Origin: Dactylosporangium sp. AC04546 | GTDB lineage: Bacteria; Actinomycetota; Actinomycetes; Mycobacteriales; Micromonosporaceae | Reading direction: 5' to 3' | Length of the DNA stretch: 64,000 nucleotides | Assembly: GCF_022095675.1 (NCBI RefSeq) | Contig: NZ_JAHYSG010000051.1 | Coordinates: 1-64,000, forward strand | Part shown: one piece after another, positions 1 to 64,000 of the stretch | Layout of the letters: the number at the start of each line of letters is the position of its first letter | Numbering within the stretch: position 1 is the first letter of the stretch | The notes under the pieces: generated by a model | The model's input: the letters and a program-made list of their open reading frames with translations, nothing else | Told to the model about the DNA's origin: nothing | Database searches by the model: none | Program-made: the position numbers and the translations under genes

Positions 1-67
1 GATCGAACCGATCGAACCGATCGAACCGATCGAACCGATCGAACCGATCGAACCGATCGAACCGATC
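1..67. repeat. 9-bp tandem repeat, seven copies
   Basis: Seven perfect head-to-tail copies of GATCGAACC start at position 1, followed by a partial GATC. The array may extend left of the window. It ends about 16 bases before the ribosome binding site of the first gene. Each copy carries a GATC site. No function can be read from the sequence. Confidence 0.95.
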
Positions 68-94
68 AGCCGAATAGCGACTGGAGGCAACGAC

Positions 95-949
95 GTGACG
101 ACGTCCCTCGATCCGCTCGTGACCGATCCCGCCGAGGACCTGCGCCCGCCCGCCAGTACGCCCGCGCTGGCCATCGACAGCGGCGGCGAAACCTTACTGG
201 GACTCCTGCACATTCCGGCCGGCCCCGGCCCGCATCCGATCGTGATCATCCTGCACGGCTTTCCTGGCAACGAGCGCAACTTCGACCTGGCGCAGGCGTT
301 CCGGCGGGCGGGGTACGCCGCCCTGGTGTTCCACTACCGCGGATCGTGGGGGGTCGGCGGATCCTGGTCGTGGGGGCACGTCCTGGAGGACGTCGGCCGA
401 GTACTGGCCGCCGTCCGCGACCGCTCCCTCGTGGCCGCCCACCGGCTCGACCCGGACCGGCTGTGCCTGATCGGCCACAGCCTCGGCGGGTTCGCCGCCC
501 TGATGAGCGCCGCCGCTGACCCGTCCGTCGCCGCGGTCGCCGCGGTCGCCGGGTTCGACCTCAGCGTCGTGGACAGAGCCGGCCGTGCCGATCCGGCCGC
601 ACGCGAGGCTTACATCGACATGTTCGACGGCGAACTGCTGCCACTGCGAGGTACCAGCGGGAAAGCGCTCGTCACGGAGATCGAGGCGGCCGGACAGGCC
701 TGGGCATTGACCGGCCTCGCGGCGTCGCTCACCAACCGCCCTGTGCTGCTCGTCGGCGCTGGCGAGGACCACATCGTCACCCCGGTCGAGGTGCACCACC
801 GACCACTCGTCGACGCCTACCTCGCACACCCGGAGAACCGACTCGAGCACCACGTCCTGCCCGCCGACCACGCACTGTCCGGCCAACGTGTACAGCTGAC
901 GCGTCTGCTGCTGAGCTTCCTCGACCGGCACCTACGCCCTGTACGGTGA
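95..949 (+). CDS. alpha/beta hydrolase (dienelactone hydrolase/peptidase S9-like)
   Basis: A 284-residue cytoplasmic hydrolase of the alpha/beta fold. An HGFPGN oxyanion-type motif lies near residue 54, the nucleophile elbow GHSLGG places Ser129, an acidic GAGED stretch follows, and the late ADHALS supplies the catalytic His. No signal peptide is visible. The GTG start is preceded by GGAGG at 83-87. The stop overlaps by four bases (GTGA) the start of a broken MFS transporter gene, so the two were probably co-transcribed. The substrate cannot be told; esters or acyl-peptides are usual for the family. Confidence 0.85.
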   Translation: MTTSLDPLVTDPAEDLRPPASTPALAIDSGGETLLGLLHIPAGPGPHPIVIILHGFPGNERNFDLAQAFRRAGYAALVFHYRGSWGVGGSWSWGHVLEDVGRVLAAVRDRSLVAAHRLDPDRLCLIGHSLGGFAALMSAAADPSVAAVAAVAGFDLSVVDRAGRADPAAREAYIDMFDGELLPLRGTSGKALVTEIEAAGQAWALTGLAASLTNRPVLLVGAGEDHIVTPVEVHHRPLVDAYLAHPENRLEHHVLPADHALSGQRVQLTRLLLSFLDRHLRPVR

Positions 950-2126
950 TCGCCGCATCGCCGATCCCGAATGCGCCGCGGCCGGGCCGACCGTGGCAGT
1001 CGGCCGGACTTGCGCTCGGTGCCGTAACAGCGCTCGGGCTCGCCCGGTTCGCCTACGGTCTGCTCGTCCCGGCCATGCGCACCGACCTCGGCTGGAGCCT
1101 TGCCCAGGTTGGCGCGGTGACCACCGCCAACGACATCGGACCTCGTCGGCGCACTAGGTGACGGCGCCGCTGGCCCGGCTGCTGACGTTGACCGGCACCT
1201 TCCGGTGGAGAATGTCGGCTGTGTCGGTACCCCATCCTGCTCGCCGCGCGCCTCGCGGCCGGCGCTGCGGGTGCGCTGGTGTTCGTCACCGGAAGCGGGA
1301 TCGCCTCCCGGCTGGGCACCGCGGTCGGCTCGGCCGCACCGATTGGCGTCTACGTCGCGGGCTCGGGTGCCGGCATCGTGCTCGGCGGCGCCACGGTCCC
1401 CTCGCTGCTGGACCCACCCCGAACGTTAACCGCTGGCCTGGCTCGGCCTGGCGAGTCACCGCCGCAGTCGCCACCGTCATCAGCTGGCGAGCGGCACGCA
1501 CCGACCCTCGCGACGACGGCGAGGACACCGAGGTCGCCGTACGCCGCCGAGCCCAGGTCCGTCCACTGTGGCGCTTCGCCACCGCCTACACGCTCTTCGC
1601 TGCCGGCTACATCACGTACATCACATTCCTCTCGACCTATATGGCCGAGCACCGGTGGTCGGCCACGCAGACGTCTCTGACTTGGACGATACTCGGCCTC
1701 GCCGTCCTCGCCGGACCACACCTGTAGAGCAAGCCGGCCGCTGCATGGCCACACGCGTGGACCCTCACCACGCTCCTGACGATGGTCAGCGCAGCCGCCG
1801 CCGCACCACTGTTGACGCCAGCCCCGGCGATGCTCATCGGGTCCGCAGCTGCCTACGGGGCCGCGTTTCTGTCCGTGCCAGCAGCCATCACCACACTCGT
1901 GCGCGACACCACCACCCACGCCGACAGGATGCCGACGCTAGCCGCGTTCACGGCCCTGTTCCCCGCGGGCCAGACCGTCGGACCGTGGGTTGCCGGCGGA
2001 CTCGCCGACCGTACGACCTCGGGCACTACGCTCGCCTGGACGGCACTGCTCTGCGCCATAGCGGCCGTGCTCGCCGCCAGCCACTCGCTCAGCTCAGGCA
2101 GGCGCGGCCCGCCGGCCCCGCGATAA
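946..2126 (+). pseudogene. degenerate YbfB/YjiJ-type MFS transporter
   Basis: Fragments of one membrane transporter are spread over several frames. Residues from 946 read as the typical N-terminus (LGLARFAYGLLVPAMRTDLG), then the frame is lost near 1135. Pieces matching the middle of the family follow at about 1279-1430 (GIASRLGTAVGSAAPIGVY), 1560-1720 (FAAGYITYITFLSTYMAEH) and 1782-2126 (PAGQTVGPWVAGGLADRT). The order and spacing fit a roughly 390-residue YbfB-like permease hit by at least three frameshifts. It starts in GTGA overlap with the hydrolase. No functional product is expected. Confidence 0.8.
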
Positions 2127-2207
2127 CGACGTCTTGAGTTGCGCGTGTTGCGATGCGGCCATCGCTCGTGATGCCGCCAGCTCGGACGCGCCGGCATTGG
2201 GCACACT

Positions 2208-3119
2208 TCACATGTAGCCACGGTCGCGATAGGCGCGCGCCGCGCCCGGGTGGAGGGGTGCCGGCAGGAGTCGCCATGCGACGAAGGGGTTGAAGCCGGC
2301 GAGGCTGCTGTGAACCGTCGGAAGTCGGTCGAGGTTGTCGAGCAGTAACTGGGTCACTTCGTAGACGATCGGCTCGGGAACGTCCGCACCGACGACGAAA
2401 ACCGTGTCGACGAAGCAGGTGGGCACGTCGCCGGTCTGCAGGCCCGGGTACGTGCCGGCGGGGATCACCCCGGGCTTGGCGCCGAACCGGCTCGCCAGAT
2501 GCTTGGTGACGTCGGTGGGAAGCGGTGCGAGGTCAATGGGGCGCGGACCGTGGGCCGCGCGAGCGATGCTCGGTGCGGGCAGCGTTGTCGCGCCGAAGAC
2601 GAAGTCGATATCACCGGCGTGTAGCGCGGCTACGAGCGCGTCGTACCCGGCGAGCAGGACGTGTCCGCCGGCGGTGATGATGTCGTCGTAGCTGGTGGTG
2701 TAGTGCGAGAGCACCTGTTGGAACATCAGTTCGTCGGTCGTGTCTGTCGGTGGTGCGCCCACGCGGATGCGGCGCCCGGCTACCGCTTCGGGAAAGCTGG
2801 CCTGCTGGTCGCGGGCGGCGAGCAGGTTGTACGGGAGCGGCGACCAACCTGTGCCCAGACAATTGAGGTTCCGCAGTGGCTCTTGGAACGGCAGTCCACC
2901 GTTGTAGGCGGCGGCGACGACCACGTCGATACTCATCGCGATCTCCGCCTGTCCGGCTGCGACACGATGCAGGTTGTGCTCGCCGCCGCCTGCCTCGAGG
3001 GCGAACCGGAGGTCGGTGCTCGTTTCCTCGAGCAGACGGAGTAGCTGCTCGGTCATCTCGTACCATCCGTCGCCCGGATTGCCGCCGAGCCACGTCAGCG
3101 TGCCCGCAGTTGTGTCCAT
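2208..3119 (-). CDS. TAXI-family (TRAP-type) solute-binding protein
   Basis: This 303-residue protein resembles the TAXI solute receptors of TRAP transporters: an N-terminal WLGGNPGDGWYEM segment, AGGGEHNLHRVAAGQAEIAM, and a hinge with GRRIRVGAPPT. The ATG at 3119 is chosen because AGGAG lies 6 bases upstream; a longer reading frame lacks such a site. There is no evident signal peptide or lipobox, which is odd for a binding protein. No DctQM/TRAP permease gene is nearby. It lies 64 bases downstream of the SHMT-like gene on the same strand, so the two probably form an operon. It may act as a cytoplasmic ligand sensor rather than a transport receptor. Confidence 0.75.
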   Translation of the reverse strand: MDTTAGTLTWLGGNPGDGWYEMTEQLLRLLEETSTDLRFALEAGGGEHNLHRVAAGQAEIAMSIDVVVAAAYNGGLPFQEPLRNLNCLGTGWSPLPYNLLAARDQQASFPEAVAGRRIRVGAPPTDTTDELMFQQVLSHYTTSYDDIITAGGHVLLAGYDALVAALHAGDIDFVFGATTLPAPSIARAAHGPRPIDLAPLPTDVTKHLASRFGAKPGVIPAGTYPGLQTGDVPTCFVDTVFVVGADVPEPIVYEVTQLLLDNLDRLPTVHSSLAGFNPFVAWRLLPAPLHPGAARAYRDRGYM

Positions 3120-3183
3120 GTGCGCTCCTATTCGTCTTCTGGTGATCCGGTTGTCAGTGCTCCGAGCGGCGCGGCGAGTACGA

Positions 3184-4509
3184 CTACGCGGTGAAGTGGA
3201 CACGTTGAAACGCTCGCCTCCAGGCGCTGACTTCCTCGCCTACACTGCGCGGATTGTCATCCCCACACAGCCCGCGGGCGATGAACTCAGCCAGCACGGG
3301 CATATCGGCCCCTGTCATGCCAAGGCGCGCAACCTCCGGCGTGCCAAGCCGCAGCCCGTTCACGTCCCCGGCGATTTCGCCGATCGGCAATCCGATGCCG
3401 CTGGTGAGCAGATTCACCGCCCGCAGCCGCCGGGCGGCTGACTGGCCGCCAAGATAGCCGCGAGCGTCTACAGCGAACTGATGGGACTGGGTACACCGCC
3501 CGCCCGGCGCGTAGACGGGGATCCCGCGAGCCTGCAGCGATTCGGCCAGCCCTGCCGCCGTCGCGACCATGGCCTCGGCATAGTCAGCGCCGGCCGCTTG
3601 CCAGTCCAGCAACGTCCGCGCCAGTGCCGCGGTCTTGCCCACGTCGAAGTTGGCGGTCAACCCTGGATACGCGATCGCCTCGAGCCGCTGAGCAATCTCG
3701 GTGTCGTTGGTGAGGATCAGCCCACCCGGCGGCCCGCCGAGGCTCTTGTAGGTGCTCATCGTCATGAGGTGGGCGCCCTCGGCGAGTGGGTTCGGCCACG
3801 CCCCGCCGGCGATCACGCCACACAAGTGAGCGGCGTCGAAGAGCACTTTGGCGTCGACGCTGTCCGCGATCTCACGGATGTCCGCGACCGGATGCGGAAA
3901 CAGGTTCAGGCTGCCGCCGATCGTGATCAGGCTCGGCCGGACCTGCCGGGCGAGTTCGGCGAGCGCGTGCAGGTCGACGCTGTAGCGATCGGCATCCACG
4001 GGTGCCGCAACTGTCGTCAGGCGGTACAGCCCGGCCGCGCCGTCGCGGTGATGCGTGACGTGGCCGCCGATACAGGCAGGCGGCGCGATGATTGACGTAC
4101 CTGGAGCGCAGGTCGCCATGAACGCGTAGAGGTTGGCCAGCGCGCCCGAGCCGACGCGGATCTCCACGTAGCGCGCCCCGAACACCTCGGCGGCCAACTC
4201 GGCCGCGATCACTTCGATCTCCTCGATGGCCTCCAGACCCATCTCGTACTTGTCTCCGGGGTAGCCCAGCGATGCCCGCGACCCCAGCCTTGCGGACAGC
4301 ATGGCCTCCGCCGCCGGGTTCATGACGTTGGAGGCGGGGTTCAGGTTCACGCACTCATGCTCGTGGATCACCCGATTCCGGGCCACCAGAGTGGCGAGCC
4401 GATCGGCGATTCCAGCATGGTCCATGGATGTCGTGCTGCTGACGACCGACTCGACACGTTGCGCGACGACATCCGTCAGCCAAGGGCGATGAGCAAGAGC
4501 AGCGGCCAT
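3184..4509 (-). CDS. SHMT-fold PLP-dependent enzyme, not housekeeping GlyA
   Basis: A 441-residue fold-type I PLP enzyme close to serine hydroxymethyltransferase. The PLP lysine lies in STYKSLGGPPGG, the cofactor aspartate in FDAAHLCG, and LGYPGDKYEMG aligns with the EGYPGKRYYGG stretch of GlyA. By eye, the family Tyr-Ala-Glu preceding that stretch (Tyr55 and Glu57 in E. coli GlyA) reads Ala-Ser-Leu, and the ASEN motif reads ASN. Glu57 is needed for folate-dependent hydroxymethyl transfer, so a folate-independent aldolase or threonine-transaldolase-like reaction, or 2-methylserine chemistry, is possible. AGGAGG precedes the ATG. It is divergent from a PucR regulator and upstream of a TAXI binding protein. 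Confidence 0.8.
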   Translation of the reverse strand: MAAALAHRPWLTDVVAQRVESVVSSTTSMDHAGIADRLATLVARNRVIHEHECVNLNPASNVMNPAAEAMLSARLGSRASLGYPGDKYEMGLEAIEEIEVIAAELAAEVFGARYVEIRVGSGALANLYAFMATCAPGTSIIAPPACIGGHVTHHRDGAAGLYRLTTVAAPVDADRYSVDLHALAELARQVRPSLITIGGSLNLFPHPVADIREIADSVDAKVLFDAAHLCGVIAGGAWPNPLAEGAHLMTMSTYKSLGGPPGGLILTNDTEIAQRLEAIAYPGLTANFDVGKTAALARTLLDWQAAGADYAEAMVATAAGLAESLQARGIPVYAPGGRCTQSHQFAVDARGYLGGQSAARRLRAVNLLTSGIGLPIGEIAGDVNGLRLGTPEVARLGMTGADMPVLAEFIARGLCGDDNPRSVGEEVSAWRRAFQRVHFTA

Positions 4510-4618
4510 GACGTCCTCCTAGCGCGGCGTCCGTGCGGCGCCGGTCACCGACCGACGTTACGAGCAGAACAGCAGGCCGGTCATCGGTCATGAGCAGCAA
4601 GCCATCGCCCGACGATTG

Positions 4619-4630
4619 CTACAAATGTAG
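4619..4630. promoter_or_regulatory. candidate operator, 12-bp palindrome
   Basis: CTACA-AA-TGTAG is a perfect inverted repeat centred 15 bases upstream of the PucR start, in the divergent intergenic region facing the SHMT-like gene. It is AT-rich against a high-GC background. It could be the PucR autoregulatory site controlling both directions. This is inferred from position and symmetry only. Confidence 0.45.
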
Positions 4631-4639
4631 AATTGCGCG

Positions 4640-5896
4640 GTGACCGCGATCCCAACAGCTGGTCAGCCAGATGGTCTGCAGCGCGAACTCGACCACCTCG
4701 CCGCAGGACTTGGACGCAGCGTCAGTCTTGACGACCCAGAGGGCGCGCTGCTCGGCTACAGTGCCCAGGGCTCAGACATCGACCCGGTCCGGATCACGGC
4801 CATCTTGACCCGACAGGTGCCCGCGGCGGTCCAGGACTATCAGCGTCACCACGGAGTCGAGACAGCCACCAGCCCCTTCACGTTGCCCGGCAACGCGGAA
4901 CTGAACATGGCGCCGCGGTTGTGCCTGCCGATCCTGCGCGGCGCCAACCGGCTCGGCTACCTGTGGATACTCACCGACGGTGTGGACCTGGACCCCACTG
5001 ACCGCATGACCGCGAATGAGTCGGCGCGGCGCATCGGCCGAATCCTGGAGTCCCGCGCGAGTCAGCCCGCGGACGGGCCGACCACCGACCGGGCGTTCGC
5101 CGAACTTCTCGCCCAAACCGCCTCACCTGGCGATTTCATCAGCCACCTCGCCAGATCGGCGCCGTACGCGGTGGACGCACCCATGCAGATCGCGGTCGCC
5201 ATCGCCGCCAGCCGCGACCACGACGAGCGCACAGCCTCATCGGCCGCGCCGCCCACCGGCAGAGCACCCACAGCCTCCGCACTTCACCGCACACCTGGGG
5301 TCGTCGCCACACACGTCACGGCCAACCGAATCGTCACACTGCTGACCGCCGCCGGTCGCGGCGGCGCCGCACCGCACGCGCTCATCCGGACCCTCAGCAC
5401 GTGGGAATCCGACGACCGGTGCTTCATCGTTGCGACCAGTCCGCCCATCAAGCTCGCCGACGCCACCTTCGTCAGGGACTACGCCCGAGCAACGCTCGCG
5501 TGCGAAATCGCTTGTTTCGATCGCGCTCTGCCGACGTCGCTGTCGTGGAACGACCTCGGCATCTACCAACTCCTTCTAGCAGCCGCCCGGCCCGGCGCGT
5601 GGGTCTCAGCGCGCGCACCGCTCGATCACCAGATGGCCGCCATCACCCCACTGAGCCAAACGCTCGAGCGGTACCTGGACCTCGGCGCTGATGCCGGGCG
5701 AACCGCCATCGACCTGCACATCCACCGCACCACCCTGTACTACCGGCTGCGCCGGGCCGCCCAACTACTCGACGTCGACCTGGACAACGGCATCATCCGC
5801 GCCCAGGTTCACGCAACCATGAAAGCCGGCCGCCTCGCCAGAGCCTGGGACCACTTCCAATGGACGCACACATTGCTGGACTCGGTACGTCCATGA
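4640..5896 (+). CDS. PucR/CdaR-type transcriptional regulator
   Basis: This 418-residue regulator has a sensory N-terminal half (roughly residues 1-140, GAF-like) and a middle GGDEF-derived region. The C-terminal PucR helix-turn-helix is clear: DLHIHRTTLYYRLRRAAQLL near residues 355-375, preceded by RYLDLGADAG. GTG start; a 12-bp palindrome lies just upstream. It is transcribed away from the SHMT/TAXI pair, which it most likely controls. It ends one base before the convergent phosphotriesterase-like gene, leaving no room for a separate terminator. Confidence 0.85.
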   Translation: MTAIPTAGQPDGLQRELDHLAAGLGRSVSLDDPEGALLGYSAQGSDIDPVRITAILTRQVPAAVQDYQRHHGVETATSPFTLPGNAELNMAPRLCLPILRGANRLGYLWILTDGVDLDPTDRMTANESARRIGRILESRASQPADGPTTDRAFAELLAQTASPGDFISHLARSAPYAVDAPMQIAVAIAASRDHDERTASSAAPPTGRAPTASALHRTPGVVATHVTANRIVTLLTAAGRGGAAPHALIRTLSTWESDDRCFIVATSPPIKLADATFVRDYARATLACEIACFDRALPTSLSWNDLGIYQLLLAAARPGAWVSARAPLDHQMAAITPLSQTLERYLDLGADAGRTAIDLHIHRTTLYYRLRRAAQLLDVDLDNGIIRAQVHATMKAGRLARAWDHFQWTHTLLDSVRP

Positions 5897-6814
5897 TCAG
5901 CCTACGGAACCTGCGCGGGGTCGCAAGGTGAGGGCGCGGGCCGGGTTGGCGACGGTGATCGTCTCCCACGCGTCGTCGCCGATTCGTTGTGTGACGGTAT
6001 GGCGGAAGTGCTGGAGTACGCCGGGCATACCGGGTCCGGATGTCACTGATCTCGCTGCCGCGGTTGTGGTGTCACCGCCGACGAGTAACTGGTGGAGGTG
6101 GCCGCGTGTGGCGAGGAGTTCGATCAGGGCTGGGGTGCGCCAGTCCGTGGGATGGTTCGGGCGGGACGGACCGTCGAAGCACAGGAACGCGCCGCTGCTG
6201 GCCAGTTCGAGAAGGTAGCCGTCGTCGGGGTTGCGGCCGACGTGGCCGAGGACGGTCGAGGTTGACGGGACGCTGTTCTTGCCCAGTTCGGCGAGGACCA
6301 GGTCGCCGGCCGAGCCGAGTTCGAGGTGGATCGCCACAGGTGTGCCGGTGAGTATGTGCGCCGCAGCCGCGGCTTCGAGGGAGACGCGTTCGAAGGTGTC
6401 GAGGTGGTGGTAGCCGGTACCGATCTTCACCAGTCCGCAGGGATGGGTCGTTGAGGTGATGTCGGCCACGATCAACCTGGCGAGGTCGTCAGCCGTTCGG
6501 TTGGCCTCCTCAGGATCGTGGTGCATGGCGCGATGTCGTCCGGTCGCCGCCACGATGTGCAGTCCCGTCGCCGCGGCTATCGCGGCCAGATCGGCGCGAC
6601 GTCTGCCGAGTCCGCGGGGTGTCCACTGGACGACGGTGCGGCCCCCGGCGGCGGCGAACGCCTGTGCTTCGGCTGTTGCGGCCTCCACGTCGTCGAGTTC
6701 CTGTCCGGGCAGAGCCGGCGTACGAAAAAATAGATGGTCGTGAGAATTGGTGGCGCCGAGCTGATCGGAGTTGACATCGCCGAGCACAGTCCGTATCGAT
6801 GTTGGGTGGTTCAC
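5897..6814 (-). CDS. phosphotriesterase-family metal-dependent hydrolase
   Basis: A 305-residue TIM-barrel amidohydrolase of the PTE branch. The binuclear metal ligands can be followed in order: HDH (His25, His27), the carbamylatable Lys in GLVKIGTG, His in VAIHLELG, His in TVLGHVGR and Asp in VGGDTTTA. Such enzymes hydrolyse lactones or phosphotriesters. GTG start overlapping the DUF4865 stop by four bases (GTGA). It is the last gene of the TetR-cupin-DUF4865 operon, whose physiological substrate is unknown; a lactone or enol-ester detoxified under TetR control is a reasonable inference. Confidence 0.8.
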   Translation of the reverse strand: MNHPTSIRTVLGDVNSDQLGATNSHDHLFFRTPALPGQELDDVEAATAEAQAFAAAGGRTVVQWTPRGLGRRRADLAAIAAATGLHIVAATGRHRAMHHDPEEANRTADDLARLIVADITSTTHPCGLVKIGTGYHHLDTFERVSLEAAAAAHILTGTPVAIHLELGSAGDLVLAELGKNSVPSTSTVLGHVGRNPDDGYLLELASSGAFLCFDGPSRPNHPTDWRTPALIELLATRGHLHQLLVGGDTTTAAARSVTSGPGMPGVLQHFRHTVTQRIGDDAWETITVANPARALTLRPRAGSVG

Positions 6815-7395
6815 TGCTGGTCTGGTTCGTTGATGTGCAGCACGGTGTAGAGCGTGGCGTCATTCAGCACCGTCGCGCGATCGAGTCCGGCGATCGTCGT
6901 GAACTCGATCGTCTGCCAGGTCGTCGGATCGACGCCTGCGAACGCGAGATGCGTTTCCGGGAGTTGAGCTCGGGCGGCCACCGCTGCTTCCAGCGCCTGC
7001 GCCACCGTGACGAGATCGGCGGCTTGGTCGACCATCTCAGTTCGCAGCAACGCGTGGGTAACGGCTGATTTTCCGCACCTGCCAACACCGAGTGCGGTCG
7101 GCACCCAGGTGTGCACTTGCGGTCGACCGAAGTCGCGCACGATGCCGTCGAAGCCTTGGCCGCCCCACAGGAATTCGGCCGCGGCGTTGCTGTCCGCCCA
7201 CAGGTAGAAAGGTGCGTACTGGTTCACCTGCGACCCGTCGGCACCTACCTCACGGATGCAGTACGCCTTGCACCGAAGGCCTCTGCGGTTGTCGAGCGCG
7301 CTACCTCGCGTTCGCACCCGCGTCCGAATGACCTCCATGTCGTAGTCGGCTGGCAACGCGATGGGGTACTGCATCAACAGCTGTCCGTGTCTCAC
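6811..7395 (-). CDS. DUF4865 family protein
   Basis: The sequence carries the hallmarks I associate with DUF4865: MQYPIALPADYDM at the start, then QVNQYAPFYLW and FDGIVRDFGRPQVHTW. The function is unknown; the family often sits beside TetR regulators and cupins, as here. I choose the GTG at 7395, which overlaps the cupin stop as GTGA; the ATG at 7374, directly before QYPIALP, is the alternative and fits the family N-terminus as well. About 194 residues, with no signal peptide or membrane segment. Confidence 0.8.
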   Translation of the reverse strand: MRHGQLLMQYPIALPADYDMEVIRTRVRTRGSALDNRRGLRCKAYCIREVGADGSQVNQYAPFYLWADSNAAAEFLWGGQGFDGIVRDFGRPQVHTWVPTALGVGRCGKSAVTHALLRTEMVDQAADLVTVAQALEAAVAARAQLPETHLAFAGVDPTTWQTIEFTTIAGLDRATVLNDATLYTVLHINEPDQQ

Positions 7396-7787
7396 CGCTT
7401 CACATCCCACGGATTGCCGGCGACGGGCTCCAGCCAACGCACGGAGTCACTGCCGGGCGTCTCGGTCTGCACGGCGACGTGGGTCATCGTGGACTGTGGA
7501 CCGGCGCCGTGCCAGTGCTCCTCGCCCGGGTCGGTCCACACCGACACCCCGGACTCCAGTTCGATGAGGTGGCCGTCGCGCGTGCCAACGTAGCCGAAGC
7601 CGTCGGTACAGATCAGCAGCTGACCGCGCTCGTGCGCGTGCCACGCGGTGCGCCCGCCGGCGTCAAAGCACACGACGTAGGCGTGCAACTGCGGGTCCTC
7701 GGGCGGAGCGAGGTGCAGTCCGGAGACCGAGCCGGTGAAGCGTGACTCGTCCGGAAGATCGGTAAGCGTGGCGTCGATCCGCCTCAT
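7392..7787 (-). CDS. small cupin-domain protein
   Basis: A 131-residue single-domain cupin. Metal-binding motif 1 is visible as GGRTAWHAHERGQLLICTDG, and motif 2 as DPGEEHWHGAGP. Proteins of this size include detoxification enzymes and ligand-binding partners of quinone or carboxymuconolactone enzymes. ATGA overlap with the upstream TetR gene and GTGA overlap with DUF4865 imply translational coupling. The activity cannot be inferred further. Confidence 0.85.
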   Translation of the reverse strand: MRRIDATLTDLPDESRFTGSVSGLHLAPPEDPQLHAYVVCFDAGGRTAWHAHERGQLLICTDGFGYVGTRDGHLIELESGVSVWTDPGEEHWHGAGPQSTMTHVAVQTETPGSDSVRWLEPVAGNPWDVKR

Positions 7788-8374
7788 CGGATGTCCTGCT
7801 TTCGGAGGTGTTCGAGCATCGCGACGGCGCCACGGACGGCACGGTCGAACGGCGCAGGATCGCCGGCTGCACGGGCCAGCACGTAACCACCCTGCACAAC
7901 GGCGAGCACGGTGTCCGCGAGCTCGGCAGGTTGCACACTGCCGTCGAATTCGTCGTTGTCCACACCGTCACGGATGACAGCCGCGATGCGGCCCCGCAAC
8001 TGGTCGAACGTGGTGGCGACCACGTGGTGCAGGGCCGCGGACTCCAGGACCTCGGCGTCGCCGGTCATCCGGCCCACCGGACACCCACGCAAGACCTCGC
8101 GCTGGCGCAGCAGATAGGCCTTCAACCGCTCCAACGCGGAACCGTCGCCAGCCAGGTCCGTCTCGGCGCGGGCGAGCAACTGTTGCGCGGTGTCCCGCAT
8201 CGCCGCAGCCGCCAGGTCTTCCTTGCCGGTGAAATGGTGGTACATACTGCCCTGCCCCGCGCCCGCCCTGTCGAGGATCGCGCGCGGACTGGTCGCGGCG
8301 TAGCCGCGTTCCCAGAGGAGCTCCCGGGTGCTTTCGATCAGATGATCGCGGGTCGTGCCATCAGCTTTCGGCAT
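7784..8374 (-). CDS. TetR-family repressor, first gene of its operon
   Basis: A 196-residue TetR regulator. The N-terminal DNA-binding domain reads TRDHLIESTRELLWERGYAA, followed by the recognition helix region GAGQGSMYHHFTGKEDL; the C-terminal ligand domain is of the YxaF/LmrA-like subfamily (VLRGCPVGRMTGDAEV). It heads the cupin, DUF4865 and PTE-like genes with 4-bp overlaps. A 16-bp near-palindrome lies 4 bases upstream of the ATG, so autorepression with release by a small-molecule substrate of the operon is the simplest model. Confidence 0.9.
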   Translation of the reverse strand: MPKADGTTRDHLIESTRELLWERGYAATSPRAILDRAGAGQGSMYHHFTGKEDLAAAAMRDTAQQLLARAETDLAGDGSALERLKAYLLRQREVLRGCPVGRMTGDAEVLESAALHHVVATTFDQLRGRIAAVIRDGVDNDEFDGSVQPAELADTVLAVVQGGYVLARAAGDPAPFDRAVRGAVAMLEHLRKQDIR

Positions 8375-8377
8375 GTT

Positions 8378-8393
8378 TACATACTAGTAGGTA
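8378..8393. promoter_or_regulatory. candidate TetR operator
   Basis: TACATACT-AGTAGGTA is a 16-bp inverted repeat with seven of eight matching positions, centred on TACTAGTA. It lies immediately upstream of the TetR start codon. Sites of this form are common in front of this TetR subfamily. It would cover the promoter of the four-gene operon. Confidence 0.65.
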
Positions 8394-8639
8394 CAGTAAG
8401 TGCGGGCAACTCCCCAATCCCCTACGATCGTCTTGGGCGCGCCTCCGGCGGCCGCGCCGAGGCCCAACCGTCACATACCGCTATCCACGGCCCACGTGTC
8501 GGTCTACCGCATCCCGCCCGGCCCCGAGATCGGGCCGCCCGCGCGCCAGCTCCAGCACGCGCGGGTAGGGCTAGGCATACCCGGGATCCGGGTGCTACGC
8601 ATAGTGCGCTGGGACGGCCGCGGCTGGTGTGCTCAGCTC

Positions 8640-9467
8640 ATGTCGATGCGTACTAGAGGCGTGCTGTGGTTCCTGCTCATCGCGTTCGGGGCGGCCTGGG
8701 GGGCCATCGCGGCCACCCGGGCGCTCGGTGTCCGGCTGGACAACCCGCTCGCGCAGCTGCCCGTGGCGTTCGCGCCCGCGCTCGCCGCGATCGTCGTCCG
8801 CCGGTTCGTGACCCGCGAGGGGTTCGGCGACGCGGGGCTGGCACTCCGGTTGCGGCCGGCGCGCCGGTACTACCTGCTCGCCTGGCTGGGGCCGATCGTG
8901 GCGCTGGCCGTGGCGGCGGGCCTGGCGACCGCGACCGGACGGTACCAACCCGACCCTGGTGACCTGCCCGACATCCTGCCGCTGCTGGTCCTGGCCCTGC
9001 TGCTGCCGCCGCTGTTCTGGGGCGAAGAGTTCGGCTGGCGCGGCTACCTGCAGCAGCGGATCGGCGGCCGCCCGGCGGCGGCGGTCCTGGTGACCGGGGT
9101 GATCTGGGGCGTGTGGCACTGGCCGCTCGCGTTCGCCGGGTACACGACGTTCGACGACCCCGTGCGCGGGCTGGCGCTGTGGACCGTGCAGACCACCGCC
9201 CTCGGCGTCGTCCTGGCCTGGCTGTTCGTCCGGTCGGGCAGTATCTGGGTGTCGAGCCTCGCCCACGCCGGCTCCAACATGCTGGTGGGCATCGGCGGCG
9301 AGCTGCTGCTGGTCGAGCGCGGCGGCCTGGACGACGACCTGGTCACCCTGCTGGCGCTGGTACCGGTCGCGGCGGCCGCGGTGGTGATCCTGGCGAGCCG
9401 TGCGCTCGCCCCGGCCCAACTCGTGCCGGCCGGAGCGGGACCTCGCGTCTCCAACGGGCCGGCGTAG
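8640..9467 (+). CDS. CPBP-family intramembrane metalloprotease
   Basis: A 275-residue multipass membrane protein of the CPBP/ABI family. The three conserved motifs are present: GEEFGWRGYL (Glu129, Glu130, Arg134), GVIWGVWHWPLAF and SSLAHAGSNM. Six or more hydrophobic segments can be counted. The family cleaves substrates in the membrane or protects against bacteriocins. ATG 8640 is preferred; a second in-frame ATG follows two codons later. A 15-bp inverted repeat (ACCCGG-GAT-CCGGGT, 8579-8593) lies about 47 bases upstream and might be an operator. Confidence 0.85.
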   Translation: MSMRTRGVLWFLLIAFGAAWGAIAATRALGVRLDNPLAQLPVAFAPALAAIVVRRFVTREGFGDAGLALRLRPARRYYLLAWLGPIVALAVAAGLATATGRYQPDPGDLPDILPLLVLALLLPPLFWGEEFGWRGYLQQRIGGRPAAAVLVTGVIWGVWHWPLAFAGYTTFDDPVRGLALWTVQTTALGVVLAWLFVRSGSIWVSSLAHAGSNMLVGIGGELLLVERGGLDDDLVTLLALVPVAAAAVVILASRALAPAQLVPAGAGPRVSNGPA

Positions 9468-9471
9468 GCGA

Positions 9472-10383
9472 CTACCTGTTCGGTTGCGCGGCCGACAGCC
9501 ACCGGGTGAGCGTGGCGAGGTACCCGGGCGCGAAGTCGTCGCCGATTCGAATCCGGTGGTCGGCGTCGGGGAAGATCTCCATCGTGATCGGGCCGGGGTC
9601 TGGCCGGTTGCAGGCCGCCGTGGCGAACGCGGTGACGCTGGCGGCCACCGGTACCACCGTTTCCGCAGCACCGAACAGGGCCAGGTGCGGGCAGCGCAAC
9701 CGGATGAGATCCGCGGACGGATCGTGGTTGTGCACGAGTTTGACGAATTCCCAACTGTCCTCGGTCAACGCCGGGCCGCAGGCGATGATCCGCTGGTATG
9801 CCGGATCCGCGTCGAGAACGTCCTTCATCTCGGCGAAGGCCACGCCTTGACCGGCCCACCGCATGATCTGGTCGTGCGTTGCTTCGCACGCGGCGATCTC
9901 CGACGGCGTGGCACCGTCCGCGCGTAGGGCGTTCGCCGTCGCCCAACGATCCTGCCGCGCCAGCGACACACCCGGCCCCGAGTTGGTGACAACATAGGCC
10001 AAATCAGCAATCTGAGCGGCAGCCCGCAGTACCACCCACCCGCCCTCGCTGTGGCCGAACAAACCCACCGCGGCGGTGTCTACCTGCGGCTGGCTCCGCA
10101 ACAGACGCACGGCCGCAGCCGCGTCGGCGGCCAGGTCGCCGTAGGAGGAGGTGAGCCAGTTCCCAGACGACCCGCCAACACCCCGTTTGTCGTAGGACAA
10201 GACCGCAAACCCGGCGCTGAGCAGGTGTGCACGAATCGGCGGGAACAGCACGTCGTTGTCACGATCGGTGGGTCCGGATCCGCCGACCATCACCACACCC
10301 GGGTGCGGTCCGGAACCGGCCGGAAGCCACAACGTGCCGGCCAGTGTGACATCGCCGCTGGAGAAGCTCACGTCCTGGTGCAT
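9472..10383 (-). CDS. alpha/beta hydrolase
   Basis: A 303-residue hydrolase resembling bacterial dienelactone-hydrolase/EstD-like enzymes. VVMVGGSGPTDRDND supplies the oxyanion region, SYDKRGVGGSSG follows, Ser112 sits in GHSEGG, and DADH near the C-terminus supplies the catalytic His. No signal peptide, hence cytoplasmic. It converges with the CPBP protease gene with only four bases between them. Upstream lies the remnant of an ArsR regulator on the same strand, which may once have controlled it. Confidence 0.85.
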   Translation of the reverse strand: MHQDVSFSSGDVTLAGTLWLPAGSGPHPGVVMVGGSGPTDRDNDVLFPPIRAHLLSAGFAVLSYDKRGVGGSSGNWLTSSYGDLAADAAAAVRLLRSQPQVDTAAVGLFGHSEGGWVVLRAAAQIADLAYVVTNSGPGVSLARQDRWATANALRADGATPSEIAACEATHDQIMRWAGQGVAFAEMKDVLDADPAYQRIIACGPALTEDSWEFVKLVHNHDPSADLIRLRCPHLALFGAAETVVPVAASVTAFATAACNRPDPGPITMEIFPDADHRIRIGDDFAPGYLATLTRWLSAAQPNR

Positions 10384-10444
10384 GATCGATCAGGTCCTTT
10401 CGATGAGGGGAAACGCGTGCCGTCCAAGATGGACCATTGCGGCT

Positions 10445-10588
10445 CCGACCGTGGCTCCAACACCCGCAGGTGGTAGCTGCAGTTGGACGGTGTGTCACCG
10501 ACCGCCCGGGCGTACTGCGACGCGGTCGCCGGACCAGCGGCCATCAAGTGGCCGCCAACTCCGCTGGCTCGACGATCAGCTTTCGCAC
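10445..10588 (-). pseudogene. ArsR-type winged-helix regulator remnant
   Basis: A short stretch reads MAAGPATASQYARAVGDTPS followed by NCSYHLRVL, a characteristic ArsR-like helix-turn-helix of the kind seen in actinobacterial winged-helix regulators. A plausible GTG start at 10588 gives RKLIVEPAELAA in another frame, so the intervening region is deleted or frameshifted. Downstream of HLRVL the sequence no longer matches. It lies just upstream of the hydrolase gene on the same strand. No functional protein is expected. Confidence 0.6.
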
Positions 10589-10608
10589 CTCGGGTGACAC
10601 GACCCACC

Positions 10609-10637
10609 ACCGTTCTGAAACGCCCTTTCAGAACGGT
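10609..10637. repeat. perfect 12-bp inverted repeat
   Basis: ACCGTTCTGAAA and TTTCAGAACGGT form perfect arms around a 5-base loop (CGCCC). TTTCAG recurs at about 10668. It lies 20 bases upstream of the decayed ArsR reading frame, so it is best read as the orphaned operator of that regulator, although a hairpin terminator or a short mobile-element end cannot be excluded. Confidence 0.6.
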
Positions 10638-11076
10638 ATCAGAGCAACAGTCGATATGAAAGTCTGTTTCAGAGTTGGCAGCGTACCGCTCGCAGGCAGG
10701 CGCGTGACCGTGCTGCCGGTCGCTCGACTCGGCGTCCTGCCGCATGTGCGCCACTGTGGACTGTCCACACGAACAACTTGCAGCCAGGACCGGGGCGGGC
10801 AAGGTCAATAGGCGGTTGAGCTGTGGAAAACATAGATCAATCACCTATGCCATCTGTCCACAGTGGATCTGGTGTAACCCGTCCACCCCACCGCGCGGCC
10901 CGGACCGCATGCCGGGTCTACCGGGGCATCGCGGTCCTCAGTATTGGGGCTTCGGGGGCACCGTGCGGGGGTTCGACGGCGTCCCGCGCACCGGCGTCGC
11001 CGTCGCGACCTGGTGTACCGGCACGCCGGGCCCGGGTCCGGAACGCTGGGACGCGCCTGTGAGTGGACTAGATATG
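10638..11076. other. non-coding stretch, no gene recognised
   Basis: About 440 bases between the ArsR remnant and the WYL regulator. The short reading frames here lack family features. Two TGTGGA/TCCACA inverted repeats are visible near 10754-10768 and 10822-10862. Nothing else can be supported. Confidence 0.6.
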
Positions 11077-12066
11077 TCAATCTCTCGACATCGTCCGGTA
11101 CAGCCGGGTCATCTCGCGGAGCGTTGCGGTGATGTGCTCGACCAGTTCGGGAGGGGCGAGTGCCTGCGCGTCCGCGCCGAGCCGGAGCAGGCTGGCAGCG
11201 GCGTGGTCGACGCTTTCCAGCGGTATGGTGACGTGTCGCCAGCCGTCCGGGTCGGCGGGTGTGAGGGTGCGCGCTGCCAGCCGGCCGGCCCTCGGGCCGA
11301 GGATGTCGGGTAGGGCGGCGATCCCGGCGGGCGACAGGCGTACCACGGCGACCTCGGTCGTCTCGGCCCGCTCGTATCGTTCGACGTGTGCGTGCCAGAA
11401 CGTGGTCAGGTCGAAGCCGTCCGGGCGGGTGAACAGCTCCGGCAGCCGGCGCAGTTCGACGATGGCGGAGACCCGGTAGGTGCGCGGCTCACCGCTCCCG
11501 GCGGCGATCAGGTACCAGACTCCCGCCTTGAGGACGAGTCCCAGCGGGTGCAGCCGCCGGCCGACCACGCCGGGCCGAGGCGCCCAGCGACGGTACCGGA
11601 CCTCGATGACCTGGTCCTGCCAGAGCGCCTCCGCGACGGCGAGCAGGTGCGGCACCGCGTCCGGCTCCCGGTACCAGCCCGGCGCGTCGAGGTGGAAGCG
11701 CTGCCGGATCCGTCTCGACGCCTCCCGGTACGGCGTGGGCAACGCGGCCATCAACTTGAGCTCGGCGGCGGCTACCTGGGCACCCAGTCCCAGCTCGGCG
11801 GCCGGCTGCGGCATTCCGGTCAGGAACAGCGACTCGGCCTCGTCGGCGGTCAGCCCGGTCAACCGGGTGCGGTAGCCGTCCATGAGCTGGTAACCGCCGG
11901 TGGGTCCCTGCTCGGCGTAGATCGGCACGCCCGCCGCGGCCAGCGCCTCGACGTCGCGGTAGACGGTCCGGGCGGTGACGCCGAGCTGCGCCGCGAGCTG
12001 CGCGGCGCTCATCCGTCCTCGGTTCTGCAGCAACAGCAGCAGGGACAGCAATCGGCTGGCACGCAC
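11077..12066 (-). CDS. WYL-domain (YafY-like) transcriptional regulator
   Basis: A 329-residue regulator: an N-terminal HTH_11 domain (MSAAQLAAQLGVTARTVYRD), a middle WYL domain with the sensing core (VIEVRYRRWAP, GVWYLIAAGSGEPRTYRVS) and the C-terminal WCX extension. I prefer the GTG at 12066, directly before RASRLLSLLLLLQ, which leaves the upstream inverted repeat non-coding; a GTG at 12087 would add seven residues but overlap the repeat. It is divergent from the small gene at 12116, its probable target. Confidence 0.85.
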   Translation of the reverse strand: MRASRLLSLLLLLQNRGRMSAAQLAAQLGVTARTVYRDVEALAAAGVPIYAEQGPTGGYQLMDGYRTRLTGLTADEAESLFLTGMPQPAAELGLGAQVAAAELKLMAALPTPYREASRRIRQRFHLDAPGWYREPDAVPHLLAVAEALWQDQVIEVRYRRWAPRPGVVGRRLHPLGLVLKAGVWYLIAAGSGEPRTYRVSAIVELRRLPELFTRPDGFDLTTFWHAHVERYERAETTEVAVVRLSPAGIAALPDILGPRAGRLAARTLTPADPDGWRHVTIPLESVDHAAASLLRLGADAQALAPPELVEHITATLREMTRLYRTMSRD

Positions 12067-12086
12067 CGCGACAGTCTTCCAGACCA

Positions 12087-12103
12087 CTGACAGAAGATGT
12101 CAG
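12087..12103. promoter_or_regulatory. candidate WYL-regulator operator
   Basis: CTGACA-GAAGA-TGTCAG is an inverted repeat with 6-bp perfect arms between the divergent WYL regulator and the gene starting at 12116. Its place between the two start codons suggests autoregulation plus control of the partner gene. Confidence 0.5.
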
Positions 12104-12115
12104 GGGTAGCGCCTC

Positions 12116-12577
12116 ATGATCGCCGGCATGAACGACTTCGGCTTCATCATCGGCTCGTGGAACGTCGCCAACCGGCGCCTCAGGACGCTCTTCGCCGGCA
12201 GCGAGGAGTGGGACCACTTCCCGAGCACAGTGACCTGCCAGAGCATTTTCGACGGTGCCGGCAACACCGAGGAGATCGTCTTCCCGACGCTGGGTAGCCG
12301 CGGCTTCTCGCTGCGGCTGTTCGACGTCGAACGCAAGGAGTGGTCGATCTACTGGGCGAGCAGCACCACCGGGCTGCTCTACCCCCCGGTGGTGGGCACC
12401 TTCACCGATGGCCGCGGCGACTTCTACGGCGACGACACACACGAAGGAAGGCCGATCAGGGCGCACTTCATCTGGTCGGACATCACGCCCACCTCGGCGC
12501 GCTGGGAGCAGGAATTCTCCGCCGACAGTGGGCACACGTGGGAGTCCAACTGGGTCATGGAGTTCACCCGCGCCTGA
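12116..12577 (+). CDS. conserved hypothetical protein (DUF1579-like, calycin-type)
   Basis: A 153-residue soluble protein with FGFIIGSWNVANRRLR at the start, then RLFDVERKEWSIYWAS and GRGDFYGDDTHEGRPI. This resembles small beta-barrel proteins of the DUF1579/calycin type, which may bind a hydrophobic ligand or an intermediate. No catalytic motif is visible. The ATG at 12116 is used; ATG 12128 (MNDFGF) would remove four residues. Transcribed divergently from the WYL regulator across a shared inverted repeat. Confidence 0.7.
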   Translation: MIAGMNDFGFIIGSWNVANRRLRTLFAGSEEWDHFPSTVTCQSIFDGAGNTEEIVFPTLGSRGFSLRLFDVERKEWSIYWASSTTGLLYPPVVGTFTDGRGDFYGDDTHEGRPIRAHFIWSDITPTSARWEQEFSADSGHTWESNWVMEFTRA

Positions 12578-12726
12578 CCCACGGCCCGGCGGCGCGGCTT
12601 CCTTCGAGGAGCAGGGTTCGGGGGTCCCCGCCTGCTCGTTGCGGCGATGATCAGGCTGCTCGCCGGCCTCCTCGCGGCGGATGGCCGGCGACGGTGTCGG
12701 CGCCCTGCTGGCGCCCACGGGGTATT

Positions 12727-14385
12727 CTACGGCCGATCGGGCAGCAGCCGCTCCTCGTGATCCAGCTCCCGCTCGAGCACGCGGAGACCCTCGTCGGGCA
12801 GCCGGCCGGCGTCGCGCCACCGTACGAGCTCAGCGCGCTGGGCATCGATCGCCGTGTGCCGGATCCGCACAGCCGCCTCATACCGCAAGGAGACCGGCAT
12901 CGTCGGCGAGTCGGCGGTGCCCAGCAGATCGATCCGTTCCTGGTAGCGCGCCAGGCGGGTGTGCAGGTGGCCGCGCATCGCCTCGATGGCGTGGGTGTCC
13001 GACTCCTCCCCGTCCTCCTCGAGTTCGTCGAGCCGGGCGAGGGCGGCCTCGACGGATGCGGCCCGCGCCTCGTTGCGCAACCGGGCCTGGTCGATCGTGT
13101 TCGCGCGCAGGCCGAGCAGCCGGACGAGCGGCGCGAAGGTCAGGCCCTGCCCGACCAGCGTGACAATCACGACGACAAACGTGCAGAACAGCAGCAGGTC
13201 CCGGTCCGGGAACGGCGCGCCGCTGTCGGTGACGTGCGGGATGGTGAAGATCGCCGCGAGACTGATGACACCCCGGGTCCCGGACCAGCTGAGTGCCACG
13301 ACCTCGCGTCCGGTCAGCCGTTCGGCGTTGCGGCGCCCGCGGGCGGTCGGTGTCGCCAGGTCGGTGTCGCCGCCCAGCCTGGTGTGCAGCGACCGCGGCA
13401 GCGACTGTGTCACCATCAGCCACAGCGGCCTGAGCAGCAGCACCACGCCGACCGTGATCGCGACCGCGATCACGACCGTGGTCGTGTCGTACTGCGAGAG
13501 TCCCCGCACCACCTGCGGGAACTGCTGGCCGATCAGCAGGAACACGAATCCTTCCAGCAGGAAGTCGACCAACCGCCAGACCGCGCTGGTCTGCAGGCGG
13601 CTTGCTCCCGAACCCGTGCGTGGCGCGTGGTGGCCGACGATCAGCCCCGCGACCACGACCGCGAGGACCCCGGAGACGTGGATCTGCTCGCCGAGCAGGT
13701 AGGCCACGAACGGGGTGGCCAGCGAGATGGCGTTCGCGGCCAGCGGGTCGCTCGTCAGCGGGCGCAAGAGGCGAACACCATACGCCACGAGAGCGCCGAT
13801 CAGTACCCCACCGGCCGCGGCGAGCAGGAACTGGCCGAGGGCGGACGGCGCAGAGAAGCCGTCCCCGACCGCGGCGGCGACGGCCACGCTGAGAATCGTC
13901 AGGGCGGTGGCATCGTTGAGGAGTCCCTCACCCTGGATGAGCGTGATGAGCCGGGGCGGCAGGCCGACCTTGCGGCCGACGGCGAGGGCCGCGACCGGAT
14001 CCGGCGGCGCGACCGCGGCGCCCACCGCGATGCCGGCGGCCAGCGTCGCGCCGCTGACGAACCAATGGAAACCGGCACCGATCAGCAACGCGGTCGCGAG
14101 GACCAGGGCAACGGAGAGACTGACTACGGTGCGCAGGTTGCGACGGATGGCCAGCAGCGACGAGTCCAGGGCGGCGCTGTAGAGCAGCGGCGGGATCACG
14201 AACGTGAGGACGAAGGCGGGGTCGAGCGTGACGTTGCGGCCGGGTAGCAGCGCGTAACCGATCCCGACGACGGTGAGCAGCGCGGCTGCGGGCAGACCGG
14301 TCCGTTCGGCCACCCACCGGGCCGAGACGATGACGACGAGCCCGGAGAGCAGGAACAGCAGGATCGTCTCGAGGTGCACGATCAC
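12727..14385 (-). CDS. CPA1-family Na+/H+ antiporter
   Basis: A 552-residue cation/proton antiporter. About twelve transmembrane segments are followed by a cytoplasmic tail of some 130 residues (from LRLRN-like helices near residue 430). Family motifs include AAVAPPDPVAALAVG, EGLLNDATALTI (the conserved acidic ND pair) and SWSGTRGVISLAA. The GTG at 14385 is chosen because GAGGAAG lies 5 bases upstream and because it overlaps the stop of a small membrane gene as GTGA. A much longer frame in the same register upstream is GC-driven and not coding. It exports Na+ or K+ in exchange for protons. Confidence 0.88.
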   Translation of the reverse strand: MIVHLETILLFLLSGLVVIVSARWVAERTGLPAAALLTVVGIGYALLPGRNVTLDPAFVLTFVIPPLLYSAALDSSLLAIRRNLRTVVSLSVALVLATALLIGAGFHWFVSGATLAAGIAVGAAVAPPDPVAALAVGRKVGLPPRLITLIQGEGLLNDATALTILSVAVAAAVGDGFSAPSALGQFLLAAAGGVLIGALVAYGVRLLRPLTSDPLAANAISLATPFVAYLLGEQIHVSGVLAVVVAGLIVGHHAPRTGSGASRLQTSAVWRLVDFLLEGFVFLLIGQQFPQVVRGLSQYDTTTVVIAVAITVGVVLLLRPLWLMVTQSLPRSLHTRLGGDTDLATPTARGRRNAERLTGREVVALSWSGTRGVISLAAIFTIPHVTDSGAPFPDRDLLLFCTFVVVIVTLVGQGLTFAPLVRLLGLRANTIDQARLRNEARAASVEAALARLDELEEDGEESDTHAIEAMRGHLHTRLARYQERIDLLGTADSPTMPVSLRYEAAVRIRHTAIDAQRAELVRWRDAGRLPDEGLRVLERELDHEERLLPDRP

Positions 14386-14645
14386 ATTCTTCCTCGCTGC
14401 GCGTGAACGGGCCCGTGGGTCCCGGTTCGGCGCGTGGCTTTCGTCTGGAGGCGGCGGGCGGTCATGGCGAACACGATGGCGACGCCGAGCTGGGCGAGTG
14501 GGACGGTGACCACCTGCGAGCCGCCGGCCTCCAGATCGGCCGCCACACGGTCGCTGACCTCGGCCGGGCCGAACTCGGCGAGAATGAGCGGGCCGGACAC
14601 ACAGCACATGAGCAATGCCGCAACGGTGTATAAGGAACGGTGCAA
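14382..14645 (-). CDS. small two-helix membrane protein
   Basis: An 87-residue reading frame overlapping the antiporter start by four bases. Two hydrophobic segments are present (about residues 5-25 and 45-65), separated by an acidic loop, and a basic tail follows. The only full-length start is TTG at 14645; ATG at 14609 would shorten the first helix. The topology recalls DUF485-type partners of cation symporters, but I cannot assign a family. Upstream, in another frame, TFKSFEVPLAQVIMSF could be a lost N-terminus, so the gene may be frameshifted. Confidence 0.4.
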   Translation of the reverse strand: MHRSLYTVAALLMCCVSGPLILAEFGPAEVSDRVAADLEAGGSQVVTVPLAQLGVAIVFAMTARRLQTKATRRTGTHGPVHAQRGRM

Positions 14646-15056
14646 AAGACATGATCACCTGGGCCAAGGGCACCTCGAAAGACTTGAACGTCTCGCGTTC
14701 CGGGGTCCCCGTCCCGTTCAGAGGCGTCTCTTCTGGACGTTGAGGCTTCAGCGGTTCTCGGATGCTCGCAACTTGCCGGCTGTCGGTCTGCACGCCGGAG
14801 CCGGGATCGTCTACGCCGGTGTCAACCCGTCGCGCTGCCGTCCTGCACGAGGGGCGTCTTGAGACCGTCGCCGAACTGAGACCCTCGGCGGATTCAGTGG
14901 CGCGAGGCGCACCGTGGACTCGGCGAGCAGGCGTTTCTCCGTGTCGCGCAGCTCGCCGGCGCGGTCGAACCGCCGGTCGTCGACCGCAGCCCTCCTTGAC
15001 GCGGTCGCCCACGACACGGTGACCACCCCCGGCACCGTGAACCCGGACCGGGGGAA
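14646..15056. other. intergenic stretch, no confident gene
   Basis: About 410 bases between the antiporter unit (leftward) and the sigma-factor operon (rightward). It must carry both promoters. A possible lost N-terminus of the small membrane gene lies near 14650-14740 on the minus strand. No family is recognised in the remaining short frames. Confidence 0.5.
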
Positions 15057-15644
15057 GTGGAAATACCTAACGTGATCCGGGCTGAATCGGCTGTAGACGC
15101 GGAATCGATGCGCGCTGCCCGCGTGGACCCGGGCCGGTTCGCGGATCTCTACGACCGTTACGCCGCGCATCTGTACCGATACGCCTGCCAGCGCGTCGGT
15201 GCGGAGACCGCCGAAGACGTCGTCGCCGACACGTTCCTCGCCGCGTTCACACAGCGCGACTCGTACGATCCCGAGCGGCTCGACGCCCGGCCATGGCTGT
15301 TCGGCATCCTCACCCGCAAGCTGGCCCGGCACTTCCGGGCGGAGAAGACGCACTACCGGGCGCTGCTGCGGACCACGGCGGAGTCCACCGTCGACGGCCA
15401 CGCCGAGCGCGTCGCTGCCCGCGTCACCGCATCCGCTGCCCGCTCGCCGCTCGTCGCCGCGCTCGGCCGGCTCTCCGCCGGCGACCGCGACGTACTGCTG
15501 CTCATCGCCTGGTGCGACTTCAGCTATGACGAGGTGGCCGCCGCGCTCGACATCCCGCTGGGCACCGTACGGTCCCGGCTGAACCGCGCCCGGCGCAAGG
15601 TTCGCGCCGCGCTGGGCGGCATCGACCCCACCGGCGAGGTGTGA
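15057..15644 (+). CDS. ECF-type sigma-70 family RNA polymerase sigma factor
   Basis: A 195-residue sigma factor. Region 2 reads FADLYDRYAAHLYRYACQRV then AEDVVADTFLAAF; region 4 reads LLLIAWCDFSYDEVAAALDI then PLGTVRSRLNRARRKVRAAL. It has the short linker of ECF factors. The GTG at 15057 follows GGGGG; a GTG at 15072 is the alternative. It heads six genes coupled by 1-4-base overlaps, with a CU044_5270-type membrane protein directly downstream that probably acts as its anti-sigma or partner. Confidence 0.88.
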   Translation: MEIPNVIRAESAVDAESMRAARVDPGRFADLYDRYAAHLYRYACQRVGAETAEDVVADTFLAAFTQRDSYDPERLDARPWLFGILTRKLARHFRAEKTHYRALLRTTAESTVDGHAERVAARVTASAARSPLVAALGRLSAGDRDVLLLIAWCDFSYDEVAAALDIPLGTVRSRLNRARRKVRAALGGIDPTGEV

Positions 15645-16618
15645 TGGAACCCGACCTGAGACTTCTGCGTGAGCTCGGCGAGCAGCTCGGGCCGCCGGCC
15701 GGACAGCTGCCGCCCCGCCTGCGGGACCGGGTGTTGTCCACGACCGGCCGGGCGCCGCGCCCGCGACGCCGAACCTGGTCCCGCACTTGGCGCACGGCGC
15801 TGACCAGCGCCACGACAGCCGCGGTAGCGGTGGCCGTCGCCGTCCCCATAGTGATCACCGGGTCCGGCGGTGACCGGCCACCCGCGACGGTGGAGGTGGC
15901 CCGGATGGCCGCGGAGCGAGCGGCGGCCGCCCCGGCGACGTCCGCCCGGCCGGGCCAGTTCGTCTACATCGAGTCGGTGGTGCACTACCTGATCGTTCAA
16001 ACCGCGACGGCGCCCGCAGCCGACGACGGTCCGCTCCTGGTGCGTGAATGGCGGTCGGTCGACGGCACCCGGGACGGCCTGGTGCAACGGCGCCCGCTCG
16101 ACCAGCCGCGGGCCGCCTGGCGCGACGAGACCATCGCCGGCTGCCGCGACGGCTCCCAGAGCACCGCCGTCCCTGAGTGGCGTGTGCCGTGCACACCCGA
16201 GCCCGGCACCGCCGCCGACCTGCCCGTCGACGCCGATGCGATGCTCGCCTACCTGCGCCGGTCCGGCATCGCCGACGACCAGGCCTTCGACAACGCCGCG
16301 CGGGTGCTGTACCTCAGCCAGCACGCACCGGCGGTACAGGCGGCGGTGTTCGCGGCGGTCGGGCGGATTCCGGGCGTCACCGTGCGGCGCGACGTCGTCG
16401 ACGTGACCGGGCGTTCGGGCGTCGCGCTCGCCTATCGCAGCCGCGACGTGGAGACCGAGCTGATCTTCGACCCTGCCAACTTTACCTATTTCGGCGTGAA
16501 CCGGACGATTCTCCGGCTCGCGCTGCCCAGTCAGGCCACCGAACCGGCGCCACGGATCCTGATCCGCCAGGCCGTCGAGCACGTGGCGATCGTCGACTCA
16601 GTCGGGGGTGTGCGGTGA
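15644..16618 (+). CDS. CU044_5270 family membrane protein, putative anti-sigma partner
   Basis: A 324-residue protein with one transmembrane helix near residues 55-73 (TTAAVAVAVAVPIVITG), preceded by a basic cytoplasmic N-terminus and followed by a large extracytoplasmic domain. The arrangement (LRELGEQLGPP start, single helix, GQFVYIES motif, C-terminal VRRDVVDVTGRSGVALAY) matches the CU044_5270 family, typically encoded next to ECF sigma factors. The ATG overlaps the sigma stop (TGATG). The role as membrane-bound regulator of the sigma factor is inferred from context. Confidence 0.8.
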   Translation: MEPDLRLLRELGEQLGPPAGQLPPRLRDRVLSTTGRAPRPRRRTWSRTWRTALTSATTAAVAVAVAVPIVITGSGGDRPPATVEVARMAAERAAAAPATSARPGQFVYIESVVHYLIVQTATAPAADDGPLLVREWRSVDGTRDGLVQRRPLDQPRAAWRDETIAGCRDGSQSTAVPEWRVPCTPEPGTAADLPVDADAMLAYLRRSGIADDQAFDNAARVLYLSQHAPAVQAAVFAAVGRIPGVTVRRDVVDVTGRSGVALAYRSRDVETELIFDPANFTYFGVNRTILRLALPSQATEPAPRILIRQAVEHVAIVDSVGGVR

Positions 16619-17154
16619 GACGCGCCGTTGTCGTCGTGGTCGTGTTCCTGGGTCTCGCCGCGTGCTCGGCGACCCCACCGGCACCTGAGGTGGCCAGCGC
16701 CCGGCAACCCTCGGCCTCCGGGTCGGCGGGCCCGTCGCCGGCGACCAAGGACAGCGACTACGACAAGGCACTGCGCTACACGCGCTGCCTCACCGAGAAC
16801 GGGGCGGAGACCTCGGATCCGATCGAGGGCGAGCCGCTCGTCACGGCCCACGTCATCAAGCCCGGGGCGTCCGTCGAAACCATGCTGGCGCGGATGGCGG
16901 CGCACGACAAGTGCAAGCAGTTCCTGCCGGCGACCTGGCCGATCAGGATCGACCAGGCAGAGGTCGAGCGGTCCCGGCCCTACTTCGACTGCATGCGCAG
17001 TCACGGGATCGACGAGCCGATCCCCGACAAGGACGGCATGGTGCAGACCCCTACCGACGTTTCGTACCGGTCGACCCCCGAGTACCAGGACGCGGTGGCG
17101 AAGTGCCGGCACCTGTACGACGACCCGGCCAACGACCTTCCCCAGAACCGATGA
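16615..17154 (+). CDS. putative lipoprotein
   Basis: A 179-residue exported protein with a short signal peptide ending in the lipobox LAAC (VVVVFLGLAACS). The mature part has pairs of Cys residues (RYTRCLTENG, KCKQFLPATWP, YFDCMRSHGIDEP) that may form disulphides. GTG start overlapping the CU044_5270 stop as GTGA, and ATGA overlap with the adaptor gene. Such small Cys-containing lipoproteins commonly accompany the adaptor/ABC genes in this operon type; the function is unknown. Confidence 0.75.
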   Translation: MRRAVVVVVVFLGLAACSATPPAPEVASARQPSASGSAGPSPATKDSDYDKALRYTRCLTENGAETSDPIEGEPLVTAHVIKPGASVETMLARMAAHDKCKQFLPATWPIRIDQAEVERSRPYFDCMRSHGIDEPIPDKDGMVQTPTDVSYRSTPEYQDAVAKCRHLYDDPANDLPQNR

Positions 17155-18236
17155 GGCGGTCAGTCCTCGTCGGCGGTGCGGCCGTTGTCGCTGTGCTGGT
17201 CGTGGCCGCCGCCGTGGCTGCCACACGATCGTCGGGACCCGTCGCCGCACCCGCGCCGGAGACCGGGACGACGACGATCACCCGCACGACGCTGGTCGAC
17301 GTGACCGTGGCGACCGGCACCCTCGGCCACGGCCCGGAACAGGAACTGGTCAGCCGTTTGAAGGGCACAGTGACGGCGCTGCCGGCCGTGGGCACGACGA
17401 TCGAGCGCGGTGCGGCCGCCGTACGGATCGACGACCGGCCGGTCGTGCTCTTCTACGGCACACTGCCGGCGTACCGCGACCTCATGCCGCCGCCGGCGGT
17501 GCCGGACCGCACCTCGTCCCCGGCCGCAGCACCTGCCGGCGGATCCGTCGGGGCCGACGTCAAGCAGTTCGAGACCAACCTGAAAGCGTTGGGTTATTCC
17601 GGATTCACCGTCGACGACGAATACACCACGTCGACCGCCACGGCCGTCAAGCACTGGCAGCGTGATCTCGGGCTGCCGGAGACGGGAACCGTCGAGCTGG
17701 GCCGGGTCGTGTACGCACCGGGCCCGATCCGGGCCGCGTCACACGTCGTCGTGGCCGGTCAGGTCGCCGAGGGTCCGCTGCTCACCTTCACGCAGACCGC
17801 CCAGCTCGTCACCGCGCTGTTGCCGGCCCGCAGCGCGAGCCTGGCGGCGGTGCAGACGAAGGTGACCGTGGAGCTGTCCGACGGGTCGAGGGCGGCCGGG
17901 ATCGTACAGTCGGTCGGGACGCCTGATCCCGAGACCGCCGCGTCCGCGGCGGAGCCCATGGTCGCGGTCGTCATCGCCGCCGACGATGCCAAGACGTTCA
18001 CCGTGCCGGGCGACGGCGCGGTTCGCGTCCGGTTCGTCGCGTCCACCCGCAAGGACGTGTTGGCGGTGCCGGTCGGTGCCCTGCTCGCACTCGCCGAAGG
18101 CGGCTACGGCCTCGAGATCGTCGAAGGTGGCACGAGCCGCATCGTCGCCGTGACCACCGGTCTGTTCGCCGACGGCCGCGTCGAGGTGAGCGGGCCTGAG
18201 ATCCGCGAGGGCATGACCGTGAGGACGGCCCGGTGA
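17151..18236 (+). CDS. periplasmic-adaptor-like protein with peptidoglycan-binding domain
   Basis: A 361-residue protein with an N-terminal membrane anchor ([20 protein letters not shown]), a lipoyl-like stretch ([20 protein letters not shown]), an inserted PG_binding_1 domain ([20 protein letters not shown] then [17 protein letters not shown]) and a C-terminal beta-barrel region ([33 protein letters not shown]). This is the actinobacterial version of the HlyD/MacA adaptor, tethered to the cell wall instead of an outer-membrane channel. ATGA overlap with the lipoprotein gene and GTGA overlap with the ATPase gene. Confidence 0.82.
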
Positions 18237-18892
18237 CGGTCGTGGAGCTTCGGGGCGTCACGAAGACGTACCCGGGAAACGTCACGGCCGTGCGGGAGGT
18301 GGACCTGACCGTCGGTCGTGGCGAGTTCGCCGCGATCGTGGGTCCGTCCGGCTCGGGAAAGTCCACGCTGCTCAATCTGATCGGCACGCTCGACCGGCCG
18401 ACCGAAGGCCGCGTCACCGTCGCGGGACACGACGTCGCTGCGCTCGGCGACCGCGCGGTGTCCGCCTTGCGAGCGGCGTCGATCGGGTTCGTCTTCCAGC
18501 AGTTCCACCTCGGGCCGGGGATCAGTGCCCTCGACAACGTCGCCGACGGGCTGCTCTACGCGGGCGTGCGCCGCAAGGAGCGCCGCGCGCGGGCCGCGGC
18601 GGCGCTGGACCGGGTCGGGCTAGCGCACCGGGCCGGCCACCGACCGCACGAGCTCTCCGGCGGCGAGCGTCAGCGGGTGGCGATCGCCCGCGCGGTGATC
18701 GGTGAACCGGCACTGCTGCTGGCGGACGAGCCGACCGGCAACCTCGACAGCACGGCCGGATCGTCCATCATGGACCTGCTGCGCGCTCTCAACGCCGGCG
18801 GTACCACCGTGCTGGTCATCACCCACGACAACACGATCGCCGATCTCGTTCCGCGCCGCATCCGCGTCCATGACGGCGTGGTGGCCGGATGA
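18233..18892 (+). CDS. MacB/LolD-type ABC transporter ATPase
   Basis: A 219-residue ATP-binding subunit: Walker [11 protein letters not shown]-loop [11 protein letters not shown], signature [15 protein letters not shown], Walker [14 protein letters not shown]-loop VITHD. The length and the GNLDS motif place it in the MacB/LolD/FtsE group. It pairs with the permease that starts in ATGA overlap downstream and with the adaptor upstream to form a tripartite export or envelope-remodelling system under the ECF sigma factor. Confidence 0.92.
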
Positions 18893-20061
18893 GCCGTCTC
18901 GCGGCCGGCGACGTGCTCAGGCTCGGCGCGGCCGGCCTGCGCGCCCGGCCGTCACGGGCCGCACTGTCGGCACTGGGCATCGCGATCGGGATCGCGGCGA
19001 TGCTCGCCGTGGTGGGCATCTCCGGCTCCGGCCGGGCCGACCTGCGGCAGACCCTCGACGCACTCGGTACGAACCTGTTGCGGGTCACCGCCGCCGACGA
19101 CGCGGTGCTGCCGGACGGCGCTGTCGGCATGATCGAACGGATCGGGCCGGTGACCGGGGCGGCAGCGCTGCGCAAACTGCCCGACGACATGCACGTCTAC
19201 CGCAACGACCGGGTGCCGGCGCAGCAGACCAACGGCATCGTGCCCTTCGCCGTCGACCTCGACCTGACCGAGACCGTCGGTGCGACGGTGGCGCGCGGCG
19301 CGTGGCTCAACCCGGCCACCGCCGACTTCCCTGCGGTGGTCCTCGGCGCCGAGTCCGCCCGCCGGCTCGGCATCACCACGCCCGACCCACGGATGGTCGT
19401 GCGTATCGGCAGCGAGGGCTTCACGGTCGTCGGCATCCTCGCCCCGGTCACGCTGCTGCCCGAACTCGACAGCACCGCCCTGATCGGCGCACCCGCCGCA
19501 CGGACCTATCTCGGCACCGAGGCCCACCCCACCACGATCTATTTGCGGACGGCCGACGCACAGGTGACCGCGGTCCGCGACGTGCTCGCCTCGACCGCCA
19601 ACCCGGCGGCGCCCTACGAGGTCGCGGTGTCTCGGCCCTCCGACGCGCTGGCGGCCAGGCTCGCCACCGAACGCGCGTTCAACGGCCTGCTCCTCGGCCT
19701 CGGGGCGGTGGCCCTGCTCGTCGGCGGTGTCGGCGTGGCCAACACGATGGTGATCACCGTCCTGGAACGGCGCGCGGAGATCGGCCTGCGTCGTTCGCTT
19801 GGTGCCACGCGTGGCCAGATCCGACTGCAGTTCCTCACCGAGGCCGCGCTGCTGTCGACGCTCGGCGGGGTGGCCGGGGCGGTACTCGGCGTGCTGGTCA
19901 CCGCCGCCTACGCCGTCAGCCGGAACTGGCCGATCGCGCTGCCCGCCTCAGCCGTGCTGGCCGGCATCGGCGCGACGGTAATCGTCGGCGCGGTCGCGGG
20001 ACTCTATCCGGCCGTCCGCGCCGCACAGCTCGCACCGACCGAGGCGCTGACCGCGGTGTAG
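18889..20061 (+). CDS. MacB/FtsX-type ABC transporter permease
   Basis: A 390-residue permease: one N-terminal transmembrane helix ([20 protein letters not shown]), an extracytoplasmic MacB_PCD domain (residues about 50-255), then three C-terminal helices of the FtsX domain, including [20 protein letters not shown] and [20 protein letters not shown]. Last gene of the six-gene sigma operon. With the adaptor it likely exports a peptide, lipid or antibiotic; the substrate is unknown. The gene converges with the esterase at 20187. Confidence 0.9.
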
Positions 20062-20186
20062 GGCAGTTGTCGGTCATTGCGGGTCCAGGCGATGTTGACG
20101 GTGGCATCTGGCCGACCGCCCGGAGCAGCGCGGACCCGTACGCCTGGCCGTGTGCCCCTGCCTGAGCGCCCTGGGTCGGCGGAAGG

Positions 20187-21407
20187 TCAGGACTTGAGGT
20201 GCGACGTGAGGAAGTTGACGATCGGGTCCATCACCTTCTGGGTTGTCCACAACATGCCGCTCTGCGGGTCGCCGACGAACGCGAGGTCACCGTGGCCGGC
20301 GCCCTTGACGACGTACCGTGTGGTGTCCACGCCATTGGCACGCAACGCGTTGTGCACAAGCAGCGTCTGACTGGGTGAGACCAGCCGGTCGTCGTCGCCG
20401 TGCAACAGCAGGAACGCAGGGTCGGTCGGGTCGACGTAGGTCACCGGATTCGCGCGCTTCACCGCAGCCGGATCGGCGGTTACCGACTTGGTAGTGCCCT
20501 GGCCGAAGACCCACCTGGCGGCGTTGTTGCCCGGTCTGACATTGGCCTGCTGCGCCGCCGCGTCGAAGTCGGCGCCGATCTTCGCCAGGTCGGACGGGCC
20601 GAACTTGTCGACGACGGCCTGCACGTCACCGCTGAGGTCCAGGTTGTCGCCGGCCTCGAAGTCCTTGACGCCGTTGGTGGTGCCGACCATCGCGGCCAGA
20701 TAGCCGCCGGCGGACTCGCCATACACGGCGATGTGCTCCGGGTCGATGCCGTACTCTGCGGCGTGCGCGCGGAGATACCGTACCGCCGACCGCACGTCCT
20801 TCACTGCGTCGAGGTACGTGGCGCCGTTGGTGGTGGTCCGGTATTGGATGCTCGCTACCACGAAGCCGGCCTCCGCGACGTACGTGCGCTGGTCAAGCGC
20901 GGCCTCCTTGCTCGCATTGGCGAAGCCGCCGCCTGGCAGGTAGACGACGGCCGGCTGCGCACCCTCGGCGGCCGGCACCAACACGTCCATCTTCAGATCG
21001 ACCTTGGTCCCCGCGGTGGTGGGCGACGCGTACGTGATGTCGGCATGGCGATCCACCTTCGCCTTTCCGCAGGCGATCTGCGGGCCGTCCGCCGTGAGCA
21101 CCGTGCTGGTGCTGGTGTCGCCCGGCGCCACCGAGGCGGCGACGGCGATGTCGGCGCCACTCGGCCTGGCCGCACCGCCCGCCGCGGCAGACCGGCCCGG
21201 TTCAGCAGCACCGGCCGGAGCCGAATCGCCCGGCAGGGCCGCACCGCCGGACGCGGAGCCGCCACCGGCCCGGACCGGGATGCCGGCATCGGCCGGGCAT
21301 GCCGTGGTTGCGGCGCTCGCCGTCGCCGCCGGTTCGGCGCCGTTCGAGCATGCCGCCGGGCCGAGGCCCGCAGTCAGCACGGCCAACACCGCGATGGTTT
21401 TCCTCAT
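20187..21407 (-). CDS. exported alpha/beta hydrolase (carboxylesterase type)
   Basis: A 406-residue secreted esterase. The N-terminal signal peptide ends near Cys20 (LGPAACSNG), an imperfect lipobox. A low-complexity Ala/Gly/Pro linker runs to about residue 110. The catalytic domain has the HGGG-like oxyanion motif as YLPGGGF, the nucleophile in YGESAGGYLAAM, a GDDDRLVSPS acidic loop and the His in KGAGHGDLA. It resembles BD-FAE/acetylxylan-esterase-like enzymes. An inverted repeat lies 10 bases upstream of the start, and the transposase-TetR fusion is divergent, so the latter may regulate it. Confidence 0.82.
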   Translation of the reverse strand: MRKTIAVLAVLTAGLGPAACSNGAEPAATASAATTACPADAGIPVRAGGGSASGGAALPGDSAPAGAAEPGRSAAAGGAARPSGADIAVAASVAPGDTSTSTVLTADGPQIACGKAKVDRHADITYASPTTAGTKVDLKMDVLVPAAEGAQPAVVYLPGGGFANASKEAALDQRTYVAEAGFVVASIQYRTTTNGATYLDAVKDVRSAVRYLRAHAAEYGIDPEHIAVYGESAGGYLAAMVGTTNGVKDFEAGDNLDLSGDVQAVVDKFGPSDLAKIGADFDAAAQQANVRPGNNAARWVFGQGTTKSVTADPAAVKRANPVTYVDPTDPAFLLLHGDDDRLVSPSQTLLVHNALRANGVDTTRYVVKGAGHGDLAFVGDPQSGMLWTTQKVMDPIVNFLTSHLKS

Positions 21408-21416
21408 AGCGCTCCC

Positions 21417-21437
21417 TATGGAATCGGTTACTCCATA
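21417..21437. promoter_or_regulatory. candidate TetR-type operator before the esterase
   Basis: TATGGA-N9-TCCATA is a perfect 6-bp inverted repeat 10 bases upstream of the esterase start, in the divergent region facing the TetR-fusion gene. Size and symmetry suit a TetR-family dimer. The link to the fusion protein is inferred from position. Confidence 0.5.
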
Positions 21438-21510
21438 ACGTCGGCCGAGCGCCTCGGAGGCGGCTTGGATCCTAAGATCTGCTCCGGTGTGGAAAACACC
21501 GCACAGGAAG

Positions 21511-21543
21511 AAGCGCGGTTAAAGACGTGCCAAAACCGCGCTT
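21511..21543. repeat. 10-bp inverted repeat before the fusion gene
   Basis: AAGCGCGGTT and AACCGCGCTT are perfect complements separated by 13 bases, ending 12 bases before the GTG of the fusion gene. It could be a second operator, a leader hairpin or the relic of an insertion-sequence end. No matching copy was noticed downstream of the gene. Confidence 0.55.
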
Positions 21544-21554
21544 ATGATCGTCCT

Positions 21555-23102
21555 GTGGGAACATTCGACGGCCGGTTTGCCCGCGCAGAAGCCCGCCAGC
21601 ATGCCGAGGCCTACCTCGCGGCCTTGATGGGATCGAGCGACCTCTCGCCCGACGGCACGCACCGACTGCTCAATACAGCCCGCTGGGACGTCGACGGCGT
21701 GCGCGACGACCTGCGCTCGTTGGTGCTTGCCCACCTCGGTCACCCATCCGGCGTGCTGATGGCCGGCGAGGCCGCATTTGTCCGCAAGGGCGACCGCTCG
21801 GCCGGCGTGCATCGCCGGTTCCTGCCAAGCACCGGGCAGCTGGAGAACTGCCAGGTCGGGGTGTTCCTGGCGTACCGGGGACGGAAGGGGGCGGCGCTGA
21901 TCGACCGTGAGCTGTTCCTACCGCCCGAGTGGTCGGCCGACACGGCTAGGCGCGGTTCGGCCGGGATCCCCGACGGCGTACCTTCGACGCCGACCGATGC
22001 GCTGGTCACCGCGATGATCCGCCGAGCGGTCGAGGCGGGTGTACCAGCCAGTTGGGTCACCTGCGCGGAGCCGCACCCCCTGGATCCGCAGCTGTGCGCC
22101 CTGCTTGAGCGGCATCGGGTTGGATACGTTCTACCGGTGCCCGCGGACTCCGTCGGCGCTGCGCTGCTCACCGACGCGCCCTCGGGATCGCCGGACGGCT
22201 GGACCGTGACGCGCTTGCCGCCCCCGGGCGGCGGCGCGCAGCGCTGGATCCTGGTTCACGGGACGTCGTCCTACGTCTGCGGCGGGCCTGCCCACACGTC
22301 GGTCGCGACGCTGGTCCGCGTGGCGGCGGCTGCGGGTACCGTGGCCGAATGTGTGGCCGAAGGACTCGGCCCCTACCAGGTGCGCCGCTACCAAGCCTGG
22401 TACCGGCACATGACGCTGGCCATGCTGGCGTATGCGCACCGGGTCTGCGCCGCCGTACCACCGACCCCGCACGCCCGGCGCACCCGCCGCGATCCGGCCG
22501 AGAAACGCCGCCGCATCCTGGCCGCAGCCCGCGAGGTCCTGCGCGAGCGGGGACTGCGGGCCACGATGGATGACGTCGCCACCCGAGCCGGGGTCGGCAT
22601 CGGCACGGTGTATCGCGCTTTCCCCGACAAGGACGCCCTCATCGAGGCAGTGTTCGGCGACATCGTCGACGGCGCCGAGAAACTGGCGCGCGACGCCGCC
22701 GCCGAGTCCGACGCCTGGACGGCGCTGACCACATCGCTGGAGCAGGTCTGCGAGGCGCAAGCCTTCGACCGCGGACTGCGAGAGGTCATGCTCGGCCACA
22801 ACCGCGGCCCGCGCCACCAAGCCGAAGTCGGCCGCCGGATCAAACCGCTCGTCGACGAGCTGATCACCCGCGCACAGCAGCAGGGCGACCTGCGCCAAGA
22901 CATCATCGGCTTCGACCTGCCGATGATTCAGCTGATGGTCGCCGCCGTCACTGACCACACCGGCCGGCCCGACCTGTGGCGCCGCTACCTCCACCTCCTG
23001 CTGGACGGCATGCGCGCCAGGCCCGGCGCAGCCCGGCCGCTGCCCGCCCCGCCGGGCGGCGTACGCCCGGCGTTCGCTGGCCGGAGCTTCCCCTTCTCAT
23101 GA
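21555..23102 (+). CDS. inactivated IS701-like transposase fused to a TetR regulator
   Basis: One open frame of 515 residues joins two families. Residues 1-300 follow an IS701-like DDE transposase: DGTHRLLNTARWDVDGVRDD, QLENCQVGVFLAYRGRKGAA, LIDRELFLPPEW and YQVRRYQAWYRHMTLAMLA. By motif alignment the catalytic positions are replaced: the usual VVDETGF reads LMAGEAAF (Gly71), WVTGDEVYG reads WVTCAEPHP (Ala171), and VEECF reads VAECV (Ala264). Residues about 310-510 are a complete TetR protein (EKRRRILAAAREVLRERGLR, GVGIGTVYRAFPDKDALIEA). No start codon or ribosome site separates the parts. The long intact frame with lost catalysis suggests domestication. GTG 21555 is chosen; GTG 21489 is possible. 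Confidence 0.82.
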   Translation: MGTFDGRFARAEARQHAEAYLAALMGSSDLSPDGTHRLLNTARWDVDGVRDDLRSLVLAHLGHPSGVLMAGEAAFVRKGDRSAGVHRRFLPSTGQLENCQVGVFLAYRGRKGAALIDRELFLPPEWSADTARRGSAGIPDGVPSTPTDALVTAMIRRAVEAGVPASWVTCAEPHPLDPQLCALLERHRVGYVLPVPADSVGAALLTDAPSGSPDGWTVTRLPPPGGGAQRWILVHGTSSYVCGGPAHTSVATLVRVAAAAGTVAECVAEGLGPYQVRRYQAWYRHMTLAMLAYAHRVCAAVPPTPHARRTRRDPAEKRRRILAAAREVLRERGLRATMDDVATRAGVGIGTVYRAFPDKDALIEAVFGDIVDGAEKLARDAAAESDAWTALTTSLEQVCEAQAFDRGLREVMLGHNRGPRHQAEVGRRIKPLVDELITRAQQQGDLRQDIIGFDLPMIQLMVAAVTDHTGRPDLWRRYLHLLLDGMRARPGAARPLPAPPGGVRPAFAGRSFPFS

Positions 23103-23300
23103 TCGACATGCCGCGAATGGAGCGTTGCGCCAGAGCTCCGGATCAAGATCGTTTTTTATCCCGCCCTGGTCGACGCCAAAGCCACGGATCGTCTCGCCGG
23201 AGTACCTGGGCAGCGCTAATGTCGGCCCTGGTCGCGGCCACGTCAATCCCAAGACCAGACTCTTCCATCGGTCGAATTTCCAGCACGCGTCAGATCGCCG

Positions 23301-24257
23301 TCACGAAGCTGGGGCGACAGGAGGTGCCACTTGTGCGCCCGTCCTCGACCACGTGAACGGCGACTCCGCGACCGCCTTGTGCACCGCCTTCACGACGACA
23401 GACACCTCGGGCACGTTCTCGTCGCCCGCACGGACAGCCAGGATGCTGTACCGGCGTGTGTGCATGCCCTCGATCGGCAACCTGGTGATCCTTCCTGCCG
23501 ACGCGGCCGGCGTGAGCTCGGGCGCCAGGGTGATGCCCCAGCCGGCGCCAACCAGCCCGAGCGCGGTCGCGACGTCGTGCACTGAGGCGTTCACGTGCGG
23601 ACGGAATCCCGCCTCCGCACAGAGCCCGATCGACAACGGACCGAGGGAGTTGTTCTGGCACATGACCCACCCCTCGGTCTCGAGTTCGTTCGGGGAACAC
23701 CGGTCCCGGCCGGCAAGCCGGTGGCCGGCCGGCGTGCACAACAGCAACGGGTCGGTGCCGAGGACCCACTCCCGGAGCCCGGGAACTGGCGGCGGGGTCG
23801 TGCGGGCGAACCGAGACACGATCGCCACATCCAACCGGCCCTGACGCAGGTCGTCGGCGCACTCGGTTTCGGTGACCGCCGCCAAGGTCAGCTCCAATCG
23901 CGGGTACCGGTGGCGGACCTGCGTGAGGGCGGTACTCATGATCGCCGGTCCCTCCCGGAAGGCGATCCCGATCGTGAGCGAACCGGCGACTTCGCCGGTT
24001 GCCTGCCGCAGCACCGCCTCCGCCGCGCGGAGTTCCACGAGGATTCGTTCGGTGTGATCGAGCAACCTACGTCCGAGCGGTGTCACCGTGACCGTCTTGC
24101 CGCCCCTGATGAGCAGCGTCGCGCCCGCCGAGCGCTCAAGTGCGGACATCTGCTGCGAGATCGCGGAACGGGTGTAGCCCAGTTCGCGCGCCGCCGCGGC
24201 GATGGAGCCGTGCGCGGCGATCGCGCGCAGCACGATCAGCTTCTTTGTATCCAGCAT
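23301..24257 (-). CDS. LysR-family transcriptional regulator
   Basis: A 318-residue LysR regulator: N-terminal HTH with LIVLRAIAAHGSIAAAAREL then GYTRSAISQQMSALE, a linker helix, and a type 2 periplasmic-binding-like effector domain (GSLTIGIAFREG, LRQGRLDVAIVSRF). It is divergent from the catabolic/transport cluster starting at 24343 and separated by 85 bases containing two GTTAAC palindromes. It most likely activates that cluster in response to its substrate. Confidence 0.9.
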   Translation of the reverse strand: MLDTKKLIVLRAIAAHGSIAAAARELGYTRSAISQQMSALERSAGATLLIRGGKTVTVTPLGRRLLDHTERILVELRAAEAVLRQATGEVAGSLTIGIAFREGPAIMSTALTQVRHRYPRLELTLAAVTETECADDLRQGRLDVAIVSRFARTTPPPVPGLREWVLGTDPLLLCTPAGHRLAGRDRCSPNELETEGWVMCQNNSLGPLSIGLCAEAGFRPHVNASVHDVATALGLVGAGWGITLAPELTPAASAGRITRLPIEGMHTRRYSILAVRAGDENVPEVSVVVKAVHKAVAESPFTWSRTGAQVAPPVAPAS

Positions 24258-24266
24258 GCGTCAATC

Positions 24267-24298
24267 CCGTTAACGGCGGGTGCTCCCAAGCGTTAACG
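24267..24298. promoter_or_regulatory. paired palindromes, candidate LysR sites
   Basis: CCGTTAACGG (24267-24276) and CGTTAACG (24291-24298) are palindromes with centres 23 bases apart, about two helical turns. They lie between the LysR start and the catabolic operon. Paired recognition and activation sites are typical of LysR control regions. Confidence 0.55.
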
Positions 24299-24342
24299 TA
24301 GCCTACTAGCGACGCAGATCACAGCCGCGTTCCAATTGCCGT

Positions 24343-25452
24343 ATGGCGACATCGCTCCGCGAAATCCAGCGGATTCCGACCTCGGGCGCCCGAGCCGTGA
24401 ACTCCTTCACGGTCGGCGGCGTAGACCTCCTGGCGATCCCCCAACTGGCCTACGACGTGCCGGGCGGAGCCATCGGCATGAATGCCGGGGACAGCGCGAC
24501 CACCCTCATGCTGCTGCGCCGCCGCGGCGATGAGTACGTCCCGTACGCGGAGCTACCGGGGCCTGGCGGCGAGGATGCTGAGATCTTCCGCATCGCAGAC
24601 CGAACCTTCCTCGCGGTCGCCTGCATCCGGACCGGCTCTGGACCGTACCGGTTCGACACCGAGTCCCTCATCTACGAGTGGTCGGAGGGAGGGTTTCGGC
24701 TGTTCCAGAAGATCTCGACCGTGGCGGCGAAGCAGTTCAAGTACTGGCAGGCCGGCGACCGCCACTTCCTCGGCCTCGCCCAAGGCCTCGAACTCCCCGA
24801 CATTGGTGTCGACAACCGCGACTCGATGATCTTCGAGTGGGATGGGACGTCGTTCGTCGAGTTCCAGCGCATCCCGTCGCGCTGGGCGTACAACTGGCAC
24901 CCGTTCGAGGCCGGCGGCGACTTCTTCGTGGCCCACGCGGACCACGCCGGGCCCAGCACCCTGTACCGATGGACCTCGCACAGGTACGTGCCGCACCAGG
25001 AGCTCCTGCCCGAGGGCGGGCGCGCCTTCGCCGACTTCGTACGGGACGGCGTCCACTACCTCGTGGCCGTCAGCATCGCCAATCAGCCCGTCGTGATGGC
25101 CTTTGGCGGTGGACGTTTCGCTCCTGTCGGCACGTTGACCGGTCCGGGGGCGCGCGAGGTCAAGGTAGTCGAGGTTGACGGACAGGGTTACCTGATCCGG
25201 ATCAACTTCATCACGGGAACGCCGATCGTCCCCCGGCCGTCCCTCATGTCACAGATCTACACGATCGGCCGCGGCGGGAGGTTCGAGGTCGTTGCTGAGT
25301 TCCCCACCAGCGGAGGCACGGACGCCGACGTCATCGCGATCGAAGGCGGCAGCGTCCGGTTCGCCGTGTCGAACGGGTTGTCGGGCGACGTGCGGTTCGC
25401 GACTGAGTCTGTGATCTACGAGTTCCGACCCAATGCCCGGGAGACGATGTGA
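24343..25452 (+). CDS. EAR/EPTP-repeat beta-propeller protein
   Basis: A 369-residue protein made of about seven repeats of 45-55 residues, each with a hydrophobic-Gly-x-x-Phe/Leu strand and a closing I/LYEW or LYRW motif: LIYEWSEGGFRLFQKI, MIFEWDGTSFVEFQRI, TLYRWTSHRYVPHQEL. This is the EAR (epitempin/EPTP) repeat pattern of a beta-propeller. No signal peptide is visible, so the protein is probably intracellular, unlike most EAR proteins. It opens the LysR-divergent cluster and overlaps the next gene as GTGA. It may bind the imported ligand; the function is unknown. Confidence 0.75.
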   Translation: MATSLREIQRIPTSGARAVNSFTVGGVDLLAIPQLAYDVPGGAIGMNAGDSATTLMLLRRRGDEYVPYAELPGPGGEDAEIFRIADRTFLAVACIRTGSGPYRFDTESLIYEWSEGGFRLFQKISTVAAKQFKYWQAGDRHFLGLAQGLELPDIGVDNRDSMIFEWDGTSFVEFQRIPSRWAYNWHPFEAGGDFFVAHADHAGPSTLYRWTSHRYVPHQELLPEGGRAFADFVRDGVHYLVAVSIANQPVVMAFGGGRFAPVGTLTGPGAREVKVVEVDGQGYLIRINFITGTPIVPRPSLMSQIYTIGRGGRFEVVAEFPTSGGTDADVIAIEGGSVRFAVSNGLSGDVRFATESVIYEFRPNARETM

Positions 25453-26666
25453 GGACCGACCCGGTGCCGAGCCCGGAGCTGATCGGGCTCTACGAGACCT
25501 ACACCGCCTCCGCCGAGAGCATCGGCGCCCGCTTGGCCTCTCTGGCTGAGGCTGCGAATGCCGAGCGTCCGCTCATCGTCGTGACCCACGGGGACATCGC
25601 ACTGTACGCCGGCGGCGGCGCCCCGCCCGTCATCGAAGGCTTCCGCCTCCAGACGCGCGGCTTCAAGGAACTCGCGGCGATCTCTCACCTCGGTCCCGCG
25701 GTCGCCACGGTGGCGCGGATGAAGGCGCTGGCGCCGGAAGGATCGTGGCGGTCAGAGGCCGCACGCCTGATCGAGGCTTCGCGTGCCGCGCGCGAGGCGA
25801 ACTCACGCGAGTTGTGGGCCGACCGGATCGCCTTGACGGCCTTCTCCGGGCGCGAGGACAGCATCGCCCGCATGGTCGACTACACATGCCGCCGGGCAGA
25901 GGAGTTCCTGCGGCAGGCGCTGCGGGACGAGAACTACCTGGATGCGGCCGTGGTACGTCGCGACTATCTGGCCGGCCCGGCTGAACTCCTGCCGGTCCCG
26001 GTCAACCGGGTCATGGTGGCGACGTTCTTCCTGTCGGGACTCGACCTGGCCCACCGGCTCATCCGGTGGTTCGACGCGCAAGACCTCGCGTGGGAGAGCG
26101 CGATGGTGCTCGTGGCCGGGCAGCAGGGCCGCCCAACGGCAGGCGTTACGGTGGAAAGCAACAGCGTCGCCAAGGTAATCCGCACGGTCTCTCGTGGACG
26201 CCTGCCTCGGCGCAACCTGCTGATCGCGCCGCACGCACCGGTCTTCCCGCTGTACAACGGAACGGACGTGAAGGAGGCGGCCGCACTCGAGCCCGTCTAC
26301 CGACGCCTCTGGTCCGCAGTCATGGCCACCGCCGATCTCGGCGAGGACATGTTTGCCGGCTACCCGCGGTTCGACCCGGACCTGGCCTCCGCGTTGCGGC
26401 CCGCCGACGGGCCATCGTCGGCCGTCGCGGAAATGCCTCCCATCGGGGCGCCAGACGACTGGCTCGCCCTCACCACCCGACTTCGAGTGGTGCTTGAAGA
26501 CCCCCGGCAGTTGCTTTCGGGCGCTGTGACGGACTACGCGAGCCAACAGCTCGTCGACAACAAGAACGACCCCCGCCGGGTCGTCGTCCCCGGCCTCGAC
26601 GGCGAGCCCTATCCCGAGCTCACCTCTGCGACCAGGACAGGGAACGTCGCCACGAGCGCCCCCTGA
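25449..26666 (+). CDS. conserved protein of unknown function (possibly DUF5624-like)
   Basis: A 405-residue soluble protein I cannot assign with confidence. Visible landmarks are RPLIVVTHGDIALYAGG, FRLQTRGFKELAAISHLG, VDYTCRRAEEFL, AGQQGRPTAGVTVESNS and LIAPHAPVFPLYNGTD. The layout recalls proteins annotated as DUF5624, but this is from memory. Translationally coupled (GTGA) to the EAR propeller and followed after 70 bases by the binding protein of an ABC importer, so the pair probably acts together on the transported compound. Confidence 0.65.
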   Translation: MRTDPVPSPELIGLYETYTASAESIGARLASLAEAANAERPLIVVTHGDIALYAGGGAPPVIEGFRLQTRGFKELAAISHLGPAVATVARMKALAPEGSWRSEAARLIEASRAAREANSRELWADRIALTAFSGREDSIARMVDYTCRRAEEFLRQALRDENYLDAAVVRRDYLAGPAELLPVPVNRVMVATFFLSGLDLAHRLIRWFDAQDLAWESAMVLVAGQQGRPTAGVTVESNSVAKVIRTVSRGRLPRRNLLIAPHAPVFPLYNGTDVKEAAALEPVYRRLWSAVMATADLGEDMFAGYPRFDPDLASALRPADGPSSAVAEMPPIGAPDDWLALTTRLRVVLEDPRQLLSGAVTDYASQQLVDNKNDPRRVVVPGLDGEPYPELTSATRTGNVATSAP

Positions 26667-26736
26667 CCATCTGCCCATCCGCGCTCAGGCGCCGCCCATG
26701 AACACACGCCGGCCGTGGACCACGAGGAGTCAAAAA

Positions 26737-27975
26737 ATGCTGCATAGTCACCACTTCACTCGCCTTCGCCGCGTTTCTGCGGTGGCCGCGGTGGCTTCCC
26801 TGATGGCACTCACCGCAGCCTGCGGAATCACGGGCGGCGACAACAAGAGCTCGAACTCCGATGATCCCATCGTCATCGGCATGTCGCTGCCGCTGACTGG
26901 TCCGGTTGCCGACCGCGCCAAGCCCGGCATGGAGGGATACCAGTACTGGGTCGACGAACTGAACGAGAAGGGTGGCCTGCTCGGCCGCAAGGTCGAGCTG
27001 AAGGTCCTGGACGACGGATTCGACCAGCAGACCGCAGTCTCCGACTACAACCGCCTCATCTCGCAGGACAAGGTGGACCTCCTGCTTGGCACGTTCTCCT
27101 CCGACCTCAACGTCGCCGTTGCCCCCATCGCAGAGCGCTTCGGGTACGTGTACGTCGAACCCTCAGGCGGTGCGGACGAGATCTTCGAGCGCGGCTTCAA
27201 GTACCTGTTCTTCGCACAGCCTGCCACGACCCAGAAGCTGCCGGACCGCTTCGTTGACCTGATCGAGTCGATGCCCGCGGCCGAGCGGCCCAAGACGCTC
27301 GCGCTGATCCAGATCGACGACCCCAACACCACACAGGCGGCAGGGCTGTTCAAGGAACAGCTCGGCGCACTCGGTGTGCGGACGGTCTACGACGAGACCT
27401 ACGCCCCCGACACGTCGAACTTCGACTCGATCGCAAGCTCGATCAAGCAAAGGAACCCGGACCTCGTGATCAACGGCGCGATCGCCGTGGACGGCATGTC
27501 CCTGATCCAGTCGATGCAGAAGGTCGGATTCTCACCCAAGATGCTCTACCAGATGAACGCGCCGACTGACCCGACGTACGTGAAAACAGTTGGTACGGCG
27601 AACACCGACGGAATCTTCACCTATCTCGGGTGGAGCCCCGAGGCGACGTACCCGACCAACGCCGGCTTCGTGTCCGGGTACACCAAGAAGTACGGCAACG
27701 CCCCCAGCGAGGACGCCGCCAACTCGTACACGGCCGGACAGGTGCTGGCGACCGCGGTCAAGGCTGTGGGCAGTCTCGACCAGGTCAAGATCCGCGACTG
27801 GCTCCATACGAACTCGGTCGACACGATTGTCGGCACCCTCAAGTGGGACGAGAGCGGACGCCCGCAGGGCGACATGCTCCTCGGTCAGTTCCAGAAGGGC
27901 AGCATCGAAATCGTCGCGCCGAAGGATGCGGCAACCACCGAGACGGTGATCAACCCGAAGCCCACCTGGCAGTAA
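26737..27975 (+). CDS. branched-chain-amino-acid-type ABC substrate-binding lipoprotein
   Basis: A 412-residue binding protein of the Leu/Ile/Val (Peripla_BP_6) family. The signal peptide ends at LTAACG, then PIVIGMSLPLTGPVADRAKP begins the mature fold and DLLLGTFSSDLNVAVAP forms part of the ligand pocket. The ATG at 26737 is chosen because GAGGAG lies about 8 bases upstream; a frame opening at 26698 would add 13 residues before the signal peptide. It feeds the LivH, LivM-LivG and LivF genes downstream. The aldolase and lactonase context suggests a carboxylic acid rather than an amino acid as ligand. Confidence 0.9.
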   Translation: MLHSHHFTRLRRVSAVAAVASLMALTAACGITGGDNKSSNSDDPIVIGMSLPLTGPVADRAKPGMEGYQYWVDELNEKGGLLGRKVELKVLDDGFDQQTAVSDYNRLISQDKVDLLLGTFSSDLNVAVAPIAERFGYVYVEPSGGADEIFERGFKYLFFAQPATTQKLPDRFVDLIESMPAAERPKTLALIQIDDPNTTQAAGLFKEQLGALGVRTVYDETYAPDTSNFDSIASSIKQRNPDLVINGAIAVDGMSLIQSMQKVGFSPKMLYQMNAPTDPTYVKTVGTANTDGIFTYLGWSPEATYPTNAGFVSGYTKKYGNAPSEDAANSYTAGQVLATAVKAVGSLDQVKIRDWLHTNSVDTIVGTLKWDESGRPQGDMLLGQFQKGSIEIVAPKDAATTETVINPKPTWQ

Positions 27976-28016
27976 CCACTGCCGGCCGCCCGACCGTTCA
28001 GCCACCGGAGAGAGCC

Positions 28017-28901
28017 GTGACGCACCTGATCCAAACGCTCGTCCTGGGCCTCCTCGTGGGAGGTGTCTACGCCCTGATGTCGTCAGGCTTCACCCTGGTG
28101 TTCGGCGTCATGAGGATCATCAACCTCGCCCACGCCGCGATGATCGTCCTCGCCGCGTTCCTCACCTGGTGGGTCTGGGATCGGACGGGCATCGACCCGC
28201 TGCTGCTGGGAGTCCTGGCGACGCCGATCATGTACGGCGTCGGATGGGTGTTCTACCGGGCGGTCATCGCGCGGGTCCACCGAATTGATCATGAGCTGGC
28301 GATGGTGGCCTCATTCGGGGCTGCCATCGCCGCGGGCGGAGTGATAGCCCTCATCTGGGGGACTGACCTCCACCTGGCCACCCCCGACTACTTCAACAAG
28401 TCCTTCACCGTGGGATCCGTCGTCGTGCCGCGGGCACAGTTGTACGCCTGCCTGGGCGCGATCGCGCTTCTCGTCGCGCTGTACGTGCTGCTGAGAAGCA
28501 CCTATGTCGGTCGGGCCATCCGTGCGTGCTCCGTCAATCGGGACAGCGCGGCCCTCGTGGGAATCAACATCGAGCGGACGATGGCTCAGATGTTCGCGAT
28601 CGGTGCCGCGACCACCGGATTCGGCGGCGGCGCGTTGTCGGTCATATACCAGTTCTTCCCCGAGTCCCACTTCGTCTGGATCGGTCGAATCCTCTGCGTT
28701 GTCATTCTGGGTGGGCTCGGCAGCCTCTTCGGCGCCGGTCTCGGTGCGGCGATCCTAGGGGTGGGCGAAGCACTGACTGCTTCTTACGTCGACACACAAT
28801 GGGCCACCACTGTGCCGTACATCCTGATCATCGCAATTCTCCTCGTACGTCCGCGGGGCCTCCTGGGCAGCAGGCACCGCGCAGACGGGGGACACGCGTG
28901 A
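28017..28901 (+). CDS. livH: LivH-type ABC permease
   Basis: A 294-residue inner-membrane permease with about eight transmembrane segments. The family motif GVMRIINLAHAAMIVLAAFL and the cytoplasmic coupling segment RSTYVGRAIRACSVNRDSA, IVILGGLGSLFGAG-like helices are present. GTG start with GGAG 7 bases upstream. GTGA overlap with the next gene. It forms the heterodimeric pore with the LivM half of the fused protein downstream. Confidence 0.9.
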   Translation: MTHLIQTLVLGLLVGGVYALMSSGFTLVFGVMRIINLAHAAMIVLAAFLTWWVWDRTGIDPLLLGVLATPIMYGVGWVFYRAVIARVHRIDHELAMVASFGAAIAAGGVIALIWGTDLHLATPDYFNKSFTVGSVVVPRAQLYACLGAIALLVALYVLLRSTYVGRAIRACSVNRDSAALVGINIERTMAQMFAIGAATTGFGGGALSVIYQFFPESHFVWIGRILCVVILGGLGSLFGAGLGAAILGVGEALTASYVDTQWATTVPYILIIAILLVRPRGLLGSRHRADGGHA

Positions 28902-30742
28902 ACCAGCGCACCGACACCGCATCCACCTTGGCCGTACGCATGGCGAAGTCGAGGACCTGGCTGATCGCCGCCGGCATCGTCTTCGTGGGCAGCATCCCGC
29001 TGCTCACTCCCAGCTCGTACATCCACAACGTCCTCATCCTCACGTTCCTCATGGCTGTCCTCGGCCTTGGCTGGAACATCATGGCCGGGTACACCGGGTA
29101 CGTCAGCCTCGGCCACAGCGCGTTCATCGGCGTAGGTGGCTACACAGCCGGAATCCTCGCCGAGCGATGGGACGTTTCCCCATTCCTCGTGGCCCCGTTG
29201 GGCGGCGTAGCCGCGGCACTCGTGGCCCTCGGCCTCGGCCTCACCACAAGCCGGACCCGCGGGCCCGCCTTCGTGATCGTCTCATTCGCCATGCTCGAAC
29301 TCCTTGGCCTCCTCACCCGGAACTTCTCGTCGCTGACCGGCGGAAGCCAGGGCCTCGCGATGCCCCTGCCCCAGTGGGACCTCACGTTCTACAACTGGCC
29401 CTTCTACTACTCCCTTTTCGCCCTGGTCCTGCTCAGCCTGCTGATGACCCGAGCGATCCGGCGGTCCAAATTCGGGCTCGGGCTGATGGCGATCCGCGAC
29501 GACGAGGACAAGGCGGCCGGAATCGGCGTCGTCACACCTGTCTACAAGAGCCTGGCGTTCATGGCGAGCGCGGTGCTTGTCGGCGTGGCGGGTGCGATCT
29601 ACGGCTACTACATCAGCTACCTGTCGATCAGCACGATGTTCGACATCGTCCTGTCGATGCAGGTCGTGCTCGCGGTGCTGATCGGCGGACGAGGGACAAC
29701 GTGGGGACCGGTCCTCGGCGCATGCATCATCGTTCCCCTCTCGGAGGCGACCAACACGACGATGGGCGGCCCACACGCGGGCGCTTTCCGCCTCATCATG
29801 TTCGGCGGGCTCCTTCTCCTGGTGACACTGGCACTGCCGCGCGGCATCATCCCCACCGTCGAAGCGTGGTGGCGGCGCAGGACCGCAGACCCGGTCAGCC
29901 GTACCGGCGCCCGGCTGCTCGAAACCGCCCTTCCAAAGGTGCCAGGCAGTCTCCGGCACCCCGCGGATACGGCCGCCGACGTACTCGACGCCGAGGAGAT
30001 CGTCATGAAGTTCGGCGGACTGCTCGCGCTCGACAAGGCGACCGTGTCCATCCCCCGTGGCTCGATCACGGCGCTGATCGGCCCAAACGGCTCTGGAAAG
30101 ACGACGCTCTTCAACGTCATCGACGGCACCTACACCCCGACAGCGGGCCGTGTGCTCCTCGAGGGCGCCGACGTGTCAGGGCTCAACCGAACCCGGCGCG
30201 CCTTCAAGGGGATCGGACGCACCCACCAGCTCCCACGCCTGTTCAACAGCATGACCGCGCTCGAGAACGTGGCCGCCGTGAACTCCTCGTTCAGCATCCG
30301 CCGTCTGGCCAAATCCGCGGTATCGGGCGACGAAGCGGCCCGCGCCACCGAACTTCTGGAATTCGTCGGCCTGGCCGAGTATGTGCACGCGAAGGCGACA
30401 GACATGTCGTACGGGCAGAAGAAGCTCGTGGAACTCGCACAGGTGCTGATGCTCGATCCGGCCATCATCCTGCTCGACGAGCCGGCCGCCGGCATCAACC
30501 GCACACTGCTCAAGCGCCTCAGCGGACTCATCACCGCCCTGCACGGCAGCGGCCGGACGATCGTCATCGTGGAGCATGACATGGAGTTCGTGCTCAGCCT
30601 CGCCGACCACGTCACGGTGTTGGCTCGCGGCCAGGTCGTTGCCGCCGGCGACCCCACCCAAGTCAGCAGCGATCCCCGCGTCCTCGAGGCGTACCTGGGC
30701 GACGACTTCGTCCTCGAAGGCGCGAACGGAAGGCCAGCATGA
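28898..30742 (+). CDS. fused LivM permease and LivG ATPase
   Basis: A 614-residue fusion. Residues about 25-330 are a LivM permease (MAGYTGYVSLGHSAFIGVGG, MAIRDDEDKAAGIGV coupling helix, VLIGGRGTTWGPVLGA). After a linker, residues about 365-612 are a LivG ATPase: Walker A GPNGSGKTT at 395, Q-loop GRTHQLPRLFNSMTALEN, the degenerate signature MSYGQKKLVELAQ usual in LivG, Walker B IILLDEPAAGIN, and EHDMEFV. The two are separate genes in most bacteria. ATGA overlap with livF. Confidence 0.92.
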   Translation: MNQRTDTASTLAVRMAKSRTWLIAAGIVFVGSIPLLTPSSYIHNVLILTFLMAVLGLGWNIMAGYTGYVSLGHSAFIGVGGYTAGILAERWDVSPFLVAPLGGVAAALVALGLGLTTSRTRGPAFVIVSFAMLELLGLLTRNFSSLTGGSQGLAMPLPQWDLTFYNWPFYYSLFALVLLSLLMTRAIRRSKFGLGLMAIRDDEDKAAGIGVVTPVYKSLAFMASAVLVGVAGAIYGYYISYLSISTMFDIVLSMQVVLAVLIGGRGTTWGPVLGACIIVPLSEATNTTMGGPHAGAFRLIMFGGLLLLVTLALPRGIIPTVEAWWRRRTADPVSRTGARLLETALPKVPGSLRHPADTAADVLDAEEIVMKFGGLLALDKATVSIPRGSITALIGPNGSGKTTLFNVIDGTYTPTAGRVLLEGADVSGLNRTRRAFKGIGRTHQLPRLFNSMTALENVAAVNSSFSIRRLAKSAVSGDEAARATELLEFVGLAEYVHAKATDMSYGQKKLVELAQVLMLDPAIILLDEPAAGINRTLLKRLSGLITALHGSGRTIVIVEHDMEFVLSLADHVTVLARGQVVAAGDPTQVSSDPRVLEAYLGDDFVLEGANGRPA

Positions 30743-31515
30743 TCGAGTTCCGGAACGTGTACGCCGGCTACGGCGGAGGAGACGTCCTGCAGGGCCTCGA
30801 CCTGAAGGTCGAAGACGGCAGCATCACCTGCATCGTCGGACCGAACGGAGCGGGCAAGTCAACGGTGCTGCGCGTCCTCAGCGGTCTGATCCACCCCCGT
30901 GTCGGCGAAGTACGCCTGGGTGGAGTCGCCATCCACGACAAGAGTCCCGCCGCCGTCCTGGCCGCAGGCATCGCGCAGGTCCCACAGCACAACGCACTGT
31001 TCGGCAACCTCACCGTCCACGACAACATGCTGCTCGGCGGCTATATTCAGCGCCGCAACCGGCGCGCGGTGCGCAGACGAGTCGACGAGCTCGCCGAAAT
31101 CTTCCCGACCGTCGCCGAGCGGGCTCACGAGAAGGCCGTGAACCTTTCTGGCGGCCAGCGCCGCATCGTCGAGTTCGCCAGGGCGCTCATGACCGGTCCA
31201 AGCGTCCTCGTCCTCGACGAACCCACCCTTGGGCTCGACCCCAAGACATGCGAGGCGGTCTTCGAGATCGCGAAAAGGATCAACTCGCGAGGCACCACCA
31301 TTCTCATGGTCGAGCAGAACGTCCGTTTCGGCCTCAAGCTCGCCTCGCACGGTGTCGTCATGGAACGCGGCCGCGCCCTCCTCGCTGAGCCTGCCGACGA
31401 CCTGCTCAGGCGCCCCGACATGGGAGCCATGTTCTTCGGCCACCGCATCGAGGATCGGCCCGCCACCCCGCAGGTCGCCACCGCAAGCCCTCGCACGGAC
31501 AGCAGCGGAGCCTGA
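30739..31515 (+). CDS. livF: LivF-type ABC ATPase
   Basis: A 258-residue ATP-binding subunit: Walker A GPNGAGKST, Q-loop VPQHNALFGNLTVHDN, signature NLSGGQRRIVEFARAL, Walker B VLVLDEPTLGLD, switch MVEQN. Pairs with the LivG half of the fused protein. A Pro/Ala-rich tail of about 20 residues follows the domain. The next gene starts two bases after the stop. Confidence 0.92.
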   Translation: MIEFRNVYAGYGGGDVLQGLDLKVEDGSITCIVGPNGAGKSTVLRVLSGLIHPRVGEVRLGGVAIHDKSPAAVLAAGIAQVPQHNALFGNLTVHDNMLLGGYIQRRNRRAVRRRVDELAEIFPTVAERAHEKAVNLSGGQRRIVEFARALMTGPSVLVLDEPTLGLDPKTCEAVFEIAKRINSRGTTILMVEQNVRFGLKLASHGVVMERGRALLAEPADDLLRRPDMGAMFFGHRIEDRPATPQVATASPRTDSSGA

Positions 31516-31517
31516 CC

Positions 31518-32312
31518 ATGCAAGCGAACGATTTCCTCGGACGCTTGCGTCGTGGCCAGCAGATCCTGATGCTCGGCATCCGCCAGGCACGAACAACCGA
31601 CATCATCCGGATGGCCAGGTCATCAGGTCACCATGCCGTCATGATCGACCTGGAGCACTCCTCAATGTCCGTGCAGACGGCCTGCGAACTCAGTGCGGCC
31701 GCCGGTGACCTGGGGATGTCCGCATTCGTGCGAGTGCCCGAACGAGACTACGGCACGATCGGTCGTGTCCTTGATGGCGGCGCTCACGGTGTGGTCGCGC
31801 CGCGGATCGAAACCGGCGCTCAGGCACTGGAGATCGCCCGGGCATGCCGGTTCCCCCCGGTGGGCCAGCGCTCGCAAGTCGGCACTGTGCCCCTGTTCGG
31901 CATGCGACCGACCCCGGCTGACCACCTCAACCCAGCCGTGGACGCCCGCACCGTCGTGCAGATCATCGTCGAGACCCCCACAGCGATCGCCAACGTCGAC
32001 GACATCGCGGCGCAAGAAGGCGTCGACATCGTGGTGCTGGGCGCCAACGACTTCACCGCCGAACTCGGGATCCCGGGACACTACGACCACCCAGCCCTGG
32101 ACGAGGCAGTGGCCGCAACGGCCGACGCCTGCAAGAAGCACAACAAGCTGTTCATGCTCGGCGGCATCGGCGACCCCGAACGGTACAGGCAACTCGCGTC
32201 ACGCGGGGCCTGCCCGCTCATCCTCACGGGCATGGACGCGGACCTGCTCTACCGGGCCCTCGCGGTACGCGTCAACTCCCTCGACAACCACGTCCAAGAA
32301 GGACACCGATGA
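31518..32312 (+). CDS. HpcH/HpaI-family aldolase
   Basis: A 264-residue class II pyruvate-type aldolase. Conserved features are the N-terminal LMLGIRQARTTDIIRMARSS, MIDLEHSSMS, RVPERDYGTIGRVLDGGAHG, APRIETGAQA, the metal-binding VETPTAIANVDDI and VLGANDFTAELG. Such enzymes cleave 4-hydroxy-2-oxo acids to pyruvate (or oxaloacetate) and an aldehyde or keto acid. It follows the importer and precedes a lactonase-like hydrolase in ATGA overlap, consistent with stepwise breakdown of an imported acid. Confidence 0.88.
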   Translation: MQANDFLGRLRRGQQILMLGIRQARTTDIIRMARSSGHHAVMIDLEHSSMSVQTACELSAAAGDLGMSAFVRVPERDYGTIGRVLDGGAHGVVAPRIETGAQALEIARACRFPPVGQRSQVGTVPLFGMRPTPADHLNPAVDARTVVQIIVETPTAIANVDDIAAQEGVDIVVLGANDFTAELGIPGHYDHPALDEAVAATADACKKHNKLFMLGGIGDPERYRQLASRGACPLILTGMDADLLYRALAVRVNSLDNHVQEGHR

Positions 32313-33190
32313 CGGCGATCCCGTTGCAGACCTCGCCTATGCGGCCTGCCAACACGAACACGCCACCCTCCTTCGAACTGCCAGCGGGTGCGTGCGACGC
32401 CCACTTCCACGTCTTCGAACATGGCTATCCGCACGTCGACAAACCGCTGTACACGTTCCCCGAAGGCAACCTCGAGCAGTACTTCGCAATGGCCGACTTC
32501 CTGGGCCTCGCACGTGGCGTGCTCGTCCAGCCGACCTTCTACGCCGACGACAACTCCCTGGCCGTCGACGTCTTGAAGCAGGCCGGTGGAAGGCTTCGAG
32601 CGGTCGTGCGCGTCGGGGAGGACGTCACTGACGAGACGCTCGACGCGTACCACGAACTGGGTGTGCGCGCGATCCGCCTCGACCTTTTCGCGCGCGCCGA
32701 CCAGCCCGTCCGTGACCTCGAGGCGTACATCACGCGCATGGCCGCTCGGACCCGGCCGCGCGGCTGGCACCTGCAGTTCTACACGCCCGGACGCGTCGTC
32801 AGCGACCTGCTCCCGTTCCTGGAGACCTTCGAAGACACCTTCATGATCGACCACATGGGCTACATGAAGGAAGAGGAAGGCCTGACGGCCGCCGACTCCG
32901 AAAGGATGCTCAAGGTCTTCGCCGACAACGAGAACTGCTGGATCAAGCTGTCGGGTGCGTACCGGATCGCCAAAGACCGTCCGCTGTCCAGCGTCAGGAA
33001 CCTGGGTCGATCCCTCGTGGCGACGTGCGCCGATCGGTTGACCTGGGGCTCTGACTGGCCGCACCTTCCGAACGGCAACCGTGACACCGGCGAACTGCTG
33101 AACCTGCTCGCCGACTGGGCGCCCAACGCGGAAGACCGTCGAAAGATCCTGGTCGCCTCGGCTGACCGGCTGTTCTTCGACCTCACCTGA
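32309..33190 (+). CDS. amidohydrolase family (2-pyrone-4,6-dicarboxylate lactonase-like)
   Basis: A 293-residue TIM-barrel hydrolase of the amidohydrolase_2/LigI group. The first metal-binding pair is CDAHFHVFEH, then LQFYTPGRVVSDL, MIDHMGYM and the late Asp in WGSDWPHLP. LigI hydrolyses the lactone of 2-pyrone-4,6-dicarboxylate in protocatechuate meta-cleavage; a related lactone is likely here, with the adjacent aldolase acting later. Last gene of the cluster opened at 24343. Confidence 0.85.
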   Translation: MTAIPLQTSPMRPANTNTPPSFELPAGACDAHFHVFEHGYPHVDKPLYTFPEGNLEQYFAMADFLGLARGVLVQPTFYADDNSLAVDVLKQAGGRLRAVVRVGEDVTDETLDAYHELGVRAIRLDLFARADQPVRDLEAYITRMAARTRPRGWHLQFYTPGRVVSDLLPFLETFEDTFMIDHMGYMKEEEGLTAADSERMLKVFADNENCWIKLSGAYRIAKDRPLSSVRNLGRSLVATCADRLTWGSDWPHLPNGNRDTGELLNLLADWAPNAEDRRKILVASADRLFFDLT

Positions 33191-33356
33191 CGATGGCGGC
33201 CTGGCGGACGAGGTCGGCGAACTGCGGGCTGCGAGACGCAGATGGCGTGGCCGCCGACGGCGTCGACGACTGACGATCCAGCGCATTGGGCCAGGTGCGC
33301 TGTGCCGGCGGGGCGATCATGCGATCCTCGGCAAAGAGCAGTTGCAGCGCAGACGG

Positions 33357-33690
33357 CTACAGCTCGTCGTCGACGTACGACAGTGTGAGGCCGTTGTCCA
33401 CCAAGGGAAAGCTGGCGCGATCGTGTTCGCCAACACCCTGCCGATGTCGCCGAGGGCCTTCATCAGCACCCGGTGCACGATGCGCACGGTGCCGGGTGAC
33501 AGCGGCCCGCCGCGCTTGTTGCCCGACCGCAGCAGCGCCTTGTACCGGCCGTGGATCATGTTCTTGTCGACCGCGTAGAGCTGGTGGCGGCCGATGTGCA
33601 GGTTGTGTAGCAGCGGATGAGATCGCGGTAGTTCTCCAGCGACGTCTCCTGCAGGTCGAGCTCACGCTCGTGTCGGCCCGGGCGGGCCGC
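33357..33690 (-). pseudogene. tyrosine-recombinase (phage integrase) remnant
   Basis: Fragments of the SAM-like N-terminal half of an actinobacterial integrase: RHERELDLQETSLENYRDLI, then in another frame GRHQLYAVDKNMIHGRYKAL, SGNKRGGPLSPGTVRIVHRV and LANTIAPAFP, ending DNGLTLSYVDDEL. At least two frameshifts break it and the catalytic C-terminal domain is absent. Together with the surrounding 800 bases lacking intact genes, this marks an old integration scar. No tRNA or clear attachment site is visible. Confidence 0.7.
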
Positions 33691-33927
33691 GCCTTCAGCC
33701 CACGACCGTCCGGCCAATCGGCAGTTCGACACGAAACCCGGACCGCGGTGCAGCAGGCGAGCGTGCCTGTCGACGCGGCGCAGAACGGCTGGTGTCCCGC
33801 TCGCGCCGAGGTCGATTCGGCGCGCGTTCCTCAACCGCATATTCCGGACAAGCGCGGAGTCCGAAACGGCGGTGGACGTCGCAGGGGATGGTGCTGTAGT
33901 CCCAGGTAGATGGGGCAGGTATGGTCC

Positions 33928-33941
33928 TGGGAGCGCTTCCA
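33928..33941. promoter_or_regulatory. CebR/CelR-like operator upstream of the LPMO gene
   Basis: TGGGAGCGCTTCCA differs at one position from TGGGAGCGCTCCCA, the cellobiose-responsive CebR/CelR box known from Streptomyces and Thermobifida. It lies 45 bases upstream of the LPMO start. This implies induction by cello-oligosaccharides and that the enzyme was cellulose-active. Confidence 0.7.
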
Positions 33942-33985
33942 TGCGCCACGTCGGTGAGCATCAATACGTACCGCCTGGAGGTTCC

Positions 33986-34687
33986 ATGTCTGCTCTCGTG
34001 TCGCCCCGTCGCGCCCTGATGCGTCGTGCGTTGACCGTCGCGACGGCGGCGGCGGCGCTGCTCGTGACCGCCCTGCCTGAGGCTGCCTCCGCCCACGGAT
34101 CGGCAGCCGATCCGCCGGCGCGCGCATACGACTGCCTGCAGCGGTGGAGCAACAACCACCAGGCGCCGGAGATGGCGAGCCAGGATCCCATGTGCTACCA
34201 GGCCTGGAAGGCCGACCCGAGCGCGATGTGGAACTGGAACGGGCTGTACCGCGAAGGCGTCAAGGGCGACCACCAGGCTGCCATCCCGGACGGGCAGCTC
34301 TGCAGCGCCGGGCGCACGCAGGCCGGACGCTACGCCGCGCTGGACACGGTGGGCCAGTGGAAGGCCACACCCAAGGGCCGGAACTTCTCGGTGGACATCT
34401 TCGACCAGGCCAAGCACGGGGCGGACTACGTCCGCGTCTACATCACCCGGCAGGGGTTCGACCCCACCAAACAACAGCTCGGCTGGGGAGACCTGGAGCT
34501 GGTGAGCCAGATCGGCAGCACTCCTGCCGCCAAGTGGCAGCCGGCCGACAACGGCGTCTCGCTCTCGGTCGACGCCGACGCCGGCACGCGCACCGGACGC
34601 CACATCGTCTACACGATCTGACAGGCGAGCCACATGGACCAGTCGTACTACTTCTGCAGCGACGTGGATTTCCGGGCGGCCGCATAA
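33986..34687 (+). pseudogene. AA10 lytic polysaccharide monooxygenase with a nonsense codon
   Basis: The frame encodes a signal peptide of 36 residues (cleavage at ASA-HGS), exposing His37, then a typical AA10 domain: DPMCYQAWKADPSAMWNWNG, DHQAAIPDGQLCSAGRTQAG and the second copper His144 in QAKHGADYVRVYITR. Codon 212 (34619-34621) is TGA where the family has TGG in RHIVYTIWQASHMDQ. The same frame then continues with QASHMDQSYYFCSDVDF and a TAA at 34685. A single base change explains it. Translation stops 22 codons early, removing the last strand, a Cys and the Phe/Tyr next to the copper site. GGAGG precedes the ATG. Confidence 0.85.
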
Positions 34688-34831
34688 GGCACATCGGCAC
34701 TCACGGCGGCGCTCCGGAGGGCTTGCCGCCGTGGGTATTGCATGCGGCTGGGAGGGAAGCGGGTCCCGGCGCATGGATCTCCACCCGGGAGGAGTGGGCG
34801 GGGTGCGCCGGGACCACGATCTGAGGTGAGG

Positions 34832-36130
34832 CTAGGCGGCTGCGGGCTCCGGGGTGCGCTCCTCCTCGACGACCTCGGGCAGGTCCGCGCCGAGGAGGTC
34901 GTAGCCCGACTCTCGGTGCACGCTGTCGATGCCCTCCCGCTCGACCTCGGCCGGGACGCGCAGGCCGACGACGACGTCGAAGAGCTTCGCGATGACCCAC
35001 GTGAGGACGAAGGAGTAGGCGAGGACGGCGACGACCGCGATGGCCTGGTCGGCGAGGAGGCCGAGGCCGCCGCCGAAGAAGAGACCGTCGCGACCGTTCG
35101 GGGCGTCGGCGGTGGCGAGGAAGCCGATGAGCAGCGTACCGATGACGCCGCCGACGAGGTGCACGCCGACCACGTCGAGCGAGTCGTCATAGCCGAACTT
35201 GTACTTGAGGTTGACGGCGAAGGCGCAGGCCGCGCCGGCGATGACGCCGATGATGAGCGCGCCGAGCGGATTGACCGCGCCGCAGGCCGGGGTGATGGCG
35301 ACCAGACCGGCGACGATGCCGGAGGATTTGCCGAGCGAGGTCATGGCGCCGCCCTTGAGCCGCTCGAAGGCGATCCAGGCGAGGCCGGCGGCCGCGCCGG
35401 CGGCGACAGTGTTCAGCACGACGACGGCGGCGGCGTTGCCGGACGACAGCGCGGAGCCGCCGTTGAAGCCGAGCCAGCCGAACCAGAGCAGGCCGGCGCC
35501 GAGCGCGGTCAGCGGCAGGTTGTGCGGCTTGTGCGGGGTGTTCGGCCAGCCGGTGCGCTTGCCGAGGACGAGCACCACGGCGAGGGCGGCGATGCCGGCG
35601 TTGATGTGCACGGCGGTGCCGCCGGCGTAGTCGATGGCCTGGATCTTGTTGGCGATCCAGCCGCCGGTGACGGTGTCGCTGGAGAACGCGAAGACCCAGT
35701 GCGCGACCGGCAGGTACACCAGGGTCGCCCAGACGGCGGTGAAGGCCAGCCAGACGCCGAACTTCATCCGGTCGGCGACGCCCCCGGCGATCAGCGCGGT
35801 GGTCAGCGCGGCGAAGAGCATCTGGAAGACGGCGAACAGCGCCGGCGGGATCGTGGCGGCCTCGTCGCCCTTGAGCAGCCCGCCGAGGCCGAAGTTGCCG
35901 GTGTCGAGGCCGAGGATGCCGCCACCGCCGATGGAGTCGCCGAAGGCGAACTGGTAGCCGTAGACGACCCAGATGCAACAGACCACGGCCACGGCCCCGA
36001 AGGTCATCATGACCATGTTGACGACTCGCTTGGCGCCGACCATGCCGCCGTAGAAGAGGGCGAGTCCGGGGACCATCAGCAAGACGAGCGCGGTGCTCGC
36101 GAGCAACCAGGCGGTACTACCAGTGTCCAC
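34832..36130 (-). CDS. amtB: ammonium transporter AmtB
   Basis: A 432-residue membrane channel with eleven helices. Family marks are ALVLLMVPGLALFYGGMVGA, the pore twin histidines in AVHINAGIAA and VGVHLVGGVIG, and FNGGSALSSGNAAA. The C-terminal cytoplasmic tail (about 45 residues, EREGIDSVHRESGYDL) is the usual PII-docking region. The GTG at 36130 is chosen because AAGGAG lies 8 bases upstream; a frame from 36187 would add an untypical leader. It lies 145 bases downstream of the amine-metabolism operon on the same strand, so it may import ammonium or methylammonium for it. Confidence 0.9.
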   Translation of the reverse strand: MDTGSTAWLLASTALVLLMVPGLALFYGGMVGAKRVVNMVMMTFGAVAVVCCIWVVYGYQFAFGDSIGGGGILGLDTGNFGLGGLLKGDEAATIPPALFAVFQMLFAALTTALIAGGVADRMKFGVWLAFTAVWATLVYLPVAHWVFAFSSDTVTGGWIANKIQAIDYAGGTAVHINAGIAALAVVLVLGKRTGWPNTPHKPHNLPLTALGAGLLWFGWLGFNGGSALSSGNAAAVVVLNTVAAGAAAGLAWIAFERLKGGAMTSLGKSSGIVAGLVAITPACGAVNPLGALIIGVIAGAACAFAVNLKYKFGYDDSLDVVGVHLVGGVIGTLLIGFLATADAPNGRDGLFFGGGLGLLADQAIAVVAVLAYSFVLTWVIAKLFDVVVGLRVPAEVEREGIDSVHRESGYDLLGADLPEVVEEERTPEPAAA

Positions 36131-36275
36131 TGTAGAGGCTCCTTGAGTATCATCGCATGAACCGCTGTCACCCAGCAGTGCACTCAAGCCTCGTTTCGGC
36201 CGGTGACCCGCTAGATTGCTGATCGATTTCCCGCGGTGTCGGACTGCGAAAATCGCTCCCGCGTGCGTGGGCCGG

Positions 36276-36896
36276 TCAGCCGTCGCGGTCCTGGTCCCGG
36301 TAGCCGGTGATCGACAGGAACCGGATCGGCAGCTCGACCAGCTGCGACGGCCCGTGCGGCCCCGCCCCGTCGAACTGCAGCGCGTCCCCCGGCCGCATCG
36401 TGTACCGGGTGTCGCCGTAGCCGTACACCATCACGCCCTCCAGCATGTAGAGGAACTCGGTGCCCGGGTGCTGGAAGAGCGGGAAGACCTCGCTGGAGTC
36501 GGTGAGCGTGACGAGCACCGGCTCCATCCGCTTGTGGACCCCGCGCAGGCCGCCGAGCAGCAGGTAGTGGTGCCCGACCCGGGTCCCGCGCCGGACGATC
36601 TCGGCCCCGCTGCCGGCCGGGGTGAAGACCGCCTCCAGCTCGGTGTCGACGCCCCGGAAGAGTGCGGTCACCGGGATCCCCAGGCCGCCGGCGAGCCGGC
36701 CGAGGGTCGTCAGGCTGCACGAGGTCTGCGCATTCTCGATCTTCGACAGCATCGCCTTGGAGAGCCCGATCTTGCCGGCGAGCTGGGCGATCGACAGTCC
36801 GGCCGCCTGCCGGTACTCGCGGACCCGGAGCGCGATCGTCTGCTCCAGCGCCCCCTCGGCGAAGGCTGCCGGATCCGCGTCGTCCGTATCGCGCAT
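36276..36896 (-). CDS. XRE-family regulator with C-terminal cupin
   Basis: A 206-residue regulator: HTH_3 domain (AAGLSIAQLAGKIGLSKAML then SKIENAQTSCSLTTLGRLA) and a C-terminal cupin sensing domain (FQHPGTEFLYMLEGVMVYGY, MRPGDALQFDGAGPHG). PuuR-like proteins of this build regulate polyamine and amine catabolism. ATG 36896 is preferred over a GTG at 36923. It follows the oxidase gene by four bases, so it is the last gene of the glnT-glx operon and probably its regulator. Confidence 0.87.
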   Translation of the reverse strand: MRDTDDADPAAFAEGALEQTIALRVREYRQAAGLSIAQLAGKIGLSKAMLSKIENAQTSCSLTTLGRLAGGLGIPVTALFRGVDTELEAVFTPAGSGAEIVRRGTRVGHHYLLLGGLRGVHKRMEPVLVTLTDSSEVFPLFQHPGTEFLYMLEGVMVYGYGDTRYTMRPGDALQFDGAGPHGPSQLVELPIRFLSITGYRDQDRDG

Positions 36897-36900
36897 GTGA

Positions 36901-38025
36901 TCAGGATAGTGACGCCGGCACACCGTGCGCGGCCAGCGTGAACCTGGGGTCGAACGGCGTCTTCCCCATCGCCAGATCCGCCGCGATCTCCCCGATCAGC
37001 GGCGCGAACTTGGCCCCGTGCCCCGAACACGGCGAGCACACGACCACATCACCCGCCCGATCCAGCACGAAGTCCTCGTTCGCCGTCTTGGTGTAGAGGC
37101 AGCTGGCCTCCGCGAACGGCTCCGGTACGAGCCCCGGCAACCGGCGCCGTACGTAGTCGGTCACCCGCGCGCGACTGGCCGGCGAGACCACGCCGTCGCG
37201 CGAGTCCCCGGTGGTCACCGACCCTTCCGCGTGCTCGGCCACCTTGATCGCCCCGCCCGGCCCGCCGTCCCGCCCGCCCGGCAACCCGTAACTGGCCGTG
37301 TCGTCGCCCTTGTAGACGAAGATCGGCCACTCCGTGTTCGGGTCCCGCCGGGGGAAGTGGAAGGCCTGCTGCTGCGTCACGGTCAGCTCGGGCAGGGGCG
37401 TCAGCCCGCCGAGCACGTCGGACATCCAGGCCCCGGCCGCCACGACCACCCGCCCGGCGACCTGGCTGCCGCCCGTGGCCAGGTGCAGCCGCACACCACC
37501 GCCCGCCAGCGGCTCGATCCGCCGCACCGGCGTGCTCGCGGACGCCGGCACCCCGGCCCGCGCGGCCTCCGACAGCATCGAACGCACCGCCAGATCGGCG
37601 TCGACGACACCCGCCTCCGGGTGGTACGTGACCGGCCCGTCGAACGCGAACCCGGGCCAGCGCCGTGACGCCTCCGACGCGGGCATCAGCTCGTGCGGCA
37701 CACCGGCCTCGGCGAGCCGCGCCGCGATCTGCGCCGGATCACGGCGCCGCCCGAAGTCCAGGCCACCGGTCGTGCGCAGCACGGATGCCCCCGCGGCCAG
37801 CTCCAGTTCCCGCCACAGCTCCCCCGCCAGCCCGGTCATCCGCAGGTACAGCGGATCCGGGTAGGCCCGCCGGTAGATCCGCGCCGAACCGTGCGAGCTG
37901 CCCGCCGGGTGCCCGAACTCCCGCGCCTCGAAGAGCGCTGCCGACACCCCGCGGCGGCCCAACGCCCAGGCCGTCGCCGCCCCCATCAGCCCGGCGCCGA
38001 TCACCGCCACCTCGACCGCGGACAC
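36901..38025 (-). CDS. monomeric sarcosine oxidase/N-methyl amino acid oxidase-like flavoenzyme
   Basis: A 374-residue DAO-family oxidase. The dinucleotide-binding motif VIGAGLMGAATAWALGRRG opens the protein; SSHGSARIYRRAYPDP is typical of SolA/MSOX. The Cys in EASCLYTKTANEDFVLD aligns with the Cys that binds FAD covalently in monomeric sarcosine oxidase, followed by CSGHGAKFAPLIGE. It oxidises N-methyl amino acids to the amino acid, formaldehyde and H2O2. In this operon N-methylglutamate is a likely substrate. GTG start six bases after glxD. Confidence 0.85.
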   Translation of the reverse strand: MSAVEVAVIGAGLMGAATAWALGRRGVSAALFEAREFGHPAGSSHGSARIYRRAYPDPLYLRMTGLAGELWRELELAAGASVLRTTGGLDFGRRRDPAQIAARLAEAGVPHELMPASEASRRWPGFAFDGPVTYHPEAGVVDADLAVRSMLSEAARAGVPASASTPVRRIEPLAGGGVRLHLATGGSQVAGRVVVAAGAWMSDVLGGLTPLPELTVTQQQAFHFPRRDPNTEWPIFVYKGDDTASYGLPGGRDGGPGGAIKVAEHAEGSVTTGDSRDGVVSPASRARVTDYVRRRLPGLVPEPFAEASCLYTKTANEDFVLDRAGDVVVCSPCSGHGAKFAPLIGEIAADLAMGKTPFDPRFTLAAHGVPASLS

Positions 38026-38031
38026 GGCACC

Positions 38032-39354
38032 TCACCGACCTTCCGGGAGGCCGGGGATCCAGTCGGTGCCGGCCAACGGCACCCGGGCCATGGCGGCGGA
38101 CTCGACGGTGAGCGCCACGAGGTCTTCCGGTTCCAGATGGTGTACGTCGGACTTGCCGCACGCACGGGCCAGCATGGTGGTCTCCATGGTCAACGCGCGC
38201 AGGTAGTTGGCGACGCGGCGGCCGCCCTCGACCGGGTCGAGGCGCTCCGTCAGCGCCGGGTCCTGGGTGGCGATGCCGACCGGGCAGCCGCCGGTGTGGC
38301 AGGCGGTGCACGATCCGGCGGCGGTCGCCAGCGACAGGTAGCCGGGGCGGGCGTCGAGCCGGGTGCCGCCGGGGCCGTCGTACTCGGTGTCGTTGCAGCC
38401 CAGCGCGATGAGCGCGCCCACCCCGATCGACACCGCGTCGGCACCGAGGGCGAGGGCCTTGGCGACGTCGGCGCCCGAGCGGATACCGCCGGAGACGATC
38501 AGTTTGACGTCCGGGTTGCCCTCGATGGCGTCGGAGGCCTGACGGACCGCGGCGAGCGTCGGGATGCCGGTGTGCTCGATGAAGACGTCCTGGGTGGCGC
38601 CGGTGCCGCCCTGCATGCCGTCGACGACCACCACGTCGGCGCCGGCCGCGACGGCCAGGCGGACGTCGTGGAAGGTCCGGGTCGCGCCGACCTTGACGTA
38701 GATCGGGACCCGCCAGTCGGTCGCCTCGCGCAGCTCCTCGATCTTGATGCGCAGATCGTCGGGGCCGGTCCAGTCCGGATGACGGCTGGCCGAGCGCTGG
38801 TCGACGCCCTCGGGCAGGGTACGCATGGCGGCGACCCGCTCGCCCACCTTCTGGCCCAGGAGCATCCCCCCGCCGCCGGGCTTCGCGCCCTGCCCGAGGA
38901 CGATCTCGACGGCGTCCGCCGCCCGCAGGTCGTCCGGATTGAATCCGTACCGCGACGGCAGGCACTGGTACACCAGGGTCTTGGAGCTCTTGCGCTCCTC
39001 GGGGGTCATGCCGCCGTCACCGGTGGTGGTGGAGGTACCGACCTCGGAGGCGGCCCGGCCGAGCGCCTCCTTCGCCTGCGCGGAGAGCGAGCCGAAGGAC
39101 ATGCCGGCGATGGTGATCGGAATGTCGAGGACGACGGGCTCCCGGGCATTCCTGGCGCCGAGAACGGTGCGGGTCTCGCAGCGCTCCCGGTAGCCCTCCA
39201 GCGGGTAGCGGGAGGCGCTCGCGGTGAGCAGGAGCAGGTCGTCGAAGCTGGGCACGGCGCGGCGGGCGCCCATCCCGCGGATCGCGTAGCGGCCGAGGCG
39301 GGCCCGCTCCCGGATGTCGGCCTGCACGCCCGGGGAGAAGGTGTGGTTGTCCAA
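38032..39354 (-). CDS. glxD: FMN-binding glutamate synthase-like protein (GlxD/MgsC)
   Basis: A 440-residue protein equal to the central FMN/Fe-S part of glutamate synthase: DIPITIAGMSFGSLSAQAKE, TTTGDGGMTPEER, GQGAKPGGGGMLLGQKV, VVVDGMQGGTGATQ, GGIRSGADVAKALALGAD and the iron-sulfur Cys cluster SCTACHTGGCPVGIATQDP. The start is taken as TTG at 39354, with GGGAGG a few bases upstream and 13 bases after glxC. With GlxB and GlxC it forms a heterotrimeric synthase, as in N-methylglutamate synthase. Confidence 0.88.
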   Translation of the reverse strand: MDNHTFSPGVQADIRERARLGRYAIRGMGARRAVPSFDDLLLLTASASRYPLEGYRERCETRTVLGARNAREPVVLDIPITIAGMSFGSLSAQAKEALGRAASEVGTSTTTGDGGMTPEERKSSKTLVYQCLPSRYGFNPDDLRAADAVEIVLGQGAKPGGGGMLLGQKVGERVAAMRTLPEGVDQRSASRHPDWTGPDDLRIKIEELREATDWRVPIYVKVGATRTFHDVRLAVAAGADVVVVDGMQGGTGATQDVFIEHTGIPTLAAVRQASDAIEGNPDVKLIVSGGIRSGADVAKALALGADAVSIGVGALIALGCNDTEYDGPGGTRLDARPGYLSLATAAGSCTACHTGGCPVGIATQDPALTERLDPVEGGRRVANYLRALTMETTMLARACGKSDVHHLEPEDLVALTVESAAMARVPLAGTDWIPGLPEGR

Positions 39355-39367
39355 CGGGGCCTCCCGG

Positions 39368-40051
39368 TCAGTACGCGTCGTGCGCATGGGTGTCGAAGTG
39401 GTAGAGCTGGCGGGCCGACGCCACGCGGGTGACGTTCTCCGCATCGATGTGGTCGAAGCCGCAGCGGGCGGCCAGTTCGCGCACCCGGGCGACGTCGGTC
39501 TCGGTCAGCTCCTCGACCCGGGCATCGGTGCCGAGGCTGCGGATCTTCCCGGCCACGTAGATGACCGCCTCGTAGAGGGAGTCGCCGAGGTGGGCGCCGG
39601 CGTCGCCGCCGATCAGGACGGTGCCGGCCTGGGCGAGGAAGGCGCAGTACGGCCCGACGTCGCCACCGACGGCGAGGGTGCCGCCCTTGAGCGAGATCGC
39701 GGCACGCAGTGAGGCGTCGCCGTCGACCACGACCGTGCCGCCGTGTGCGCAGGACGCGGCGCTCTGGCTGGCGTCGCCCTTGACGTGCACCAGACCGGAC
39801 ATCAGGTTCTCGCCGGCGCCCCAGCCCGCCGGGCCGTTGACGATCACCGTGGCGCGTTTGCCGAGGCCGCCGGCGTAGTACCCGGCCGCGCCGTCAATCG
39901 TGACGGTGACGTCGGCGTCGAGGCCGACGGCGAGGTTGTGCCGGCCCATCGGGTTCGCCAGCCGGACGCTGGCGCCGTCCGTCAGTTCGCGGAGGGTGCG
40001 GTTCGCTTCCCGTACCGGCGAACGGTCGAGGTCGACGGTCAGCGTGTCCAC
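39368..40051 (-). CDS. glxC: GXGXG-domain protein (GlxC/MgsB)
   Basis: A 227-residue right-handed beta-helix matching the C-terminal GXGXG domain of glutamate synthase: GYYAGGLGKRATVIVNGPAG, HVKGDASQSAASCAHGGTVV, LKGGTLAVGGDVGPYCAFLA and GGDAGAHLGDSLYEAVIYVA. The domain holds the other two parts together structurally. GTG start within the last 13 bases of glxB. Confidence 0.88.
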   Translation of the reverse strand: MDTLTVDLDRSPVREANRTLRELTDGASVRLANPMGRHNLAVGLDADVTVTIDGAAGYYAGGLGKRATVIVNGPAGWGAGENLMSGLVHVKGDASQSAASCAHGGTVVVDGDASLRAAISLKGGTLAVGGDVGPYCAFLAQAGTVLIGGDAGAHLGDSLYEAVIYVAGKIRSLGTDARVEELTETDVARVRELAARCGFDHIDAENVTRVASARQLYHFDTHAHDAY

Positions 40052-40914
40052 GAGTAGACCTCCTCCGGCTGGGGTTCGAAGATGCGGGCGGTTTCGATGC
40101 CGGGCAGCGCGGCGAGCGCGCGGTACTCGGAGGCCATCGCGACCCAGCGGTCGGTCTCGGCGATCAGGGCCGGCTTGCAGGCGACGGCGTCGCGCACCAC
40201 CGCGAAGCTGTCGGCGGTCGAGACGAGCAGGGTGTAGAAGCCGTCGAAGCGCTCGCAGAGCAGCCGCAGCGCCTTCTCCACGTCGTCGCCCCGGCTCAGC
40301 CGGTGGGCGAGGAACCGGGCGCCGACCTCGGAGTCGTTGTCGCTGTCGAAGGTGACGCCGTCGCCGATCAGCTCGCGACGGATCGTGGCGTGGTTGGCGA
40401 ATGAGCCGTTGTGCACGAGGCAGACACCGTCCTCGACGGAGAACGGGTGGCAGCCCTCGGGCGTGACGGCGGACTCGGTCGCCATCCGGGTGTGGGCGAC
40501 GGCCTGGTAGCCGGTGATCGAGTCCAAGCCGAAGCGATCGGCCACGGCCATCGGATGACCGACGCCCTTGAGCACGGCGAGACCCGGGCCGCGACCGGCG
40601 ATCAACGCGTGCGGCAGGGCCGTCCGGACCTGCGAGGCCAGCAGTGCCGTCGGGATCGCGGCGCTGAGGAGCACCACTCCCCCGCGTTCGACCGCCGTCA
40701 CGCCCTTGACGGCCGCCTGTGCCTCCGCGACCGTCGTGCCCAGCAGGGCGACGGTGGCCTGGCCATGCGGGGCGAGGGTGTCGTCGCCGTAGACGGCGAT
40801 GCCGGCCGAGTCGGGGCCGCGCTCCGAGACCTGGTGGAGCATGCCGCGCAGCAGTGCGCCGAGCCGGGGCTGCAGCGTGTCGTCGCGCAGGTGCAGGCCG
40901 ACGATTCCACACAT
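40039..40914 (-). CDS. glxB: class II glutamine amidotransferase (GlxB/MgsA)
   Basis: A 291-residue amidotransferase with the nucleophile Cys2 (MCGIVGLHLRDDTL) after removal of Met1. Other marks are HQVSERGPDSAGIAVYG, AVAHTRMATESAVTPEGCHP, LVHNGSFANHATIRREL and DSDNDSEVGARFLAHRL. It releases ammonia or, in N-methylglutamate synthase, methylamine from the gamma-amide. GGAGGT precedes the ATG. It lies 23 bases after glnT. Confidence 0.9.
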   Translation of the reverse strand: MCGIVGLHLRDDTLQPRLGALLRGMLHQVSERGPDSAGIAVYGDDTLAPHGQATVALLGTTVAEAQAAVKGVTAVERGGVVLLSAAIPTALLASQVRTALPHALIAGRGPGLAVLKGVGHPMAVADRFGLDSITGYQAVAHTRMATESAVTPEGCHPFSVEDGVCLVHNGSFANHATIRRELIGDGVTFDSDNDSEVGARFLAHRLSRGDDVEKALRLLCERFDGFYTLLVSTADSFAVVRDAVACKPALIAETDRWVAMASEYRALAALPGIETARIFEPQPEEVYSWTR

Positions 40915-40937
40915 GTCGGTACCTCCTTCGGTGCGTG

Positions 40938-42266
40938 CTAGACGGCGGTCAGGTACCGGTTGGTCTCCCAGCCGGTAACGGTGTTGTGCCAGCCGAGGAA
41001 CTCGTCGCGCTTGCGGTCGGCGAAGTAGCCGGCGACGCCGGGACCGGCGGCATCGAGGGCGCGCTGTACGACCGGGTCGGCGTGCAGCGCGTCGACGGCG
41101 TGCAGGAGCGTGACCGGCAGCGGGACGGCGCCGGCCGGGTGCTGCCCGGGACCGGACGGGTCGCCGGGATCGACCTTGCGCTCCATGCCGTCGAGGCCGG
41201 CGGTGAGCAGGGCGGCGATGGCCAGGTACGGGTTGGCGGAGCCGTCGCCGCCGCGCACCTCGACGCGGTTGCGGTCGGGGACGCGGATCAGGTGCGTGCG
41301 ATCGTTCCCGCCGTAGCTGGCCCGGTTCGGGGCCCAGGTGGCACCGGAGTTGGTGGAGACGGCGCCACGCCGCTTGTAGGAGTTGACGGTCGGCGCGAGC
41401 ACCGACAGCAGGCCCGGCGCGTGCTCCAGGACCCCGCCGACGAAGTAGTACGCCAGCTCGGAGAGGCCGAGACCGCGCTGGTCGGCGTCGTCCGGAAAGA
41501 GCGGTTCGGCCCCGGACCACAGTGACATGTGCAGGTGCAGGCCGTTGCCGGTGCGGTCGGTGAACGGCTTCGGCATGAAGGTGGCGAGCATGCCGCGCTG
41601 CTCTGCCAGCATCTGGATCAGATAGCGGGCGGTGATCACCCGGTCAGCGGTGGTGAGCGCGTCGGCGAACGTGAAGTTCTGCTCGAACTGGCCGTTCGCG
41701 TCCTCGTGGTCGTTGGCGTAGTTGCCCCAGCCGAGGCCGTTCATGGCGGTGGAGACCGCGGTGAGGTGGTCGTACATGCGGGTCACGCCGCGAGCGTCGT
41801 AGCAGGGCTGGGCGGCCCGGTCGTCGGCGTCGGCGGTGCGCAGACCACCGCTCACGTCCCGGTTGAGCAGGAAGTACTCGATCTCGGCGCCGACGTGCGC
41901 GTCGTAGCCCTTCTCCCGCAGGTCGGCGAGGACGGCCTGGAGGATGACGCGTGGCGCGTACGGCCACGGGCTGCCCTCGACGTGCGGGTCGCAGTGCACC
42001 ATGGCGAGCCCGTCGCGCAGGAACGGCAGCGCGGCGAAGCTGGCCGGGTCGGGAATCGCCATGATGTCGGGGTCGCAGGGCTGCTGTCCGAGCGCGCCCG
42101 CGGCGTAGCCGGCGAAACCGACACCCTCGGTGGCGAGCGCCTCCAGCGCCTCGACCGGCACCAGCTTGGCGCACGGCTTGCCGTCGAGGTCGACGAAGGT
42201 CGCCAGGATGAATCGGGTCTGATGCTGGTCTGTGAGGCCTTTGAGCGCTTCGTACCGGTCCGCCAC
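40938..42266 (-). CDS. glnT: GlnT-type glutamine synthetase / gamma-glutamylmethylamide synthetase-like
   Basis: A 442-residue member of the glutamine synthetase superfamily (type III GlnT/GmaS branch): VGAEIEYFLLNRD carries the metal-binding Glu residues, FEQNFTFADALTTADRV, NGLHLHMSLWSG holds the conserved His, and RVPDRNRVEVRGGDGSANPY the phosphate-binding Arg residues. First gene of the operon; GTG start with GAGGTGG upstream. In the methylamine pathway this enzyme joins methylamine to glutamate with ATP. Ammonia or another small amine is the alternative substrate. Confidence 0.85.
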   Translation of the reverse strand: MADRYEALKGLTDQHQTRFILATFVDLDGKPCAKLVPVEALEALATEGVGFAGYAAGALGQQPCDPDIMAIPDPASFAALPFLRDGLAMVHCDPHVEGSPWPYAPRVILQAVLADLREKGYDAHVGAEIEYFLLNRDVSGGLRTADADDRAAQPCYDARGVTRMYDHLTAVSTAMNGLGWGNYANDHEDANGQFEQNFTFADALTTADRVITARYLIQMLAEQRGMLATFMPKPFTDRTGNGLHLHMSLWSGAEPLFPDDADQRGLGLSELAYYFVGGVLEHAPGLLSVLAPTVNSYKRRGAVSTNSGATWAPNRASYGGNDRTHLIRVPDRNRVEVRGGDGSANPYLAIAALLTAGLDGMERKVDPGDPSGPGQHPAGAVPLPVTLLHAVDALHADPVVQRALDAAGPGVAGYFADRKRDEFLGWHNTVTGWETNRYLTAV

Positions 42267-42394
42267 GGCAACCCACCTCTGTCCACTACGGGGAACCCTA
42301 GTTGAACAGAAGTAGACCCGGCGATTGTTGCCTTGCCGTACAGGTGTTGTGTCACGTCGGTTTCGCCGGCCATCGTGCCTGGTGGCGGCGGTCG

Positions 42395-42429
42395 CCGTGC
42401 CCCGCCCGGAACGCCCGGGCGGGGCACGG
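42395..42429 (-). terminator. 15-bp perfect hairpin terminator
   Basis: CCGTGCCCCGCCCGG and its exact complement flank a 5-base loop (AACGC), beginning 5 bases past the stop of the FG-GAP gene. There is no U-run, which is normal for actinobacterial hairpin terminators. It closes the long ABC/metabolic operon and isolates glnT. Confidence 0.85.
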
Positions 42430-42434
42430 TCGGT

Positions 42435-43970
42435 TCAGCGGGCCGAGACGGTACCCGTGCTGTTGATCATCATGAGCTTGAGCTGGCCGCCGTCCATGTA
42501 CGTCTGCGCGGGCGTCAGGTACCCGTCGCTGGAGGTGGCGGTCGCCCGGTTGAACGTCTCCTGGAAGTGCGGGATGTACCCGGCCTCGCTCCGGAAGTTC
42601 GTCAGCGTCGCGGTCGACTCCGTCCAGTGGTACATGTTGGTCTGCCACTTCGGGAAGTAGTAGCCGGGCACATCCGGCTCGCCGGGATCCCGCGTCGGGG
42701 AGACCAGCCAGTCGTCCACGCCGTCACCGTCGACGTCGGCGATGTCCCAGAGGAACTGGTCCTTGATGGCGTAGCGGTCGGTCGTCGCGCCGGGATCGGA
42801 GATGTGCAGGTACCAGTGCCCGCCGCTGTAGACGTTGTACGCGATCCGGGACGTGCCCGCGGTGCGGACGAACGGATTCGCCGGGTACGACACCCGGTTC
42901 TCGTACTTGTTGCCGTCGCTGTTGTCGTGTGCGTACGAGTAGAACCGGTCGTCGATCGTGTTGCCGCCGAGACTGTAGACCGAGACGTGCCGCTCGATAC
43001 CGCCCCACGGGTCACGGCTCATCGTGCCGGAGAGCCGGTCCAGGTACAGGGAGTAGTTACTGGTGCCGGCGACCAGCACCACCTTGTCGGCGTTGCCGGG
43101 GTCGACCGCGACGACGCCGTAGTTACGCCCGGCGATGTCCGTACGGCCACCGGTCAGGTAGGGCCGGTCGGCGACGAGCTGGCTCGCGCTCAACGCACCG
43201 ACCGCATACTGCACGACCCGTCCCGACGTCCAGAACACGAGCCGCTGCTGCCCTGACACGCTGGTGATGAGCCCGTTGGCGACGTGGGAGTTGGTGATGT
43301 ACTTCGTCCCGGTCGGGTAGGTGTTCAGCTGCGCGTTGGTGTACGCGCCGTCGTACGACGACGTCGACGGGAAGTAGAGCGCCCCGTCCGTGGTGAAGGA
43401 GGTGCCGTTGAAGCCGAAGAACCAGGAGGTGCTGGCATAGTACGGCGACACCGCGATCTTGCTCGTCGTGCCGCCCCACAGCACACCCATCTCGGTCCAC
43501 TGGCGGGTCGGGTAGATCGTGCTGCCGAAGTTCCAGCAGAGGTCGGTGAGCGGGGACAAGGGCGTCTGCCGCACCCCGGTCCGTCCACTGTAGAAGTACA
43601 GCGTCGTGGTCTGCTCCGGGGTGGTGCCACACATGTTGCCGGTCAGCGCGGAAACCACGACGAACACGTCGGGCCATCCGTCGCTGTCGTAGTCGAACCC
43701 GCCGTACGGGCCGTATCCGGTGGTGCTCGCCGTCCACAGCTGCGTGCCGGACTGGTCGACGGCGCGCAGCGTGCCGCCGGTGAGCTCGAATCCGACGGCA
43801 CTGACCGTCGCGCTGCCGGTCACCTTGTTGACCGGCAGCACCGTGCCGCCGGACAGGACGATGACATTGCCTACGGCGGGCGGACTCGCCGCCGCCGGTG
43901 CCGCGCCGGCCAGGCCGGCGGCTGCTGCCACCACAAGACAGGTTGAGAGATGGAAGACGAGTCGGCGCAT
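42435..43970 (-). CDS. secreted FG-GAP/VCBS-type beta-propeller protein
   Basis: A 511-residue protein with a clear signal peptide (LVVAAAAGLAGAAPAAA then SPPAV). Two calcium-binding FG-GAP loops are visible: DYDSDGWPDVFVV near residue 93 and DVDGDGVDDWLVS near residue 418. The region between is rich in Ser, Thr, Tyr and Gly and predicted beta. No catalytic motif is recognised. AAGGAG precedes the ATG and the gene lies 21 bases after the Gfo/Idh gene, so it appears to be the last gene of the transport operon and may bind the extracellular substrate. Confidence 0.75.
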   Translation of the reverse strand: MRRLVFHLSTCLVVAAAAGLAGAAPAAASPPAVGNVIVLSGGTVLPVNKVTGSATVSAVGFELTGGTLRAVDQSGTQLWTASTTGYGPYGGFDYDSDGWPDVFVVVSALTGNMCGTTPEQTTTLYFYSGRTGVRQTPLSPLTDLCWNFGSTIYPTRQWTEMGVLWGGTTSKIAVSPYYASTSWFFGFNGTSFTTDGALYFPSTSSYDGAYTNAQLNTYPTGTKYITNSHVANGLITSVSGQQRLVFWTSGRVVQYAVGALSASQLVADRPYLTGGRTDIAGRNYGVVAVDPGNADKVVLVAGTSNYSLYLDRLSGTMSRDPWGGIERHVSVYSLGGNTIDDRFYSYAHDNSDGNKYENRVSYPANPFVRTAGTSRIAYNVYSGGHWYLHISDPGATTDRYAIKDQFLWDIADVDGDGVDDWLVSPTRDPGEPDVPGYYFPKWQTNMYHWTESTATLTNFRSEAGYIPHFQETFNRATATSSDGYLTPAQTYMDGGQLKLMMINSTGTVSAR

Positions 43971-43991
43971 ACGAACTCCTTGTCTTCTCGG

Positions 43992-44927
43992 TTACGAGGC
44001 GTGCTCCAAGGCGTCAAGCACCCGCATCGCCGGCAGCACGTCTGCCACCGTGCAGCGCGGGGTGCGACCCTCGGTGACGGCGGCGAGGAAATCAGCGTCC
44101 TGCGCCTCGATCGCCGCGTCCTGGGTGGCCGCCACACCGGCCGAGTCGACGATGACGCCGTCGGGCCCGTAGAGGCGGCCGTCGTTGATGTGCAACGTCT
44201 GGTCCTCCGCGATCAGCACGTAGTCGCTGACCGGTTCGCGGGAGTGGTACGACAGCGACAGCGTGGCCATGTCGCCGGACGGGGTGACGAGCACCGCACC
44301 GACGTCCATCGGGCCGCCGCTCCCGGGCCAGTCCGGGCCGCAGCCGCCGTACACCTTGGCCTCGGTCGCGTCGAGCAGCCACAGCGCCGTGTCCGCGAGG
44401 TGCGCGCCGTGGTGCCAGAGCACACTGTCGGTCCAGTCCCGGGTCCGCCCGGTCCAGCCGACGTTGCTCTGCCGCAGCTGCAGCGAGCGGGCGATGATGT
44501 GGCGCAGCCGCAGCTCCCCGCGCTCCACGCGGGCGCGGACCTCCAGGTGCGGCGCCCAGAACCGCAGCGTGTGGCCCATCGCCGCGTGCCGGCCGGTCTC
44601 TGCGGCGATCCGCGCCACCAGCTCGGCCTCCGCGAGCGAGACACCGGCCGGGATCTCGCACAGCACGTGCTTGCCGGCGCGCAGCGCGGCGACGCTCAAC
44701 GCGGCGTGCACCGGGCTCGGCGCGGCGACGACGACCGCGTCGATCTCGTCGTCCGCCAGCAGCTCGTCGGTGTCCACATAGGATCGTGGAATGTCGTGCT
44801 CGGCTGAGAACTCGGCGTTCTCGTCAGGTTTCGGGCCCGCTACCGCGACGACCCGGCCACCGGCGGCCCGGATCGCCCGGGCGTGACAGGCGCCGATCGC
44901 GCCCGGGCCGAGGATTCCTACACCCAT
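43992..44927 (-). CDS. Gfo/Idh/MocA-family oxidoreductase
   Basis: A 311-residue NAD(P)-dependent dehydrogenase. The Rossmann start reads GILGPGAIGACHARAIRAAG; DAVVVAAPSPVHAALSVAAL and the family Glu in GKHVLCEIPAGVSLAEAE (EKP variant, EIP) follow. The C-terminal domain is of the GFO_IDH_MocA type (VLWHHGAHLADTALWLLDA). These enzymes oxidise sugars, inositols or related compounds. It overlaps the upstream hydrolase by 10 bases. Confidence 0.87.
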   Translation of the reverse strand: MGVGILGPGAIGACHARAIRAAGGRVVAVAGPKPDENAEFSAEHDIPRSYVDTDELLADDEIDAVVVAAPSPVHAALSVAALRAGKHVLCEIPAGVSLAEAELVARIAAETGRHAAMGHTLRFWAPHLEVRARVERGELRLRHIIARSLQLRQSNVGWTGRTRDWTDSVLWHHGAHLADTALWLLDATEAKVYGGCGPDWPGSGGPMDVGAVLVTPSGDMATLSLSYHSREPVSDYVLIAEDQTLHINDGRLYGPDGVIVDSAGVAATQDAAIEAQDADFLAAVTEGRTPRCTVADVLPAMRVLDALEHAS

Positions 44928-45694
44928 GAAGGCCTCCCGAGGATCGTGGCGGCGCTGCGGCCGAGCACCCGGTCCCGCTCGTCCGGATCGAGGAACGTCA
45001 TGTGGTCGGTCACGTGCACGACGGCGGCGGCGTAGTCGGCGTCCGTACCGCCGGCCCGGTTCCAGTCACCGCTCCACATGAGACGGTCGGCGCCGAAGGC
45101 GGCCAGGCACATCCGCAGGTACGGTACGGCGTCCGGGTAGGGGTACGGGGTGGCGGCGTTGAGGAAGAAGCCCGACCACGAGGCCGACGTGTTCGGCCGC
45201 TCGGCCAGCCGCAGGAACTGCCGGAACCCGGGGTACGGGGCGGGATCGTCGGCGAACCGCAGCCAGCCGAGATGCTCCAGCCGGAAGTGCACGCCCGGGT
45301 GGTGGTCCACCACGTCGAGGAACGTGTCGTCGACGACGTCGGTGAACGGGCCGGTGACGCTCGCCGTCAGGCCGTGCGCGTCCATCGCCTTCCAGACGTC
45401 GCCACGCACCCGCGCCGGCAGGCGGACCCCGCCGAGCACCCCTCGCCTCGCCAACTCGTCGATCCGCCGCGGTGCCGCGGGGTCGTCCGCGTCCACCAGC
45501 CCGATCCCGGTGAACACCTCGGGATCCTCCTGGACGACCCGCTCCAGGTAGGCGTTGTCGGCGTTGCCGAGGTACTGCACGAGGACGGCCCGGTCGATGC
45601 CGCACCGGCGCATGCTGTCCCGGTACTCCTCGACCGGACGGTACTTGGTGAGGCCGACGTGGACGTGGCAGTCGACGATCCCCGGCTCAGGCAT
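44918..45694 (-). CDS. amidohydrolase_2 family protein
   Basis: A 258-residue TIM-barrel hydrolase or decarboxylase: VDCHVHVGLTKYRPVEEYRD carries the first metal His pair, HPGVHFRLEHLGWLRFADD the middle His, and LMWSGDWNRAGG the C-terminal Asp. The family includes lactonases and decarboxylases. The ATG at 45694 lies within the end of the isochorismatase gene (8-base overlap). Likely acts on an intermediate shared with the flanking oxidoreductases. Confidence 0.83.
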   Translation of the reverse strand: MPEPGIVDCHVHVGLTKYRPVEEYRDSMRRCGIDRAVLVQYLGNADNAYLERVVQEDPEVFTGIGLVDADDPAAPRRIDELARRGVLGGVRLPARVRGDVWKAMDAHGLTASVTGPFTDVVDDTFLDVVDHHPGVHFRLEHLGWLRFADDPAPYPGFRQFLRLAERPNTSASWSGFFLNAATPYPYPDAVPYLRMCLAAFGADRLMWSGDWNRAGGTDADYAAAVVHVTDHMTFLDPDERDRVLGRSAATILGRPSWV

Positions 45695-46430
45695 CGCCGC
45701 GCACCAGGCTGGCACAGGACGCGATGAACTCCTCCGACGTGGCCGTGTACCCGACGTTCGACTCGATGTACCGGATCGCCAGCAGGTTGGCGAGCTCACC
45801 CTCGCGGGTCTCCGGGTACTCGAACGTGCGCACACAGTCGCGCAGCACGATGACGCGGTACCCGCGGTACATCGCCTCGGTGACCGTGTTGCCGAGGCAG
45901 ATCCGGCTGTCGAAGCCGACCACCACGAGATCCTTGACGTCGCGCGCCCGCAGCGTGGAGTCCAGCGTGGTCTCGTAGAAGCCGCTGTACATCTGCTTGC
46001 GGATCAGCGGCTCGCCCGGGCCGGGCGCGACGACGTCGGAGTACGCCAGGACGTCGTTGGGCTCCTGCCAGGCTTCCAGCACGTCCACGTCGCAAGTCCG
46101 CATGGAGAGGTTGCGCCACTCGGTGCTTTCGGCGAGGCCGGGCGAGAGGTGGTTGGTGACGTGGACGACCGGCAGGCCGGCCCGGCGGGCGGCGTCGCGG
46201 GCCGGCACGATGTGCTCGCGGACGATCCGCCTGATCACCGGGTCGGGCGTGTAGATGCCGGTCCGCCCCTCCCCCGCGTCGTCATCGTCGTCGAAGCCGC
46301 GGCCGTACGCGTCGACGATGAGAAAGCCGGTGCGCGACGGGTCCAGCTCCAACTGCTCCTCGGCGTGCCCGAGCGGGTTGTCGAAGGACGGGTGGAGCCG
46401 GTAGTACCGGCCGGGCAGGGTCAGCATCAT
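45687..46430 (-). CDS. isochorismatase-family cysteine hydrolase
   Basis: A 247-residue hydrolase. The first catalytic Asp lies in TGFLIVDAYGRGFDDDDDAG, a Lys in LIRKQMYSGFYET, and the nucleophile Cys in VVGFDSRICLGNTVTEAMYR. Members cleave amides such as N-carbamoyl compounds, nicotinamide and ureidoacrylate. An unusual acidic insertion follows the Asp motif. ATGA overlap with the upstream dehydrogenase. Confidence 0.85.
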   Translation of the reverse strand: MMLTLPGRYYRLHPSFDNPLGHAEEQLELDPSRTGFLIVDAYGRGFDDDDDAGEGRTGIYTPDPVIRRIVREHIVPARDAARRAGLPVVHVTNHLSPGLAESTEWRNLSMRTCDVDVLEAWQEPNDVLAYSDVVAPGPGEPLIRKQMYSGFYETTLDSTLRARDVKDLVVVGFDSRICLGNTVTEAMYRGYRVIVLRDCVRTFEYPETREGELANLLAIRYIESNVGYTATSEEFIASCASLVRGDA

Positions 46431-47302
46431 TGCGTGCCTCTACTGTTCCTGGTCGTCGTGATGAGGGCCTGCGTGCCGCGGTCGCCGCCGAGCGCGTCGA
46501 CGACCGCCTGGCACAGCGCGTACACCTGGGCCGTTCCCGGCAGTTCGCGGGCGTCGCCGACCTCGTCGAGGGCCAGCCGGAGGTCCTTGGCCAGGTGGGC
46601 TACCTTGAACCCGGGCTCCAGGTCGCCCGCGGCGAGGCGGGTCCAGGCGAAGTCGAGCAGCGGTGAGCCGGCTACCCCGACCCGCAGGGACTCCAGCACC
46701 CGGTCGGGCTCCAGCCCGGCCGCCTCGGCCGCGGCGAACGCCTCGCAGACGCCCTGCGTCACGTTGGCCACCAGCGCCTGGTTGACCAGCTTGGCCGCCT
46801 GGCCGCTGCCGGCGGGGCCGTGGTGCACCACGGTCGTGCCGAGCGCCTCGAGGAGTGGCCGGATCCGGGCGACTGCGTCGGCGTCGCCCCCCACGAAGAT
46901 GGACAGCGTGCCGCCGCGCGCTCCGGCCGGGCCTCCGCTCACCGGAGCGTCCAGTACCGCGGCGAGCGGCCCGCCGGCGGCGAGCTCCGCCAGGCGGCGG
47001 GCCAGCCCGGGCGACGAGGTGGACATGTCGATCGCGATCGTGCCGGGCGCGGCGACGGCGAGAATGCCGTCCGGCGCCTCGTACGCCGCCGCCACGTCCT
47101 GCGGGTACGACAGCATCGTGACGACCACGTCCCGGTCCCGGGCCGCCTCGGCGACGGAGCCGGCCCACTCGGCGCCGAGGGCGAGCAGCGGCTCCGCCTT
47201 GGCGCGGGTCCGGTTGTGCACGCCGACCTGGTGACCGGCCTCGATCAGGCGGCCCGCCATCGGCGCCCCCATCAGGCCCGTACCGATCCAGCCGATCCTC
47301 AT
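46427..47302 (-). CDS. 3-hydroxyisobutyrate dehydrogenase-family oxidoreductase
   Basis: A 291-residue beta-hydroxyacid dehydrogenase: IGWIGTGLMGAPMAGRLIEA binds the cofactor, DAPVSGGPAGARGGTLSIFV is the substrate motif, and the catalytic Lys is in GSGQAAKLVNQALVAN. Related enzymes reduce tartronate semialdehyde or oxidise 3-hydroxy acids. ATGA overlap with the OppF-type ATPase gene ties it to the transporter. Confidence 0.9.
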   Translation of the reverse strand: MRIGWIGTGLMGAPMAGRLIEAGHQVGVHNRTRAKAEPLLALGAEWAGSVAEAARDRDVVVTMLSYPQDVAAAYEAPDGILAVAAPGTIAIDMSTSSPGLARRLAELAAGGPLAAVLDAPVSGGPAGARGGTLSIFVGGDADAVARIRPLLEALGTTVVHHGPAGSGQAAKLVNQALVANVTQGVCEAFAAAEAAGLEPDRVLESLRVGVAGSPLLDFAWTRLAAGDLEPGFKVAHLAKDLRLALDEVGDARELPGTAQVYALCQAVVDALGGDRGTQALITTTRNSRGTQ

Positions 47303-48342
47303 GCCACTCCTCCCGCAACTCCTCCGGCGACGGTGTCCGCGTCGATGGTCCGCTCGTCGGGCGGCGTGTCCCCGAAGTGGCAGGCGGCGAGGCCGCCGCC
47401 GGTGACCGGGCGCAGCAGCGGCCGCTCCTGCGTGCACCTGGCCGGCCGGCCCAGCTCCCGCCACAGCTGGCAGCGGGGTGCGAAGTGGCAGCCGGTCGGG
47501 GCCGGGCCGGAGTCGGAGATCTCGCCGCGGATCACGTCGCGGGTGAAGCCACCGCCGGGGTGGAAGGCCGGTATCGAGCCGACCAGCGCCCGCGTGTACG
47601 GATGCACCGGGTGCTCCAGCAGCGTCCGCCGCGGCCCGATCTCGACCAGCCGGCCGAGGTACAGCACCGCGATCCGCTCGCACAGGAAGTACACGGCACG
47701 CAGGTCGTGGCTGATGAAGAGCATCGAGAGACCCAGGTCCCGGCGCAGGTCGGCGAAGAGGTTCAGCACCTGGGCCTGCACCGAGACGTCCAGCGCCGAC
47801 ACCGGCTCGTCGGCCACCACGAGCGCCGGCTCGAGGGCCAGCGCCCGGGCGATGCCGATGCGCTGCCGCTGCCCGCCGCTGAACTGCTGCGGGTACCGGT
47901 CGAGCATCTCCGGGCTGAGACCGACCCGCCGCATGAGGTCACCGATGCGCTCATCGAGCTCCCGGCCTGAGGCCAGGCCGTGGATCTGGAAACCGTCGGC
48001 GAGGACCGACCGCACGGTACGCCGGGGATTGAACGCGCCCTGGGTGTTCTGGAAAATCATCTGGACGTCGCGGCGGTACTCCAGCAGGCCACGGCCCGAG
48101 AGCCGGCGCACGTCCTGCCCGCGTACCTCGACGCGGCCCGCGGTCGGCTCCTCGAGCCGGACGATGAGCCGGCCGATCGTCGTCTTGCCGGAGCCGCTCT
48201 CGCCGACCAGGCCCAGCGCCTCGCCGGGCTGCACGTCGAAGGAGACGTCGTCGACCGCTCGCACGACCGGCCGGGAGCCGCCGACGCCACGCCCGTGGAA
48301 CTCCTTCACCAGCCCTTGCACTGACAGCAGCGGCTCGGTCAT
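47299..48342 (-). CDS. oligopeptide-type ABC ATPase (OppF/DppF)
   Basis: A 347-residue ATPase: Walker A GESGSGKTT, Q-loop MIFQNTQGAFNPRRTV, signature QFSGGQRQRIGIARAL, Walker B LVVADEPVSALD, then the C-terminal oligo_HPY segment with Cys residues (GCHFAPRCQLWRELGRPARC) that binds an Fe-S cluster in this family. Partner of the OppD-type protein upstream; four-base overlaps on both sides. Confidence 0.92.
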   Translation of the reverse strand: MTEPLLSVQGLVKEFHGRGVGGSRPVVRAVDDVSFDVQPGEALGLVGESGSGKTTIGRLIVRLEEPTAGRVEVRGQDVRRLSGRGLLEYRRDVQMIFQNTQGAFNPRRTVRSVLADGFQIHGLASGRELDERIGDLMRRVGLSPEMLDRYPQQFSGGQRQRIGIARALALEPALVVADEPVSALDVSVQAQVLNLFADLRRDLGLSMLFISHDLRAVYFLCERIAVLYLGRLVEIGPRRTLLEHPVHPYTRALVGSIPAFHPGGGFTRDVIRGEISDSGPAPTGCHFAPRCQLWRELGRPARCTQERPLLRPVTGGGLAACHFGDTPPDERTIDADTVAGGVAGGVA

Positions 48343-49349
48343 GCGTCCTCCGCTTCGCTGAAGTGGCAGCGGCTGCGCCGGCCGTCGGCGACGGACACGA
48401 GCGGCGGCGCCTTCGAGGTGCACTCGGACGGGTTGCCCATCGACGCGCGCAGCGCGCACCGCTCGGCGAACCGGCAGCCGGCCGGCCAGGCCCGCGGATC
48501 CGGCGGCGAGCCCGGGATCGTGGTCAGCCGTTCGGGTGGCTCGCCACCGAGCGGCGGCACGGCGGCCAGCAGCGCCCGGGTGTACGGGTGGGCCGGCGCG
48601 GTGCACACGTCGACGACGGGGCCCGACTCGACGATCTGGCCGGCGTACATGACGAGCACCCGGTCGCAGATCTCCGCCACGGTGGTCATGTCGTGCGTGA
48701 CGAACAGGATGCTGGTGCCCGACTGCTCCCGCACGTCCAGCAGCAGCCGCAGGATCTGCGCCTGGATGGTGACGTCCAGCGCGGTGGTCGGCTCGTCGGC
48801 GATGAGCAGGTCCGGTCCGAGCTGTACGCCCATCGCGACCGCGACCCGTTGCTGCATCCCGCCGGACAGCTCGTGCGGGAAGCGCCGCGCCTGGTCCGCC
48901 GGGCGGGGCAGGCCGACCCGGCCGAGGATGTCGAGGATCCGGCCCCGCCGCTCGGCACGCGGCAGTTCGGGCAGGTGTGCGGAGAGCCCTTCCCCGACCT
49001 GTACGCCGATGCGGGCCACCGGGTTGAGTGCGGCACCGGCGTCGGACGGGATGAGCGCCATCTGCCGGCCGCGCAGGCTCGCCAGCTCCCGCTCGCGGGC
49101 GTCGCGTAGTTCCTTGCCGCGCAGGCGTACCGAGCCGGCGACGATCCGGCCGGGCCGGGGTACGAGACCGAGCAGCGCGAGCATCGTCACGCTCTTGCCG
49201 CTGCCCGATTCACCGACCATGCCGACGATCTCGCCCGGCCGTACGGTCAGATCGACGCCGTCGACGGCGCGCGCGACGCCGCCACCGAGGGAAAACTCCA
49301 CCGTCAGGCCGCTGACCTCCAGCACGGCCGCGGCGTCGGCGGCGGTCAC
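48339..49349 (-). CDS. oligopeptide-type ABC ATPase (OppD/DppD)
   Basis: A 336-residue ATPase: Walker A GESGSGKSV, IPSDAGAALNPVARIG at the Q-loop (the usual Gln is replaced by Ser-Asp), signature ELSGGMQQRVAVAMGV, Walker B LLIADEPTTALD, and the C-terminal GCRFAERCAL Cys motif. GTG start overlapping the permease stop as GTGA. The Q-loop variation is worth noting. Confidence 0.9.
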   Translation of the reverse strand: MTAADAAAVLEVSGLTVEFSLGGGVARAVDGVDLTVRPGEIVGMVGESGSGKSVTMLALLGLVPRPGRIVAGSVRLRGKELRDARERELASLRGRQMALIPSDAGAALNPVARIGVQVGEGLSAHLPELPRAERRGRILDILGRVGLPRPADQARRFPHELSGGMQQRVAVAMGVQLGPDLLIADEPTTALDVTIQAQILRLLLDVREQSGTSILFVTHDMTTVAEICDRVLVMYAGQIVESGPVVDVCTAPAHPYTRALLAAVPPLGGEPPERLTTIPGSPPDPRAWPAGCRFAERCALRASMGNPSECTSKAPPLVSVADGRRSRCHFSEAEDA

Positions 49350-50209
49350 GACACTCTCCGCTCGTCGAGCCGGTCGCGCAGCGCGTCGGAGAGGAGGTTG
49401 ATGGCGAACACCGCGACCACGATCGGCACGCTGGCGACGAGCGCGAGCTCGGGATGCGCCAGCATGAACTCGCGGCTCTCCGCCAGGCGCGATCCCCAGG
49501 ACGCCTGCGGCGGCTGCACGCCGAGCCCGAGGAAGCCCAGCGCCGCCTCGTCGAGGATGGCGAACCCGAGCAGCACGGTCGTCTGCACCAGGACCAGCGG
49601 CGTCAGGCCGGTCAGGATGTCGGTGCGGATGACGCGGAGCCGGGACGCGCCGAGCACGCGGGCCGCGTCGACGTAGGGCCGGGACCGGATGCCCACCACG
49701 GCCGAGCGGATGAGCCGGGTGTAGAACGGCCAGTACGAGAGTCCCAGCGCGAGCACGGTCGTGGTCAGCGAGGCGCCGAAGAGCCCGACCACGCCGATCG
49801 CGACCAGCAGCGAGGGAATCGCGAAGAACAGGTCGACGATCCGGGTGACAACCAGGTCCAGCCAGCCGCCGAGAAATCCGGTCAGCACGCCGAGCGGGAT
49901 CGCGATGGCCGAGGCGATGGCGACGGCGCCGAGCGCGATGAGTGCGGTGGACCGGGCGCCGTACGCGATCCGGCTGGCGACGTCGCGGCCGAGCTCGTCG
50001 GTGCCCAGCCAGTGTGCCGCACCCGGCCCGGCGAACCGGTTGTCGATATTGATGGCGTACGGATCCTTGCCGACCAGCCACGGCCCGATCAGGATCGTGA
50101 GCACCACCAGCAGGCCGAGCGCGGCGCCGACGACGGTCCGCAGTGGCGCCCGGCGCCGTGCCGCGACCCGGGGCTGCTCGACGAGGACCGCCGCGGCCGG
50201 GGCCGTCAT
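49346..50209 (-). CDS. oligopeptide-type ABC permease (OppC/DppC)
   Basis: A 287-residue permease with the N-terminal OppC_N helix (VVGAALGLLVVLTILIGPWL), the WLGTDELGRDVASRIAYGA motif and the EAA-like coupling loop DAARVLGASRLRVIRTDIL, LDEAALGFLGLGVQPP near the end. ATGA overlap with the OppB-type gene. Forms the pore with it. Confidence 0.92.
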   Translation of the reverse strand: MTAPAAAVLVEQPRVAARRRAPLRTVVGAALGLLVVLTILIGPWLVGKDPYAINIDNRFAGPGAAHWLGTDELGRDVASRIAYGARSTALIALGAVAIASAIAIPLGVLTGFLGGWLDLVVTRIVDLFFAIPSLLVAIGVVGLFGASLTTTVLALGLSYWPFYTRLIRSAVVGIRSRPYVDAARVLGASRLRVIRTDILTGLTPLVLVQTTVLLGFAILDEAALGFLGLGVQPPQASWGSRLAESREFMLAHPELALVASVPIVVAVFAINLLSDALRDRLDERRVS

Positions 50210-51150
50210 GACAGCCGCACCCGGGGATCGAGCAGGCCCTGCGCCAGCTCGCCGGCCAGATTGACCACGATGAACAGGGCGCCGTAGATGAGCACCAGCG
50301 CCTGCACCATCGCGTAGTCCCGTTCGGTGACCGCGCCGACCACCAACCGGCCCATGCCGGGCCAGTTGAACAGCGCCTCCACCACGATCGAGCCGGCGAT
50401 CAGCGAGGCGATCGTCAAGCCGAGCGCGGCGACCAGCGAGGGCAGCGCGTTGCGCAGCACGTATCCGATGGAGATCTTCCTTTGTGCCAGGCCCTTCGCG
50501 CGGGCGAACGGAACGAACGGCTCCTGGGCGACCTCGACCACCGCGGACCTGGTCAGCCTGGCCAGGTACGGACTGATCGCGAGGCCGAGCGTCAACGCCG
50601 GCAGCAGGGTCAGCCGCAGGCTCTGCGCCGGGTCGTCGGCGAACGGCACGTAGCCCTGCGACGGCACCAGCCGCAGCTTCAGCGCCAGCAGCAGCATGAG
50701 GAGCGTGCCCAGGAAGAACGCCGGCACCGCGAGCCCGAACAGCGTCGCGGACGTGATCATCGAGTCGAGCCGCGAGCCGGGGCGCATGCCGGCGGCGACA
50801 CCGGCCGGGATCGCGATCAGCAGTGTCACCAGGAGCGCGGCGCCGGCCAACTGCAGGGTGGCCGGGATGCGATCCACGATGATCGTGCTGATCGGCATCT
50901 GGGAGCGGAAGGAGACGCCGAGATCGCCGTGGACCATCCCGGCCAGCCAGTCTCCGTACTGGTTGAGCAGCGGGCGATCCAGGCCGAAGCGTTCGCGCAG
51001 CTGGGCCACCACCGTGGGATTGCTGTTCACGCCGAGCATCGCGGTGATCGGGTCGCCCGGAATCAGCCGGACGTAGCCGAACGAGAGCACGGAGAGCCCG
51101 AAGAGCAAGGGAACCGCGAGCAGGATCCTTCGTATCGCGTACCGGAGCAT
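50206..51150 (-). CDS. oligopeptide-type ABC permease (OppB/DppB)
   Basis: A 314-residue permease. The start MLRYAIRRILLAVPLLFGLS and RLIPGDPITAMLG, ERFGLDRPLLNQYGDWLAGM are typical of OppB; the coupling loop is FARAKGLAQRKISIGYVLRN. It lies 70 bases after the binding-protein gene, with a 17-bp hairpin between. Confidence 0.92.
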   Translation of the reverse strand: MLRYAIRRILLAVPLLFGLSVLSFGYVRLIPGDPITAMLGVNSNPTVVAQLRERFGLDRPLLNQYGDWLAGMVHGDLGVSFRSQMPISTIIVDRIPATLQLAGAALLVTLLIAIPAGVAAGMRPGSRLDSMITSATLFGLAVPAFFLGTLLMLLLALKLRLVPSQGYVPFADDPAQSLRLTLLPALTLGLAISPYLARLTRSAVVEVAQEPFVPFARAKGLAQRKISIGYVLRNALPSLVAALGLTIASLIAGSIVVEALFNWPGMGRLVVGAVTERDYAMVQALVLIYGALFIVVNLAGELAQGLLDPRVRLS

Positions 51151-51166
51151 CGCCCCCTCCTCCCAG

Positions 51167-51206
51167 GGATCGGTGGTGCCGGCGCCGGTGCCGGCACCAC
51201 CGATCC
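51167..51206 (-). terminator. 17-bp intra-operon hairpin after the binding-protein gene
   Basis: Perfect 17-base arms (GGATCGGTGGTGCCGGC and complement) around a 6-base loop lie between the binding-protein stop and the first permease. A hairpin here usually acts as a partial terminator or mRNA stabiliser that makes the binding protein more abundant than the membrane parts. Confidence 0.8.
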
Positions 51207-51220
51207 GTCACGAGACCGGA

Positions 51221-52813
51221 TCAGCCGACGCTGGCGCGCACCAGGCTGTACGAGTCGTCGTCCAGCGGCGCGGTGAAGTTCTTCACCCGCTTGCTGACCG
51301 CCACCTGTGGCCACTGGTAGCCGACCACCAGCATCGGCAACTCGTCAGCCTGCCACTGCTCCAACTCCTTGAAAATGGTCTTGGCGTCCTCGGTGCTACC
51401 TGCGCCGAGTGCGCGATCGATCTTCGCGTCGAGCGCCGGGTCGGCGAGGTGGGTGGTCAGCGCGGTGAGCGAACCGCCGGTGCGGAACCAGTTCTGGTAC
51501 AGGTCCGCCGCCCCGCTGGCGCCGGCTCCGCCGTGGTACATGGTGAACTTGCCCTTGGCCACGTCGCCCCAGTACGCTGCCGGGTCGTACTTCTCGGGGG
51601 TCACCTCGATGCCGATGTCCTTCAGGTTCTGCTGCAGCACCTGCACGTGACACCCGGCCGCCGGCCAGTTGGACTCGTACGGGACGGAAACCTTGAACGG
51701 CGTGCCGTCGGCGACGCCGGCGACGCCCTTGGCGGTCCGGGTGCCCCCGGAGCCTTCCACCCAGCCGGCCGCATCCAGCAGCGCCTTGGCCTTGCTGACC
51801 GACTCCGCGCGGGCCGCCGTCTTGTACGTGCTGATCTCGACATAGTTCGGGTCCCACGGCCGCAGGATGTTGCCGTAGGTGACGCCGCCGGTGCCCGACC
51901 AGCAGGCGGTCTGCCGGCCCTCTCGGTCGACCGCGTAGGCGACCGCCTGGCGCACGTTCTTGTCCGAGAACGGGGCCTTGGTGCGGTCCCAGCCCCAGAA
52001 CAGCGGGGCCAGCGTGTCGGACTGCAGCACCTGCACCGATCCGCCGCTCTTCTTGAGCCGCTCGGCGTCGGTGTAGCCGATGTTCGCGATGTCACCCGAG
52101 CCGGACTCGATGGCGGCGGCGTGCCCCGAGGGGTCCTCCGAGAACGTGTACCGGATCTTGGTGATCTTCGGCGGTGTCGGGTAGTTCGTGTTGACCTCGA
52201 AGATCGCGCTGCCCTTCGGGATGTAGGACGTGAGCTTCCACGGCCCGGAGGTCGCGGTCGGCGAGGTGAAGTAGTCCGCCTTCGCCTCGACCGCCTTCTT
52301 CGACAGGATCGCCGCGCTGCCCGGCCGGCTGACCGTCTCCGGGAAGATCCGCGACGGGGCCGACAGGGTGAACTTCACTGTCTTCGGGTCCACCACGTCG
52401 ACCGTGGTCAGGGTGGACAGCAGACCCTTCATCACGTCGCCGGTCTTCATCCGCTCGAAGGAGAACTTGACGTCCTCCGCCGTGACCGGGGAGCCGTCGC
52501 TGAAGCCCGCCTTGCCGTTCAGCGTGAACGTGTATGTGGTGTTGTCCTGGGATGCCTCCCACTTCTCCGCGAGCGCGCCGACCAGCTTGCCGTCGGCGTC
52601 GCGCTCGGTGAGCGTCTCGTACATCATCGCCATCGGGATACGCGAGGCATCGGCGGCAGCGACATTGGGGTCGAGGCCCTGGCTGGGCTCGGGTTGCAAC
52701 ATGGTGATCTCGGTGCCGGCGCCGTTGCCGCCGGATTCGGAGCCGCTACAACCGGCCAGCGCAGCCGCGCCGACCAGCAACAACACCGCGACAGACGCTG
52801 TCGTGGGCCGCAT
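51221..52813 (-). CDS. oligopeptide-type ABC substrate-binding lipoprotein (SBP_bac_5)
   Basis: A 530-residue family 5 binding protein with a lipoprotein signal (VLLLVGAAALAGCSGSE). Domain marks are MMYETLTERDADGKLVGALA, EKWEASQDNTTYTFTLNG, SDGSPVTAEDVKFSFERMK and NVRQAVAYAVDREGRQ. The ATG at 52813 is chosen because GGGAGG precedes it; a longer frame from 52852 lies inside the promoter. It captures the substrate for the ABC system downstream; besides peptides, the family binds opines, nickel and oligosaccharides. Confidence 0.92.
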   Translation of the reverse strand: MRPTTASVAVLLLVGAAALAGCSGSESGGNGAGTEITMLQPEPSQGLDPNVAAADASRIPMAMMYETLTERDADGKLVGALAEKWEASQDNTTYTFTLNGKAGFSDGSPVTAEDVKFSFERMKTGDVMKGLLSTLTTVDVVDPKTVKFTLSAPSRIFPETVSRPGSAAILSKKAVEAKADYFTSPTATSGPWKLTSYIPKGSAIFEVNTNYPTPPKITKIRYTFSEDPSGHAAAIESGSGDIANIGYTDAERLKKSGGSVQVLQSDTLAPLFWGWDRTKAPFSDKNVRQAVAYAVDREGRQTACWSGTGGVTYGNILRPWDPNYVEISTYKTAARAESVSKAKALLDAAGWVEGSGGTRTAKGVAGVADGTPFKVSVPYESNWPAAGCHVQVLQQNLKDIGIEVTPEKYDPAAYWGDVAKGKFTMYHGGAGASGAADLYQNWFRTGGSLTALTTHLADPALDAKIDRALGAGSTEDAKTIFKELEQWQADELPMLVVGYQWPQVAVSKRVKNFTAPLDDDSYSLVRASVG

Positions 52814-52848
52814 CCCGCCTCCCTTGGAGTGCCACTTGATAAGCGCAG

Positions 52849-52877
52849 ACACTAGGTCGAGAGGTAGGGGCGGTCAA
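52849..52877 (-). promoter_or_regulatory. promoter of the ABC/metabolic operon
   Basis: On the minus strand TTGACC (52877-52872) and TAGTGT (52854-52849) are separated by 17 bases, a good match to the main actinobacterial sigma-70 promoter. It lies 36 bases upstream of the binding-protein ATG. Confidence 0.7.
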
Positions 52878-52888
52878 GTCCCTTGACA

Positions 52889-52897
52889 TAGGTCATA
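52889..52897. promoter_or_regulatory. candidate GntR site, copy 1
   Basis: TAGGTCATA lies between the divergent binding-protein operon and the DapA-family gene, just upstream of the minus-strand -35 box and next to a plus-strand TTGACA (52883-52888). The same 9-mer occurs upstream of the enolase-superfamily gene at 56782-56790. Sharing within one gene cluster suggests a common regulator, most likely the GntR protein at 56947. Confidence 0.45.
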
Positions 52898-52975
52898 GGT
52901 GCTACCGTGATTCGCCGTAGGGGTCGGCGTCGACCGATCCGGTCGTGACACCCCGCCGCCACCGAGAGGACGGTC

Positions 52976-53875
52976 ATGCAACCCACCACCACCTGGGGCG
53001 GGATCTTCCCCGCCGCACTGACGATGTTCGACGCACATGGCCGCCTCGACGAGGACGCCACCGCCGCCCACCTCGACTGGCTGGTCGGGCAGGGCGCGCA
53101 CGGCGTGGTCGTCGCCGGGACGAGCGGCGAGTTCGTGTCGCTCTCCGGCCGCGAACGCCGCCGGCTCTTCGAGGTCGCGGTCAAGGCGGTCGCCGGCCGG
53201 GTGCCGGTGATCGCCGGCACGGGCGCGTTCGGCACCGCCGAGACCACCGAGCTGACCCGTGCGGCCGGCGAGGCCGGCGCCGCCGGGGCGATCGTGATCC
53301 TTCCGTACTACCAGCGACCGCACCGCGACGAGGTCATGGCGCACTTCCGGGCGGTCGGCCGGGCCGCCGACATCCCGGTGATGATCTACAACAACCCGGC
53401 CAACTCCGGCACCGAACCGCTCTCCGCCGAGGACATCGGCACGCTGTACCACGAGGGTGTCGCACACGCGGTGAAGAGCACCTTCCCGACCGTGCACCAG
53501 GTCCACGAGGTACGGGCGGCCACCGACGACGCCTTCCGCACGTTCTACGGCAGCTTCATGGCCCCGCTGGAGGGCATGGCCGGCGGTGCGCACGGCTGGG
53601 TCAGCGGCATCCTCAACGTGGCCACGCCGGACGCGGTCGCGCTGTGGGAGGCCGTGCAGCGCGGGGACCTGCCCGCCGCACGGGAGGCGTGGTCGCGCAT
53701 CCTGCCGATCAAGTACCTCTACACGCGGCAGCCGCTCGGCCCGGTCAACGACCTCGCGATCTACCGGGAGATGCTGACCATGCGGGGCCTGCACGGCGGT
53801 TACAGCCGGACGCCGTTGCAGCCGCTGACCGCCGCCCAGCGGGAGAAACTGGCCGGCCTGCTCGCCGGGAGCTGA
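52976..53875 (+). CDS. DapA (dihydrodipicolinate synthase)-family lyase
   Basis: A 299-residue Schiff-base aldolase. VVAGTSGEFVSLSGRERRRL holds the pyruvate-binding loop, MIYNNPANSGTEPLS the catalytic Tyr, and AVKSTFPT the Schiff-base Lys. Housekeeping DapA is unlikely given the catabolic context; family members acting on 2-keto-3-deoxy sugar acids fit better with the nearby enolase-superfamily dehydratase. Divergent from the ABC operon, sharing a control region. Confidence 0.87.
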   Translation: MQPTTTWGGIFPAALTMFDAHGRLDEDATAAHLDWLVGQGAHGVVVAGTSGEFVSLSGRERRRLFEVAVKAVAGRVPVIAGTGAFGTAETTELTRAAGEAGAAGAIVILPYYQRPHRDEVMAHFRAVGRAADIPVMIYNNPANSGTEPLSAEDIGTLYHEGVAHAVKSTFPTVHQVHEVRAATDDAFRTFYGSFMAPLEGMAGGAHGWVSGILNVATPDAVALWEAVQRGDLPAAREAWSRILPIKYLYTRQPLGPVNDLAIYREMLTMRGLHGGYSRTPLQPLTAAQREKLAGLLAGS

Positions 53876-53881
53876 CCCAGG

Positions 53882-53920
53882 CGGTGGCCGCGCCGCCCGG
53901 CGAGGGAGGCGCGGCCACCG
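53882..53920. terminator. bidirectional hairpin terminator
   Basis: CGGTGGCCGCGCC and its exact complement are separated by a 13-base loop, between the stops of the convergent DapA-family and D-aminoacylase genes. It can terminate both. Confidence 0.8.
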
Positions 53921-53937
53921 TCACGACCGGTCCCGGC

Positions 53938-55551
53938 TCAGCGGATCGCGCCCGGGCCGCGCAGCGCACGCCCCGGCGTCGCACCGGTGAGCACGCCCCC
54001 GTCGAGCACCAGCCGGCCGTTCACCGCGACGTAGGACATCCCCTGCGCCAGCTCGCGCGGGCGCTCGTAGCTGGCCGGGGCGTTGACGGTCCGCGGGTCG
54101 AAGACCACCAGGTCCGCCTTCATGCCGTCGCGCAGCAGGCCGCGGTCGGACAGCCCGAGCCGCTGCGCCGGGAACGAGGTCATCTTGCGGATCGCCTCGG
54201 GCAGCGACAGCAGCCGCTCCTCCCGGACGAAGTCGCCCAGGACGCGCGCGAAGCACCCGTACGCCCGGGGGCTGGGATATGCGCCGATGAGTACGGCGTC
54301 GCTGGCGATCATCCCGAGTGGATGGCAGACGAACTTCCACAGCGTCATCGCCTGCGGGCTGGGCCTGGTGAACGTGGCACCCGGGTTGGCGGCCGACAGG
54401 TCACACAGTGTCCCGGTGAGGTCCCCGCCCAGCTCAGTGACCACCTCGGCGAGATTCCAGCCCTCGAACCGCAGGTGCGTGGGGTCGCTCAGGTTGCCCA
54501 GCCGGACGTCGACGAACGGCCGGCTCGCGGCGTACTGCCGCACCGCGGCACTGTCGTGCAGCTCCGTGCGCAGCCGGTCGCGCAGCGCCGGATCGGACAG
54601 CCGCTCCTGCAGCAGGTCCGGCCCGTCCGCCTGCAGCCAGCCGGGAAGCAGGCGGACCAGTCGCGTCCCGCCCCACTCGTACGGGTATGTGTCGAACGTG
54701 ACGTCGAGCCCGTCCGACCGCGCGTCGTCCACCATGTCGAGCATCCGCTGCGCACCACCCACGTACGTGGCCCGCGACGAACGCGAGAAGTGCGTCAGCT
54801 GGACCGGCAGCTCGGCCCGCCGGCCGATCTCCAGTGCCTCCTTGAACGGGTCGAGGTACGTGTCGCCCAGTCCGTACCGCACGTGCGTGTGGTAGATCCC
54901 GCCGAAGCGCGCCGCTTCCCTCGCCAGCTCGACCAGCTCGTCGGTGTCGGCGTGGCTTCCCGGCGGGTAGTCCAGCCCGGTGGACAGGCCCAGCGCGCCG
55001 TCGCGCATCGCGTCGCGCACGATGCCGCGCATCCGGTCCAGGGCGACCGCGTCGGCGGGCGCGGCCGACCAGCCCAGCGCGCTGATCCGCGGCGCCGTGT
55101 TGCCCACGAAGACCCCCACGTTGACCGAGGCGTTGCCGTCGTAGCGGTCCAGCAGGTCGGCCACGGAGCGCCAGGAGTAGTCGAGGTCCGGATGGCCGGC
55201 GATGCCGGCGTTGAGCCGGACGAATCGCACCAGGTCGGCCGGGTCGTCGAAGGGGGCATAGGAGAGGCCGTCCACGCCGAGGATCTCGGTGGTCACCCCC
55301 TGGCGCACCTTCATCTCCAGCGTCCCGTCGACCATCAGCACCAGGTCCGAGTGCGAGTGCGCGTCGATGAAACCCGGCGCCACCACCAGACCGCGGGCGT
55401 CGATCCGCCGATCGGCGGGCACGTCCGACACGTCGCCGCGCAGCACGTACACCCGGTCGTCACGGACCCCGACGGCGGCCTGGAAGCCGGGATTCCCCGA
55501 CCCGTCGACGACCAGCCCGGAGTGGATGAGCAGCTGGTACGGCGCGTTCAC
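53938..55551 (-). CDS. D-aminoacylase / N-acyl-D-amino-acid deacylase family
   Basis: A 537-residue amidohydrolase. VVAPGFIDAHSHSDLVLMVD gives the metal-binding HxH, EILGVDGLSYAP the family EXXGXXG-like loop (Cys96 of the Alcaligenes enzyme is replaced), GLSTGLDYPPGSHADTDELV, GGIYHTHVRYG the middle His, and MKADLVVFDPRTV the C-terminal beta-sandwich return. It deacylates N-acyl-D-amino acids or related compounds. GTG start overlapping the stop of the enolase-superfamily gene as GTGA. Confidence 0.86.
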   Translation of the reverse strand: MNAPYQLLIHSGLVVDGSGNPGFQAAVGVRDDRVYVLRGDVSDVPADRRIDARGLVVAPGFIDAHSHSDLVLMVDGTLEMKVRQGVTTEILGVDGLSYAPFDDPADLVRFVRLNAGIAGHPDLDYSWRSVADLLDRYDGNASVNVGVFVGNTAPRISALGWSAAPADAVALDRMRGIVRDAMRDGALGLSTGLDYPPGSHADTDELVELAREAARFGGIYHTHVRYGLGDTYLDPFKEALEIGRRAELPVQLTHFSRSSRATYVGGAQRMLDMVDDARSDGLDVTFDTYPYEWGGTRLVRLLPGWLQADGPDLLQERLSDPALRDRLRTELHDSAAVRQYAASRPFVDVRLGNLSDPTHLRFEGWNLAEVVTELGGDLTGTLCDLSAANPGATFTRPSPQAMTLWKFVCHPLGMIASDAVLIGAYPSPRAYGCFARVLGDFVREERLLSLPEAIRKMTSFPAQRLGLSDRGLLRDGMKADLVVFDPRTVNAPASYERPRELAQGMSYVAVNGRLVLDGGVLTGATPGRALRGPGAIR

Positions 55552-56723
55552 CGGGTACCTCCCTGGTCGAGCTCGGGCTTGAACGGGTGCTTGACGATCT
55601 CCTCAACCCGCAGCCGTGGCCCGAGGCCCGGCGCATCGGTGACGACCCACTCGCCGTCCTGCACCCGGGGTGGGTCCTCGGTGTACCGGTCCCAGTACTC
55701 CAGCTGGCTCGGCGTGAGCATCGACTCGGAGATCAGCAGGTTGGGCAGCGTTGCGGCCAGTTGCCAGGTGGCCGCACTCTGCAGCGGGCCGAAGGGGTTG
55801 TGGAACGCGATCGACAGCCCGTGCACCTCAGCGCACGTGGCGATCTTGCGGGCAGCGGTGATGCCACCGCAGATCCCCACGTCCGGTTGCACCACGGCGA
55901 CCGAGTGCGCGCCGATGAACGGGGCCGAGCCGAAGTGGTTGCCCCAGCGCTCGCCGGCGGCGATCGGGGTGGACGTGCGGCGGCTGACCTCGAGCATCCA
56001 GTCCACCCGGTCGGCGGGTACGGGCTCCTCGATGAAGGTCAGGTTGTAGGGCTCCAGCGCCTCGCACAGGCGGATGGCGTTGGCCACGTTGAGCCGGCCG
56101 TGGCAGTCGAGCATCAGGTGGATGTCCGGGCCGACCGCCTCCCGGGTGGCCGCGAAATACTCCGCGATCACCTCGAACGTCCAGGTGGGCAGCAGCTCCG
56201 TCTCGGTCTGCCGGGCCGGGATCAGCGCCGGGCGGTCGTGCCGGACACTGGTCACCTTCTCGTAGAAGCCGGGCAGGGTGGTCTTCACCGCCTTGAAGCC
56301 GCGGTCCACCCGGTCCTTGACCTCGGCCGCCATCGCCTCCGGCGAGCCGCCCGCCTTCGCATGCGTGTACACCGGAACCCGGTCGCGGAACTTCCCACCC
56401 AGCAGGCGGTGCACGGGCACGCCCAGCGCGCGGCCGTTGAGGTCCCACAGCGCCTGGTCGAGCGCGCTGATCCCGATCGTGAGCAGGGTGCCGCCGAGGA
56501 ACGCGTCACGGTACATGCGCTCGGCGTGTTGCTCGATCCGGGTCGGGTCGCGCCCGATCAGGTACTCGGACAGCTCCTCGATCAGGGCCGACACCGATCT
56601 GGTTCGCCGCCGCATCGCCACCTCGGCCTCGCCAACCACGCCCTCGTCGGTCTCGATCCGCAGGTAGATGGCGTTGTAGAACCCGAAGTCGGCGATCCAC
56701 TGACGGACACCGGTGACTCGCAT
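55548..56723 (-). CDS. mandelate racemase/muconate lactonizing (enolase superfamily) enzyme
   Basis: A 391-residue enolase-superfamily enzyme. The N-terminal capping domain is followed by a barrel with metal ligands in MLDCHGRLN (Asp), FIEEPVPAD (Glu) and AAGERWGN (Glu); a catalytic His lies in FHNPFGPLQ and VQPDVGICGGITAARKIA matches the sugar-acid dehydratase group (galactonate-dehydratase-like). ATG with AGGGAGG upstream. With the DapA-type lyase it would dehydrate then cleave a sugar acid. Confidence 0.87.
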   Translation of the reverse strand: MRVTGVRQWIADFGFYNAIYLRIETDEGVVGEAEVAMRRRTRSVSALIEELSEYLIGRDPTRIEQHAERMYRDAFLGGTLLTIGISALDQALWDLNGRALGVPVHRLLGGKFRDRVPVYTHAKAGGSPEAMAAEVKDRVDRGFKAVKTTLPGFYEKVTSVRHDRPALIPARQTETELLPTWTFEVIAEYFAATREAVGPDIHLMLDCHGRLNVANAIRLCEALEPYNLTFIEEPVPADRVDWMLEVSRRTSTPIAAGERWGNHFGSAPFIGAHSVAVVQPDVGICGGITAARKIATCAEVHGLSIAFHNPFGPLQSAATWQLAATLPNLLISESMLTPSQLEYWDRYTEDPPRVQDGEWVVTDAPGLGPRLRVEEIVKHPFKPELDQGGTR

Positions 56724-56781
56724 TGTCCCTCCCTCTGTCCGCGCGCCAGGCGGACAGTCAGAGTCAACCATAGTTCGGCCC

Positions 56782-56790
56782 TAGGTCATA
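56782..56790. promoter_or_regulatory. candidate GntR site, copy 2
   Basis: TAGGTCATA, identical to 52889-52897, lies 59 bases upstream of the enolase-superfamily start. With the following CCT it forms AGGT-CAT-ACCT, a short perfect inverted repeat. It is in the divergent region shared with the GntR gene. Confidence 0.45.
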
Positions 56791-56900
56791 CCTCAGGTTT
56801 CCGGGTTATTACACGGCCAGCTACGCTGTTCTCCGAAGCTCTCCTGAAACGCCCGATCTGACGTGAGTCAACGAATCCGGGCCGGCGAGCGGTCAGACAA

Positions 56901-56928
56901 AGATCGGACCAAGATCGGACCTAGGGTC
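56901..56928. promoter_or_regulatory. direct repeat and palindrome in the GntR leader
   Basis: AGATCGGACC occurs twice in tandem (56901-56910 and 56912-56921), the second running into GACC-TAG-GGTC (56918-56928), an inverted repeat. It lies 19 bases upstream of the preferred GntR start and may mediate autoregulation. Confidence 0.4.
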
Positions 56929-56946
56929 GAACACAGGTGGGAAGGG

Positions 56947-57702
56947 GTGACCGGCGTGACCATCGGGGCGTCGGCACGGCAGGGGCAGTGGCGGCACACC
57001 CGGGTACCACTCGGGGCGCAGATCGCGGAACAGATCCGCGAGCTCATCAAGACCGAGGGGCTGACCGACGGCGATCCGCTGCCCTCCGAGTCGGAGCTCG
57101 CCGGGCGCTACGGGGTCAGCCAGCGGGTGGTCCGCGACGCGCTGCGCACGCTCACCAACCAGGGCGTCGTCGAGACCCACCAGGGCAAGCGGGCCACGGT
57201 CAGCGGGCTGCGGCCCGTCGCCGTCGAGGACTATTTCCGGCTCGCCGTCGACGCCAACGAGGAGGCCATCGACGAGCTCCTCGAGCTGCGGCTGGCGATG
57301 GAGACCAAGGCCGCCGGCCTCGCCGCGGTCCGGGCGACGACCGAGGAGATCACCGAGCTTCGCAAGATCATGACGGAGCTCACCGAGGCCGAGGACGACC
57401 TGGCCCGCCGGGTGGAGCTCGACATGGCCTTCCACGACGCGATCGCCCGTGCCTCGCGCAACCGGTTCTTCAAGGCCATCCTGGACGCGCTCGCCGAGGC
57501 GCTCACCGCCGAGCGGCACCGCGGCGGACAGCTCACCGAGGCCGCCGGGCTGACCCACGCCGAGACGAACACGCAGCACCAGGCACTGCTGCTGGCCCTG
57601 GAGGCGCGCGACGCCCAGCTCGCCGAGCAGTGCATGCGGGCGATCCTGGAGCGTGCCCGGCAGCGCTTCCGGGATCTGGACAGCGGCGGCACCACCTCCT
57701 AA
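56947..57702 (+). CDS. GntR-family (FadR/FCD) transcriptional regulator
   Basis: A 251-residue regulator: N-terminal winged helix (VPLGAQIAEQIRELIKTEGL, LPSESELAGRYGVSQRVVRD, ALRTLTNQGVVETHQGKRA) and a C-terminal FCD domain with metal-binding residues (LRLAMETKAAGLAA, DMAFHDAIARAS, NTQHQALLLALEARD). GTG 56947 with GGGAAG upstream is preferred; a GTG at 56863 would extend it through the repeats. It lies centrally among the sugar-acid/peptide genes and is the obvious regulator of them. Confidence 0.88.
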   Translation: MTGVTIGASARQGQWRHTRVPLGAQIAEQIRELIKTEGLTDGDPLPSESELAGRYGVSQRVVRDALRTLTNQGVVETHQGKRATVSGLRPVAVEDYFRLAVDANEEAIDELLELRLAMETKAAGLAAVRATTEEITELRKIMTELTEAEDDLARRVELDMAFHDAIARASRNRFFKAILDALAEALTAERHRGGQLTEAAGLTHAETNTQHQALLLALEARDAQLAEQCMRAILERARQRFRDLDSGGTTS

Positions 57703-57706
57703 CCTC

Positions 57707-57718
57707 TGTCTTAAGACA
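57707..57718. promoter_or_regulatory. 12-bp palindrome between GntR and the propeller gene
   Basis: TGTCTTAAGACA is a perfect palindrome 15 bases upstream of the 57733 start. Its GTC/GAC arms are of the type bound by FadR-group GntR proteins. It may control the propeller gene. Confidence 0.5.
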
Positions 57719-57732
57719 ACATTGGGGGTGCG

Positions 57733-60381
57733 GTGGCCGACGGCGGACAGGCGAACCCCGGCCTCGCGGGCGCCGGGGAATGGTGGACCCCGCGCGGCGA
57801 CGGACGCAACCTCGGCCGTACCGACCTGCCCGGCCGCTTCCGCACGGCCCCCGTCGAGCGGTGGCATCTCGACACCGGCGGCGACGTGCGGTTCGCGCGG
57901 ACCGTCCGGGTCCGCGGCGCCGCATCGTTGCTGGTCCAGGCAGGCAGCACGCTTGCCGCGACCCGCTGGGACGGCACGCCGATCTGGCGCGCGGACACGC
58001 TCGGCGTCACCCGGGTGCTGCACGCCGGCCGGTTCGGGCGGCCCGAAGGCTGGCACGCGCTCGTCACGACCGACGAGCGCACCGTGGTCCTGCTCGACCT
58101 GGACACCACCGAGCCGGTATGGCAGTGGTCCACCGAGGCGCGCGCCAACCTCGCCGGTCCGGGCGCGTCCAAGGTCTTCGGCACCCCCGGCGCCCTAAGA
58201 TGGGTGTGCTTCCCGACCTACTCGACGCGGGGACGCTGTGTAGAGTTCACCGACCCGGCACACCCCCGCGTGGTGTGGGACGTCGACTACGGGGACAGCT
58301 ACGACGCCGGCTTCGGCCCCACCGTCGCCGTCGCGGACATGACCGGCACGGGCCGGTCCGAGATCGTGCTGTCCAGCAGGTGCGGAACCGGATATGCCAG
58401 CACGGACACCGAAGCGCTCGTACTGGGGCGCGAGGACGGACGGCTGTACCAGGCGGTCCTCGACGCGGACACCGGCGCCGTGCGGCTCGCCACCAGCTAC
58501 CGGCCCGACCCCGGCGACTACCCGTGCGCCCGGCCGTACGGCCTGCTCCAGCCGGTACCGCTGGACGGCGATGGGCGCCCCGGCATCGTGCTGGTCAGCT
58601 GCCAGGTCGAGGAGTACGTCTCGGTGACCGGCCACTCCCCCGCCGGCCTCGACCGCGCGTGGGGCCAATTCGTGGAGAAGGACTGGCCCGAGGACCATCG
58701 CGAGCTGCGCCCGCAGATCACGTCGATCGCCGACGTGCGCACGGCCGGGCGCCCCGACCTCGTCGTCGGCCTCTGGCAGGACGGCCGGTGGCAGACCCTC
58801 GTCCTCGACCTGCCCGCCGGCCCGCAGACCGAACCGGACCGCGACAGCCTCGCCGAGTGGGCGGTGGCGGCGCTACCGGGCCGGTACTTCTGGGGATGCC
58901 ACGACCTCAACGGCGACGCGATCGCCGAACTGGTGGTGAGCCGGGAGTCCGCACGCAGACCGGGCAGCCGGACAGTGCTGGAACTCGTCGACGGCACGAC
59001 CCTGCAGACCCTGGCCACCCTGCCCGACGCCACGCTCGTCACCTCGTCCGACTCGGTGCTGCCCGAGCACGTCAACTTCAACGCCGACCGGCGCAGCCCG
59101 GTCGAGGTCCGCGACGCCTCGGGCACCGCCGGCCTGCTTGTGCGGCGCGACGACGGCATCCACGTCTGGACCGGCAGCACGCTGCGGTGGCTGGCCGGGC
59201 CACAGTACGCCCGGGCCGACTGGTACGAAGGCGAGCTCATTCTGTCCACGGCGGACGGGCAGGTCAGCCGGTGCGGCCCCGACCTGCTCCCCACCGGCCA
59301 GCCGGTACCCGCACCGGGCCGGTTCTGCCAGCCCCTGGTCTGGACGCGCGGACACGACCCAGAGGTGGTGACCGACCTGGCGGGCGGCGAGGTCACCGGC
59401 GCCGCACCCAGGCGCGGCGAACCCGGCCGGCTCGGCAACACCTGGCGGGTGCCTGGCCACCTGCCCGCGTTGCACCGCGATGACGGCGGCACCCACCGGC
59501 TCGTCGTATCCGCGGTGGACAACGACTCTCCAGCGGTGATCGTGCACCGCGAACCAGGCGGCGCCGGTGCGGAGCCGACGACCATCCGGCTTCCCGCGCC
59601 GGCCGCCCTGGCGTTGATACCGTACGGGCTCGCCTTCCGACTGCTGGCGAACCTGCATACCGGCGTACACACCGCCGCGCTGGCCACGTTCGCCGATGAC
59701 GGCACCCAACTGTGGGCCGACCCGCTGCACGGCGGCCATCCGAGCCGACCCGGCGTGGTGCCGCTGGGCGGCGACGCCTGGCTCATCGCCGCCGACGACC
59801 ACGGCCGGCTACGGCTGTACGACGAAACCGGCAAGATTCGCGCGGAGAACGACTGGACCGCGGCCTACACGACCCCGATCGCGGTGCCCGCGCCCGACGG
59901 CGGCACCGCCGCCCTGCTGCGCGCGGACGGCATCCACGGCTTGGAACTCATCGACCTCGACGGGCGGACCGTGTGGCGGGTCAACACCGAGCTGTGGCGC
60001 TACTTCCCCGGCCGCTCCGCGTTGGCGCGCGCACCCGAGCCGGGACGGTGGCTGCTCGGCGCGGTCGCCCGTGACGGCGAGTTCGTCGCGCTCGACGCGG
60101 CCACCGGCGCGCCACGCTGGCGCCTCGACACCGGTCCCACCATGCCGGAACGCGCGGTGGCGGCCGGCGACGTGGACGGCGACGGGCGCGACGAGTTCCT
60201 CGTCGGCACCCGCGACGGCCGCCTGCTCTGCCTGCGCGACGGTGAGGTCCTCTGGTGGAAACAGTTCCCGGCGGCCGTGAACAACCCGGTCCTGGCCGAC
60301 GTGGACGGCGACGGGCTCCTCGAACTCCTGCTCGCCACGGCCGACGGGAAGCTACGGATCCTGGTCCCGGACCTCACCTGA
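57733..60381 (+). CDS. large soluble FG-GAP/PQQ-like beta-propeller protein
   Basis: An 882-residue protein built of repeated beta strands. Asp-rich FG-GAP loops occur near the C-terminus (DVDGDGRDEFLVGTRDGRLL, DVDGDGLLELLLATADGKLR) and weaker ones earlier (DMTGTGRSEIVLSS, DLNGDAIAELVVS). Strands such as LYDETGKIRAENDW and ALDAATGAPRWRLD are PQQ-like. There is no signal peptide or membrane segment, so the protein is probably cytoplasmic, which is unusual. GTG start with GGGGG upstream, 30 bases after the GntR gene, and likely co-regulated. The function is unknown; ligand sensing or scaffolding is possible. Confidence 0.72.
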   Translation: MADGGQANPGLAGAGEWWTPRGDGRNLGRTDLPGRFRTAPVERWHLDTGGDVRFARTVRVRGAASLLVQAGSTLAATRWDGTPIWRADTLGVTRVLHAGRFGRPEGWHALVTTDERTVVLLDLDTTEPVWQWSTEARANLAGPGASKVFGTPGALRWVCFPTYSTRGRCVEFTDPAHPRVVWDVDYGDSYDAGFGPTVAVADMTGTGRSEIVLSSRCGTGYASTDTEALVLGREDGRLYQAVLDADTGAVRLATSYRPDPGDYPCARPYGLLQPVPLDGDGRPGIVLVSCQVEEYVSVTGHSPAGLDRAWGQFVEKDWPEDHRELRPQITSIADVRTAGRPDLVVGLWQDGRWQTLVLDLPAGPQTEPDRDSLAEWAVAALPGRYFWGCHDLNGDAIAELVVSRESARRPGSRTVLELVDGTTLQTLATLPDATLVTSSDSVLPEHVNFNADRRSPVEVRDASGTAGLLVRRDDGIHVWTGSTLRWLAGPQYARADWYEGELILSTADGQVSRCGPDLLPTGQPVPAPGRFCQPLVWTRGHDPEVVTDLAGGEVTGAAPRRGEPGRLGNTWRVPGHLPALHRDDGGTHRLVVSAVDNDSPAVIVHREPGGAGAEPTTIRLPAPAALALIPYGLAFRLLANLHTGVHTAALATFADDGTQLWADPLHGGHPSRPGVVPLGGDAWLIAADDHGRLRLYDETGKIRAENDWTAAYTTPIAVPAPDGGTAALLRADGIHGLELIDLDGRTVWRVNTELWRYFPGRSALARAPEPGRWLLGAVARDGEFVALDAATGAPRWRLDTGPTMPERAVAAGDVDGDGRDEFLVGTRDGRLLCLRDGEVLWWKQFPAAVNNPVLADVDGDGLLELLLATADGKLRILVPDLT

Positions 60382-60484
60382 CCGACCTGACCGACTGTCA
60401 CTCCCCGGCGCCGCATCGGCGAGCAGGCAATGCTGCGTTAGCCGTTGGCAAGGCGACGGACGGGACCCGACCCGTCGGCTGGCG

Positions 60485-60936
60485 TTGCATGGCGAGGACG
60501 CCGTCCTCGTCCTGGACGGCCCGACGGCCGAAATCGACCTCGACGCGCCCCGAGCGGCCTCGACGGGCCGCGCCACGAGGTGTGGTCGCCTGTCACCCCG
60601 ATGGATGCCTCGTTCGAGGCGCTGCACCTGTGGCTGGCCAGCCAGCCCCTACGGCGTGCTCAACGTCAAAGGGCCGGTTCTTCTGCCCTACCCTGCTCAC
60701 CCACGACAGCTTCGCCTACCTGACCATCAGCCGACACGACGACGCGACGTGGCAAATGCGGCGCACAGCATCGGCCCCGACGCCACCGCGCTGACCACGA
60801 CCGGATCGATCTGGTCACCACCTGGGACCGGCTACACCGCGCCGGAGTCCGCCCGGCCGTCACCGAACAACTCCGGCTGGTCGTGGCCCGCCGCCACACC
60901 CAGATCGTGATCACCTGGTGCCGTGGCAGCCGATGA
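60485..60936 (+). pseudogene. remnant of a PIMT-like methyltransferase C-terminal domain
   Basis: Frame-shifting fragments read HGEDAVLVLDGPTAEIDLDA, GPRHEVWSPVTPMDASFEAL, HDSFAYLTISRHDD and WDRLHRAGVRPAVTEQLRLV then ARRHTQIVITW. The closing pattern resembles the C-terminal domain of protein-isoaspartate-methyltransferase-like enzymes encoded with actinobacterial FxLD-type and lanthipeptide modification systems. The SAM-binding N-terminal domain is missing. Identification is from pattern memory and is tentative. Confidence 0.45.
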
Positions 60937-61148
60937 TTGGGAGACCCGGATATCAGAACCTGCGCAATGCCGACGTGATGGGCCCCATGGCTCCGTCGAC
61001 CCCGGCACGGTCGGTCACCGTAGGTAGTCGACGGTCCTACTTTTCTCGCGACGATCGGCGGCTGAACGTGCGGCATGAGCGGTGCGCCGCGAGGCCCCCT
61101 ACTGTATCCCCAGCACAGCTGGGAACAACTCGGAGGGAGGTGACTCCC

Positions 61149-61177
61149 TTGACACTTTCCCTCGCGGGACATAGCGT
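61149..61177 (+). promoter_or_regulatory. sigma-70-type promoter of the hexosaminidase gene
   Basis: TTGACA (61149-61154) and TAGCGT (61172-61177) are spaced by 17 bases, matching the principal actinobacterial promoter. Transcription would begin near 61184, about 40 bases before the GTG start. Confidence 0.75.
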
Positions 61178-61193
61178 GCCGTCAAACTAGCAG

Positions 61194-61209
61194 GAAACTT
61201 AACAGTTTC
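61194..61209. promoter_or_regulatory. candidate LacI-type operator downstream of the promoter
   Basis: GAAACT-TAAC-AGTTTC is an inverted repeat placed between the predicted transcription start and the ribosome site. GAAA/TTTC operators of this kind occur before actinobacterial glycoside hydrolase genes and are bound by LacI-family repressors. No DasR-type site was seen. Confidence 0.5.
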
Positions 61210-61222
61210 GCTGGAGGATGCC

Positions 61223-63630
61223 GTGCACCGTTCCCCGCGCAACCTGCTGCTCGCCTCCGCCGTGGCCGTCGCGACCGCCGCCACCAGCGCCGCCTGGCTG
61301 CTGGCGGCTTCCCCGGCCAGCGCCGCGGTGAGCCTCTCCGACGTCGTACCCGCGCCGGTGTCGGCGCAGCCCGCGGCTGGCGTGACCTACACGCTGCCGT
61401 CGAACGCCGTGATCCAGACCGCGGCCGGCGCCGCCGACGCTGGCAACTACCTCGCCGGCATCCTCCGCCCGTCGACCGGCTACGCGCTGCCGGTTTCGAC
61501 CACGACCGGCACGCCGACGAGCGGCATCGCACTGCTGCTGTCCGGTGCCGACCCCAGCGTGGGGGCCGAGGGTTACCAGCTCGACGTGACCGCCGCCGCC
61601 GTCACGCTCCGCGCGCAGACCGCGGCCGGACTGTTCCACGGGGTGCAGACCCTGCGGCAGCTGCTGCCGGCGACGGTCGAGGCGCAGACCGTCCAGAATG
61701 GACCGTGGACGGTCACCGGCGGCCGGATCGTCGACTACCCGCGCTACGCCTACCGCGGCGCGATGCTCGACGTGTCACGGCACTTCTTCGGCGTGGACAC
61801 GGTCAAGCGCTACATCGACGAGATCGCGCAGTACAAGCTCAACACCCTGCACCTGCACCTCTCCGACGACCAGGGCTGGCGGATCGTGATCGACGCCTGG
61901 CCGCAGCTGGCCACCTACGGCGGCAGCACCCAGGTGGGCGGCGGCGCGGGCGGCTACTACACCAAGGCGCAATACTCCGACCTGGTCTCCTACGCGGCAT
62001 CGCGACAGATCACCATCGTGCCCGAGATCGACATGCCCGGCCACACCAACGCCGCACTCGCCTCCTACGCGCAGCTCAACTGCAACAACACGGCCCCGCC
62101 GCTCTACACCGGCACGAACGTCGGCTTCAGCTCGCTGTGCGTCAGCAAGGAGGTCACCTACACGTTCGTGCAGCAGGTGCTCAACGAGCTCGCCGCCATC
62201 ACCCCTGGGCCGTATCTGCACATCGGCGGCGACGAGGCGTCGAGCACGCCGGCGGCGGACTACACCGCGTTCATGAACCGGGTGCAGCCCTTCGTCGGCG
62301 CGGTCGGCAAGACCGTCGTCGGCTGGCACCAGATCGGGCAGGCCAACCACACGACGAACCGTGTCGCGCAGTACTGGGGAACGTCCACATCGGACGCGGA
62401 CCTGAGCGCAGCGGTGAGCAAGGGCGACAAGATCCTGCTGTCGCCGGCGAACAAGACGTACCTCGACATGAAGTACACCAACTCGACCCCGCTCGGCCTG
62501 ACCTGGGCCGGCCTCATCGAGGTGCAGACCGCCTACAACTGGGACCCGGGCGCCTACCTCTCCGGCGTGCCGGCCAGCGCGATCCTCGGTGTGGAGGCGC
62601 CGATGTGGTCGGAGACGCTCACCAAGCTGGCCGACATCGAGTTCATGGCGTTCCCGCGGATGCCGGCCCTGGCCGAGCTGGCGTGGTCGCCGCAGGCGGC
62701 ACGTAACTGGGACACGTTCAAGGTGCGGCTCGGCGCGCAGGGCCCACGGTGGACGGTGCAAGGGATCAACTACTACAGCTCGCCGCAGGTCCCGTGGGGC
62801 ACGCAGCCGACGACGCGCAGCGCATACACCCAGATCCAGGCCGAGAGCTACAACGCCCAGACCGGGACGCAGACCGAGACCACCACCGACACCGGCGGCG
62901 GCCAGAGCATCGGCTACGTCACGCCCGGCGACACGCTCGCCTACACCTCGACTTCGGCGCGGCGTCGCCGGCCTCGGTCACGACCCGGCTGGCCTCCGGC
63001 GCGTCCAGCGGCACCATCCAGTACCGCCTGGACTCCACCACCGGCCCGATCATCGCCAGCGTCCCCGTCACCTCCACCGGCGGCTGGCAGACCTGGACCA
63101 CCAACACCACCAACCTCACCGGCGCGGCCACCGGCGTGCACCGGCTGTACCTCACCTTCACCGGCACCGCGGGCACCGACTTCGTCAACCTCAACTGGCT
63201 ACAGTTCAACGCCGGCAGCGGACTGCCCAACGCATACAGCGTGCGGCAGGCGGAGAGCTTCAGCAGCCAATCCGGCACCCAGACCGAAACCACCACCGAC
63301 ACCGGCGGCGGCCAGAACATCGGCTACATCACGCCCGGCGACACGCTCGCCTACACCAACGTGGACTTCGGCACCCCGACCGCGGCCTCGGTGACCACCC
63401 GGCTGGCCTCCGGCGCATCCAGCGGCACCATCCAGTACCGCCTGGACTCCACCACCGGCCCGATCATCGCCAGCGTCCCCGTCACCTCCACCGGCGGCTG
63501 GCAGACCTGGACCACCAACACCACCAACCTCACCGGCGCGGCCACCGGCGTCCACACGGTGTTCCTCACCTTCACCGGCACCGCGGGCACCGACTTCGTC
63601 AACCTCAACTGGTTCCAGTTCAACCGGTAG
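61223..63630 (+). pseudogene. GH20 beta-N-acetylhexosaminidase with two CBM6-like modules, frameshifted
   Basis: The gene encodes a signal peptide (to about residue 34, PASAAVS), a GH20b N-terminal domain, and a GH20 catalytic barrel with RGAMLDVSRHFFGVDTVKRY, LHLHLSDDQGWRI and the Asp337-Glu338 pair in HIGGDEASS; WSETL and WSPQAARNW follow. GGAGG precedes the GTG. Two carbohydrate-binding modules of about 130 residues follow. At about 62947 the frame shifts: GDTLAYT continues in another frame as DFGAASPASVTTRL. Compared with the second module, four bases are missing there. The catalytic domain is intact, but module 1 is broken and module 2 lost unless the shift is a sequencing error. Confidence 0.85.
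62836..63627 (+). repeat. tandem duplication of a CBM6-like module
   Basis: Two nearly identical copies lie at about 62836-63210 and 63244-63627. They are offset by 410 bases before position 62947 and by 414 after it, which locates a 4-base deletion in the first copy. A stretch of more than 150 bases around 63001-63150 and 63415-63564 is almost unchanged, so the duplication is recent or maintained by gene conversion. Confidence 0.88.
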
Positions 63631-63638
63631 CACCTGTT

Positions 63639-64000
63639 TCACACTGTGCGGCCCGGTTTGCCTGCGACCAGGATGTCGCGCTGAATGACCTGGTCCACGG
63701 GGTGGCGGAAGGCGTCGCAGGGTGTGTCGTCGAGCACCTCGAGGCCGGCGGCGGCGAGCACGCCGCCGGCCTCCTCGCGCCGCGCCACGGGTCTCCCGGA
63801 CTCAGCGGGTACCTGAACCCAGGACGCCGTCAGACTGCGGCGCCGTCGCGCGAGCTCAGGGAACTGCTGGATCGTCGGGGTCGACCAGCGACCCAGGTCC
63901 GACAGCCAGAGCACACAGTGCCCCCGGAACGTCATGCCGTCCCACCAGAGGTTCTGCCGTACACGCTGATCCCGCCGCTCGGCGGCTCCACCATCACCGA
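63639..64000 (-). CDS. C-terminal part of an unrecognised protein, cut by the window edge
   Basis: The frame is open from the right edge to the stop at 63639, about 120 residues. Readable parts are QNLWWDGMTFRGHCVLWLSD, PTIQQFPELARRRR and LDDTPCDAFRHPVDQVIQ. An internal ATG at 63935 exists, but the sequence upstream of it in frame has no stop and looks coding, so the gene probably starts beyond the window. No family is recognised. It converges with the hexosaminidase gene. Confidence 0.5.
   Translation of the reverse strand, partial: GDGGAAERRDQRVRQNLWWDGMTFRGHCVLWLSDLGRWSTPTIQQFPELARRRRSLTASWVQVPAESGRPVARREEAGGVLAAAGLEVLDDTPCDAFRHPVDQVIQRDILVAGKPGRTV

Follow-up and report, generated by a model that had tools for sequence, protein, structure and literature searches.

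The window analysed here is a stretch of 64,000 nucleotides from Dactylosporangium sp. AC04546. On its forward strand, positions 21555-23102 form a single open frame of 515 codons and a stop, in which an IS701-type transposase-derived part (residues 1-300, 21555-22454) is followed by a TetR part (residues 301-515, 22455-23102). A first-pass annotation, made from the letters of the DNA, had described one frame reading through an IS701-like body into a complete TetR protein, and the domain models confirm both the frame and its two domains. The NCBIfam IS701 model NF033540 matches from residue 3 (211.8 bits versus a cut-off of 150), and Pfam places DDE_5 (PF13546) at residues 25-200, TetR_N at residues 321-366 (54.9 bits versus a gathering score of 24) and TetR_C_43, a ligand and dimer domain of the TetR type, at residues 389-488, the complete TetR spanning residues 321-488. 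In the predicted structure the TetR fold is confident and the transposase core is confident in part, with residues 22-43 and 265-285 below pLDDT 50; at a pTM of 0.56, the model does not fix the placement of the two domains relative to each other. Structure matches for the whole fusion were filled by TetR proteins, with 5ovy as the nearest solved structure, and the structure match of P0005, an intact IS701 relative, was Tn5.

Divergent from the fusion gene, on the reverse strand at 20187-21407, lies the gene of a BD-FAE-type esterase (PF20434), which is likely a secreted lipoprotein and the probable target gene of the TetR part. On the other side of the fusion a LysR gene is found at 23301-24257, and downstream of it, on the other strand, the genes of an EPTP-domain protein, a DUF5624 protein and a periplasmic-binding protein follow in a row (24343-27975). 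A 63% homologue of the LysR gene is present in a Streptomyces locus (L099:15184-16083), where about 7 kb separate it from the pair of TetR and esterase genes.

The first-pass annotation had proposed to look for a homologue with the same two-domain architecture, and we found one in P0003, a protein of 513 amino acids encoded on a 2268-base contig of a JGI metagenome from an environmental sample. P0003 is 71% identical to the window fusion over 98% and has the architecture, the dead active site and the main deletions in common with it, which indicates that fusion and inactivation are older than the split between the two proteins. Chance read-through was rejected for the same reason, and the existence of P0003 suggests that selection has kept the joined protein. 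It also bears on the start codon. The frame is open upstream as far as a GTG at 20400; despite this, we chose GTG 21555, because the N-terminus of P0003 is the residue equivalent to it.

The rarity of the fusion in the data at hand limits the case. Besides the window's own protein, P0003 was the one full fusion among the matches listed in the protein searches; the first search listed the best 120 of 1001 matches from 7996 scored candidates, the second the best 120 of 1584 matches, and the third all of its 36 matches, two of them with DDE_5. For genomes, searched in overlapping sets that counted 1146 in all and included sets of 354, 397 and 394, a full-length match appeared only in G000 among the matches listed, and none of 324 matching plasmid records covered 80% of the query. 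A widespread fusion family is thus not supported; the fusion is rare, known in these searches from one genome and one metagenome protein. Further candidates were rejected, since L043 and P0006 look like read-through of an upstream frame and L056 is a transposase match alone.

The loss of catalytic residues is evident from an alignment of 48 IS701 relatives with the window fusion and P0003. At residues 71, 171 and 264 (forward-strand codons 21765-21767, 22065-22067 and 22344-22346), the alignment columns hold Asp in 48 of 48, Asp in 48 of 48 and Glu in 47 of 48 relatives, where the window fusion reads Gly71, Ala171 and Ala264 and P0003 reads Gly, Ala and Val. These are the lost DDE positions that the annotation had named, and the alignment rules out that the catalytic residues are intact there. 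Judged by its DDE residues, the fusion is not an active IS701 enzyme. R-(3)-E-(6)-K has been described as the signature spacing of IS4-type transposases, and the Tyr of this signature as often absent in IS701 (PMC2266710). The catalytic Glu of the IS701 relatives follows a conserved Arg by four residues and precedes a conserved Lys by seven, which is the same spacing; in both fusions the Arg is changed to Ala and the Lys is deleted. Both also lack the RKNGWQLAE block, which is near-invariant among the IS701 relatives, and some of the sequence that separates the second Asp from the Glu. Overall, 124 columns reach at least 90% conservation. Both fusions retain 74 of these and both have lost 11 by deletion; the other 39 are altered in one fusion or in both, and at 18 near-invariant columns the two fusions carry the same replacement residue.

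These 18 shared replacements and 11 deletions would suit a transposase part that is a decaying, functionless leader, open only because the TetR part is translated through it. Its faster divergence points the same way: between window fusion and P0003, residues 1-300 match at 206 of 299 aligned positions, compared with 155 of 200 for residues 301-500. However, the changes within residues 1-300 avoid the columns that are conserved in IS701. In a column test that compares two proteins only, at the protein level, and is not a dN/dS analysis, identity was 92/114 (0.81) where IS701 conservation is at least 90% and 65/119 (0.55) where it is below 70%. When the window DNA was allowed to drift neutrally, this contrast was reached in 0 of 2000 simulations at each of three distances; at the distance matching the observed identity, 93 of 2000 simulations stayed free of stops. 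Translation of TetR could by itself keep the frame open, but it could not produce the column pattern, and the transposase-derived part therefore looks constrained in its own right and not merely open. We consider a functionless leader unlikely.

It may also be asked whether the frame serves two genes, with TetR made mainly from an internal start and the fusion protein minor or absent. The statement in the annotation that there is no start codon at the junction was too strong, as codons 286 and 290 are in-frame ATGs (22410 and 22422, within 22410-22424 on the forward strand) that precede the TetR homology by about 20 residues and are possible starts for TetR alone. Both are Met in P0003 as well, and stand-alone orthologues such as L043 begin at a similar distance upstream. 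Yet no Shine-Dalgarno-like stretch was seen by eye before either ATG, unlike in L038 and L043, and the frame is unbroken in both fusions. Moreover, both codons lie in a YRH-TLAM motif that the fusions share with transposases and that usually has Met or Ile/Leu there, so that neither Met needs a start function. Translation mainly from codon 286 or 290 appears quite improbable to us.

The TetR part can be compared with close stand-alone TetRs from eight named loci of Streptomyces, Kribbella and Sinosporangium, which are 58-63% identical to residues 301-515 and carry no in-frame transposase part. In all eight, the tetR gene is divergent from a BD-FAE esterase gene whose product is 49-60% identical to that of the window; no esterase is present in the 3.6 kb of L118, where a ninth TetR relative (60%) is found. 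The gap between esterase and TetR contains exactly two GGA-N9-TCC palindromes in 8/8 loci. The window has one, on the esterase side, at 21416-21438 (CTATGGAATCGGTTACTCCATAA), 8 bases from the esterase start codon, and a GGA-N9-TCC site with at least three of four outer pairs arose in 0.27% of resamples. Because only this esterase-side palindrome is kept, the transposase sequence appears to occupy the place of the second operator and of the tetR start. The right half of the site, TACTCCA, resembles an IS701 end by eye, and the site could be a remnant of such an end rather than an operator.

Two residues of the TetR part, D313 and F356, align with an Asp and a Phe of 5ovy, which we take to be Asp14 and Phe57 of MAB_4384. 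A change of either residue has been reported to impair DNA binding by MAB_4384 (PMC5895659). Given the conserved neighbour, the operator-like site and the conserved residues, the TetR part is very probably still a regulator.

At the start of the fusion gene, nested inverted repeats occupy 21502-21557, with perfect 10-base arms at 21511-21520 and 21534-21543 and 90% arms at 21502-21511 and 21548-21557. The repeats extend as far as the GTG start codon, overlapping the sequence TATGAT (21543-21548), by eye a -10-like box; a promoter and terminator scan found nothing. They could serve as an operator or, in the mRNA, fold into a hairpin at the start. The annotation had proposed a two-headed DNA-binding regulator, and the repeats offer such a protein a candidate site: the transposase part would bind terminal inverted repeat (TIR)-like half-sites at the fusion start and the TetR part the esterase operator. 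A perfect 10-base arm pair arose in only 5 of 3000 resamples, and by eye 8 of the 10 bases of the arms agree with the inner IS701 end. This likeness was noticed after the fact, however, and is not significant, with 36 of 500 resamples as good for the inner part; likewise, a TIR search of 21408-21554 against 97 distinct ends of relatives gave no significant match (199 of 500 resamples as good for the whole end). The deletion of the conserved RKNGWQLAE block further argues against plain binding of transposon ends by the transposase part, and we regard binding by both heads as most improbable. What stands of the earlier reading is a dead, apparently constrained transposase domain in frame with a TetR part that is very probably a regulator.

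We consider it probable that the protein is a TetR repressor of the esterase, and probably also of itself, that has gained a domesticated, catalytically dead transposase domain. The order of events that we infer would begin with a divergent module, the BD-FAE esterase reading one way and a stand-alone TetR repressor the other, with two operators between them. An IS701-type transposase gene would then have inserted between the operators and tetR, and loss of the right end of the element together with the tetR start would have left one frame. Its product would be a TetR repressor that carries an RNase H-like domain, catalytically dead, at its N-terminus. The TetR part would bind the surviving GGA-N9-TCC site at 21416-21438 and so repress the esterase, and probably the nearby promoter of the fusion gene itself. 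The transposase-derived part, domesticated, would move nothing and would most likely aid oligomerisation or add a contact to DNA or protein.

Other IS701-type proteins without an intact DDE set were surveyed alongside. In the tree, the fusions are grouped with five DDE-less stand-alone proteins with a support of 0.84. One DDE-less protein, that of L154, has an intact relative (L257) at 58-60%, which makes a DDE-less clade doubtful and recurrent inactivation probable; the idea of a dead-transposase family was downgraded for this reason. Close orthologues of the DDE-less proteins were not evident among the matches listed in family, order or genus searches. An HTH regulator is the immediate neighbour at 5 of 15 DDE-less loci and in 7 of 29 neighbour frames, of which 23 were scanned and the rest counted as no; the set of 15 leaves out truncated frames and the DNE element of L125, L147 and L148. 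The control covered 62 of 73 neighbours at 35 of 38 loci and contained at least three regulators; two of the 35 loci (L073 and L094) are truncated rather than intact, and seven families of one subset were left out. With the control entered as 3/61 and 3/36, Fisher tests gave 0.011 by neighbour and 0.039 by locus, both post hoc and uncorrected, and the neighbour genes were called with a home-made gene caller. The association is weak and is a lead only.

The regulators at these loci are SARP on both sides (L151), XRE-TPR (L153), LAL (L154 and L064) and XRE plus LAL (L067), beside the DDE-less proteins at L151:4986-6038, L153:4902-6074, L154:4974-6041, L064:7803-9002 and L067:7890-9125; one of these loci is near a polyketide synthase-like frame. 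The five proteins are suggestive of recurrent domestication, and on a very unlikely reading the fusion would be the fused end point of a broader trend in actinomycetes, in which catalytically dead IS701-type proteins come to lie beside pathway regulators (SARP, LAL, XRE). Elsewhere in the genome of the window, on contig C48, two IS701-like frames (L216:3935-5164 and L216:6840-8192) have D, D and E in place, with identities of 44% and 34% to P0005, the reference transposase.

Among known systems, MAB_4384 (5ovy) shares the TetR_C_43 type with the fusion, but its neighbour is an efflux pump instead of an esterase, and it is without an N-terminal add-on, where the fusion has a transposase-derived extension of 300 residues. 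IS701 transposases (NF033540; DDE_5) are about 40-45% identical to residues 1-300 and have the same order of core strands and helices, in line with the near-invariant columns kept in both fusions; unlike them, the fusion lacks the DDE residues, the signature Arg and Lys, an N-terminal block and the C-terminal tail, and has a TetR attached. In eukaryotes, transposase sequences have been captured in frame by regulators, giving rise to host-transposase fusion transcription factors. The window fusion resembles these in the in-frame capture, and together with P0003 it combines joining to a host regulator with common descent, as in a domesticated host-transposase fusion; it differs in being bacterial, of the IS701 DDE type and partnered with TetR, and any DNA binding by its transposase part is putative. 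A full bacterial counterpart, with the dead head on TIR-like half-sites at its own promoter and the TetR head on the esterase operator, would link two kinds of site through a single protein, which we hold to be very unlikely. TldR proteins are nuclease-dead regulators derived from TnpB. Like the window fusion, they represent bacterial regulators from an inactivated transposon enzyme, but they are RNA-guided and neither DDE-derived nor joined to TetR.

The annotation had known of no described family with this architecture. No transposase-TetR fusion or IS701-derived regulator was found among the literature matches listed, and the word DDE is absent from the main text of a review on the prokaryotic co-option of mobile elements (PMC8987985); the capture of transposases by regulators as such is familiar in eukaryotes. 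A DDE case in bacteria, with catalytic loss shared between two proteins, indications of constraint and an ancestral module that can still be read, would show that this capture route exists there too, and the esterase-TetR module, as a two-gene system, is small enough for this route to be tested simply.
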